Below are positions 1 to 40,735 of a DNA stretch of 40,735 nt, piece after piece. Source of the DNA: Bacteroidales bacterium (GTDB lineage: Bacteria > Bacteroidota > Bacteroidia > Bacteroidales > P3); the NCBI GenBank assembly GCA_031260565.1, contig JAISLH010000088.1:1-40735 (forward strand). Direction: 5' to 3'. Positions within the stretch are counted from its first letter, which is position 1, and each line of letters opens with the position of its first letter. The translations under genes and the position numbers were made by a program. Below the pieces are notes generated by a model. The model ran no database searches. It was given only the letters and a program-made list of their open reading frames with translations, and had not been told where the DNA came from.

Positions 1-1290
1 AACCGACACTTCTGCCGTTGAGCTGCAACCCAAAGGCTGGGTCGTTGCGGTAACAGAGTAAGTTGTTGGGATATTCGGAGAAACTATTATTTCGTTACCT
101 GTGCTGCCGTTATTCCAAGCGAAGGTGCAGTTTGATACATCGGCACTTGCGGTTAGTGTTGTGCTGCCACCTGCACAGATTATTGTATCGCCGCTAAATG
201 TAATTTGCGGAGGGTTTTGCACATTGACCACAACGGAGGCTGAAGCGGTGCAGCCATTGCTGTCAAGCATAATAAGGTAGATAGTTTGCGTAGAATTGGC
301 GACAAAAGTCAGCGTATCGCCTTCATAGTCGTTGATTGACCATTGACATGTGCCTGTGTCGGAGGTGCGATTCCAAAGTCGGACACTATCTCCCTGACAA
401 ACAGTGAGGTCTATGCCTAAATCGGCAGTGTAATTGCAGGGGCTGCCATTGACATAAAAGGTAATGGAGTCGGTAACTTGGCACATCTTGAAGAGCGAAA
501 TGTTATCTATGGCAAAGTCGTTACCGTCTGAAGAGGTATTGTCGTCAATTATGATTATTGTCGCTTGTGTTGCGGACCCACTATACCACAAATCATAAAA
601 CGTTTGCCATTCACACCAATTTGTAGTAACTTCAAAAGTATCACATACTGGCGTTGAGTTTATTGAAAAATTAAAAATAGGACGATACATCGCATTTTGG
701 CTATTGTTTATGTTTGCAACGTCAATCTGAAAGAAATAATATGTATTTGGTTCTACTATCACTTGCTGTTGATACACTATTTTGTTGGCTGTAATTGCTC
801 CATCTACACACATAAATAGCCCATCCCCCAGACAATTTCCCTGAGTTGAGGTATAGAAAGCGGAAGTATGATCGGTGATAAGGTACGTTCCATAACATAT
901 TGGGGATTGATTCGGCAGCAGATATTGAGTATAAAATCCTGTATTGCCTAATTCAAAATCGCCATTGGAGATAAGATTGTCTCCTTCTGGAAATAAGGCT
1001 GTAAAATAAAAGGTGGTGGTTGCGTCTATTGTCGCAAATGCAAAATTATTTTGGGAATTGATATTGACAATCGTTCCATTTGACGAACTCCAAAAGTAAT
1101 AACCCCAGTTAGGAGGCATATCAATCTGAACGTTAATACTTTCTCCAAGCGAGTTAATAACACTATCATTGGGTAGAGAAACACTGCACGACTTAGGTTC
1201 ATTGTTGTGAATGGTGTCAGGGACGATGTTAGCAAAAGCATTAAGCATTGTCATCAACCAAAAAGCCGTAAAAATTATTGTATTTTTCAT
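1..1290 (-). CDS. Large secreted surface protein with Ig-like modules, N-terminal part only
   Basis: The frame is open from an ATG at 1290 to the window edge, giving 430 residues without a stop, so the C-terminus is missing. Residues 1-21 (MKNTIIFTAFWLMTMLNAFA) look like a signal peptide. Around residue 105 the motif NLISNGDFELG marks a carbohydrate-binding or jelly-roll-like domain, ending near IDNISLFKMC. Then follow at least two Cys-containing Ig-like or PKD-like modules, with phrases such as LTVCQGDSVRLW and TIICAGGSTTLTASA. Proteins built this way in Bacteroidetes are usually cell-surface adhesins or enzymes exported by type IX secretion and end in a sorting domain, which cannot be checked here. 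It follows the DUF4835 gene after 74 bases and may be read from the same operon; I saw no perfect promoter box. Exact function is unknown. Confidence 0.8.
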   Translation of the reverse strand, partial: MKNTIIFTAFWLMTMLNAFANIVPDTIHNNEPKSCSVSLPNDSVINSLGESINVQIDMPPNWGYYFWSSSNGTIVNINSQNNFAFATIDATTTFYFTALFPEGDNLISNGDFELGNTGFYTQYLLPNQSPICYGTYLITDHTSAFYTSTQGNCLGDGLFMCVDGAITANKIVYQQQVIVEPNTYYFFQIDVANINNSQNAMYRPIFNFSINSTPVCDTFEVTTNWCEWQTFYDLWYSGSATQATIIIIDDNTSSDGNDFAIDNISLFKMCQVTDSITFYVNGSPCNYTADLGIDLTVCQGDSVRLWNRTSDTGTCQWSINDYEGDTLTFVANSTQTIYLIMLDSNGCTASASVVVNVQNPPQITFSGDTIICAGGSTTLTASADVSNCTFAWNNGSTGNEIIVSPNIPTTYSVTATTQPLGCSSTAEVSV

Positions 1291-1364
1291 TTGAAACTAT
1301 TTTGTTTTATAAAAACTCCTGTATTATAGGCTGCAAATAAAACTTTCTTATAAAAATGTGGCAG

Positions 1365-2297
1365 CTATTTGCCGAACGGCGTAGGAGAGGCGGATTGTTG
1401 TCCTTGCGTAATCTGGTCGTATTTGTTTGTATTGGTGGGATTGATTTGCTTCATTATCTCTGCAACCCTTTTTTGTTCGTTCGCAGGAGCACCTTTGAAG
1501 ATATTGACGATTTCGTCTGCCTTAGCGTCAAAAAATTGCTGCAAGGCAACAAGATTAGTCTTCTCTCTATGGACTTTTTGCAAGTTTTCAATGGCTAAAA
1601 TGATATTACTCCGAGCTTCCGTCTGCGACTCTCCTGCCATCATATCTAAACCGAGCCGATGATATTGATACCACGTTTGATGCAGAGGGTTATATGAAGA
1701 ATTGGTGTAATTTTCTATCATCCAATAACGATTTTGCGTATTGGTAAAAGAACGTTGCCACGATGCATCTGAAGAACGTTGAGCGGCGTTGATAATATTT
1801 AGGCAAATCTGAAAATAAGGTGAACCTCCATTTGGCGAAAAAGACTCGGCGTCAAGAGCTAAGAAGTAGTATAAATAAAAGGCTATGGTTGATGTTAGGT
1901 TATCTTTGTAGTTGTTTTGGTCAAATTCCAAAGGCTGACCTTCTATGTATTTGAATTTAAAGCCTGTTTCCTTTGTGTTAAGCAACGTTGTCGTGTAAGT
2001 AGAGTTATAAACAGGACGCCGAAGTTGAATGTTTAGCTCAGTTGTAAAGTCTTCCCTTCCGACAACCTCATCAAGGTTCATAGAGATATTTGCTTCTATT
2101 TTCTCATACTGCTTATAGTTGAAGTTAGTCCATTTTCTATCGTTTATAAACTCTGTTAAGACTGTTTGGAGGTTTTGATATACGGTTTTATCCGTTCCCT
2201 GCAACTTGGAGGAATTAACGCTTACCGTAACCTTAAACTCTTGTGAATAAAGATTTGAGGCAAACAATAGCAACATAAGAGCAAACAATCGTTTCAT
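1365..2297 (-). CDS. DUF4835 family exported protein (PorD-like)
   Basis: A 310-residue protein with a signal peptide (MKRLFALMLLLFASNLYSQ, probable cleavage after residue 18). The body resembles the Bacteroidetes DUF4835 family: an early FKVTVSVNSSKLQGTD strand region, a FINDRKWTNFNY segment, QLRRPVYNSTY, and a SPNGGSPYF stretch before a helical C-terminal half. I recall the family also being called PorD and linked to type IX secretion in some annotations; treat that as tentative. Its start codon overlaps the coaBC stop by four bases, so the two are translationally coupled. The coaBC-DUF4835 pairing is common in the phylum. In many relatives recN follows; here a large surface protein follows instead. 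Confidence 0.85.
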   Translation of the reverse strand: MKRLFALMLLLFASNLYSQEFKVTVSVNSSKLQGTDKTVYQNLQTVLTEFINDRKWTNFNYKQYEKIEANISMNLDEVVGREDFTTELNIQLRRPVYNSTYTTTLLNTKETGFKFKYIEGQPLEFDQNNYKDNLTSTIAFYLYYFLALDAESFSPNGGSPYFQICLNIINAAQRSSDASWQRSFTNTQNRYWMIENYTNSSYNPLHQTWYQYHRLGLDMMAGESQTEARSNIILAIENLQKVHREKTNLVALQQFFDAKADEIVNIFKGAPANEQKRVAEIMKQINPTNTNKYDQITQGQQSASPTPFGK

Positions 2298-3493
2298 AAT
2301 TTAGATATTAAATGATTAACTATGTCAAGGGCAACTTCTTTTTTTGTTTTAAGAGGAAAAGGTAAAAGGCTTTCATCTTTGTCTATTATGGTTATCTTGT
2401 TGGTCGGTGTAGCAAAGCCTGCCCCTTTATCACTTAATGAGTTTAAGACAATAAAGTCAAGATTCTTGTTATGGAGTTTCTTTTTAGCGTTTTCTATTTC
2501 GTTATCCGTTTCAAGAGCAAAACCTACAAGTCTTTGTTTATCGGTTTTAATCTTTCCCAAAGACGCTAAAATATCTTTTGTTGGATTAAGTGTTAAGGTA
2601 AGGGATTGGTCTGCTTTCTTTATTTTCTTATCAGATACTGCGCAGGGGGTATAGTCTGCAACGGCTGCCGATAATATTGCTCCATCACAGCAAGGGAATA
2701 ATTTCACTGCTGCATTGTACATTTGCTCTGCCGTCTTGCCTTCAATAATTTCTATGTTGGGATTGTTGTCTAACTCAACGGAAATATGTCCTACTATCAA
2801 TTTTACTTTCGCTCCATAAGAGGCAAGCGTTTGAGCAATGGCATAACCCATTTTACCAGACGAATAATTGCCTATAAACCTTACTGCATCTATCTTTTCG
2901 TATGTAGCACCTGCAGTAACCAAGAATGTTTTCCTTTCTAATATTTGATTGTTTGGTGAGAGAAAAGTTTTAATTATTTCAAAAATATCTTGCGGTTCAA
3001 CCATTTTCCCATCCCCAACATAGCCACAAGCTAACTCTCCTTTGACAGGTGAAATAATTGTAACGCCTCTTTGCTCTAATTTTTTAATATTTTCCTGCAC
3101 AACAGGGCTATGATACATATTACTATTCATTGCAGGAGCGAAAAAGACCTTCTTTGTGAAGGCAAGTAAGGTTGTAGAAAGTACATCGTCAGCAATACCG
3201 TTAGCATATTTACCTATGATGTTCGCAGTAGCTGGGGCAACAACAAAGACATCCGCCCAGTCCGCTATACTGATATGCTCTATCTCATCAGCGTTATTGT
3301 CATGGAACATCTCACTATAAACAGGATTTTTAGAAACCGACCGAAGGGTTGTTTCGGTTACAAACTGCAAAGCGTTTTTAGTGGTAACTACTTTAACTTC
3401 GCACCCACTTTTGACCAGCAAACGAATAAGCAAAGGAGACTTATATGCTGCTATACCCCCACTAATAGCCACAACTACCCTCTTTGACTTCAT
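2294..3493 (-). CDS. coaBC: Bifunctional phosphopantothenoylcysteine decarboxylase / phosphopantothenate-cysteine ligase
   Basis: CoaBC makes 4'-phosphopantetheine for coenzyme A: the CoaB half joins phosphopantothenate to cysteine using CTP, and the FMN-dependent CoaC half decarboxylates the product. At 399 residues the length is normal. The CoaC half (about 1-190) shows the flavin-binding start VVVAISGGIAAYK, the region of the active-site histidine (EHISIADWADV), the substrate clamp PAMNSNMY and the flexible flap ACGYVGDGKM carrying the catalytic cysteine. The CoaB half (about 190-399) shows the N-[ST]-S-G-x-M-G motif as NYSSGKMG and the lysine-rich DKKIKKAD motif. It sits between the omega subunit gene (28-base gap) and DUF4835 (four-base overlap). 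It is presumably read from the promoter ahead of bamD. Confidence 0.97.
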   Translation of the reverse strand: MKSKRVVVAISGGIAAYKSPLLIRLLVKSGCEVKVVTTKNALQFVTETTLRSVSKNPVYSEMFHDNNADEIEHISIADWADVFVVAPATANIIGKYANGIADDVLSTTLLAFTKKVFFAPAMNSNMYHSPVVQENIKKLEQRGVTIISPVKGELACGYVGDGKMVEPQDIFEIIKTFLSPNNQILERKTFLVTAGATYEKIDAVRFIGNYSSGKMGYAIAQTLASYGAKVKLIVGHISVELDNNPNIEIIEGKTAEQMYNAAVKLFPCCDGAILSAAVADYTPCAVSDKKIKKADQSLTLTLNPTKDILASLGKIKTDKQRLVGFALETDNEIENAKKKLHNKNLDFIVLNSLSDKGAGFATPTNKITIIDKDESLLPFPLKTKKEVALDIVNHLISKL

Positions 3494-3521
3494 TGCCGTA
3501 AATTTGAAGATTGAATTAGGT

Positions 3522-3860
3522 TTATTCCTTCTCCGCTTCTATTTGAGCAGAGTTTCTATAAACCAACTGCTCATTCAAATATTCGTTGATAGCAATAAGA
3601 CACGGCTTAGGCAGTTGTTCATAGAAGCGTGCCACCTCCACTCTTTCGTGATTATCCACTACCTCTTCCATACTATCCATACCTTCTCCGGTAAATTCCT
3701 CTATTTTCTTCAAAAGGTCTCTTTTCAAATCAACAGCAATTTGGTCTGAACGCTTGGAGAGCATAGCTATTGTTTCATAAAGATTGCCTGTCATCTCACT
3801 AAAATTGTTCAAGTCGTGAGTTTGAATAGATGTGTCAATTTTTGATTTATTATGATTCAT
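3522..3860 (-). CDS. rpoZ: RNA polymerase omega subunit, Bacteroidetes type
   Basis: A 112-residue soluble protein whose central part (NLYETIAMLSKRSDQIA, about residues 26-42) matches the divergent Bacteroidetes omega/Rpb6-like family, which supports RNA polymerase assembly. The rest is helical and acidic (EEFTGEGMDSMEEVVDNHE). It has no signal peptide or membrane segment. The gene lies 11 bases after bamD and 28 bases before coaBC, the usual order in the phylum, and this context backs the assignment more firmly than the modest similarity to classical RpoZ would. Confidence 0.85.
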   Translation of the reverse strand: MNHNKSKIDTSIQTHDLNNFSEMTGNLYETIAMLSKRSDQIAVDLKRDLLKKIEEFTGEGMDSMEEVVDNHERVEVARFYEQLPKPCLIAINEYLNEQLVYRNSAQIEAEKE

Positions 3861-3871
3861 ATCCTAATATA

Positions 3872-4684
3872 TTATTTTATTTGTTCTAATTTCTGTCTTG
3901 ATAAATTGTAAATACTAAGCAGTTTTTCCTGCTTTGCTTTGTCTTGTTCGCTAAACAATGTCTCGTATTTATGATAATCAGCAACCACAGCCTCAAACCT
4001 TACCTTCTGTTTCTGCTCAACGCTGTTTGAAGCCAATTCATAACCTGCCAATATGATGTGATACATTGCCTCTTGCCTGTATTGCGAGTCAGGATAATTG
4101 TTAAGAAACAACCGCAACATAACCTGTGCTGACTGGTAGTTGCCCGTCTTGTAGTAAAGATAAGCCGTCTCATAGTCTTTCTTAATCAACTTATCCCTCA
4201 TTTCATCCATAAACTTATTGACTTCTGGCATGCGTTCAGACTTTGGGTATTTATCTACAAAGGTCTGAAAATCCCTTATCGCCTCTTTGGTTATCGTTTG
4301 GTCTAATGAATAATCCGGAGACTCATGGTACTTGCAATAAGCCGCCAAATAAAGAGCCTCTTCTGCATTTGCCGAAAAAGCAAACCGCTTGTAAAAACTC
4401 TCAAACTGATACCCTGCCGAGTAATAATCCTTCATTCCCATTAGCGATTGGGCATAATAAAACGCTACAGACTCCGCTTTTTGCCGCCCGCGATAGTAAA
4501 GCATCAAGTTCTCAAACAACTGAGAAGCGTGAAAGTAGTCTTTTTTGTCAAAAGCAGCTACAGCAGCCTCATACTTTTTATCATGGTCTGTGCTTTTAAG
4601 TAACTTATTGTGCTTATTGGCACAAGACACAGAAAACAAGGCTATAAGAACAACTAAGCCTATACAATATTTACATTTTACCAT
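3872..4684 (-). CDS. bamD: Outer membrane assembly lipoprotein BamD
   Basis: BamD is the periplasmic lipoprotein of the BAM complex that folds beta-barrels into the outer membrane. The 270-residue product starts with a lipoprotein signal ending in ALFSVSC (lipidated Cys at residue 21) and continues with TPR-like helical repeats; typical phrases are YEAAVAAFDKKDYFHASQLFENL, YPKSERMPEVNKFMDEM and NYPDSQYRQEAMYHI. Size is normal. The ATG at 4684 is required because the lysine-containing signal start lies directly after it. That start is only four bases from a good promoter box (4689-4696), so the mRNA may be leaderless or nearly so. It is first in the operon with omega, coaBC and DUF4835. Confidence 0.93.
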   Translation of the reverse strand: MVKCKYCIGLVVLIALFSVSCANKHNKLLKSTDHDKKYEAAVAAFDKKDYFHASQLFENLMLYYRGRQKAESVAFYYAQSLMGMKDYYSAGYQFESFYKRFAFSANAEEALYLAAYCKYHESPDYSLDQTITKEAIRDFQTFVDKYPKSERMPEVNKFMDEMRDKLIKKDYETAYLYYKTGNYQSAQVMLRLFLNNYPDSQYRQEAMYHIILAGYELASNSVEQKQKVRFEAVVADYHKYETLFSEQDKAKQEKLLSIYNLSRQKLEQIK

Positions 4685-4688
4685 AGTG

Positions 4689-4696
4689 CAAAGGTA
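4689..4696 (-). promoter_or_regulatory. Promoter -7 box for bamD
   Basis: On the minus strand the bases read TACCTTTG followed by CACT and the bamD ATG. This fits the Bacteroidetes primary-sigma box TAnnTTTG. With the usual 5-8 base distance from box to start site, transcription would begin at or within a few bases of the ATG. Confidence 0.6.
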
Positions 4697-4890
4697 TTAT
4701 TTTTTTTTAATAAAACGGCGATTATACTCCTTTTATTATGTATAACAATAGTTTTTTGGAGGAAAACAATCAGACAAACAACACTACACTTGCAATTATT
4801 TCAAGGCAATCTACTTTTGCTCCTTACAGCTGTTTGTCCTACTTTCTCATACAATTTTTTGATAAAATGCTTCTTTGCTTCACTTTTGAC

Positions 4891-5148
4891 AAACGCCACT
4901 TTAATTTAGTCAAACGCCGTTTTAATTTAGCGAAGTGGCGTTTTATTTTCATTAGATGTACATCAAAAATAAATTATATGTACATCAAAAATAAATTAGA
5001 TGTACGTCAAAAATAAATTAGATGTACATCAAAAATAAATTAGATGTACATCAAATAAAAATTAGATGTACATCAAACAGATTTTAAACGCTACTTCAGC
5101 AAAATAAAGTGATGTTTGGCTAAGTTAAAGCAGCGTTTGGAGAAGTTA
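4891..5148. repeat. Tandem 21/22-bp phased array 1 (AAACGCC class plus GATGTACATC class)
   Basis: Twelve core motifs are spaced evenly in the gap between the divergent bamD and OmpA-like genes. Cores begin at 4891 (AAACGCCACTT), 4912 (AAACGCCGTTT), 4933 (AAGTGGCGTTT, the reverse complement of the first), then 4955, 4977, 4999, 5021, 5043 and 5065 (GATGTACATC, or one-base variants at 4977 and 4999), then 5086 (AAACGCTACTT), 5107 (AAGTGATGTTT) and 5128 (AAGCAGCGTTT). Steps are 21 bp in the AAACGCC class and exactly 22 bp in the GATGTACATC class. Spacers are A/T-rich. The flanks 4685-4890 and 5149-5224 hold only promoter sequence and nothing else recognisable. Confidence 0.9.
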
Positions 5149-5224
5149 TAACAAAGAAAGGGTACGTTGAAAGAAAGAGAGAAAGCGCCGTTTTGCCATA
5201 AGCACCTCTGAATTTGTCAAAAAG

Positions 5225-5254
5225 TTTGCTTGTAGTTTTTTTTTAGTACTTTTG
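5225..5254 (+). promoter_or_regulatory. Promoter of the OmpA-like lipoprotein gene
   Basis: TTTG at 5225-5228 and TACTTTTG at 5247-5254 are 18 bases apart, close to the Bacteroidetes -33/-7 consensus. The start codon is 34 bases downstream. The segment TTTTTTTAGTACTTTTGCCG recurs almost exactly before the MATE gene. Confidence 0.7.
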
Positions 5255-5288
5255 CCGTGTGAAATAATTCCAAAAAAATTAAACTTAA

Positions 5289-6269
5289 ATGAAAAGAAAC
5301 GTCATTATTTTAGCCGCAATTAGCGTTTTGTTGTTGTCAGGCTGCGTGTCAAAGAAGGAATTTGCCGATATGGAGTCAAGATACAAAAAGGCATCAAAGG
5401 CATTGAGTGATTGCCAAGAAGAAAATCAAGGAAAGGATAAGAAAAACAAGACCCTAACCGCTGATTATGAGACTCTAAATGCCAATTATACCGCAATGCA
5501 AAACTCAAACAAAGACTTGGAGCAGCAAAACAAAGATTTGAAGTCGTATAACAACGAATTGAAGTCGCAGATTGACACCGCCAACAAGCGTTTGCAAGAA
5601 GCGATGAGCAATAAGGGTGCGGATATGAAGCGAATGAGTGATGAGTTGTTTGCAGCCCGTCAAGAGCTGTCGCAAAAGACAGAAGACCTGAACGCAAAGC
5701 AAGAGGAGTTAAGCCGTTTGCAACTTAAATTCAGTGAAAAGGACGAAATGCTGGATAAATTGCAAAAAGCACTCTCGGAAAAGGAAGAAGAATTAGCTTC
5801 TATTGAGAGAAAAATATCATCAGCCTTGCTTGGCTTTGCCGATAAGGGTTTAAGCGTTGTAACCAAAGACGGCAAGGTTTATGTGTCTATGGAAGAGAAG
5901 CTGCTGTTTTCCTCAGGTAGCTGGGAGATAAATTCAGAAGGAGCGGCTGCTTTAAGAGAAATATCTAAGGTTTTAGCAAACAATCCTGATATTAACGTAA
6001 TGGTGGAAGGTCATACGGACAATGTCCCTCTCAAAGGCAAGAATCAGATTAAGGATAATTGGGATTTGTCGGTTATGAGAGCAACTTCGGTTACCAAAAT
6101 ATTGTTGGAAAATAATAAGGTGTCATCTGAGAGGGTTATTCCTTCGGGACGTGGTGAGTATCTGCCGCTTATGGACAATAAAACAGCAGAAAGTCGTGCT
6201 AAAAACAGACGTACCGAGATTATTTTAACGCCGAAGGTTGATGAATTGATGAAAATAATCGGTAAATAA
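5289..6269 (+). CDS. OmpA-family peptidoglycan-binding lipoprotein with long coiled coil
   Basis: A 326-residue envelope protein. The N-terminus is a lipoprotein signal with lipobox LLLSGC (Cys 19). Residues about 28-178 form a long Gln/Glu/Lys-rich coiled coil (for example LEQQNKDLKSYNNELKSQID). Residues about 185-322 form an OmpA/MotB-like domain that binds diaminopimelate in peptidoglycan: LFSSGSWEIN, VMVEGHTDNVPL, NWDLSVMRATSV and the closing RAKNRRTEIIL. The likely role is to tether the outer membrane to the cell wall. The gene has its own promoter and stands as a single transcription unit or leads into the small TfoX-domain gene 36 bases on. Confidence 0.93.
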   Translation: MKRNVIILAAISVLLLSGCVSKKEFADMESRYKKASKALSDCQEENQGKDKKNKTLTADYETLNANYTAMQNSNKDLEQQNKDLKSYNNELKSQIDTANKRLQEAMSNKGADMKRMSDELFAARQELSQKTEDLNAKQEELSRLQLKFSEKDEMLDKLQKALSEKEEELASIERKISSALLGFADKGLSVVTKDGKVYVSMEEKLLFSSGSWEINSEGAAALREISKVLANNPDINVMVEGHTDNVPLKGKNQIKDNWDLSVMRATSVTKILLENNKVSSERVIPSGRGEYLPLMDNKTAESRAKNRRTEIILTPKVDELMKIIGK

Positions 6270-6305
6270 TAACTTGATTGTGCCAAAACAAAACACATAT
6301 ATAAT

Positions 6306-6560
6306 ATGAGTAAATTATCTGAGCGTATAAATATAGGAAAGGTATTGGAAAGCAATCTTAATTCTGTTGGAATAGAGAGTTATGAAGATTTAACCAAACT
6401 TGGCAGTGAGGAAGCCTTTTTGAAACTACAGATGTTTGGACATGATCCTTGTATGAATACGCTTTGTGCTTTGGAAGGAGCAATAGAAGGCATTCGTTGG
6501 CACGATTTGCCGAAGGAAAAGAAAGAAAACCTTAAATTATTTTTCAAAAGCACTAAATAA
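6306..6560 (+). CDS. TfoX/Sxy C-terminal domain protein
   Basis: An 84-residue protein that is only the helix-hairpin-helix-like C-terminal domain of TfoX/Sxy: NIGKVLESNLNSVGI, SYEDLTKLGSEEAFLKL and CMNTLCALEGAIEGIRW are typical. The full-length protein regulates competence in gamma-proteobacteria. Stand-alone domains like this are common in Bacteroidetes and have no established role, so competence should not be assumed. There is no signal peptide. It ends five bases before the lemA promoter box. Confidence 0.88.
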   Translation: MSKLSERINIGKVLESNLNSVGIESYEDLTKLGSEEAFLKLQMFGHDPCMNTLCALEGAIEGIRWHDLPKEKKENLKLFFKSTK

Positions 6561-6564
6561 TTTG

Positions 6565-6572
6565 TACTTTTG
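6565..6572 (+). promoter_or_regulatory. Promoter -7 box for lemA
   Basis: TACTTTTG followed by CAC lies 27 bases before the lemA ATG and just after the preceding gene's stop. No clear TTTG was seen at the -33 position. It would be the only visible promoter for lemA, the methyltransferase-nuclease gene and parC. Confidence 0.6.
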
Positions 6573-6599
6573 CACTAAAATTATTAAAATATAAAAGAT

Positions 6600-7190
6600 A
6601 TGACAAAGAAAACTATCAGCATTATTGCAATCGTAGGTATCGTACTTTTAGTAGTCCTGTGGTCGGTAAGCAAGTATAACGGCTTGGTAAGAAAAGATGA
6701 GGCGTGCTTAAAGCAGTGGTCAGTTGTGGAAAGCCAATATCAGAGGCGATTAGACCTCATTCCTAATCTTGTAAATACCGTTAAGGGCTATGCTTCTCAC
6801 GAACAGGAGACTTTTACCGAAGTGATAAAGGCACGAAATCAGGCTATGCAGGTGAAGATTAGCTCTAAAAACATTACACAAGAGAGTTTGAACGAGCTGC
6901 AAGCAACACAGGACAACCTTTCATCAGCCTTACAGAAGTTGAATGTAGTCGTTGAGCGTTACCCTGAGCTGAAAGCCAATCAGAATTTCCTTGAATTGCA
7001 GAGCCAGTTGGAGGGAACGGAGAACAGAATAGCAGTTGAGAGGCAGCGGTTTGCAGAAATAGTAGGGGAGTTTAATGCTTCCATTCGGCGTTTCCCTACG
7101 AGCATAATTGCAAATCTTTTTAGCTTTGACCGCAAGGCTTACTTTGAGGCTCAGAAAGGTGCGGAAAATGCTCCTAAGGTAGAATTTTAA
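6600..7190 (+). CDS. lemA: LemA family membrane-anchored protein
   Basis: A 196-residue LemA-family protein. One N-terminal transmembrane helix (about residues 5-23, IIAIVGIVLLVVLW) is followed by the conserved helical block: NGLVRKDEACLKQWSVVE, then QRRLDLIPNLVNTVKGYA and ETFTEVIKARNQA, and near the end IVGEFNASIRRFPTSIIA. The family folds as a long helical bundle, and its biochemical role is not settled. The TPM-domain (YgcG-like) partner that often follows lemA is absent; a DNA methyltransferase gene follows after only 12 bases. Confidence 0.95.
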   Translation: MTKKTISIIAIVGIVLLVVLWSVSKYNGLVRKDEACLKQWSVVESQYQRRLDLIPNLVNTVKGYASHEQETFTEVIKARNQAMQVKISSKNITQESLNELQATQDNLSSALQKLNVVVERYPELKANQNFLELQSQLEGTENRIAVERQRFAEIVGEFNASIRRFPTSIIANLFSFDRKAYFEAQKGAENAPKVEF

Positions 7191-7202
7191 CTTGCGTACA
7201 TT

Positions 7203-8861
7203 ATGGATAGCCAGCTGTTTTATGGGGATAACCTTGAAGTTCTTCGCAAAAGCATTCCCGATGAGAGCATAGACCTTTGTTATATTGACCCTCCCTTTAA
7301 TTCAAAGAGGGATTATAATCAAATCTATAACAATATAGGCTCAGAGGATAAGGCTCAAGCAATAGCTTTTGTTGATACGTGGGATTGGGATAGTGCAGCA
7401 GAGGCAGGATATAGAGAGATAATAAACGCACAAGGTGATGGCTTGTATAATATTCAAACCGTAAATCTTATAAATGGCTTACATCAAGTATTAGGTGCAG
7501 GAAGTCTGCTGGCTTATATCGTTAGTATGACTTTAAGAATAGTAGAAATACATAGAGTATTGAAGCCAACAGGTAGTTTTTACCTGCATTGCGACCCCAC
7601 TGCAAGCCATTACTTAAAATTAGTGCTTGATAGCGTGTTCTGTCCGCAAGGTGGCGAATATCAAAACGAAATTACGTGGAAAAGATATGCTGTTCATAGC
7701 CTCTCAACTAAGAGGTTTGACGCCATAACCGATACCATTTTCTTTTATTCTAAAACGAAAGGGCAACATACTTTCAACAGACAATATGAAACGTTTTCCG
7801 AGAAAGAACTGAAAAAGCGTTTCCCTCACATAGAACCGGAAACTAACAGACGCTTTCAGCACGCCTCATTGGAAAAAAATTCAAATCGCTCAAGTAAATC
7901 AGAAATTAGAATAATAGATGGTATAGAAACAACAACCGATTTAGGCTGGGTGTGGTCTCAAAAGACATTTGATGAACGTCTTGCTACAAACCCGCATCTT
8001 ATTTATTGGACAAGTGCAGGCAGACCACGTTACAAAATATATGCAGATGAATATATGGGGAGACCTATTGGGAGCAATTGGACGGATGTTCCTTATCTAT
8101 CTGCTGGAGATGCCGAGCGACTTGGTTACCCTACTCAAAAGCCAGAAAAGTTATTGGAAAGGATTGTTGAAGCGTCAAGCAATAAGGGAGATATAGTACT
8201 TGATGCCTATTGTGGTTGTGGCACTACCGTTGCCGTAGCACAAAAGCTTAAACGCAAATGGATAGGTATTGATATTACTTATCAGAGTATTTCTCTTATT
8301 TTAAAGAGATTAGAAGAGAGTTATGGCAAAAAAATCCTTGACAAAATAAGTATTGCTGGTATTCCAAAAGATATTAGGAGTGCAGAGGCATTGGCAAAGA
8401 AGCCAGATGATAAAACAAGAAAAGAATTTGAAAAATGGGCTATTCTGACCTATTCAAACAATAGAGCGTTTATAAATGAGAAGAAAGGTTCTGACAAAGG
8501 CATAGACGGCATTGCTAAAATACTTACTGCTTCCGATGAATTAAAAGATATTTTGTTTTCCGTCAAATCAGGCAAGGTTGGTGTTGCACAAATAAGGGAT
8601 TTTCGTGGAGTTATAGATAGAGACAATGCTGTTGCAGGAATTTTTATAACCCTTCAAAATCCAACAAAAGATATGATACAGGAGGCAAAGCAATATGGGG
8701 TGTATGTAAATGAATTAACTAAACAGCAGATTGATAAAATAAAAATTGTAACCATAAAAGAAATTTTGAATAGTGAAAGATTAGATTTGCCAATGGCAAT
8801 AAACATATTGAAGAAAGCCGAAAGAAAAACTGAGGATAATCAGACACAGATGGAGATTTAG
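7203..8861 (+). CDS. Adenine-type DNA methyltransferase fused to an Mrr-like PD-(D/E)XK nuclease
   Basis: The N-terminal part (about 1-375) is a beta-class amino-methyltransferase. Motif IV is IDPPF at residues 28-32. A long target-recognition segment follows, and the AdoMet-binding motif I (VLDAYCGCGTTVAVA) comes late, near residue 330, then WIGIDIT. The C-terminal part (about 400-530) resembles the Mrr catalytic fold: GSDKGIDG near 429-436, FSVKSGKV near 453, then QIRDFRGVI, AGIFITL and a helical end. The usual Gln/Glu before the catalytic Lys is Ser here. Similar fused proteins are widespread and probably modify, and perhaps cut, specific DNA. The target is not predictable. It lies between lemA and parC with 12- and 17-base gaps and no obvious promoter of its own, suggesting insertion into an existing operon. 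Confidence 0.88.
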   Translation: MDSQLFYGDNLEVLRKSIPDESIDLCYIDPPFNSKRDYNQIYNNIGSEDKAQAIAFVDTWDWDSAAEAGYREIINAQGDGLYNIQTVNLINGLHQVLGAGSLLAYIVSMTLRIVEIHRVLKPTGSFYLHCDPTASHYLKLVLDSVFCPQGGEYQNEITWKRYAVHSLSTKRFDAITDTIFFYSKTKGQHTFNRQYETFSEKELKKRFPHIEPETNRRFQHASLEKNSNRSSKSEIRIIDGIETTTDLGWVWSQKTFDERLATNPHLIYWTSAGRPRYKIYADEYMGRPIGSNWTDVPYLSAGDAERLGYPTQKPEKLLERIVEASSNKGDIVLDAYCGCGTTVAVAQKLKRKWIGIDITYQSISLILKRLEESYGKKILDKISIAGIPKDIRSAEALAKKPDDKTRKEFEKWAILTYSNNRAFINEKKGSDKGIDGIAKILTASDELKDILFSVKSGKVGVAQIRDFRGVIDRDNAVAGIFITLQNPTKDMIQEAKQYGVYVNELTKQQIDKIKIVTIKEILNSERLDLPMAINILKKAERKTEDNQTQMEI

Positions 8862-8878
8862 AAAACAGATTTTATTAA

Positions 8879-11452
8879 ATGGAAGAACAAAACACTAAAC
8901 AAACTCACAAGACAACTACTCTTAGAGGAATGTATGAGGATTGGTTTTTGGACTATGCCTCTTATGTTATTTTGGAGCGGGCAGTGCCTCATATCAACGA
9001 TGGGTTAAAGCCGGTACAACGCCGTATTCTCCATTCTATGCGAGAACTTGACGATGGACGATACAATAAAGTAGCTAACATAGTCGGCAATACAATGAAG
9101 TATCACCCTCACGGAGACGCTTCTATTGGAGACGCTTTGGTGCAATTAGGACAAAAGGAATTGCTGATTGATATGCAGGGAAACTGGGGTAACATATTAA
9201 CAGGTGATGGTGCAGCTGCTCCAAGATATATTGAGGCAAGGCTTTCCAAATTTGCATTAGAGGTTGTCTTCAATCCTCAAACTACTTCATGGCATCCTTC
9301 CTATGACGGCAGGAACAAAGAACCTGACACTCTTCCCATAAAGTTTCCTTTGCTGCTTGCACAGGGAGTAAAAGGTATTGCCGTAGGGCTTGCCTGCATA
9401 ACCCTTCCTCATAACTTCATTGAGTTAGTTGATGCTTCCATTGCGATATTGGAAGACAAGCCTTTTGAGATTTACCCTGACTTTCCAACAGGAGGAATGG
9501 TTGATGTCTCAAAGTACAATGAAGGCTTCAGAGGCTCAAGAGTGAGGGTCAGAGCAAAGATAAAGCAGATAGATAAGAAGACTTTAGCGATAACAGAAAT
9601 ACCATACAGCACAACAACCGAATCGTTAATCAAAACGATAGTAAAAGCCAGCGAAAGCGGTAAAATAAAGATAAAAAAGATTGACGACAACACCGCAAGG
9701 GACGTAGAAATCCTTATCCACTTACCAAGCGATACTTCACCAGACCAAACAATAGACGCTCTTTATGCCTTCACCGACTGCGAGCTTTCAATCGCTCCCA
9801 ACTCCTGTGTGATAGAAAATGACAAGCCTCGCTTCATTTCTGTCAGTGATATACTCAAAATATCCACTCAAAACACTGTTGATTTGCTTCAAATGGAGTT
9901 AGAGATTGCTTTAACGGAGCTACAGGAGAAGTGGCACTGGGTTTCATTGGAACGAATCTTCATAGAAAACGAAATTTACGAACAAATAAAGCCCTGTAAG
10001 ACTGATAAAGATATTGATGAGACGATTTTTGAGGGCTTGAAACCTTACACCGCCAACTTAGTTAGAGAAGTTACCTTTGAGGACGTGCATAAGCTAAGAA
10101 AGATACCTATTGACAGGATTTCAAAATACAACAGCAATAAGGCAGATGACACACTCATCGCAATAGAAGACGACATCAAGCAGGTAAGGAACGACTTGGA
10201 GCATATAGTTCGCTACGCCATAGCCTATTTTACAAGGATTCGTGAAAAGTATGGCAAGGGTAAGGAGCGCAAAACAGAGATTCGCAGCTTTGATTATATA
10301 GAACAGGCATCTGTTGCAGTGGCTAACGAGAAGCTTTATTGCGATTACGAGAACGGATTTGCGGGTTACAAGCTCAAAGAAGGACAATACGTCTGTGAAT
10401 GTTCATCAATAGACGACATTATCGTCTTTAGAAGAGACGGAACATTCGTTGTGAAGACTATAGCAGAGAAGGATTTCGTTGGAACAGACATTATACACAT
10501 TGACGTCTTCAGAAAGAACGACCAGCGAACGATTTACAATATGGTTTATCAAGATGGAGCGTTCGGAAGGAGTTATATAAAACGTTTTAATGTCGTTGGC
10601 GTCATACGCTCCAAAGATTACAGCCTGACAAAAGGAACAAACGGCTCACGGGTTCTTTATTTCAGTGCCAACCCTAACGGAGAAGCGGAAACTGTAACGA
10701 TATTCCTCAAAGCCAAACCAAAACTTCAGCGTCTTAATTACGACATTGACTTCGCTGACATCTTAATCAAAGGACGTGCCTCAGCGGGTAACATCGTCAA
10801 TCGTAACATCCTGCGTAAGGTTATAAAGAAAGGTGATGGCGTTTCAACACTTGCTCCTCGCAAAATCTGGTTTGACGACTCTGTAAAGAGGCTTAACACC
10901 GATGGAAGAGGCGTTCTGCTTGGTGCTTTCAGCGGTAAGGACAAGGTTTTATCGCTTTACCGGTCGGGACACTTTCGTTTGACGCCTTTTGACTTGACAA
11001 CACACTTTGACGATGACGTTTTGGTGATAGAGAAGTTTGTTCCGCAGAAGCCAGTCAGCGTTATATATCTTGACAATGAAAGTAATAGATATTTCGTTAA
11101 GCGTTTTATTATAGATCAAACAGACAAACGGATTAACTTCTTGGAGGAACAGCCAAACGCATCACTCATTGAACTTTCTACCGCCTTCAAACCGTTAGTC
11201 AAAATAAAGTTTGACAACAAGTCAATGAAAAATCCGTTGGAAGATATTGAGGTTTCGCTGTCCGATTTCGTTGAGGTGATGAAGTATAAAGCCAAAGGGA
11301 AACGCTTATCTCTCAATGCGATAAAGTCCATTGAGCCATTGCCGCCGCTACCTTGCCAAGATGACGTGCCACAACAGGATTTCATAGACACAGAGCCTGA
11401 AAACGACTTGCCACAGGAAGAAGATGGTCAAATATCTCTTTTTGAGCCTTAG
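8879..11452 (+). CDS. parC: DNA topoisomerase IV subunit A
   Basis: The 857-residue protein is the DNA-cleaving subunit of a type IIA topoisomerase. Conserved marks are DGLKPVQRRILHSM (residues 41-54), the quinolone-pocket region HPHGDASIGDALV, and GAAAPRYIEARLS with catalytic Tyr 117. The coiled-coil tower spans the middle, and a degenerate beta-pinwheel C-terminal domain follows from about 500. The acidic tail is DTEPENDLPQEEDGQ. The Bacteroidetes ParC-type sequence is clearly distinct from GyrA: no GyrA box (QRRGGKG) is visible. The partner parE is not next to it. The stop is followed by a hairpin and phased array 2, facing the convergent yfcC gene. Confidence 0.93.
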   Translation: MEEQNTKQTHKTTTLRGMYEDWFLDYASYVILERAVPHINDGLKPVQRRILHSMRELDDGRYNKVANIVGNTMKYHPHGDASIGDALVQLGQKELLIDMQGNWGNILTGDGAAAPRYIEARLSKFALEVVFNPQTTSWHPSYDGRNKEPDTLPIKFPLLLAQGVKGIAVGLACITLPHNFIELVDASIAILEDKPFEIYPDFPTGGMVDVSKYNEGFRGSRVRVRAKIKQIDKKTLAITEIPYSTTTESLIKTIVKASESGKIKIKKIDDNTARDVEILIHLPSDTSPDQTIDALYAFTDCELSIAPNSCVIENDKPRFISVSDILKISTQNTVDLLQMELEIALTELQEKWHWVSLERIFIENEIYEQIKPCKTDKDIDETIFEGLKPYTANLVREVTFEDVHKLRKIPIDRISKYNSNKADDTLIAIEDDIKQVRNDLEHIVRYAIAYFTRIREKYGKGKERKTEIRSFDYIEQASVAVANEKLYCDYENGFAGYKLKEGQYVCECSSIDDIIVFRRDGTFVVKTIAEKDFVGTDIIHIDVFRKNDQRTIYNMVYQDGAFGRSYIKRFNVVGVIRSKDYSLTKGTNGSRVLYFSANPNGEAETVTIFLKAKPKLQRLNYDIDFADILIKGRASAGNIVNRNILRKVIKKGDGVSTLAPRKIWFDDSVKRLNTDGRGVLLGAFSGKDKVLSLYRSGHFRLTPFDLTTHFDDDVLVIEKFVPQKPVSVIYLDNESNRYFVKRFIIDQTDKRINFLEEQPNASLIELSTAFKPLVKIKFDNKSMKNPLEDIEVSLSDFVEVMKYKAKGKRLSLNAIKSIEPLPPLPCQDDVPQQDFIDTEPENDLPQEEDGQISLFEP

Positions 11453-11476
11453 TCGAAACTTTCTTATAACATATTG

Positions 11477-11517
11477 CAACGCCGTTTTGACAAAATCAGA
11501 GCGGCGTTTAATTTTGC
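11477..11517. terminator. Hairpin after parC, probable bidirectional terminator
   Basis: AACGCCG near 11478 pairs with CGGCGTT near 11502, with extra TTTTGA/TCAGA pairing inside. It lies 25 bases after the parC stop in the convergent gap with yfcC. The two arms are 22 bp apart, so this hairpin also has the pitch of the phased arrays. A strong U tract is lacking. Confidence 0.5.
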
Positions 11518-11583
11518 TATAACTTCATAATAATCAACCCATTGTTTCATTTGTTGCCATAGGTGAAAAACACACGAAATTAA

Positions 11584-11660
11584 TTGACGTCAAAAAAAAA
11601 ATTAATTGACGTGAAAGAAATTTTTTTTTGGCGTGAAAGAATTTTTTCTTTGACGTCATT
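11584..11660. repeat. Phased array 2 (TTGACGTCAA class, 22 bp)
   Basis: Four cores start at 11584 (TTGACGTCAA), 11606 (TTGACGTGAA), 11628 (TTGGCGTGAA) and 11650 (TTGACGTCAT), exactly 22 bp apart, with poly-A or poly-T spacers. The first and last are palindromic in TGACGTCA. The array fills the gap between the convergent parC and yfcC genes. Confidence 0.85.
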
Positions 11661-11695
11661 CATTTTGACCAATTATTCACCCGTTGTTTTTATTG

Positions 11696-13183
11696 TCAAA
11701 AACCGGGAAGCTGAAAGTAGATTGTGGGCAGAAGAACCAAAAAACCAATGATACACATCAGCAAGATAAACTTCCAAATGAAGCGAACCCAAACCGCAAA
11801 TTCTACTTTCGCCACGCCAAGTACGGCAATAAGTACGCCAGATGTGGGAGTTAGCAGATTGGTAAAGCCATCGCCGATATGGAAGGCAGTAACCGTTGCC
11901 TGTAATGGAAGACCTACCAAGTCAGATATTTGACCGAAGATAGGCATTAGAAGAGCTGCTTTGGCAGACCCCGAAGTTATCAACGCATTGAAAAGAGTCT
12001 GAACGCTATACATAAGACCTAATGCTCCAAGTTGAGAAGTCTGTCCGGCAGACCCTTGAAGCGATGCAAGCAACTGGCGTATCACCCCTCCATCTTCAAG
12101 CACCACTATGATACCTGAGGCAAGCCCCACAACCAATGCGGCACTTAGCATATCCTTTGCTCCAGCCAGAAACTCGGTTGCAATCTTTGAGCCGCCGTAA
12201 CCAAGACATACTCCGCTCATTATGGCAAAGGCGAGAAACAAAGCAGCTATCTGTTGCAATGACCATTCGTATTGTATCACTCCAACAATGAGACAGGCTA
12301 TCGTAAAGCCAAACAAAAACATCATATATTGCTCCTGTCCTTTTTTTATCAGGAGATAGCCGATTGAAATGAAGACTAAACTCAATATAATGGGCGTCCA
12401 GCCGATTGAATTAAGGGAAAGAAAGACTGAAAAGAGGATTAAAGCCGTTGAAATAAGGAGATAGGATAGCCAACAACCTTTTTTGGAAATCTGATTTGAG
12501 GGTTCAATAGAGTTTAATGAGTCAAGTGATGAGTCAGAATCTTCGTTTGATTTGATGATTGATTTGGTCTTTTTGTTCTTTATTCGTTTTGCGTGTCTAA
12601 GTATAAAAACTGTGCCGATGATTGTAAATAATAGCCAGATAAATAGCCGATATTCCAATCCGGAAAAGAGCTTCAGCCCGACAATACTTTGAGCTATGCC
12701 AAGCGTAAAAGGATTTAGAATGCAGCCTGCAAAACCTAATCCAGCAGAAAGAAAACATAGCGAAATACCTGTAAGTTTGTCGTAGCCCATTGCAAGAGAG
12801 AGTGCAACCATTAGCGGCACGAAGGCGATGGTTTCTTCACTCATTCCAAACAAAGCCCCAAAAGATGAGAACAAAACGATGATACAGACCATTATTACGT
12901 TATCTGAGCCGAGCCATTTGAAGAGTCGCCATCGTTCAAGCTTTGAAGCGTTGTTAAGAAACCTTATTATGCCCCAGTCTAACGCTTTGCTGGAGTTATA
13001 AATCCAAAAAGCACCGCCGATGATTAGAAGAAAGACGATGATGTTTGCTGTCTTTGCGAAGCCAACTGAAAAACTTGTGAAAACTTCCCAAGAAATTGGC
13101 GTGGCAGAAGGAACAATCCATGTGCTGATTACTGCAAGCAGCAGCAGGAATGAAATAATGACGTAGGTATGTGGAAATTTCAT
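11696..13183 (-). CDS. YfcC/DcuC-superfamily membrane carrier
   Basis: A 495-residue polytopic membrane protein with about 11-13 hydrophobic segments. It starts at MKFPHTYVIISFLLLLAVISTWIVPS; the family signatures are FGMSEETIAFVPLMVALSLAMGYD, AGLGFAGCILNPFTLGIAQ and, near the C-terminus, LFNALITSGSAKAALLMPI and NLLTPTSGVLIAVLG. Relatives carry C4-dicarboxylates or basic amino acids, and substrate cannot be read from sequence. The external loop after the first helix is shorter than usual, as the common PxGxF/Y segment is lacking. A hydrophilic loop (about 200-235, Ser/Asn/Lys-rich) splits the two halves. It follows nadK by 18 bases and probably shares its promoter. Confidence 0.85.
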   Translation of the reverse strand: MKFPHTYVIISFLLLLAVISTWIVPSATPISWEVFTSFSVGFAKTANIIVFLLIIGGAFWIYNSSKALDWGIIRFLNNASKLERWRLFKWLGSDNVIMVCIIVLFSSFGALFGMSEETIAFVPLMVALSLAMGYDKLTGISLCFLSAGLGFAGCILNPFTLGIAQSIVGLKLFSGLEYRLFIWLLFTIIGTVFILRHAKRIKNKKTKSIIKSNEDSDSSLDSLNSIEPSNQISKKGCWLSYLLISTALILFSVFLSLNSIGWTPIILSLVFISIGYLLIKKGQEQYMMFLFGFTIACLIVGVIQYEWSLQQIAALFLAFAIMSGVCLGYGGSKIATEFLAGAKDMLSAALVVGLASGIIVVLEDGGVIRQLLASLQGSAGQTSQLGALGLMYSVQTLFNALITSGSAKAALLMPIFGQISDLVGLPLQATVTAFHIGDGFTNLLTPTSGVLIAVLGVAKVEFAVWVRFIWKFILLMCIIGFLVLLPTIYFQLPGF

Positions 13184-13201
13184 TGTGATAATTTATTAGT
13201 T

Positions 13202-14059
13202 TTACGTCAGCAGGTTCGTACCCCACATAAGTTTATTACCGATTGCTGTGAAAAATGTGTGATTCTGTAGCCGCATTAGCTTGATGTCAAAGTCTGCTTT
13301 CTGCAATGATACAGTTTCTTTCTTGTTCAGCACAAATGAACGTGAGTCTAAATGAAGCGAAACATCACACCGTATGCTTTTTACTTCTAACCGTATCTGT
13401 TGAGTATCGGTTACGACCAGCGGACGAAAGGTTAGATTGTGTGGTGCTATTGGCGTGATACAAAAACATTTCACCTTAGGAGAAATTATAGGTCCTCCAC
13501 AAGACAGAGAGTAAGCCGTAGAGCCAGTAGGTGTTGCCACTATAATTCCATCTGAAGTGTAGGTGGTAAGGAATTTGTCATCAACAAAAACATCTACATC
13601 CAACATCTTTCCAGCCTTGCTTGACCGCAAACATACTTCATTTAATGCAAAATTATCTTTCCAACGCAGAAGACTGTGAAACTCCAGATTGTAGCGTTGA
13701 TTTTCTATATCAGAAAGTAAATTATCTAACTCATTTTTGCCAACAGACGTAAGGAAACCTAACCTGCCAAAGTTGATACCAAGTATCGGCACATCCGTTT
13801 TGTGTTTTCCCTCAAGTAAAAGAGCAGCTGCCGAAAGCAAAGTGCCATCTCCTCCAAGCGAAAAAAGATAATCGTGAGGGCGAAGGTCTTTTGCATTGTT
13901 AAAAATGTTATGGCTATGGGTGCGAATGTGGTCTTTTATCTGCAGATAAAATGGTTCATAGAACCGAATTTTAAAGTGATGACTCTCAATTTGATTTATC
14001 AGAAGTTGAATGTACTCAATATCTTCCGTCTTTACATTTGTGCTAAATAAAGCTATCAT
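13202..14059 (-). CDS. nadK: NAD kinase
   Basis: NAD kinase phosphorylates NAD to NADP. The 285-residue protein has the ATP/polyphosphate-binding GGDG motif at residues 69-72 (LFSLGGDGTLLSAA), the NFGRLGFLT segment, and the NAD-binding loop SDGIIVATPTGSTAYSLSCGGP. Size and order match bacterial NadK. It is cytosolic. It has its own promoter box at 14091-14098 and is followed by the YfcC-type carrier. Confidence 0.97.
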   Translation of the reverse strand: MIALFSTNVKTEDIEYIQLLINQIESHHFKIRFYEPFYLQIKDHIRTHSHNIFNNAKDLRPHDYLFSLGGDGTLLSAAALLLEGKHKTDVPILGINFGRLGFLTSVGKNELDNLLSDIENQRYNLEFHSLLRWKDNFALNEVCLRSSKAGKMLDVDVFVDDKFLTTYTSDGIIVATPTGSTAYSLSCGGPIISPKVKCFCITPIAPHNLTFRPLVVTDTQQIRLEVKSIRCDVSLHLDSRSFVLNKKETVSLQKADFDIKLMRLQNHTFFTAIGNKLMWGTNLLT

Positions 14060-14090
14060 ATTACAAATTAAATGTTATTTTTTACACCTG

Positions 14091-14098
14091 CAAAGGTA
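14091..14098 (-). promoter_or_regulatory. Promoter -7 box for nadK
   Basis: On the minus strand this reads TACCTTTG followed by CAGG, 31 bases upstream of the nadK ATG. The phased array 3 begins about 60 bp further upstream. Confidence 0.6.
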
Positions 14099-14150
14099 TG
14101 TTTTTTCTATTGAATTTTATCATTTGAAAAATAATTTTTTATTTTGACAA

Positions 14151-14445
14151 CTTAAATGCTATAGCATCTAACCTAAATGCTATAGCACCTGACTTAAAAG
14201 CTATAGCTTCTGACTTGAAAGCTATAGCTTCTGACTTAAAAGCTATAGCTTCTGACTTAAAAGCTATAGCTTCTGACTTGAAAGCTATAGCTTCTGACTT
14301 GAAAGCTATAGCTTCTAACTTGAAAGCTATAGCTTCTGACTTGAAAGCTATAGCTTCTAACTTAAATGCTATAGCATCTGACTTAAATGCTATAGCACCT
14401 AACTTAAATATTATAGCACCTGACTTAAATGCTATAACTGAAAAA
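14151..14445. repeat. Phased array 3 (GCTATAGC class, exact 21-bp pitch, 14 units)
   Basis: Cores begin at 14158, 14179, 14200 and every 21 bp to 14431, fourteen units with no slippage. Central units share AAGCTATAGCTT, a perfect 12-bp palindrome, followed by CTGACTT. The outer units are diverged: 14158 and 14368 have ATGCTATAGCAT, also a perfect palindrome, while 14179, 14389, 14410 and 14431 are imperfect. Because 21 is a multiple of three, both strands are open and read as seven-residue repeats such as AIASDLK, which I do not take as coding. The array fills the gap between the sufD stop and the nadK promoter. Confidence 0.95.
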
Positions 14446-14461
14446 GCGTATTGAGTATGTT

Positions 14462-15508
14462 TTATATCGGTTTGTGAGCCGCCGAGCACTGAAAGGCACA
14501 ATTCTCACAGGCAGAAAGCTCCCCCGCAAGTCGCATTTTAATTATCTGTTCCAAACTTTCCTTCAACGGCTCTATATTGCTTGTTGTCAGAACCTCTTGG
14601 CAAAACGCATACATCAAAAGCATCTTCGCCGAAAGCATACTTATACCCCTTGAACGTAGATAAAACAACGCCTCATCGTCTAATTGACCAATCGTAGATC
14701 CATGCGAACATTTTACATCATCATTGTATATCTCCAAGAACGGACGGGTATTCACCTTAGCCTTGTCGGTAAGCAGTATATTCTTATTTATCTGCATTGC
14801 CTCCGTACCTTTCGCCCCATAACCCACATTGACATGCCCCAGAAAAGTAGCGTGAGCCGTATCGTCTAAAATGCCCTTAAAGAGCTGTGAAGAATGACAC
14901 ATTTCAGCCTTATGATTTACATTTACAATCGTTTCTATCTCCTGCTGCTTGTCCATTAGATACAATCCATTGAGATTTGCCTGAGCATAAGGTTCATTGA
15001 GGAAAATGTTGAGCGTATTGCATATTTTCTTACCGTTGAGGCTAAATCCATAAGTGGTAAGGTTAGCCCCCTGAGACAGATGAAAATTAACCTCAGTTGA
15101 GAGGGAAGACTCGTTGTTGATATTTTCCATTTTGTAGTAGTCAAAGGAAGCATTCTCACTGAGATAAACATCAATCCTGTTGAGAGAGCTTGTCGCCTGA
15201 GTGCCAAAGGAATCATCACAATGGATGAGTTGCACCTTGCTGTTATGACCAATCTCAATTACGGCTTTGGTTTGCAAATTCTGACCCTGCTCCAAAACAT
15301 TCAGCATCTGAAGAGGTAAATTGAGGCTGACGTTGTTTGGAATCCGAATGTGAATTTCCTTCTCTCCAACAGTTTTTAAGTCAATCACACTGCCTTTGAG
15401 CAACGTCTGGTCTATTTGTTGCTCAATCAATACACCATTGTGTTGCATAATCCTTATGGTGTGCAAATTCGGAATGCTACAATTAAAATCTATATCAACT
15501 TTGCTCAT
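14462..15508 (-). CDS. sufD: Fe-S cluster assembly protein SufD
   Basis: SufD is a scaffold component of the SufBCD complex, which builds Fe-S clusters using SufC ATPase activity. The 348-residue protein shows the SufB/SufD beta-helix core from about 80 to 290. The C-terminal signature is KCSHGSTIGQLDDEALFYLRSRGIS (spanning about 268-292; the His is the family's conserved interface residue), followed by a helical tail ending in a Cys-containing segment, CENCAFQC. It follows sufC by 13 bases in the same operon. The stop lies at the edge of phased array 3. Confidence 0.95.
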   Translation of the reverse strand: MSKVDIDFNCSIPNLHTIRIMQHNGVLIEQQIDQTLLKGSVIDLKTVGEKEIHIRIPNNVSLNLPLQMLNVLEQGQNLQTKAVIEIGHNSKVQLIHCDDSFGTQATSSLNRIDVYLSENASFDYYKMENINNESSLSTEVNFHLSQGANLTTYGFSLNGKKICNTLNIFLNEPYAQANLNGLYLMDKQQEIETIVNVNHKAEMCHSSQLFKGILDDTAHATFLGHVNVGYGAKGTEAMQINKNILLTDKAKVNTRPFLEIYNDDVKCSHGSTIGQLDDEALFYLRSRGISMLSAKMLLMYAFCQEVLTTSNIEPLKESLEQIIKMRLAGELSACENCAFQCSAAHKPI

Positions 15509-15521
15509 ATAGCGTTACAGG

Positions 15522-16283
15522 TTATGTGTTTTTTAACTCTTTTCCTATCCACTCGTAGCCCTTTTCTTCCAATTCCAGAGCAAGTTCCTTAGTACCGCTT
15601 TTGACTATTTTCCCCTCGTAAAGCACATGTACCACATCGGGAACGATATAATCCAAAAGTCGCTGGTAATGTGTAATAACTACGATAGCATTGTCCTTTG
15701 ACCGCAGAGCATTTACGCCGTTGGCAACAATACGTAATGCGTCTATGTCCAAACCTGAGTCTGTTTCGTCCAAGATAGAAAGCGTTGGATTGAGCATTGC
15801 CATTTGAAATATCTCGTTTTTCTTCTTCTCTCCGCCAGAGAAACCCTCATTGACGGAGCGATTAGCAAGGTCGGACGTCATTTCTACAACCTTCTGCCGC
15901 TGTTGCATTAACTTCATAAACTCAATAGCGTTAATGGGGTCAAGTCCCTTATATTTCCGCTGTTCGTTTATCGCAGTCATCATAAAGTTTTTGATACTTA
16001 CGCCCGGTATCTCAACAGGATATTGAAAGCCAAGAAATATTCCTTCTGCTGCTCGTGCCTCTACCGACAGGTCAAAGAGGTTCTGCCCCTGGTAAATGAT
16101 TTCTCCCTTTGTTACTTCAAAAATATCCTTGCCGGCAATGATAGAAGCCAGTGTGCTTTTGCCGTTTCCGTTAGGTCCCATTATAGCATGGACTTCGCCT
16201 TTGTTTATTTTGAGATTAACTCCTGTCAGTATCTGCTTGCCTTTTATTGAGGCACATAAGTCTTTTATTTCTAATAGAGCCAT
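15522..16283 (-). CDS. sufC: Fe-S cluster assembly ATPase SufC
   Basis: SufC is the ABC-type ATPase that drives the SufBCD scaffold in the cytosol. The 253-residue sequence has Walker A GPNGNGKST (36-44), the ABC signature region VNEGFSGGEKKKNEI, Walker B with DETDSGLDIDAL, and the switch histidine in VVITHYQRLL. The Lys-rich variant after SGGE is typical of SufC. It has its own promoter box at 16309-16316. Unusually, sufB is not upstream: the next 450 bases carry only a decayed reading frame and then a gene on the other strand. Confidence 0.97.
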   Translation of the reverse strand: MALLEIKDLCASIKGKQILTGVNLKINKGEVHAIMGPNGNGKSTLASIIAGKDIFEVTKGEIIYQGQNLFDLSVEARAAEGIFLGFQYPVEIPGVSIKNFMMTAINEQRKYKGLDPINAIEFMKLMQQRQKVVEMTSDLANRSVNEGFSGGEKKKNEIFQMAMLNPTLSILDETDSGLDIDALRIVANGVNALRSKDNAIVVITHYQRLLDYIVPDVVHVLYEGKIVKSGTKELALELEEKGYEWIGKELKNT

Positions 16284-16308
16284 ATTATTTGTGTATTAAA
16301 TCAGGGTG

Positions 16309-16316
16309 CAAATTTA
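16309..16316 (-). promoter_or_regulatory. Promoter -7 box for sufC-sufD
   Basis: TAAATTTG on the minus strand followed by CACC, 25 bases before the sufC ATG. It indicates that sufCD is a complete transcription unit that does not begin with sufB. Confidence 0.6.
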
Positions 16317-16342
16317 CAACAAATTATTCAGTTATAATTACA

Positions 16343-16591
16343 TTAATCTCTATCATACGTTTTAAATTCACCTTTTACTTGTCTGTTTTCTAAATAATAC
16401 ACACCAAAAAGTACCTTAGAGTACGAAATACCATTCATATTACCTTTGCAAGAACGCTTCCCTTTAAGTAGTGTTCAAACAGCATCCAACTTGTTATTTT
16501 TAAACAAACGAATTAATTCTTCCTTTTGTGTCAATATTCCGTTAGGATTGCAATTGGATATAATGATTTTGTCCATTACGCCAACAAGCAT
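16343..16591 (-). pseudogene. Decayed reading frame with an in-frame TGA
   Basis: From an ATG at 16591 the frame runs 38 codons (ending NNKLDAV) to a TGA at 16475-16477. It continues in the same frame for 44 more codons (TLLKGKRSCKGNMNGISYSK, then VLFGVYYLENRQVKGEF) to a TAA at 16343-16345. The composition after the stop still looks protein-like. I do not recognise the family. It may be the remnant of a short gene broken by a nonsense mutation, or chance. The remaining bases of this gap (16592-16732) hold only the promoter of the next gene. Confidence 0.35.
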
Positions 16592-16661
16592 TTATTGAAG
16601 TTAATAAAAGGCAATCCTATTAAATTATCATAAATGATGGGTTATATATTAGAAAAATTTG

Positions 16662-16669
16662 TAAGTTTG
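16662..16669 (+). promoter_or_regulatory. Promoter -7 box for the exported unknown protein
   Basis: TAAGTTTG followed by CAACC lies 63 bases before the ATG at 16733 and matches TAnnTTTG. Confidence 0.45.
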
Positions 16670-16732
16670 CAACCGTTAATTGGGTACTTTTTTGCTCTTA
16701 AAGTATCTTGAACCTAAAATAATCGGTATGAT

Positions 16733-17443
16733 ATGAAAAAAATAATTGTGTTATTTGTAATAATGACTTCTTTATCAAATGAAATGTTTTCGCAAGATGA
16801 TAATATTTATCAAAAAGATACTATTTATTTATATGGTAAAAATAAATTTACATACTCTATGTTTCAGTATGGTAATTTAGTTTCAAATCCTCCAGAATTA
16901 TATTTAGTGCATATTATATCTGTTAGTGGTATATATAATATAAAACAAGATACTATACTATTTTCTTGTGATAGTATTTATAAATTAAGTTATCAATGTT
17001 CAAGCGAAAATAAAAAAGACTCTGTTTTTGTTAAATACATAGAGCCATATAATCATAGTCTATTTAAGCCATTTATGCCAAATATCTATTTTCTTAATGA
17101 TAATGATACGATAGCAAAGGTTGAAAACATATTACATTTATCCTCTCGTGATAGTATAATTATTTCTAAAAGCAATAGAATAAACAGAATTTATTTAGAT
17201 GATATAGATACTTCCCAGTCTAAAGAAATAAAATTAACTTATTTGCCTGATACATTGTTGATATTTGCAGAAAACGATTACTACAATGTTTTTCACAATA
17301 AAAAATTCAAACTTTATAAAGATGAAGAAGATGGTGACAAATATATCGTCAGAAGTGGCAAAGTCAAAGTGTATATTCATTTAAAAGAACCTTCAAGAGA
17401 TATTATTAAAGAAGATAGATATTTGAATAAATTAAAATGGTAG
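16733..17443 (+). CDS. Exported protein of unknown function
   Basis: The 236-residue product starts with a probable signal peptide (MKKIIVLFVIMTSLSNEMFS, cleavage near residue 20). The remainder is rich in Asn, Asp, Tyr, Ile and Lys, without transmembrane segments or cysteine pairs. Repeated short phrases of the type KDTIYLYG, QDTILFSCDS and SRDSIIISKS suggest beta-strand repeats. I do not recognise a family. Codon and base use is more AT-rich than in its neighbours, and it is a single-gene unit with its own promoter and terminator, so it may be a recent arrival. A periplasmic or surface location is likely. Confidence 0.75.
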   Translation: MKKIIVLFVIMTSLSNEMFSQDDNIYQKDTIYLYGKNKFTYSMFQYGNLVSNPPELYLVHIISVSGIYNIKQDTILFSCDSIYKLSYQCSSENKKDSVFVKYIEPYNHSLFKPFMPNIYFLNDNDTIAKVENILHLSSRDSIIISKSNRINRIYLDDIDTSQSKEIKLTYLPDTLLIFAENDYYNVFHNKKFKLYKDEEDGDKYIVRSGKVKVYIHLKEPSRDIIKEDRYLNKLKW

Positions 17444-17518
17444 TTGGTAGTATATCAAATGGGGTATTATCTATACAACAATTTGATTATCAATGAAAAC
17501 TTATAACAAATAAAACAG

Positions 17519-17548
17519 AAAGGTAGAGTATTGGTCTATCTTTTTCTT
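17519..17548 (+). terminator. Terminator of the exported unknown gene
   Basis: AGGTAGA and TCTATCT pair with one G-U around a seven-base loop and are followed by TTTTTC on the plus strand, about 75 bases after the stop codon. Confidence 0.55.
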
Positions 17549-17617
17549 TTGTTCCTAAATTACCAAAATGATGTACAAAATTACTGCCAAAAACCGCCTA
17601 AACAATTACACTTTATC

Positions 17618-17752
17618 AAGGAATAATTTCCTAAAGTCAAGAGATAGAAAATTAGAATCAAGAGATAGAAAAATGAAGTGGCGTTTAAATTTCCTAAAAC
17701 GCCACTTCAGCGTCACGAAACGCCGCTTTAGAAAATTAAAACGGCGTTTTAT
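17618..17752. repeat. Phased array 4 (AAACGCC class, 21 bp)
   Basis: Four strong cores lie exactly 21 bp apart: 17676 AAGTGGCGTTT, 17697 AAACGCCACTT, 17718 AAACGCCGCTT and 17739 AAACGGCGTTT. The first two are reverse complements of each other. Upstream, AAGGAATAA (17618) and two AAGAGATAG copies (17639, 17660) are also 21 bp apart but in a different phase. The stretch CAGCGTCACG plus the following core is identical to part of array 5. The array is in the convergent gap between the unknown exported gene and the decarboxylase operon. Confidence 0.85.
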
Positions 17753-17795
17753 TTTCTGTAGAAAATACCTGCGAAAAATGTGAAAAAGAAATATA

Positions 17796-17835
17796 GCAAA
17801 AAAGGCAGTCTCTCATAATGATGAAAGACTGCCTT
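17796..17835 (-). terminator. Terminator of the decarboxylase operon
   Basis: AAGGCAGTCT (17802-17811) pairs perfectly with AGACTGCCTT (17826-17835), with further TCAT/ATGA pairing inside. On the minus strand it is followed by seven T residues. It lies about 65 bases after the last gene of the operon. Confidence 0.8.
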
Positions 17836-17898
17836 GTCAAAATGTAATTGTCTTTGATAAGACTCTAAAAGTGTGCTCAGTTGGGCATTACCAACTAC

Positions 17899-18039
17899 CT
17901 ATTTGTCATCTGCTTCTTTTTTGAATGGGAACATTTTATCTATTCCAACAATAAAAAGAAAAAAGATTGCCATAAAAATAAACAGGCAGGCAAGACCGAT
18001 ACCTGAAATCTCCAATGCTTTATAAAAATCTATACTCAT
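17899..18039 (-). CDS. OadG-like membrane stub, small decarboxylase gamma subunit
   Basis: This 46-residue ORF is easily missed. It reads MSIDFYKALEISGIGLACLF, continues with a single hydrophobic helix (IFMAIFFLFIVGIDKMFP) and ends in a charged tail. That is the membrane part of the OadG/MmdC-type gamma subunit, which holds the carboxyltransferase to the membrane beta subunit. The soluble C-terminal tail of OadG is missing; two copies of such a tail are encoded separately at 20718-21086 in the same operon. It follows the second beta subunit by 19 bases and is last in the operon. Confidence 0.75.
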   Translation of the reverse strand: MSIDFYKALEISGIGLACLFIFMAIFFLFIVGIDKMFPFKKEADDK

Positions 18040-18058
18040 AATGTTTTAATTTTAATTT

Positions 18059-19207
18059 TTAAATAAATAATGGAACTAACATCAAAATAAGACCACCTAC
18101 TATTACTGACCCAATCTGTCCTGCCACATTGGCACTGACAGCAGGCATAAGAAGATAATTGGTAGGGTCTTCCTTGAGTCCCATTCCGTGAACTACGCGT
18201 GCCGACATTGGGAAAGCCGATATTCCGCACGCACCAATCATTGGGTTAATTTTCTTTGAAGCCGGTAAAAACATGTTCATTAGTTTGGCAAAAAGAACAC
18301 CGCCTGCCGTATCAAATACGAATGCAAAAATACCAAGTCCCATAATTATGAGCGTATCCACACGTACAAATCTTTCACCTGTCATAGTGCTGGCAATGGT
18401 AATACCAAGTAGAATAGTAACAAGGTTAGCCAATTCGTTTTGAGCTGTCTTTGATAAACTGTTAAGCACACCGCACTCACGAATAAGGTTACCAAACATC
18501 AAAAATCCCAACAAAGCCAATGAAGAAGGAGCAATGAGTCCTGCCAAAATCGTAATGGCTATTGGGAAAATAATAAGAGTTGCACGAGAAACTTTCTTGT
18601 TTGCTTCCACTTTCATGTGCATCTGTCGTTCCTTTTTGGATGTCAAAAGACGAATAACAGGAGGTTGAATAATTGGCACTAAAGCCATATAAGAGTAGGC
18701 ACAGACCGAAATAGGTCCAAGCAACTGCGGTGCTAACTGAGCAGACACAATAATTGAAGTAGGACCATCGGCAGCTCCTATTATACCAATAGATGCAGCT
18801 TCGCTCAAATTAAAACCAACTGCACAAGCCAGTACCATTGTAAAGAAAATACCAAACTGTGCCGCTGCTCCAAACATCAACAAACTTGGTCGTTGAAATA
18901 AAGGAGAGAAATCAATCATTGCACCAATGGCAACAAAAATTAGTAGCGGAAAGACTTCCGTTACAATTCCGGCTTTAAAAAACACATCAAGTGCTCCAAT
19001 AACTTCGTTTGCTGTACCTGCACCTTGTGTAAGAGCCGCTGTAAAAGGGATATTGACAAGGATAGCTCCAAATCCCATTGGCAAAAGTAGCGTTGGTTCA
19101 TACTGCTTCTTTATTGCCAAAATTATCAAGATTAGCCCTACGGCTATCATCACCAAGTTTTGCCACGTCATAAATGCTATAGCGGGCATTAAATCTGCAA
19201 ACTTCAT
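18059..19207 (-). CDS. Sodium-pumping decarboxylase beta subunit, second copy
   Basis: A 382-residue polytopic membrane protein of the OadB/MmdB/GcdB family, which decarboxylates carboxybiotin and exports Na+. The key Asp lies in GIIGAADGPTS (Asp 147), then VCAYSYMALVPIIQPPVIRLL. The second functional region is KINPMIGACGISAFPMSARV, which keeps the Asn, Gly, Ser and Arg positions expected of the sodium channel. Its paralogue at 21103-22269 has GGADGPTA and a longer N-terminus, so the two are old duplicates rather than a recent copy. It probably forms a complex with the biotin carrier at 20284 and the OadG stub. Which carboxyltransferase it serves is uncertain, as only one alpha subunit is encoded here. 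Confidence 0.93.
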   Translation of the reverse strand: MKFADLMPAIAFMTWQNLVMIAVGLILIILAIKKQYEPTLLLPMGFGAILVNIPFTAALTQGAGTANEVIGALDVFFKAGIVTEVFPLLIFVAIGAMIDFSPLFQRPSLLMFGAAAQFGIFFTMVLACAVGFNLSEAASIGIIGAADGPTSIIVSAQLAPQLLGPISVCAYSYMALVPIIQPPVIRLLTSKKERQMHMKVEANKKVSRATLIIFPIAITILAGLIAPSSLALLGFLMFGNLIRECGVLNSLSKTAQNELANLVTILLGITIASTMTGERFVRVDTLIIMGLGIFAFVFDTAGGVLFAKLMNMFLPASKKINPMIGACGISAFPMSARVVHGMGLKEDPTNYLLMPAVSANVAGQIGSVIVGGLILMLVPLFI

Positions 19208-19212
19208 ACTTT

Positions 19213-20271
19213 TTAATTATTATTATCTTTTGATTCTTCTAATTTTTCTTTCAATTCCCGCTCTTCTTTAACTTCTTCGGAAATCACCTTAGACATGATG
19301 ATTGAGAACAGCAATGTAAATACAATTACTGCTAATGACACCCAAGAATTTTCGTGGAAAAAGTGTGCAACAGGCTCAACCCAACCTAAAAGCATTTTCA
19401 CTCCAATGAAGAATAAGATGAAGCAAACGCCATGTTTGAGGAAGCGGAACATTCCCATTATGCCTTTCAGTGCAAAAAACAGCGAGACCAAACCCATTAC
19501 GGCAAATACATTACTGCTAATAGCCAAAAAGTTTTCCTCACCCAAACTCAAAACACCACTTTCGCCCTCTTCTATAACGCCAATAATTGCAGGAATGGAA
19601 TCAACTGCAAACAGAATGTCTGTTGAGCCGATTACCAACAAGCAAAGGAAAATCATTGTGATATGAGTTTTGCCTCCTATTTTGGTGAAAAACTTTGACG
19701 AATGTGTATCTGGGTCAATAGGGAACATCTTTGAAGCGGCTTTGTATAAAATGTTGGCTTTGGGATCAACGTTATCCTCTTCTTTGGAAAATAACATCTT
19801 ATATGCAGTCCAAACGAGTATAGCACCGAAAATATAAATAATCCAGTCAAATCGCTGCACGAGCGACATTCCTACAAGAATAAATAAAATTCGTAGCACA
19901 ATGGAAATCATAATACCCATTTTCAGCAATTTTGGCTGGTTGTCAGAACTGGTTGCCATCATTGAGAAAATCATTATAAAGACAAACAGATTGTCTACCG
20001 AAAGTGAGTATTCGGTCAAATAACCTGCAATAAACTTCATCCCCATTTCGGTTGAAGTATTTACTGTCGTATCAGGACCAGGATTTTGAGGGAAGAAGAA
20101 GAATATTGCTAATCCGAATAGCAACGCGATACTAATCCATACGCCTGTCCAACGTAGCGAAGTTTTTACCGAAATACCTCCTTTGCGGTGGTCAGTAACG
20201 TATAAATCTATAGTGTAAGCAATGATGAAAATTGCAATAAAAGCAATCCACCAAAAAGTCATTGTACTCAT
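19213..20271 (-). CDS. TerC/Alx family integral membrane protein
   Basis: A 352-residue TerC-family protein with about nine hydrophobic segments. Family marks are EYSLSVDNLFVFIMIFSMM, the ILFILVGMSLVQRFDWIIYIFGAIL block, and GSTDILFAVDSIPAIIGV with its conserved acidic residues within the membrane. E. coli Alx and related proteins export manganese; others are tied to tellurite resistance. Here it stands inside the decarboxylase operon, 12 bases after a biotin carrier and five bases before a beta subunit. This raises the possibility of a link between metal handling and the pump, but that is inference. The C-terminus is charged (KEERELKEKLEESKDNNN). Confidence 0.92.
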   Translation of the reverse strand: MSTMTFWWIAFIAIFIIAYTIDLYVTDHRKGGISVKTSLRWTGVWISIALLFGLAIFFFFPQNPGPDTTVNTSTEMGMKFIAGYLTEYSLSVDNLFVFIMIFSMMATSSDNQPKLLKMGIMISIVLRILFILVGMSLVQRFDWIIYIFGAILVWTAYKMLFSKEEDNVDPKANILYKAASKMFPIDPDTHSSKFFTKIGGKTHITMIFLCLLVIGSTDILFAVDSIPAIIGVIEEGESGVLSLGEENFLAISSNVFAVMGLVSLFFALKGIMGMFRFLKHGVCFILFFIGVKMLLGWVEPVAHFFHENSWVSLAVIVFTLLFSIIMSKVISEEVKEERELKEKLEESKDNNN

Positions 20272-20283
20272 AATAACTATACT

Positions 20284-20697
20284 TTATCCGATTACAACAA
20301 GGTCAGCACCTTCCAATACCGACTCTCCTTTATTAACTATTATTTCCAGAATCTCTCCGTCACGGTCAGCATTGATGGCGTTTTCCATTTTCATGGCTTC
20401 CAATATCAATACTTTTTGCCCTTTTTTCACAACGTCACCCACTTTGCAGGTGATGTCAAGAATGACGCCGGGCAATGGGGACTTCATCGCACTCGCCGAA
20501 GCAGGTTGCGAAGGTTTAGAAACCGCCACCTCAGGTGTCTGAGCGGAATTTTGCAATGGTGCAGCCTTTGTCTCAGGCTCTCCTATTTGCACTTTGTAAG
20601 GTGTGCCATTCACTTCCACCTCCGCTGAGATGTCTCCGATGCTATTGACTGCACCTTCATAAACGTTGCCGTTAATTGTGTATTTGAAAGTTTTCAT
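20284..20697 (-). CDS. Biotin carboxyl carrier subunit, second copy
   Basis: A 137-residue biotin carrier. The N-terminal 35 residues form a conserved cap (MKTFKYTINGNVYEGAVNSI), then comes a flexible Ala/Pro/Ser linker (about 43-70). The biotinyl domain has SPLPGVILDITCKVGDVVKK and EAMKMENAI with the biotinylated Lys at residue 103. It shuttles the carboxyl group between the carboxyltransferase and the membrane beta subunit. Gaps to both neighbours are short (20 and 12 bases). It parallels the carrier at 22270-22713, but the linker is different. Confidence 0.95.
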   Translation of the reverse strand: MKTFKYTINGNVYEGAVNSIGDISAEVEVNGTPYKVQIGEPETKAAPLQNSAQTPEVAVSKPSQPASASAMKSPLPGVILDITCKVGDVVKKGQKVLILEAMKMENAINADRDGEILEIIVNKGESVLEGADLVVIG

Positions 20698-20717
20698 TTT
20701 TCAATTTTTAAAGGTAA

Positions 20718-21086
20718 TTATCTTAATGTGTTAATTTTAGAATTCCAGAGTGAATAATTTGTTCTTCTTTGAATAGTCAAAATAGCTCTTTCATCATCGT
20801 GATATTCATCTTCATTTGCGTCATATAGTGCCATTGCAATTGCGGCACAAACTTCACCTGAGAGTAGTCCCTTTGAATTATTGTTGGAATTCCAAATTGA
20901 TTTGCGGCTTGCTTTCCTTTGAGTAGGCATAACGTCTATCTTATCATTATGGCATTCTTGTTGAGTAGCTTCGTATAATGCCATTGCAATTACGGCATAA
21001 ACTTCGCTAGACTGACTTGATGAACCATTGATAGGTTCGGAAAGTTCAGATGTTTTTATCTCCTGTTTTTTTGTCCAGATTTTCAT
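20718..21086 (-). CDS. Soluble protein made of two OadG C-terminal tails
   Basis: A 122-residue protein without signal peptide or membrane segment. It consists of two copies of one motif: SSEVYAVIAMALYEATQQE with an Arg/Lys-rich end (about 26-72), and SGEVCAAIAMALYDANEDE followed by YHDDERAILTIQRR and SLWNSK (about 75-120). The second copy closely matches the C-terminal tail of the full OadG in this operon (SGEEFAAIAAAVYMYNEDLH, then ENVVLTINK and SSWSSK). In OadG that tail contacts the carboxyltransferase and the beta subunit. The first copy has lost the HDDE acidic cluster partly (CHNDK). I infer an assembly or linker subunit, complementing the tail-less stub at 17899-18039. I know of no named family for it. 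Confidence 0.7.
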   Translation of the reverse strand: MKIWTKKQEIKTSELSEPINGSSSQSSEVYAVIAMALYEATQQECHNDKIDVMPTQRKASRKSIWNSNNNSKGLLSGEVCAAIAMALYDANEDEYHDDERAILTIQRRTNYSLWNSKINTLR

Positions 21087-21102
21087 ATTATGACAAGTTA
21101 AT

Positions 21103-22269
21103 TTATTTCAAAAATGCAAGGAGGATACCTGCTGCAACGGCAGAGCCAATAACACCTGCGACGTTTGGCCCCATCGCATGCATCAACAAGTGGTTTGTCT
21201 TATCGTATTCAAGACCTACTATCTGTGAAACACGTGCAGAATCAGGAACAGCCGATACTCCAGCGTTACCTATTAGAGGATTTATTTTATTCCCCTCTTT
21301 CAGAAATAAATTCATAAACTTAACAAAGCATACTCCACCTGCTGTAGCTATAAAAAACGAACCTGCTCCAAGTGCAAATATACCCATAGATTTACCTGTT
21401 AAGAATGTCGTAGCTTGAGTAGAACAACCAACAGTTAAACCAATAAGTATTGTTACAATATCTATCATAGGTCCTGCTGCCGTTGTTGCCAATCTTTTAG
21501 TAACACCTGACTCTTTCAATAAGTTGCCAAAAAACAACATCCCAAGTAAAGGGATACCCGAAGGAACAATAGTACATGTTAATACAAGTCCTATGATAGG
21601 GAAGAGACATTTCTCTGTTTTTGAAACCTGGCGAGGAGGTCTCATTCTTATCAAACGCTCCTTTTTAGTCGTCAAAAGTCTCATTACTGGTGGTTGAATA
21701 ACTGGAACAAGTGCCATATATGAATATGCCGAGACTGCAACAGCACCCATTAGGTCAGGAGCCAACTGTGATGATGTAAATATAGCCGTTGGTCCGTCAG
21801 CACCACCTATTATACCTATTGAAGCTGCTTCTGCTGGCGAGAAGCCAAGCAATAAAGCACAACTATAAGCTGCAAAAATTCCAAGCTGTGCTGCTGCCCC
21901 AATTAACATCAATTTTGGATTGGAGAGAAGAGCTGTGAAGTCTGTCATTGCACCTATGCCCAAGAATATAAGAGGGGGATACCAGCCTTGTTGAACTCCA
22001 CTATAAAGGATATTCAACACAGAACCTTGCTCATAAACGCCAATTTTCAAACCGGGATAAAAAGGAATATTACCGATAATGATACCAAATCCTATTGGAA
22101 TAAGCAAAAGTGGCTCATATTCCTTCACTATTGCAAGAGTTATAAAACCGCACCCTACAAGTATCATTACAAGGTGTCCTACTGTAAAGTTGGCGAAAGA
22201 AGTATATTCAAAAAATTGGACTAATTGATTTTGTATAAAATCGAGGAAGCTCATTGTGTAGTCCATCAT
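21103..22269 (-). CDS. mmdB: Sodium-pumping methylmalonyl-CoA decarboxylase beta subunit
   Basis: The 388-residue membrane protein decarboxylates carboxybiotin and couples this to Na+ export. It has the OadB/MmdB signature GIIGGADGPTAIF with Asp 158, then AVSAYSYMALVPVIQPPVMR, and the second channel region KINPLIGNAGVSAVPDSARV with conserved Asn, Gly, Ser and Arg. About nine to eleven hydrophobic segments are visible. The ATG directly adjoins the stop of the biotin carrier gene (no gap), implying tight coupling. By position next to mmdA, full OadG and the first carrier, this is the main beta subunit. A role in oxaloacetate decarboxylation cannot be excluded from sequence. Confidence 0.94.
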   Translation of the reverse strand: MMDYTMSFLDFIQNQLVQFFEYTSFANFTVGHLVMILVGCGFITLAIVKEYEPLLLIPIGFGIIIGNIPFYPGLKIGVYEQGSVLNILYSGVQQGWYPPLIFLGIGAMTDFTALLSNPKLMLIGAAAQLGIFAAYSCALLLGFSPAEAASIGIIGGADGPTAIFTSSQLAPDLMGAVAVSAYSYMALVPVIQPPVMRLLTTKKERLIRMRPPRQVSKTEKCLFPIIGLVLTCTIVPSGIPLLGMLFFGNLLKESGVTKRLATTAAGPMIDIVTILIGLTVGCSTQATTFLTGKSMGIFALGAGSFFIATAGGVCFVKFMNLFLKEGNKINPLIGNAGVSAVPDSARVSQIVGLEYDKTNHLLMHAMGPNVAGVIGSAVAAGILLAFLK

Positions 22270-22713
22270 TTAATCTCCTATTATTAAAAGAACATCACCC
22301 TCCATTACAGACGCACCCTTACTTATTTTTATTGCTTTCACTGTTCCGCTAACATCAGAGTCAATTTGATTTTCCATCTTCATAGCTTCAAGCATAAACA
22401 ACTTTTGTCCAATACTTACATTGTCGCCCACATTAACATAAACATCAAGTATTGTGCCAGGAAGAGGGGATTTAACAGATGTTCCACTTCCGCTAACATT
22501 GACAGCCGTTTTTGCAACCTGAGGAGCTATATCTGTAGAAGGAACAGCTACCGATCGCAATAACTTAGGAGTCTTGGATTGTTTTATATCTTTATCAATT
22601 TCAACCTTATAAGGCGTGCCGTTTAGCTCCAAGTCAATAATTTGCCCATCAATATTATTTATATTAACGGCATAATTTGTGCCGTTAATCTTTAATTTAT
22701 AACTTTTCATCAC
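22270..22713 (-). CDS. Biotin carboxyl carrier subunit of the decarboxylase
   Basis: The 147-residue protein has the same plan as its paralogue: N-terminal cap (KLKINGTNYAVNINNIDG), a linker (about 44-80), and the biotinyl domain with SPLPGTILDVYVNVGDNVS and EAMKMENQI, where Lys 112 is biotinylated. It carries CO2 from methylmalonyl-CoA on the MmdA subunit to the beta subunit. It follows the OadG gene by 12 bases. Confidence 0.95.
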   Translation of the reverse strand: MMKSYKLKINGTNYAVNINNIDGQIIDLELNGTPYKVEIDKDIKQSKTPKLLRSVAVPSTDIAPQVAKTAVNVSGSGTSVKSPLPGTILDVYVNVGDNVSIGQKLFMLEAMKMENQIDSDVSGTVKAIKISKGASVMEGDVLLIIGD

Positions 22714-22725
22714 TTTTTATTTTTA

Positions 22726-23655
22726 CTATCGCTTATAAACATTTATATTGTGCATCTTTGAACTCCAAGAAGAATAAGCCTTTGCAACCTTATTTATTGT
22801 CAAAACGACATTCTCCTCGTCGTGAAGGTCTTCATTATACATATAAACTGCTGCTGCTATTGCCGCAAATTCTTCTCCACTAAAATCAGAAACTTTGTTA
22901 GTGTGTGAAACTTTCTTTTGCACACTTTCTCCTTTGGATTTTAGATTCTGAGACCTTTTGATAATATCTGTTTCGCCTTTCATTATCAATACAATCACCA
23001 ACAATGCAAGAAAGACGGTGCTGACAGCAATTGCCGTCAGTCCCACTCCCCATGGATCATGCTTCTTTATCTCATCTGCCTTTCTTGGTTTTGTGTAATT
23101 AAACAGAGGAGCATCAGAAATGTTTATATTTTCAAATCCATTTTTCACATCAATTGCAAAGACATTGTATCCTGTTGTGTTATCTCCCGCAATATAGAGC
23201 ATTTTAGTCACAATGTCGTAACTGAAAGCCGAAGCAGCGCCATTGAAGTGAAAATCATCTATTTGCTCCCCTTCCAAACTTAAAACTCTAACAAAAGAAC
23301 TGTCACGATTGGAAGCTAAATAAACAACGTGATTTTCATAAATGGCTACAGATTGAGGTGTATAAATAGCCTGTACATCATGACGACGTTCAGTTTTATC
23401 TACCAACAATACTTTCTTCTTTTCATAAGTGTTACCTTTGGGAGAAAGAATTTCAATGGTGTTCTCATTCTTGTTTATTACCGCTACTGTTTGCGTTTTT
23501 GAATCAACGGCAAACATCTGAGGAATTAAAGGGTCATAACTCGCTGCTTCTGCTTGTGGTTGTACTTTGTTTATCTCCCCATTCTGTGCATTTAGCCCAA
23601 AACTAATAACAAAGCAAAGCAACAGAAAAGTGAATTTGCGTATCTTTCTTTTCAT
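22726..23655 (-). CDS. OadG-type gamma subunit with a large periplasmic domain
   Basis: The 309-residue protein has four parts. A signal peptide (about 1-23, LLLCFVISFGLNA) comes first. A periplasmic domain of about 180 residues follows; its strand repeats (QTVAVINKNENTIEIL, VVYLASNRDSSFVRVLSLEG, MLYIAGDNTTGYNVFAIDV) resemble part of a beta-propeller. Then one transmembrane helix (about 209-230, GVGLTAIAVSTVFLALLVIV), and finally the cytoplasmic OadG tail (about 258-309) with SGEEFAAIAAAVYMYNED and HDEENVVLTI. Classical OadG lacks the periplasmic part; extended forms occur in Bacteroidetes. It anchors MmdA and the carrier to the beta subunit. Gaps to its neighbours are 11 and 12 bases. Confidence 0.85.
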   Translation of the reverse strand: MKRKIRKFTFLLLCFVISFGLNAQNGEINKVQPQAEAASYDPLIPQMFAVDSKTQTVAVINKNENTIEILSPKGNTYEKKKVLLVDKTERRHDVQAIYTPQSVAIYENHVVYLASNRDSSFVRVLSLEGEQIDDFHFNGAASAFSYDIVTKMLYIAGDNTTGYNVFAIDVKNGFENINISDAPLFNYTKPRKADEIKKHDPWGVGLTAIAVSTVFLALLVIVLIMKGETDIIKRSQNLKSKGESVQKKVSHTNKVSDFSGEEFAAIAAAVYMYNEDLHDEENVVLTINKVAKAYSSWSSKMHNINVYKR

Positions 23656-23666
23656 CTTGTGCTGCG

Positions 23667-25226
23667 TTATAGAGGGATGTTAGAATGCTTCTTCATAGGA
23701 TTTTGATCTTTCTTTGTAGCCAAAGCCTGTAAAGCACGAATTACTCTAAAACGAGTGTTACGCGGTTCAATAACATCATCAATATAACCAAACTTAGCTG
23801 CGTTGTAAGGATTAGCAAACTTATCTGTGTATTCTTGTTCTTTTTCCTTTAAGAAAGCAGCTTGTTCTTCCGCACCCTCTATGTTTTTCAGTTCAGAACC
23901 GTATAGAATTGCTACCGCCCCACTTGCACCCATAACAGCAATTTCTGCATTAGGCCAAGCGTAGTTAATATCACCACGAAGCTGCTTACAACTCATAACG
24001 TCGTGAGCTCCGCCATAAGATTTGCGTAATGTAATGGTAACCTTAGGAACGGTTGCCTCACCATAAGCAAATAAGAACTTAGCACCATGAACAATAATTC
24101 CATTGTATTCCTGTGCTGTTCCGGGCAAAAAGCCTGGTACATCAACCAACGTAACAAGTGGAATGTTGAAAGCATCGCAGAAACGAACAAATCTCGCTCC
24201 CTTTCTTGACGCATTTATATCCAACACACCTGCCATATAATTAGGTTGATTAGCAACAATACCTACTGATGCACCATTAAAACGAGCAAAGCCTACAACT
24301 AAATTAGCTGCAAAATGACGATGAACTTCCAAGAACTCTCCTTCATCAACTATTGAATGAATGACATCTTTCACATCATAAGGTTTGTTTGGACTTTCGG
24401 GTATTATTGAATTTAATGAATCTTCTAACCTGTTAATAGGATCATTGCAAGGAGCTAAAGGAGCGTCTTCCAAATTATTAGAAGGAAGATAAGTCATCAA
24501 TTTTCTGATTAACATCAAGCCTTCCTCTTCGCTATCAACAACGAAATGGGTTACTCCGGACTTTGAAGCATGAACCATTGCCCCACCAAGTTTATCATCT
24601 GTTACATCTTCATTGGTAACAGTTTTAACAACCTTTGGACCTGTTACAAACATATAACTATTCTCCTTTGACATCATAATAAAGTCCGTCAAAGCAGGAG
24701 AATAAACCGCACCTCCAGCGCAAGGACCAAAGATTGCAGAAATCTGAGGAATAACTCCTGAAGCCATAATGTTACGTTGGAAAATCTCTGCGTACCCTGC
24801 TAAAGAATTAACTCCTTCTTGAATACGAGCTCCACCCGAATCATTGATACCAATAAGCGGTGCTCCTACCTTCATTGCTTGATCCATTACCTTGCAAATC
24901 TTCTGAGCAAACGTTTCGGAAAGAGACCCTCCGAAAACTGTGAAGTCCTGCGAAAAGACATACACCAAACGTCCATCAATAGTACCATAACCAGTTACTA
25001 CTCCGTCCGAAGGGAATGTTTTTTCCTGCATTCCAAAGTCTGTGCAACGATGCGTTACAAACATATCAAACTCTTCAAAAGAACCTTCGTCAAGAAGTGT
25101 TATTATTCTCTCGCGAGCGGTCATTTTACCCTTTGCGTGTTGAGAGTCTATACGCTTTTGTCCTCCACCAGACCTTGCTTCTATTCTCTTATCAAGGAGT
25201 TGCTTTATTTTATCTTCAAAAGTCAT
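23667..25226 (-). CDS. mmdA: Methylmalonyl-CoA decarboxylase alpha subunit (carboxyltransferase)
   Basis: A 519-residue acyl-CoA carboxyltransferase of the MmdA/PccB family. It moves the carboxyl group of methylmalonyl-CoA to biotin, releasing propionyl-CoA. Visible marks are [34 protein letters not shown], the oxyanion-hole loops [14 protein letters not shown] and [17 protein letters not shown], and, in the C-terminal half, [33 protein letters not shown] and [16 protein letters not shown]. Length is normal. The context (mce upstream; biotin carrier, OadG and beta subunit downstream) indicates a decarboxylase rather than propionyl-CoA carboxylase: no biotin carboxylase gene is present. Confidence 0.95.
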
Positions 25227-25246
25227 TGTTTTATTTTTTTTATATT

Positions 25247-25648
25247 TTACTTACAACAAAATTCAGTCAAAACACCAAGTGTAGATTTTGGATGTAAAAA
25301 ACCTATATTGAGGTTTTCTGCACCCTTTCTTGCCTGCTTATCAATCAAACGCACCCCTTTAGCCTCAGCATCAGCCAAAGCCTCATCGGTATTTTCAACA
25401 GCAAAAGCAATATGATGAACGCCTGCCCCTCTTTTCTCTACAAAAGAGGCAATCGTACTTTCAGGCGAAGTAGCTTCAAGCAACTCTATTTTCACGTCTC
25501 CTATCTTAAAAAAGGCTGTTTTCACCTTCTGATCTGCTACTTCTTCAACGTTGTAACACTCTAATCCCATTACATTTTCCCAATACTTAATAGCCTCGTC
25601 AAGATTCTCAACGGCTATTCCAATGTGTTCAATATGTGTTGGTTTCAT
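25247..25648 (-). CDS. mce: Methylmalonyl-CoA epimerase
   Basis: The 133-residue vicinal-oxygen-chelate protein interconverts (R)- and (S)-methylmalonyl-CoA. Metal ligands are expected at His 8 ([14 protein letters not shown]), in the central His segment [17 protein letters not shown], and at a Glu near the C-terminus (LTEFCCK). Further family marks are [13 protein letters not shown] and [14 protein letters not shown]. It is first in the ten-gene decarboxylase operon, 20 bases before mmdA, and has a promoter box about 50 bases upstream. Confidence 0.96.
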
Positions 25649-25696
25649 AAACTAATCTGTTTGTATTAAGTTAAAAATCACTCTATTTTGAGCCTG

Positions 25697-25704
25697 CAAA
25701 AGTA
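25697..25704 (-). promoter_or_regulatory. Promoter -7 box for the decarboxylase operon
   Basis: TACTTTTG followed by CAGG on the minus strand, 48 bases before the mce ATG. It is the only good box ahead of the ten genes mce to the OadG stub, whose gaps never exceed 20 bases. The bases between it and array 5 (25705-25878) show nothing recognisable. Confidence 0.65.
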
Positions 25705-25878
25705 TTATTTTTATTTCAATTACGCAAGTAAAATGCCTATAAAAATATTGTTTATCTGATAAACGCAGTCCAAAAACAGGCTTTTTGTATCAAAATTCAC
25801 CCATTTATTTATATAGAACACTCATTAGCCCCAGCCGTTTTAAGAATAATTTTAGCCACACTTCACCTTATTTTCACC

Positions 25879-25952
25879 AAACGCCGTAATAATTTTCTAA
25901 AGCGGCGTTTCAGCGTCACGAAACGCCGCTTTAGAAAATTATTACGGCGTTT
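25879..25952. repeat. Phased array 5: perfect 32-bp inverted repeat built from 21-bp units
   Basis: Cores start at 25879 (AAACGCCGTAA), 25900 (AAGCGGCGTTT), 25921 (AAACGCCGCTT) and 25942 (TTACGGCGTTT), exactly 21 bp apart and alternating in orientation. Together they form a perfect inverted repeat: arm 25879-25910, ten-base centre CAGCGTCACG, arm 25921-25952. The centre plus most of the right arm also occurs in array 4 at 17708-17747. It lies between the kdsA terminator and the mce promoter. Confidence 0.92.
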
Positions 25953-25971
25953 TATTTCGACCAAAGAGCAT

Positions 25972-26001
25972 AAAAAAAGGGATAATATATTCTATTATCC
26001 C
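25972..26001 (-). terminator. Terminator of kdsA
   Basis: GGGATAATA and TATTATCCC form a perfect nine-pair stem with a five-base loop. On the minus strand it is followed by a run of T residues. It lies 65 bases after the kdsA stop. Confidence 0.85.
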
Positions 26002-26066
26002 TGCAAGTCTGTATATCAATATTTTATTTTGAAGTAAAAGTTTGCCTTATGAATATTGTATGGCTT

Positions 26067-26870
26067 CTAAATAGCAGATTTTATCTTCAAAAGTTTGGTT
26101 AGTAAAGCCTCAACATCATCTAAAGGCAACATATTAGCCCCATCGGATTTGGCTTGTGAAGGATTAGGATGAGTTTCCATAAATATGCCGTCAGCACCAA
26201 CAGCAATGGCTGCCTTAGCAATGGTTTCTATCATCTTGGGTTGCCCTCCCGTAACGCCTTCTTGCTGGTTTGGCTGCTGGAGGCTATGAGTTATGTCCAT
26301 AATGACAGGTACGCCGTTGTTCTGCATAACAGGTATGGAGCGGAAATCAACAATGAGGTCTTGATAACCAAACATAGTCCCTCTGTCAGTAAGCATTATT
26401 TTGTCGTTACCGCTTTGCCGCACCTTCTCAACAGCATAACGCATTGAGGAAGCAGAAAGAAATTGTCCTTTTTTAATGTTTATGATTTTTCCTGTCTTAG
26501 CGGCGGCAACCAAAAGGTCGGTTTGGCGACAGAGAAAGGCAGGTATTTGCAACACATCAACATATTGTGCCGCCTTTTGTGCCTCAACATCACTATGAAT
26601 ATCGGTTAGGACGGGGACATTGAACATCTTACCAATATCTTTGAGGATAGCAAGCCCCTTTTCGTCATCTCCAATGCCCGTAAATGAATCTAAACGAGAG
26701 CGATTTGCTTTTCGGTAAGATGCTTTGAAAATAAAGTCTATGCCGAGTCTTGCTGTAATGCCGACAAGCTTTGAAGCAATATCATAAGGCATTTGTTCGT
26801 CTTCAATGACGCAAGGTCCTGCAATGAGGAAGAATGAATTTGTGTTGTTTTTTATTTGATCGTAGTCCAT
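26067..26870 (-). CDS. kdsA: 3-deoxy-8-phosphooctulonate (KDO-8-P) synthase
   Basis: KdsA condenses phosphoenolpyruvate with arabinose-5-phosphate to make KDO-8-phosphate for the lipopolysaccharide core. The 267-residue TIM-barrel protein shows FKASYRKANRSRLDSFTGIG, VPVLTDIHSDVEA, IPAFLCRQTDLL, NIKKGQFLSASSM, IMDITHSLQQPNQ and FMETHPNPSQAKSDGANM. The N-terminal motif is IAGPCVIEDE with Cys 20, where the E. coli metal-free enzyme has Asn; this predicts the metal-dependent class. It is monocistronic with a clear terminator and diverges from the small gene at 26939. Confidence 0.96.
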   Translation of the reverse strand: MDYDQIKNNTNSFFLIAGPCVIEDEQMPYDIASKLVGITARLGIDFIFKASYRKANRSRLDSFTGIGDDEKGLAILKDIGKMFNVPVLTDIHSDVEAQKAAQYVDVLQIPAFLCRQTDLLVAAAKTGKIINIKKGQFLSASSMRYAVEKVRQSGNDKIMLTDRGTMFGYQDLIVDFRSIPVMQNNGVPVIMDITHSLQQPNQQEGVTGGQPKMIETIAKAAIAVGADGIFMETHPNPSQAKSDGANMLPLDDVEALLTKLLKIKSAI

Positions 26871-26885
26871 ATTGTTGAATTTTTA

Positions 26886-26893
26886 TACTTTTG
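26886..26893 (+). promoter_or_regulatory. Promoter -7 box of the small gene at 26939
   Basis: TACTTTTG followed by CAG on the plus strand. It overlaps a possible TTG start at 26891, so that start is rejected in favour of the ATG at 26939. Confidence 0.6.
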
Positions 26894-26938
26894 CAGCTCA
26901 AAAACGATGCAAAATATACCGAAATTGAGTTTGCAAAG

Positions 26939-27178
26939 ATGAATAAAAAAAGTAAGATAACCAAGAGAAACGCCATAAATTTTCAAATCACGCTCTCAAC
27001 CGATGATTGCAGGCAGCTACGCAGGTATTGCGCCGTCAATAAGTTAGGAGAAAAAACAGCTATCAAAAAAATCCTTCGCACCTATCTGTCCGACAACCTG
27101 CCGAAGCTTGATGAAGAAGCCGAAAATCAACTTGAGCTCTTCCGTCCCTTCCAAAAAAACATATTTGATAAAGGATAA
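26939..27178 (+). CDS. Small basic protein of unknown function
   Basis: The 79-residue product from ATG 26939 has a basic N-terminus (MNKKSKITKRNAINFQITLS), a helical centre (CRQLRRYCAVNKLGEKTAIK, then KILRTYLSDNLP) and a tail ENQLELFRPFQKNIFDKG. Similar small proteins with this NQL-LF ending occur, as far as I recall, in other Bacteroidales, so it is probably real. The centre could be a ribbon-helix-helix or other DNA-binding fold; that is a guess. There is no signal peptide. It is divergent from kdsA and convergent with the M16 peptidase gene, ending five bases from it. Confidence 0.75.
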   Translation: MNKKSKITKRNAINFQITLSTDDCRQLRRYCAVNKLGEKTAIKKILRTYLSDNLPKLDEEAENQLELFRPFQKNIFDKG

Positions 27179-27183
27179 TTTGG

Positions 27184-28410
27184 CTATTGTGCCAAATAAT
27201 AAAGTGTTCTGCAAGGACTATTGTTGAACATCCTGTCTGCCAAAGCCCGTATCTGTGAAGCAGTAACAGCGTTATACAAATCCATTTCTCTATTTATTAA
27301 CTCTACGTCACCAAGGTGAGCAAAGTAAGCAAGGTTCATAGCCTTATCCAACGCCTTCATATTGGAAAAAGTATGGTTTGCTTCGTTCTTATTCTTGACT
27401 TTTTGCAACTCTTTGTCGTCAATATCACTTTGAGTAAAGGAATGCAATTCATCCCAAATAGCTTCTTCACCCTGTTCAATCGTTACATTGTCTTGGTACT
27501 TGCCAACAATTATAAAAAGCCCCTCATCGTCATCACCGGTAATGCAAGCATTGATCTCAGTGAAAAGTCTCTTATTTACCACCAAAGCATTATAAAGACG
27601 GGAACTTTTTCCACTGGAAAACAAATCGGATAACAAGTCATAAACATAGTAATCTTTATCTGTCCTGTTGCACATCTGAAAAGCAAGAACGATAACACTG
27701 ACAGGCACATCGGCTTTTGCTGTAAGGCTTTTGCCCGTTTGCCATTGCGGTTCTTTTAACGGGCTTAAGGAAGTTAAGGAATTAGAGGAGGCAGTCAGCT
27801 TTTCAAACTCTTTGATTGTGTTTTGCTCAACATTGCCGCTTATTGTAAGTATTGCGTTTGAGGGAGCATAAAACCGATTATAGAAATCATTGGCTTGTTG
27901 CAGCGTAACCTGCTCTATGTGCGATATATCTTTACCTATCGTTTGCCATTTATAAGGATGTTTTTCATAAGTCAAGACTCGTATCTTTTGCCATAAATCT
28001 CCGTAAGGTTGATTAAGATAACGCTGTTTGAACTCTTCAATAACAACATTTTTTTGTATATCTAACTTCTGTTGAGTCAAAATCAAATTTCTCATTCTAT
28101 CGGCTTCAATCTCCAAAGCTTTACTAAGATATGGCGTAGGCACAACAAGATAATAATTAGTGAAATCGTTGTTGGTAAAAGCATTGGATTCGCCGCACAT
28201 ATTCTCAACAACAGCATCATAAACAGGAAACCGCTCACTGCCTCCAAACATCAAATGCTCAAAAAGATGAGCTAAGCCTGTCATGTCTTCGTTTTCGTGC
28301 TTTGCTCCTGCTTTATAGAGCAGATTAACAGCCACCAAAGGCGTTGAAACATCCTTATTTATCACCACTTGCAAACCATTGTCAAGCGTAAATGTATTAT
28401 AATTTATCAT
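27184..28410 (-). CDS. M16 family zinc metallopeptidase
   Basis: A 408-residue pitrilysin/insulinase-type peptidase of single-chain, two-domain size. The inverted zinc motif HLFEH is at residues 48-52 (GLAHLFEHLMFGGSERF), and the distal Glu lies in EIEADRMRNL. The C-terminal non-catalytic half includes the DLFSSGKSSRLYNALV segment, which fits the usual substrate-binding part. There is no signal peptide, so it is probably cytosolic. In proteobacteria and Bacteroidetes M16 peptidases often occur as two adjacent genes, but only the active-type subunit is seen here. It follows ruvA by 12 bases and is likely co-transcribed with it. Confidence 0.92.
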   Translation of the reverse strand: MINYNTFTLDNGLQVVINKDVSTPLVAVNLLYKAGAKHENEDMTGLAHLFEHLMFGGSERFPVYDAVVENMCGESNAFTNNDFTNYYLVVPTPYLSKALEIEADRMRNLILTQQKLDIQKNVVIEEFKQRYLNQPYGDLWQKIRVLTYEKHPYKWQTIGKDISHIEQVTLQQANDFYNRFYAPSNAILTISGNVEQNTIKEFEKLTASSNSLTSLSPLKEPQWQTGKSLTAKADVPVSVIVLAFQMCNRTDKDYYVYDLLSDLFSSGKSSRLYNALVVNKRLFTEINACITGDDDEGLFIIVGKYQDNVTIEQGEEAIWDELHSFTQSDIDDKELQKVKNKNEANHTFSNMKALDKAMNLAYFAHLGDVELINREMDLYNAVTASQIRALADRMFNNSPCRTLYYLAQ

Positions 28411-28422
28411 AAAGCCATTTTA

Positions 28423-29004
28423 TTACAGCACTTTCAGGGCTTGCTTGATGAGGCTCTCACAATTAGCAGCCGAATCGTTGAGAAGTATCTTATCCAATGC
28501 CTTTTCCGCCAAAAGTTTATTAAATCCCAAAGTCTGCAAAGCCGACAAGGCTTCCTGTTTATGCTGATAATTGATTTGCAAAGGAGTATTTGTGCCTGTT
28601 TCTACTTTGGATAGCGAGTCCTTTAACTCAATTATGACCCTCTGAGCAGTCTTTAAACCAATACCTTTTATGCCTTTGATTGTGGCAAGGTCTTCTTTGG
28701 CAATGGCTTGTATCAGTTCGTCACTGCTTAGTGAAGAAAGCATCATCCGAGCTGTGTTTGCACCGATGCCCGACACTGAAATCAGCAACCGAAACAGGCT
28801 TCTCTCCTCTTCGGAAGCAAAACCGAACAAAAGATTAGCGTCTTCCCGAACGATGAAATGCACAAGCACCTTCGCCTTTTCCTGAGTCTTGAAAACAGAA
28901 TAAGAAGAGAGCGAAATATCTACCTTATATCCTACTCCGTTGCAGTCAATCACCAAATACGAAGGCGTAACACAAGCCAGCCTTCCTTCCAAATATTCAT
29001 ACAT
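28423..29004 (-). CDS. ruvA: Holliday junction branch migration protein RuvA
   Basis: RuvA binds the four-way junction and loads the RuvB motor during recombination repair. The 193-residue protein has the N-terminal OB fold (MYEYLEGRLACVTPSYLVID, KVLVHFIVREDANLLFGF), two helix-hairpin-helix motifs (ISVSGIGANTARMMLSSL and IKGIKGIGLKTAQRVIIELK), a flexible linker, and the RuvB-binding C-terminal domain (EALSALQTLGFNKLLAEKAL). Length is normal. It has its own promoter box at 29027-29034 and leads the ruvA-M16 pair. Confidence 0.97.
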   Translation of the reverse strand: MYEYLEGRLACVTPSYLVIDCNGVGYKVDISLSSYSVFKTQEKAKVLVHFIVREDANLLFGFASEEERSLFRLLISVSGIGANTARMMLSSLSSDELIQAIAKEDLATIKGIKGIGLKTAQRVIIELKDSLSKVETGTNTPLQINYQHKQEALSALQTLGFNKLLAEKALDKILLNDSAANCESLIKQALKVL

Positions 29005-29026
29005 AATCCCACTTTGTTTTAGCCCG

Positions 29027-29034
29027 CAAAGATA
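29027..29034 (-). promoter_or_regulatory. Promoter -7 box for ruvA
   Basis: TATCTTTG followed by CGGG on the minus strand, 22 bases upstream of the ruvA ATG. Confidence 0.65.
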
Positions 29035-29103
29035 CTAATTTATTTTAAGTTGGCTTTATTTCCGCCAAAGACCATAACAATTTGCTCAAACGGTGTTTGG
29101 ATT

Positions 29104-32040
29104 TTATTGTTGCTCTATTTCAATTTCGTCAATGAAGATCCATGAGGGTTCTCCTGCTGATATATGCCAGTCAGGGTTTGTTTTGCGGTTGATAGCCTCT
29201 ACTTTGATGTAACGGCATTGGGCTTCGGTAGTAGTGTTAAAAACGTTTATGACTTTGCCTGCAGCCTTTTCGTCTATCGGATTGGCAATTTGCTCTGCGG
29301 CAGTGAAGTTTTCGCCATCCGTTGAGAAGGAATAACGAACGGAAACAGGCATAAAAATCCACGCTCCGCCGTCCTGAATAAACCTTGCACCAACTCGCTT
29401 AACGGAAACAGTCTTTCCCAAATCTACAATGCAAACAAGATCTTCCCCCTGATAGCCTTGCCAAGAGCCAAGACGCCAGTTATCGCTTCCCTCTTGCTCA
29501 TCTATGAGTGCAAAATCACCACCTGCACTATATTGATTATCATAATGCGACAGCACTTTGACACTTCGCCCCTGCGGAAGTTTAACAAAGCGGCTTGTAA
29601 CAACCTTACTCATCACTCCTTTTTCATTTACGCTTGCCGAAGAGACCTCTGCACTATTGTCAAAGAGCAATTTAACTTCGCTATCCTTATAATTATCAGT
29701 CTGGGTTGCGATTCCGTCATTCTGTTTGACTACAACAACAGCCTTGTCTCTTGAATTCAGCGGCTTAATACTAACGTTTAACTCATCACTAAAAGAAGAT
29801 GCTCCGTCATAAGAAAGATATGGAACAGGCACTATAAGGTTTGAGGTTATTTTTGAATGAGGTCGGTCGCTCAAAACAGCACCAAAGGACTTGTTTGGCT
29901 CATTTGACATCTCAAAAGTGAGAGTTCCGCCTGCCATAATCTGATCATAAGTTATGTAACTCTTATTGTAGGGCTTGCCATTGAGAGTTAGCGACTTTAC
30001 ATATTGCTTATGCTCTGCTCCAGTAGCGTTTATGGTGAATGTTTTGCCGTTTTCAAGATTTATTACAGCCTTATCAAACAACGGAGAGCCTATTACATAT
30101 TCATTGGAAACAGGATTGACGGGATAGAAACCAAGTGCCGACATAACGAACCAAGCACTCATCTGTCCTGCATCATCGTTTCCGCACAGCCCATCAGGAT
30201 TATAAGAATACAGACTGTCCATTATGAGCCGTACAATTTGCTGAGTACGGTACGCTTCGCCTGCATAACAATACAGATATGGAGTATGGTGGGAAGGTTC
30301 GTTGCCATGGCAGTACTGACCTATCATTCCCGTAACGTCAGCCTGCGTTCTGCCGCTGGTTTGTGAAGATGTGGTGAAGCATTCGTTTAATTTGTTAAGG
30401 AATTTCCTTTCTCCGCCCATCAGTTGTATTAAAGTAGAGACGTCCTGTGGCACATAAAAAGTATAATGCCAAGCATTACCTTCGGTGTAATGAGAGTTTA
30501 TTTCAGTTGGATTGAACATTGGCGAAAACCGATTGTTATTCTTCGGCTCTATAAAGCCACTCTGCGGATTGAAAAGGTTCTTATACGACTGTGCTTTGCT
30601 GAGATAACTTTGGTAAAGGTCGTTTCGCCCCATTGCTTGAGCAACTTGGGCTACGCAATAAGCGTTATAGGAATATTCAAGAGTCTTTGAGACGCTCTCG
30701 TGTTCGTTTTCCGAAGGTATAAAGCCCAAAGAGTCAAACAAATCCAAGCCAAAGAACCGATAATCCTTTATTCCCATTTTGTTAAAGGTCGTTCGGCGTT
30801 GCTCAGGGTTGATAGTAGTGGTGATGGCTTCAAGAGTCAGCTTGTCGTTAGCCCGTATCCCCTTCATATATAAATCACAGAGGACGCTTAAACCGTGTTC
30901 GCCAATCATACAGTAAGTCTCCGTTGAGCCAAACTCCCACATCGGCAATCTGCCTGTTTGTTTAAAGATGTCAATGAAAGTGTTGGCGAAATCCTTGGAG
31001 CGTTTGGTGTCAATGATAGCAAGCAAAGGATGGAGCGTTCGATAGGTATCCCAAAGCGAAAAGACGTTATAGCGATCGTAACCGCCTGTTTTATGAACTT
31101 TTTCGTCCATTCCAAGATACTGACCGCTGACATCGCTGTACAGATTTGGGCTTATGGAGCAGTGGTACAAAGCAGTATAAAATTTAACTCTGTTTTGGAA
31201 CGAGCCACCCTCTATTTTAATTTTGTCCAACTGAGCATTCCACAAATCTTTCGCTTCTTTGGCGGCATCGGAAAATGATTTGGCTTTCTCTTTTTTAAGA
31301 TTTTGCAACGCTCCTTTCTCATTTACAGACGACAAAGCGACACAAGCCTCTATGGGAACGCTGTTTTTGCGAACCTTTCCAAAGGATAAAAGCAGTCTTT
31401 TAAGCCTTTTGTCATACTTTATCCTCTTTATGGGTTGCGAAAAGGTGGAAGCAAAATATACTACCTGATTCTCACTCCACGCCTTACTCCTTCGCATTCC
31501 TACTATGGTCTTTTCGTCTATCTGAGTGTAGGAACAATCCAGCAGAGAGTCCTTATGATTGAAGTAAATGATAATTGAGCGGTCTTTATTAAGAGGATAG
31601 GCGTACGAATGCCAGCCACAGCGAGTTGTAGCAGTCAGTTGAACGGCTATAGAGTCGTTTTCTAACAGCGTTGTATAGTATCCGGCTTCGGCTTTTTCGT
31701 TCTGCTTGCTGAAAACAGAGGAATGATTTGCCGAAATATCAATAGAGCAGGTCGGAACAAAGAGAATATCGCACAAATCCGCACATCCCGTCCCCGAAAG
31801 GTGCGTATGCGAGAAGCCAAAGCAAACAGTATCAGTCCAATGATAGCCACTGCAGCCGTCCCAACCCGATAAGCGTGTGTCAGGGCTTAATTGCACCTGA
31901 CCGAAAGGAGCAACGGCGCCGGGGTATGTGTGTCCGTGAGCGTCAGTACCAACGAAAGGATTAACTAAAATGGTCTTTTGGGCTGATAAAGTAGTGATTG
32001 ACAGCAGCAAAAGAGTTAAAGGAAGCAGTTGTTTTCTCAT
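29104..32040 (-). CDS. GH92 family alpha-mannosidase, secreted
   Basis: The 978-residue protein starts with a signal peptide (about 1-20, LLPLTLLLLSITTLSA). The GH92 N-terminal beta-domain begins at VNPFVGTDAHGHTYPGAVAP, with FGFSHTHLSGTGC. The (alpha/alpha)6 catalytic domain contains HGNEPSHHTPYLYCYAG (near 580; its Glu is the likely acid) and GNDDAGQMSAWFVMSALGFY (near 625; Asp residues likely activate water with calcium). GH92 enzymes cleave alpha-1,2, 1,3 or 1,4 mannosyl bonds; the bond is not predictable here. The last 160 residues (GDFALIDEQEGSDNWRLGSW onward) resemble an F5/8 type C carbohydrate-binding domain. It is monocistronic, and no SusC/SusD pair is adjacent. Confidence 0.95.
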   Translation of the reverse strand: MRKQLLPLTLLLLSITTLSAQKTILVNPFVGTDAHGHTYPGAVAPFGQVQLSPDTRLSGWDGCSGYHWTDTVCFGFSHTHLSGTGCADLCDILFVPTCSIDISANHSSVFSKQNEKAEAGYYTTLLENDSIAVQLTATTRCGWHSYAYPLNKDRSIIIYFNHKDSLLDCSYTQIDEKTIVGMRRSKAWSENQVVYFASTFSQPIKRIKYDKRLKRLLLSFGKVRKNSVPIEACVALSSVNEKGALQNLKKEKAKSFSDAAKEAKDLWNAQLDKIKIEGGSFQNRVKFYTALYHCSISPNLYSDVSGQYLGMDEKVHKTGGYDRYNVFSLWDTYRTLHPLLAIIDTKRSKDFANTFIDIFKQTGRLPMWEFGSTETYCMIGEHGLSVLCDLYMKGIRANDKLTLEAITTTINPEQRRTTFNKMGIKDYRFFGLDLFDSLGFIPSENEHESVSKTLEYSYNAYCVAQVAQAMGRNDLYQSYLSKAQSYKNLFNPQSGFIEPKNNNRFSPMFNPTEINSHYTEGNAWHYTFYVPQDVSTLIQLMGGERKFLNKLNECFTTSSQTSGRTQADVTGMIGQYCHGNEPSHHTPYLYCYAGEAYRTQQIVRLIMDSLYSYNPDGLCGNDDAGQMSAWFVMSALGFYPVNPVSNEYVIGSPLFDKAVINLENGKTFTINATGAEHKQYVKSLTLNGKPYNKSYITYDQIMAGGTLTFEMSNEPNKSFGAVLSDRPHSKITSNLIVPVPYLSYDGASSFSDELNVSIKPLNSRDKAVVVVKQNDGIATQTDNYKDSEVKLLFDNSAEVSSASVNEKGVMSKVVTSRFVKLPQGRSVKVLSHYDNQYSAGGDFALIDEQEGSDNWRLGSWQGYQGEDLVCIVDLGKTVSVKRVGARFIQDGGAWIFMPVSVRYSFSTDGENFTAAEQIANPIDEKAAGKVINVFNTTTEAQCRYIKVEAINRKTNPDWHISAGEPSWIFIDEIEIEQQ

Positions 32041-32107
32041 TTTAATGTGTTTTTATTTTGTTTTAATTTTCTGTTATGATGTTCTACTATTTCATTAGTT
32101 GAGTTTG

Positions 32108-32115
32108 CAAAGTTA
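32108..32115 (-). promoter_or_regulatory. Promoter -7 box for the GH92 gene
   Basis: TAACTTTG followed by CAAAC on the minus strand, 67 bases before the GH92 ATG. It is divergent from the small-gene promoter 43 bp away. Confidence 0.6.
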
Positions 32116-32157
32116 AAACTTTTTTTTGGAAAATTGCTTTGATATTAAATTTTTTTG

Positions 32158-32165
32158 TATCTTTG
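32158..32165 (+). promoter_or_regulatory. Promoter -7 box of the 42-residue gene
   Basis: TATCTTTG followed by CAGCG on the plus strand, 56 bases before the ATG at 32222. Confidence 0.65.
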
Positions 32166-32221
32166 CAGCGTGAAACCAAAACAAAACAATTAGAAAACAA
32201 AATAAAGAAAGGAGAAATGAA

Positions 32222-32350
32222 ATGAAAGTTATTTGTAAGTCAAACGAAGGAAAATATAATTCGTTGTCAGGTGTTAAAAGTTTTTATATAAGTTTTGACG
32301 CTGCCAATAGCCGTTCTGGCGTGATATATATAAAGAATAAGCGAATGTAA
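32222..32350 (+). CDS. Small protein gene of 42 codons, unknown function
   Basis: The reading frame encodes MKVICKSNEGKYNSLSGVKS, then FYISFDAANSRSGVIYIKNK and RM. Support for a real gene: a promoter box at 32158, a strong AAAGGAG ribosome site seven bases before the ATG (rare in this window), and a terminator at 32406. A short ATG-AAA-TGA frame overlaps the start. The product is soluble, basic and beta-strand-like, and I do not recognise the family. Alternatively the transcript is a regulatory RNA of about 260 bases and the peptide is incidental. Confidence 0.55.
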   Translation: MKVICKSNEGKYNSLSGVKSFYISFDAANSRSGVIYIKNKRM

Positions 32351-32405
32351 TTCGTTTTCATAGTATTAAATTTAAGGTATAGTCTGCTTATACGCACGAC
32401 TATGG

Positions 32406-32433
32406 AGGTGATACAAAGTATCACCTTTTTTTT
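32406..32433 (+). terminator. Strong intrinsic terminator after the 42-codon gene
   Basis: GGTGATAC and GTATCACC form a perfect eight-pair stem with loop AAA, followed by eight or more T residues on the plus strand. Confidence 0.9.
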
Positions 32434-32452
32434 GTGCTGTTTTGCGTTTTTT

Positions 32453-32642
32453 AAGTCAAGTTTCATTTTGCTGAAGCTTGACTTTAAAATCTTGAAGCTT
32501 GACTTTAGAATTCTAAAGCTTGACTTCATGAAATTAAAGCTTGATTTCGTGATGCGGAAACTTGATTTGCGTTCAACGCTTCTTTGATTTGCGTTTGGTG
32601 AAGTCAAGTTTCACGAAATTATTGCTTGATTTTGTCAAATTA
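32453..32642. repeat. Phased array 6 (AAGCTTGAC class, 21/22 bp)
   Basis: Unit starts are 32453, 32474, 32495, 32516, 32537 and 32558, exactly 21 bp apart, then 32579, 32601 and 32622 (steps 21, 22, 21). Four units begin with AAGCTT at 32474, 32495, 32516 and 32537; the others are variants (AAGTCAAG, AAACTTGA). It lies between the terminator of the 42-codon gene and the GH2 gene end. The rest of the gap, 32709-32850, holds nothing I can identify. Confidence 0.88.
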
Positions 32643-32660
32643 TATCTTTATTTGGCAAAA

Positions 32661-32708
32661 ATGAAGTGAAATTACAGAAAAATATCACTTCATTTCGCTA
32701 ATTTTTTT
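32661..32708. terminator. Hairpin with T-run downstream of array 6
   Basis: ATGAAGTGA (32661-32669) pairs perfectly with TCACTTCAT (32685-32693). Seven bases later a run of eight T residues follows on the plus strand. The loop is long (15 bases), so termination is only possible. Confidence 0.35.
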
Positions 32709-32850
32709 TGCTGATTTGCTGACGTTTTTTTGAGATTTTGATGTAACAGATGAACGTTATATGTAATTTTATCAGCAATTCAGGACGGCAAAATGAAGAA
32801 AAAACTTAGTGAATTAAGGTTAAAATTTGCTGAATTAAGGATTGAAGACG

Positions 32851-34917
32851 TTATTCAAACATTATGGAGTCGTATAACGCTGGATTGGCGTACTCTTTCG
32901 GCTTACAAAAGAAACCAAATGCTGAAAGGCTATGCTGTTTCGGCGTTTCGGCTTGCTGATTTGGCGTTTGGGCGTCTTCAATGGCTGAGGCGGTAACCTG
33001 AATGTAGGTTGTGGTGCGGTCAAAGCCTGATATATCACTGTAAGCGAGCCGTATAACGCAGGAAGACGAAGATTCATCAACGTGGATGTTTCGATAAGTG
33101 CGGTAGAACTTCATTTCGCCTTCGTTATCGTAAAGAACAACGTTGGTAATCGGCAGATTATAAGCCTGATAGAAGTCATTACAGCAGTAAATCAGCAAAC
33201 TGTCGGGCTCAGTGAAGGTATCAAGCGACAGGATGAGCGGCTGAAAGCAGCGTTCTATCGTTTTGTAAATCGCTTTCGGCTTTTGGCTGCCGTCAATCAT
33301 TGACCAAGAGAAAGCAACGTTCGGTTCATTAAACTGCCACAAGAGACTGCCCATACAGATTGGCTTTTTGCGGCGGTGAGTGTTTATTGCAATGTGATAA
33401 GCCGCTGATGCAACGTTGTTACTTTTTCGTAAAAAGTCATTCAAATCTTCATATCCGCCGTACAAATCTTCAATCTGGCGTGCTATTATCTCAAATCCGC
33501 GAGGATGAAACTGCATTTTAGAATAGCGATTTGGCGTTTTGTCTCCATATAATAAGGTGTCGGTAAGCTGTAATGAAGTTTCGTAAGCCTCTATCGCCGA
33601 TTTGGAAGGCGGAGACTGGAATCCATACTCGGAAACGAAGCGACCAGTATGCCGAATGAAGGCTTCAAAAGTACTATCCGCCCACCAGACGCCCCAATAG
33701 TGCGAATCACCATAGCGATAGCTCTCTTCACGTCCCCAACCGAAAGAAGGCGAGGTGTGGATGTAAGGAATATGAGGGCAGACTGAAGAAACGACATCAG
33801 GCAATAGCCGCTTAAACAAGTCGTTATAAGACTCTATCATTGCAACTGAGTCATTCACCTCGCTAACCCAGCCCCACTGATTGATACCTTCCCAAATCTC
33901 GTTATTGCCGCAAAGAATCGCTACGCTGGGATGACGCCTCAGCCTTTCAAGTGCTTGATTTGCTTCAATTAAAACCTCACTTTGGAACGCTGAATCAGCA
34001 GGATAGAGGGCGCAGGCAAAGGGAAAATCCTGCCAAACGAGTATTCCGTTGTTGTCACAGAAAGTAAGAAAATCTTCATCCGCATATCTGCTGCCGCCCC
34101 ACACTCGTATAACGTTCTGATGTGAAGATTTGGCGTATTGAAGTATCGTTGTGTCAGTCTGTTGCGTCATAATATAGTTGCTACCTCTTGCAAACAGCGG
34201 CTTGTTGTTAAGATTTATATAAAAGGATCTTCCAATGGAGTCTTCTTTTTCAATAAGCTGGATTGTCCGAACGCCAAAACAGATTTCCTGTTCAGCGTAT
34301 CGGTAACCTATATCTTTGGCTTGCAGTCGGTAAAGAAAGGGCTGACCAGTTCCATTAGCGTTCCAAAGTTTCGGATTGGCGATAAGAAAATGATGTTTCC
34401 TTGATTGAATATGCAGACTCATCCAAGCGGTATCGTTTTTTAAGCTATCCGTTACCACATAATAAGGTATGGGTGCTTTGAGGTCTTGCTCTATGATGTC
34501 AAAGCCTGAAAAAGAAGGCGTTAAATCTTGCTTACAGAAATCCCAACCGAAGTTATACTGAGCCATTCTAAGCAAAACACGCGGCTCATTTGGCAAAATA
34601 TTATAGCGGATTGCGAAATTGGCGGTGTCAATGAAAAGGCTGTCAAAACGAATGCTTAATTGGTTGTTGCCCTTGTGAAGAAAGGGCTTGACGTCTGTTT
34701 GATGTGGTATCATCTCGTTTGCGATTGTCATAACAACTTTTCCATTTACGCTGACCTTTGAGCGACCTTTTACGCTGTTTATTGAAAGCATCACTTCGTT
34801 TTGAGACATCAGCTTTTCGGATGCAAAAAACGTTGTGTCAAATGAATGCTGAGCTGTTGCAAATGAAGACATTACTGCTATGAATGCGGATATTGTTATA
34901 ATCTTTCTAAGAACCAT
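32851..34917 (-). CDS. GH2 family beta-mannosidase-like glycoside hydrolase, secreted
   Basis: The 688-residue protein has a signal peptide (MVLRKIITISAFIAVMSSFA), a sugar-binding jelly-roll (about 25-130, NEMIPHQTDVKPFLHKGNNQ), an Ig-like domain, and a GH2 TIM barrel. The acid/base Glu lies in LCGNNEIWEG near residue 338 and the nucleophile Glu in FVSEYGFQS near 429. ESIGRSFYINLNNKPLFARG and NVIRVWGGSRYADEDF are typical of beta-mannosidases, which remove beta-1,4-mannose from glycans. It is shorter than the usual 820-860 residues because the C-terminal domains are reduced. With the GH92 enzyme upstream it could finish an N-glycan or mannan. It has its own promoter at 34944. Confidence 0.9.
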   Translation of the reverse strand: MVLRKIITISAFIAVMSSFATAQHSFDTTFFASEKLMSQNEVMLSINSVKGRSKVSVNGKVVMTIANEMIPHQTDVKPFLHKGNNQLSIRFDSLFIDTANFAIRYNILPNEPRVLLRMAQYNFGWDFCKQDLTPSFSGFDIIEQDLKAPIPYYVVTDSLKNDTAWMSLHIQSRKHHFLIANPKLWNANGTGQPFLYRLQAKDIGYRYAEQEICFGVRTIQLIEKEDSIGRSFYINLNNKPLFARGSNYIMTQQTDTTILQYAKSSHQNVIRVWGGSRYADEDFLTFCDNNGILVWQDFPFACALYPADSAFQSEVLIEANQALERLRRHPSVAILCGNNEIWEGINQWGWVSEVNDSVAMIESYNDLFKRLLPDVVSSVCPHIPYIHTSPSFGWGREESYRYGDSHYWGVWWADSTFEAFIRHTGRFVSEYGFQSPPSKSAIEAYETSLQLTDTLLYGDKTPNRYSKMQFHPRGFEIIARQIEDLYGGYEDLNDFLRKSNNVASAAYHIAINTHRRKKPICMGSLLWQFNEPNVAFSWSMIDGSQKPKAIYKTIERCFQPLILSLDTFTEPDSLLIYCCNDFYQAYNLPITNVVLYDNEGEMKFYRTYRNIHVDESSSSCVIRLAYSDISGFDRTTTYIQVTASAIEDAQTPNQQAETPKQHSLSAFGFFCKPKEYANPALYDSIMFE

Positions 34918-34943
34918 TGTAGTTATTCTTTAATTAAGTGCGG

Positions 34944-34951
34944 CAAAATTA
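34944..34951 (-). promoter_or_regulatory. Promoter -7 box for the GH2 gene
   Basis: TAATTTTG followed by CCGC on the minus strand, 26 bases before the GH2 ATG. Confidence 0.6.
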
Positions 34952-35264
34952 CAAAATAAATCATTATCTTCTCAATTTGTTATAAAAAATCTTTCTTTCA
35001 GCGTCCTAAAACAAAGAAAAAGAACGCTTAATTAAGAAAAGAAAAAATTTAATCAAAAAAAGAGCAAAACAAATGACTAAAATAGAAAATTTAATCAAAA
35101 AAAAGAGGAATTTGAATTAAGAGAGTAGGGTATTGAATGAAGAAATTATTTACAGAAAACTTTATTTTGTTACATTAAATTATCAATTCAAAATTCCAAT
35201 TCTTTAATTTATTTACCTGTATTTTTATGATATTTTTCTGATACTTTGATTTGATTTAGTAATT
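34952..35264. other. Very AT-rich gap without a recognisable gene
   Basis: No convincing reading frame. The phrase TTTAATCAAAAAAA occurs at 35048 and 35090, 42 bp apart, which is twice 21, so a degenerate phased repeat may be present. Otherwise nothing was identified. Confidence 0.4.
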
Positions 35265-35413
35265 CCTTCATTTAATTTTACCAATTCCTTCATTTATTTT
35301 ACCAACTCTTTCATTCATTTTACTAACTCCTTCATTCAGTACTACTATCTCCTTCATTCATTTTTCCAACTCCTTCATTCAGGATTTTGTTTCCTTCATT
35401 TATTTTTCCAAAT
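35265..35413. repeat. Phased array 7 (CCTTCATT class, 21/22 bp)
   Basis: CCTTCATT or a one-base variant begins at 35265, 35287, 35308, 35329, 35351, 35372 and 35393 (steps 22, 21, 21, 22, 21, 21), with T/A spacers often ending ACCAA. Unlike the other arrays, the core has no dyad symmetry. It lies between the GH2 promoter and the terminator of the candidate RNA at 35439. Confidence 0.88.
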
Positions 35414-35438
35414 TTTTGATTTATTCTAACAAATTGGC

Positions 35439-35743
35439 AAAAAAAATGGACAACCCTTAGGGTCATCCATTCAGTTCGTTGAGTTGCATATCTGCACGTA
35501 AGAGATATTGCAACACACCTTCAACCAGCTACTCCAATCTGTCGTTACATCGGGCTATATAAGGAGTATAGCCTTCCAAAACGCCAAATTGCCGCAATAT
35601 TATGGCGGATTGTCGTCATAAGCCTTCATTACGTTTATATAAATTTTCATTTTATTACACGAAAACTTCAAATCGGCTGATTGATTTTTCATTTTATTAA
35701 ATTTTTTTAATGACATAATTTTTTAATTCTTTAATCTGTTTTT
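35439..35743 (-). ncRNA. Candidate structured RNA with own promoter and terminator
   Basis: On the minus strand a box TATCTTTG (35750-35757) is followed, about 300 bases later, by an imperfect hairpin (ATGGATGACCC/GGGTTGTCCAT) with eight T residues at 35439-35470. Between them are a perfect seven-pair stem (GGCTATA/TATAGCC) and a longer stem (GTTGCAATATCT/AGATATGCAAC) enclosed by GTTGA/TCAAC. The next gene on this strand, GH2, starts over 500 bases away with its own promoter, so a riboswitch is unlikely. A 38-codon frame (35600-35716, MSLKKFNKMKNQSADLKFSC and on) covers the 5' half and might be translated. I match it to no known RNA family. Confidence 0.45.
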
Positions 35744-35798
35744 ACGCCGCAAAGATATAAATTTTTTTTTAATCAAAATGTTTCAACAGATTTTTTAG

Positions 35799-35806
35799 TA
35801 ATTTTG
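35799..35806 (+). promoter_or_regulatory. Upstream promoter box for the MATE gene
   Basis: TAATTTTG followed by CAG, inside TTTTTTAGTAATTTTGCAG. It closely resembles the second box 58 bases downstream. Confidence 0.45.
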
Positions 35807-35856
35807 CAGAATAAAAGACCTGTTGCGGCAAAACTTCAATCTGTTGATTTTTTTAG

Positions 35857-35864
35857 TACTTTTG
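35857..35864 (+). promoter_or_regulatory. Proximal promoter box for the MATE gene
   Basis: TACTTTTG followed by CCG, 21 bases before the ATG at 35886. An earlier in-frame ATG at 35823 lies upstream of this box and is not used as start. Confidence 0.6.
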
Positions 35865-35885
35865 CCGCCGCAAAATATTAGTTTA

Positions 35886-37232
35886 ATGGAACATAATGAA
35901 GAACAAACGTTATTATTAGGAAGAGAAAAGCCGTCAAAACTTTTAGCCACTTACGCCTTTCCTGCCATTGTTGCGATGATTGCTTCATCGGCTTACAACA
36001 TTGTAGATTCTGCTCTGATAGGTCGCGGAGTTGGGGCTATGGCTATTGCAGGCATCACGCTGACTTTTCCTTTTATGAATCTGGCTGGGGCTTTTGGCTC
36101 GTTGGTTGGCACAGGCGGTGCGACCGTTCTTTCAATCAAGCTGGGGGAAGGAGATTATAAATCGGCAAGGCTTGTATTGGGCAATGTGGTTATTCTAAAT
36201 ACTATAATAGGTCTTCTTTTCAGTGCTTTGACTCTTCCATTTCTTACGCCGATACTTCGTTTCTTTGGCGGCACTGAAAGAACTGTTCCCTTCGCTTATG
36301 ACTATATGAAGTGGATTCTTTTATGTAATGTCTTCACTCACTTATACTTTGGAATGAATGCTTTATTGCGTTCCATAGGTTTTCCAAAGCTTGCAATGGG
36401 AATAACGATTGGCAGCGTTGTATTAAACGTTCCGCTTGCTTATATCTTCATTTATCCTTGCGGATGGGGGATTGAGGGTGCGGCAATCGCTACAACAATA
36501 GCCCAGATCGCTGCTACAATAGTCCAAATCTTCGTTTTCACAAAGCGAGACAAGATTATATACTTCTCAAAGGATGTTTTCCGACTCCAAAAGAAGATGA
36601 TAAGGAGTATATTGGCAATAGGTATGAGCCCCTTTCTTATGAACGTTGCGGCATGTGTTGTAGTTATCCTGCTTAATTCAGCGTTTCTGCACTACGGAGG
36701 CGACTATGCAATCGGCGCTTACGGCATAGTAAATCGCTTAGCCTTCGTTTTCGTGATGATTTGCTTCGGTCTGATGCAGGGAATGCAGCCTATAGTGAGC
36801 TATAACTTCGGTTCAAAGCAGTATGACAGGATGTGGCAGACGTGGAAGCTGACTGTGAAGTGGGCGATGCTTGTTATGACTATCGCTTTTGTTCTTTGTC
36901 AGGTGTTCCCTTCTCAAATTGCTGAAATATTTACAAAAGACAGCGAAATGATTGCTCAATCGGCTACAGGCTTTCGCTATTGTATGATGTTCTTTCCAAT
37001 AATTGGCTATCAGATGGTAAGCACCAATTTCTTCCAATCCACAGGTAAGGCACGGAAATCTATATTCCTTTCGCTGACTCGTCAGGTTATTTTCCTGATA
37101 CCTCTTATTATTATTTTACCACGAATATTTGGTTTGACAGGTGTTTGGCTGGCGTTGCCGTTTTCTGATTTGATTTCAACGATTATTACATTTCTGCTCA
37201 TAAAACGAGAGCAGAGGCTGATGAAACATTAA
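35886..37232 (+). CDS. MATE family multidrug/metabolite exporter
   Basis: A 448-residue protein with twelve predicted transmembrane helices, of the NorM/DinF-like MATE superfamily, which exports cationic compounds in exchange for Na+ or H+. Marks: KLLATYAFPAIVAMIASSAY, NIVDSALIGRGVGAMAIAGI, GTGGATVLSIKLGEGDY, the second-half repeat FLMNVAACVVVILLNSAFLH and GLMQGMQPIVSYNFGSKQY. ATG 35886 (MEHNEEQTLLLGREKPSK) gives the usual short cytosolic N-terminus. The substrate is not predictable. The end overlaps the end of the convergent rodA gene by four bases. Confidence 0.93.
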   Translation: MEHNEEQTLLLGREKPSKLLATYAFPAIVAMIASSAYNIVDSALIGRGVGAMAIAGITLTFPFMNLAGAFGSLVGTGGATVLSIKLGEGDYKSARLVLGNVVILNTIIGLLFSALTLPFLTPILRFFGGTERTVPFAYDYMKWILLCNVFTHLYFGMNALLRSIGFPKLAMGITIGSVVLNVPLAYIFIYPCGWGIEGAAIATTIAQIAATIVQIFVFTKRDKIIYFSKDVFRLQKKMIRSILAIGMSPFLMNVAACVVVILLNSAFLHYGGDYAIGAYGIVNRLAFVFVMICFGLMQGMQPIVSYNFGSKQYDRMWQTWKLTVKWAMLVMTIAFVLCQVFPSQIAEIFTKDSEMIAQSATGFRYCMMFFPIIGYQMVSTNFFQSTGKARKSIFLSLTRQVIFLIPLIIILPRIFGLTGVWLALPFSDLISTIITFLLIKREQRLMKH

Positions 37233-38491
37233 ACCAATTCCGTCCTTTGAGCATCCTGCCTTATGAATACAAAGAGCAGTAAGGTGAAAGCCCATAACGA
37301 CGAGCCTCCATAAGAGATAAACGGCAGCGGAATGCCGATTACGGGCAACAAACCAATGGTCATACCGATGTTAATCAGGATATGGCAGAACAGAATTGAG
37401 CTAACGCCGTAGCCATACAGCCTTGCAAACTTGCTGCGTTGCAGTTCTGCTTTACGGACTATTCGTATTATTAGCCACATATAAAGACCTATCACGACAA
37501 AAGCCCCAACAAAGCCCCATTCTTCACCAATCGTGCAGAATATAAAGTCGGTATCCTGCTCTGGAACGAACCTGTATTTGGTCTGAGTGCCGTTTAAGAA
37601 GCCCTTTCCGAAAAATCCACCAGAACCAATGGCTATTTTGCTTTGATTAACGTTGTATCCTACTCCCTTAATATCTGATTTCTTGCCAAGTAAAACCTCA
37701 ATTCGGTCTCTCTGATGTTCCTGTAAAACGTGCTCAACCGCAATATTGGTCAGGCTAACGAAAGCAGCAACGATACAGAAGCCCCAAAGACAATGACGAA
37801 ACTTGAAATTACGCCAGCGTCTGCTTTTTCCAATCCACCAAATGAGTAATGTAACAAACGCAAACACAGCAATAAGCAACCAAACATTGACAACCATCGC
37901 CGCAACCGCCAAAGCAATAATCGCAACGCCTAAGATAAGAACGTAACGGCTCATTCCCTCGCGGTATAACACCAAAGTAAAGGCAAGAAACACCAAAGCA
38001 GAACCCGTATCGTTTTGAAGCAGCACCAGCAAAAGAGGTAAGATGACGATAGAGACGCTCAGCAGTGCATTCTTTAAGTCTTTGGTGAAGTCTATTCTTG
38101 ACAAAAACCTCGCCAAAGCAAGAGCTGTTGCCGCCTTAGCAAATTCTGAAGGCTGGATACCAAAATCGCCGATGCCAAACCAAGACTTCGCTCCCTTAGT
38201 AACTGACCCTATGAGCAGGACTGCAACCAATAAGGCAATGAATATTCCATATATCCAGTAGGAGCTTTGAGAGAAAAATTTAGGTTCAAGAGCCAGAATG
38301 AAGACAGCAAAGACCAAAGCGGCAAGTATCCATATCAGTTGCTTGAAGTAACGGGTGTCGGTCGTGAAAACAACATTCGTTTCAGGATTATAAACAGCAG
38401 CGTAAATATTAACAAAACCTATGATGACAAGGGCAAGATATATCGCTATCAACGTCCAATCTACTGAGGCTAAAAGAGGTTTGCGGCTCAT
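37229..38491 (-). CDS. rodA: Rod shape-determining peptidoglycan polymerase RodA
   Basis: RodA is the SEDS glycosyltransferase that polymerises lipid II for cell elongation, in complex with PBP2. The 420-residue protein has about ten membrane helices. Marks: FGIGDFGIQPSEFAKAATAL, LLLVLLQNDTGSALVFLAF, QSKIAIGSGGFFGKGFLNGT, RFVPEQDTDFIFCTIGEEWG and LPFISYGGSSLWAF. The long insert between the middle helices (about 215-260, with a RRWRNFKFRH stretch) is common in Bacteroidetes RodA. It begins two bases after the PBP2 stop, so the two are coupled. Confidence 0.95.
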   Translation of the reverse strand: MSRKPLLASVDWTLIAIYLALVIIGFVNIYAAVYNPETNVVFTTDTRYFKQLIWILAALVFAVFILALEPKFFSQSSYWIYGIFIALLVAVLLIGSVTKGAKSWFGIGDFGIQPSEFAKAATALALARFLSRIDFTKDLKNALLSVSIVILPLLLVLLQNDTGSALVFLAFTLVLYREGMSRYVLILGVAIIALAVAAMVVNVWLLIAVFAFVTLLIWWIGKSRRWRNFKFRHCLWGFCIVAAFVSLTNIAVEHVLQEHQRDRIEVLLGKKSDIKGVGYNVNQSKIAIGSGGFFGKGFLNGTQTKYRFVPEQDTDFIFCTIGEEWGFVGAFVVIGLYMWLIIRIVRKAELQRSKFARLYGYGVSSILFCHILINIGMTIGLLPVIGIPLPFISYGGSSLWAFTLLLFVFIRQDAQRTELV

Positions 38492-38493
38492 AA

Positions 38494-40329
38494 TTACTTA
38501 TTTTTTTTAACTCTAATAGGCTGACATGGGTTTGTTTCAAGGTATTTCTTCTCAAAATCCTTTCTTTTAACTTCGCCATTCAAGTATTTCTCAATCAGTA
38601 ATCCTGCAAGAGGGGCAGCCCACGCTCCTCCGCCACCGGCAGCGTTCTCAACATAGACACTGATTGCTATTTTGGGGTTATCTTTTGGGGCAAAGCAGAT
38701 AAAAACTGAGTGATCTGCTCCCTTGTTTTGAGCTGTGCCTGTCTTACCACAAACAGCTATGTTGTCCAAACGGGCTAACCTTCCCGTACCACCTGCTTCA
38801 TGAACAACAGCCCACATACCTGACACGGCAATATCCCAGTATGAGGCGGCAATTTGGCTTTGGTGCTTAACGTTATAAGCAGTCCGCCGCCAGCGTTGTT
38901 GCTCTGTGCCATAAGAACGAACCAAATGAGGTGTGATATACCAGCCTCGATTGGCTACAATGGCAGCAAAATTAGCCATTTGTAAAGGAACAACCTCCAC
39001 TTCGCCCTGTCCGATGGAGTTAGAGAAGATTGTATAAAAATTCCAGCCTGCAGGATACCAGCGATTGTAGAATGTGGTGTCGGGAATCCTGCCTTGCTTC
39101 AAGTTAGGTAAGTCCATATCTAACCGAGTGCCGAATCCCATACGCAGCATTGCTTCCTGCCATTTGCCTAATCCAAATTTGCTGTCTATTTTGCCTTTTT
39201 CATTACGCTGTTGTATTATTCGCTGAAAGACTTTGTAGAAATAAGGGTTGCAACTCATCTTTATAGCGTCTCTAACGTTGGTTGCCGAAGGATGATTATG
39301 GCAGCCTACAAGACTCTTGTCGCAAGCAAAGCCGCTACTCGGATGTATCACTCCCATATCAAGGGCTATCAGTGCTTGGGCTACCTTGAAGATGCTGCCG
39401 GGAGGGTATTGTGCCATCAAGGCTCTGTTGAAGAGTGGCTTGGAAACGTCATCGGCTAATTTCTGATAGTTATTGCCGCGAACACGACCTACCAACAGAT
39501 TGGGGTCATAGTAAGGGGCTGAAACAAAACAAAGAACTTCGCCCGTTGAAGGCTCTATTGCCACAATGCTTCCCCGTTTATTAGCCATTAGTTGTTCGGC
39601 GTATTGCTGCAAATCAATGTCAAGCGTGGTGTAAAGGTTCATTCCCGTAACGGCTGTGGTGTCAAAAGCCCCGTTTTGATAAGATCCCTTTTCTCTATTA
39701 TGCACATCAACCACCGTTATCTTGCTTCCCTTCACGCCTCTGAGCTGTTTCTCATAACTTTTCTCCAATCCGCTCATCCCGATATAGTCTCCTATTTTGC
39801 AGTATGGGTCATTTGCTATCTGCTGTTCGCTAACCTCACCAACGTAACCAAGAACATGAGACGCTAAAGACTTGGAATAATATCGCAAAGCCCTGACCTG
39901 TGAATAGAAACCTTTGTATAAATACAGCTTTTCGGCAATAAGAGCAAAGTCCTCTTTTGAAATCTGCCTCTCAAATGTAGATGGAGCGTAGCGAGAGTAC
40001 TTTTTGGCTTTATCAATTTTTGTATCAAAATCCTCTTTGGTTATTTTGAGTAACTGACAGAACTTATTGGTGTCAAAATCCTTAATTTGAGCGGGAATAA
40101 CCATTAAGTCATAAACCACTTCGTTATAAACAAGCAGCTCTCCCTTTCTATCAAACATAAGACCTCTTGCAGGATATTGCGTACGGAAACGAAGAGCGTT
40201 GCGGTTAGCCTTTTCAGCATAGGAAGTGTCTATTACCTGCAAGTAGAATATACGAAGGAGGTAGATAATTCCCACAATCAAAAATATGGAAATAACAACC
40301 TTTTTTCTACTTGCAAATTCGCTTTTCAT
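38494..40329 (-). CDS. mrdA: Penicillin-binding protein 2, elongation-specific transpeptidase
   Basis: The 611-residue class B PBP cross-links peptidoglycan during elongation with RodA. A single N-terminal membrane anchor (VVISIFLIVGIIYLLRIFYL) precedes the pedestal region (LRFRTQYPARGLMFDRKGEL, LASHVLGYVGEVSEQQI) and the transpeptidase domain with SxxK in PPGSIFKVAQ (near 308), SxN in SCNP (near 360) and KTG in CGKTGTAQN (near 528). An upstream TTG at 40359 overlaps the promoter box, so the ATG at 40329 (MKSEFASRKK) is chosen. In many relatives mreBCD precede this gene; here a promoter and phased array 8 do. Confidence 0.95.
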   Translation of the reverse strand: MKSEFASRKKVVISIFLIVGIIYLLRIFYLQVIDTSYAEKANRNALRFRTQYPARGLMFDRKGELLVYNEVVYDLMVIPAQIKDFDTNKFCQLLKITKEDFDTKIDKAKKYSRYAPSTFERQISKEDFALIAEKLYLYKGFYSQVRALRYYSKSLASHVLGYVGEVSEQQIANDPYCKIGDYIGMSGLEKSYEKQLRGVKGSKITVVDVHNREKGSYQNGAFDTTAVTGMNLYTTLDIDLQQYAEQLMANKRGSIVAIEPSTGEVLCFVSAPYYDPNLLVGRVRGNNYQKLADDVSKPLFNRALMAQYPPGSIFKVAQALIALDMGVIHPSSGFACDKSLVGCHNHPSATNVRDAIKMSCNPYFYKVFQRIIQQRNEKGKIDSKFGLGKWQEAMLRMGFGTRLDMDLPNLKQGRIPDTTFYNRWYPAGWNFYTIFSNSIGQGEVEVVPLQMANFAAIVANRGWYITPHLVRSYGTEQQRWRRTAYNVKHQSQIAASYWDIAVSGMWAVVHEAGGTGRLARLDNIAVCGKTGTAQNKGADHSVFICFAPKDNPKIAISVYVENAAGGGGAWAAPLAGLLIEKYLNGEVKRKDFEKKYLETNPCQPIRVKKNK

Positions 40330-40356
40330 CTTTGGGCAACATCGTTTTAGAAGGTG

Positions 40357-40364
40357 CAAAAATA
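40357..40364 (-). promoter_or_regulatory. Promoter -7 box for mrdA-rodA
   Basis: TATTTTTG followed by CACC on the minus strand, 27 bases before the mrdA ATG. Bases 40365-40519 show nothing else recognisable. Confidence 0.6.
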
Positions 40365-40519
40365 CAAAAATATTAGATAGATTCGCCTTTTATGATGACT
40401 ATCTTCGCTTGCCCCTGTTTTATTTTGAGGCAGCAATATCAAAATTCACTCAAATAATATGGGCAAAGACAGCATTATTTTGCTAAAACGATGACCTGAA
40501 ATCACAGAAAAAATTTACA

Positions 40520-40735
40520 AAACAAAGTAATATTTTAGCCAAACGCTGTTTTAATTTACCCAAACAGTGTTTTAATTTCTTGAAGTGGCGTTTCATTTTA
40601 TTTTGATGTACATCTTATTTTATTTTGATGTACATCTTATTTTATTTTGATGTACATCTTATTTTTGTTTGATGTACATCTTATTTTATTTTGATGTACA
40701 TCTTATTTATTTTTGATGTACATCTTATTTATTTT
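40520..40735. repeat. Phased array 8 (AAACGC class then GATGTACATC class), cut by window end
   Basis: Cores begin at 40520 (weak, AAACAAAGTAA), 40541 (AAACGCTGTTT), 40562 (AAACAGTGTTT) and 40583 (AAGTGGCGTTT), 21 bp apart, then at 40605, 40627, 40649, 40671, 40693 and 40715 (all perfect GATGTACATC, exact 22-bp steps after a 22-bp junction). The order of core classes and the spacer phrase TTAATTTA repeat array 1, 35 kb away. The spacers between GATGTACATC cores are T-rich here and A-rich in array 1. The array continues beyond the window. Confidence 0.9.

What the first reader, a model, noticed from the sequence alone, without database searches (positions are those of the whole stretch)
14151..14445. 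Fourteen-unit array with zero slippage and symmetric substitutions that keep the palindrome
Cores occur every 21 bp from 14158 to 14431 without a single indel. Central units have AAGCTATAGCTT; units at 14158 and 14368 have ATGCTATAGCAT. The left A-to-T change is matched by a right T-to-A change, so both versions are perfect 12-bp dyads. Paired changes suggest that symmetry is what matters, as for a homodimer-binding site or a DNA/RNA hairpin. Degenerate units at the edges and uniform units in the centre suggest growth or homogenisation from the middle.
Basis: partly seen in the sequence, partly recalled or inferred. Interest (0 to 1): 0.75.

Follow-up and report, generated by a model that had tools for sequence, protein, structure and literature searches.

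The report
Palindromic 21-bp repeats scattered between genes
The array is one of about twenty non-coding tandem repeats in this bacterium whose tip sequence differs between subfamilies but which keep the same mirror symmetry and an exact two-helical-turn pitch, so symmetry rather than sequence is being preserved or repeatedly re-made.

Summary
In detail: 14 cores at exact 21-bp pitch without an indel; ten of the 14 12-mers are perfect dyads and the last two cores are broken. The array lies between sufD and nadK and shows no sign of coding. It is not a single locus. About 20 arrays in this genome share the junction TTYAA-C-TTRAA while the rest of the unit differs between about ten subfamilies. 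All ten have dyad axes at the same two unit positions (70% paired; about 30% for other axes; 0 of 5000 shuffles reach it), and 143 of 144 spacings are 21 bp. A congener that keeps sufD-nadK adjacent has no array there. Unrelated 21/22-bp, often palindromic arrays occur in all four species of the genus and some sister genera, and in none of 342 kb from 20 other families of the order. Best reading: a fast-turnover palindromic minisatellite made and homogenised by fold-back or slippage synthesis, perhaps with an architectural role. Coding, RAYT transposition and strand-specific RNA selection found no support.

The parts
14149..14442 (+). Array of 14 units of 21 bp, consensus RACTTRAAAGCTATAGCTTCT; each unit a ~20-bp palindrome plus one C
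   Evidence: dyad axes
14198..14357 (+). Uniform central block: eight cores AAGCTATAGCTT at 14198-14209 ... 14345-14356
14156..14188 (+). Left edge cores: ATGCTATAGCAT, then ATGCTATAGCAC
14366..14442 (+). Right edge cores: ATGCTATAGCAT, ATGCTATAGCAC, ATATTATAGCAC, ATGCTATAACTG (progressively broken)
14462..15508 (-). sufD (SUF Fe-S assembly, SufBD core), ends about 20 bp from the array
   Evidence: Pfam SUFBD_core 5.6e-66
13202..14059 (-). nadK (NAD kinase), starts 90 bp from the array
   Evidence: Pfam NAD_kinase_C 5.3e-32
14090..14098 (-). TACCTTTGC, resembles the Bacteroidetes -7 promoter element (TAnnTTTG), between array and nadK
   Evidence: read from sequence; consensus from own knowledge, not tested

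Best explanation
A non-coding, intergenic palindromic minisatellite. The unit is one ~20-bp palindrome (conserved arms TTRAA...TTYAA, variable tip) plus a single C, two helical turns long. Shown: about 20 such arrays in the genome in about ten tip subfamilies; common dyad axes with covariation between subfamilies; pitch fixed at 21; no coding signal; no marked preference for gene orientation; absence at this junction in the congener that keeps the gene order; unrelated arrays beside nearly identical gene copies. Inferred: arrays grow and are homogenised by slippage and fold-back (template-switch) synthesis. A single-stranded palindromic unit folds on itself or on a neighbour, is extended, and is corrected to its own mirror image, so units that are near-palindromic and about two turns long amplify best and both halves of the palindrome change together. 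The centre of the array is its youngest part. Any effect on nadK or sufD is probably incidental.
For: Shared axes and covariation: 70 of 100 paired cells against 53.0 +/- 3.8 in shuffles, 0 of 5000 reach it. Fixed pitch in 20 arrays. Palindromy also in 35 independent arrays outside this family, z 6.6 against composition-matched DNA. Uniform centre, degenerate edges. Fast turnover: sufD-nadK gap of about 20 bp without array in G003, overlapping genes at the C17 locus in three congeners; gene copies 89% identical with unrelated arrays. No synonymous excess in any of six frames. All gap orientations. Single strand of the array folds far better than shuffles as DNA, z -13.5, as any tandem palindrome would.
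Against: Slippage alone does not explain why 21 rather than 20 or 23 is kept without a single indel, nor why TTYAACTTRAA is conserved between loci whose tips have diverged. Most within-array changes break symmetry, so mirror correction, if it works, is slow. No growth was observed directly.
Confidence: 0.5

Rival explanations
1. Architectural DNA: a dimeric nucleoid-type protein binds the shared dyad TTYAACTTRAA every 21 bp, on one face of the helix, and forms a filament or bend; the tip is a symmetric but sequence-free spacer.
For: Junction conserved between ten subfamilies and itself a dyad centred on C; exact two-turn pitch; arrays in all gene orientations; 21- or 22-bp pitch in sister genera too.
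Against: AACTT is not clearly enriched in arrays of congeners, so the supposed site would change from species to species; arrays come and go between species; no binding protein is known; AA/TT phasing at 10.5 bp is not significant overall.
Confidence: 0.25
2. A mobile or dispersing element: array subfamilies are copied into new gaps by an unidentified transposition or recombination activity.
For: Subfamilies occur at 2-4 loci each; array present in gaps that are 0-20 bp in congeners, with ATGA on both sides of the C17 array; some arrays share flanks as well (C39, C73, C94).
Against: No Y1 (RAYT-type) transposase in any of the four genomes of the genus; no constant termini seen around most arrays; shared flanks at C94 and C97 go with duplicated genes.
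Confidence: 0.12
3. RNA element: the array is transcribed with sufD-nadK and forms a long hairpin that affects the mRNA.
For: Both strands fold far better than shuffles; the sufD-nadK sense strand is the stabler one, -148 against -110 kcal/mol.
Against: Any tandem palindrome folds so. Over ten arrays with a defined sense the stabler strand is sense in 4 and antisense in 6; G-T and A-C products of single changes are 22 and 15; convergent gaps hold arrays as well.
Confidence: 0.07
4. Coding: the array encodes heptapeptide repeats (LKAIASD on one strand, EAIAFKS on the other).
For: 21 bp is seven codons; two frames are open here; some other arrays lie in ORFs with an ATG and partly similar N-termini (C60, C72, C73, C9).
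Against: No ATG in either frame here; no synonymous excess in any frame over 86 changes; 22-bp arrays in the same genomes cannot keep a frame.
Confidence: 0.06

Closest known systems
REP/BIME elements (repetitive extragenic palindromes) and RAYT transposases
   Same: Short intergenic palindromes, dispersed in subfamilies, 20-40 bp (PMC3733652)
   Different: Here units are contiguous head-to-tail arrays at exact 21-bp pitch, no GTAG or CGTC tag in the consensus units, no Y1 transposase in the genus
[quoted passage not shown]
   Same: Tandem repeats with dyad symmetry in DNA that varies in sequence (PMC2996958)
   Different: PARCELs are 25-residue (75-bp) coding repeats inside ORFs; here 21 bp, intergenic, no coding signal
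Bacterial intergenic minisatellites / VNTR loci
   Same: Head-to-tail copies, homogeneous centre, locus-specific unit
   Different: Symmetry axes and pitch shared by many loci with different sequence; unit is a complete palindrome
Hairpin elongation of repetitive palindromic DNA by DNA polymerases in vitro (own knowledge, not looked up)
   Same: Tandem near-palindromic units that can grow by fold-back extension
   Different: An in-vitro reaction; nothing here shows that it happens in this organism

Membership tests
REP/RAYT system | RAYT (Y1, HUH tyrosine) transposase in the genome | tested here: not met
   PF01797 absent in all four genomes of the genus; control genomes ring
REP/RAYT system | GTAG or CGTC tag beside the palindrome | tested here: not met
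   No such shared tag in the 21 consensus units; shared part is TTYAACTTRAA
PARCEL | 75-bp repeat coding for a 25-residue domain in an ORF | tested here: not met
   21-bp unit, no ATG in open frames, no synonymous excess
Tandem operator (homodimer-binding iteron) | Same core sequence at the sites of one regulator | tested here: not met
   Cores differ between about ten subfamilies; a dimer bound at the junction remains possible
CRISPR array | Repeats separated by unique spacers | tested here: not met
   Units contiguous at 21 bp, no spacers
Intergenic minisatellite | Head-to-tail copies outside coding sequence | tested here: met
Intergenic minisatellite | Unit number varies between strains | not testable with these tools
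   One genome per species is held; congeners lack the array here

The most novel reading that the evidence does not exclude
A family-wide class of structure-read DNA: intergenic arrays whose dyad symmetry and two-turn helical pitch are maintained while the letters change freely, acting as binding or bending platforms for a dimeric chromosome protein that reads geometry (and in this species the TTYAACTTRAA junction) rather than a core sequence.
Probability: 0.22. Interest if true: 0.78.

Novelty: new variant of a known kind. Interest (0 to 1): 0.52.

Why it matters
The arrays are a natural experiment with many replicates: unrelated sequences under one symmetry and one pitch, in neighbouring species. 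They make it testable whether palindromic symmetry is kept by selection (a dimeric reader) or is a by-product of fold-back DNA synthesis. They would also be a bacterial case of satellite-like DNA with subfamilies that turns over faster than the genes beside it. Searches of an open-access library found no description of it, but most subscription papers are not held there.

Tried and rejected
Coding heptad repeat: no start codon here and no synonymous excess. RNA hairpin under strand-specific selection: no strand preference. Rfam: only sub-threshold matches, nearly all animal microRNA models. REP/RAYT: no Y1 transposase. Terminator or promoter role tied to gene orientation: arrays in convergent, divergent and co-directional gaps alike in the genus. 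A-tract phasing as a general cause: second-harmonic AA/TT power not significant over 70 arrays, though high in G163. AACTT as a genus-wide constant: not clearly enriched in congeners.

Full report
Observation. The array is real and regular. TRF gives 14150-14436, period 21, 13.7 copies, no indels; the 14 cores sit at 14158 + 21n. Ten of 14 12-mers are perfect dyads, two are quasi-dyads, and the two at the right end are broken. Units 3-10 are uniform except for A/G at unit positions 1 and 6; units 1-2 and 11-12 carry the ATGCTATAGCAT/C version. Unit 1 is identical to unit 11 and unit 2 close to unit 12, so the paired exchange is at most one or two events, and the uniform block lies between two older ends.

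Place. The array lies between sufD (14462-15508, -) and nadK (13202-14059, -), with a TAnnTTTG-type -7 element between array and nadK (14090-14098, read). Two frames are open through it but neither has an ATG.

It is a family. A pattern for the shared part, RACTTRAA-N13-RACTTRAA with one mismatch allowed, gives 102 matches in the genome against 4 for the reversed pattern. Together with arrays found in sampled stretches this makes about 20 loci. Tips include GCTATAGC (here), GCTGTGGC, ACTATAGT, GTTATAGT, GTACATGTAC, GTCAATTGAC, TCCATGGA, TTCCATGGAA and AAAGTGTTCTTT. All spacings are 21 except one of 42.

Symmetry rule. With A of AACTT as position 1, position x pairs with 6-x (mod 21): one axis lies at the C of AACTT, the other between positions 13 and 14. 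Over ten independent subfamilies (more than 5 of 21 differences) this axis has 70% Watson-Crick pairs, the next best axis 38%, the mean over all axes 30%. Dealing the partner letters anew among loci gives 53.0 +/- 3.8 paired cells against 70 observed, and 0 of 5000 shuffles reach it. Pairs (1,5) and (2,4) are partly fixed by the search pattern, but the shuffle keeps those columns, and five of the arrays were found without the pattern. So the unit is one ~20-bp palindrome, arms TTRAA...TTYAA, plus one C. Not every subfamily obeys fully: TTGTCCTACA (C51, C52) pairs only in its arms and GTTATAGT needs G-T pairs.

Inside arrays. There are 86 distinct changes in 19 arrays: 70 transitions and 16 transversions. 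Single changes that break a Watson-Crick pair number 43; both-sided WC-to-WC changes number 3. G-T products (22) and A-C products (15) are about equally common. No frame shows an excess of synonymous changes. Symmetry is therefore not enforced unit by unit; it is set when a new variant spreads through an array, or it is selected weakly.

Turnover. G003 keeps sufD and nadK adjacent with a gap of about 20 bp and no array. At the C17 locus three congeners have the two genes overlapping at ATGA, while this genome has an array between them with ATGA on both sides. clpP and ribE are a few bp apart in G003 and are separated here by a terminator-like hairpin, the array and a leader. Six of 16 places of a multi-copy 226-aa gene family have an array 30-50 bp upstream of the start; copies C72 and C9, 89% identical in protein, carry unrelated tips.

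Distribution. Sampled stretches of the four genus genomes hold 2.7-9.5 arrays of 21-22 bp per 100 kb, with higher-order periods that are mostly multiples of 21. Some sister genera have 22-bp arrays (G163, 11.7 per 100 kb, such as AAAAAAACATATGT) or a mix of 21 and 22 (G175, G138); 342 kb from 20 other families of the order hold none. The AACTT constant at this period was found only in this genome and, with another unit, in G003; the hits in another genus are 7-bp repeats. Over 35 independent arrays outside the sampled AACTT arrays, units are still more palindromic than composition-matched pieces of the same loci (0.63 against 0.52, z 6.6). In the genus, arrays lie in 12 of 50 convergent, 15 of 60 divergent and 31 of 192 co-directional gaps (simple ORF calling).

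Mechanism. Fold-back or slippage amplification explains the palindromy, shared axes, paired variants, homogeneous centres and fast turnover. It explains the exact pitch and the conserved junction less well; for those the architectural rival is better. REP/RAYT, coding and RNA readings lack support. I hold fold-back origin as the main reading at 0.5 and an architectural role at 0.25; the two are not exclusive.

Limits. The genome is a 133-contig assembly with some contig ends inside arrays (C35, C73, window right end), so unit counts are lower bounds. Only one genome per species is held, so the strain test was not possible. Taxon names of the genomes are hidden; the nearest named record, whose sequence at this locus matches G003, is a Bacteroidales MAG, Md513_bin13. 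Distribution outside the genus rests on sampled stretches, not whole genomes.

Noticed in passing
window 4951-5077 and 40595-40735; L013, L015, L021, L025, L027: A second kind of phased palindrome, at 22-bp pitch: GATGTACATC, and GGTATATACC with 78 matches per strand in the genome, dispersed and often flanked by AAACGCCGTTT repeats; some contigs break in it.
   Followed up: partly
L087, L028, L096, L097, L101, L102: A multi-copy gene family of about 226 aa without a Pfam match (16 places); six copies have an array 30-50 bp upstream of the start codon.
   Followed up: partly
L101 about 2020-2040; L093:1-71: A run of nine G, and a run of about 70 C at a contig end, in the leaders of such arrays; possible slippage tract or assembly artefact.
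   Followed up: no
window 7203-8861: N6/N4 DNA methylase domain fused to an Mrr-type restriction endonuclease domain.
   Followed up: no
L159, L160, L206-L209 (G163): Another genus of the family has 22-bp arrays of alternating A- and T-tracts around CATATG, with AA/TT phased at 11 bp; likely curved DNA.
   Followed up: no
L010:4856-5097, 6266-6611, 14070-14406: 69-bp repeats (23 residues if coding), three sets in one 20-kb stretch.
   Followed up: no
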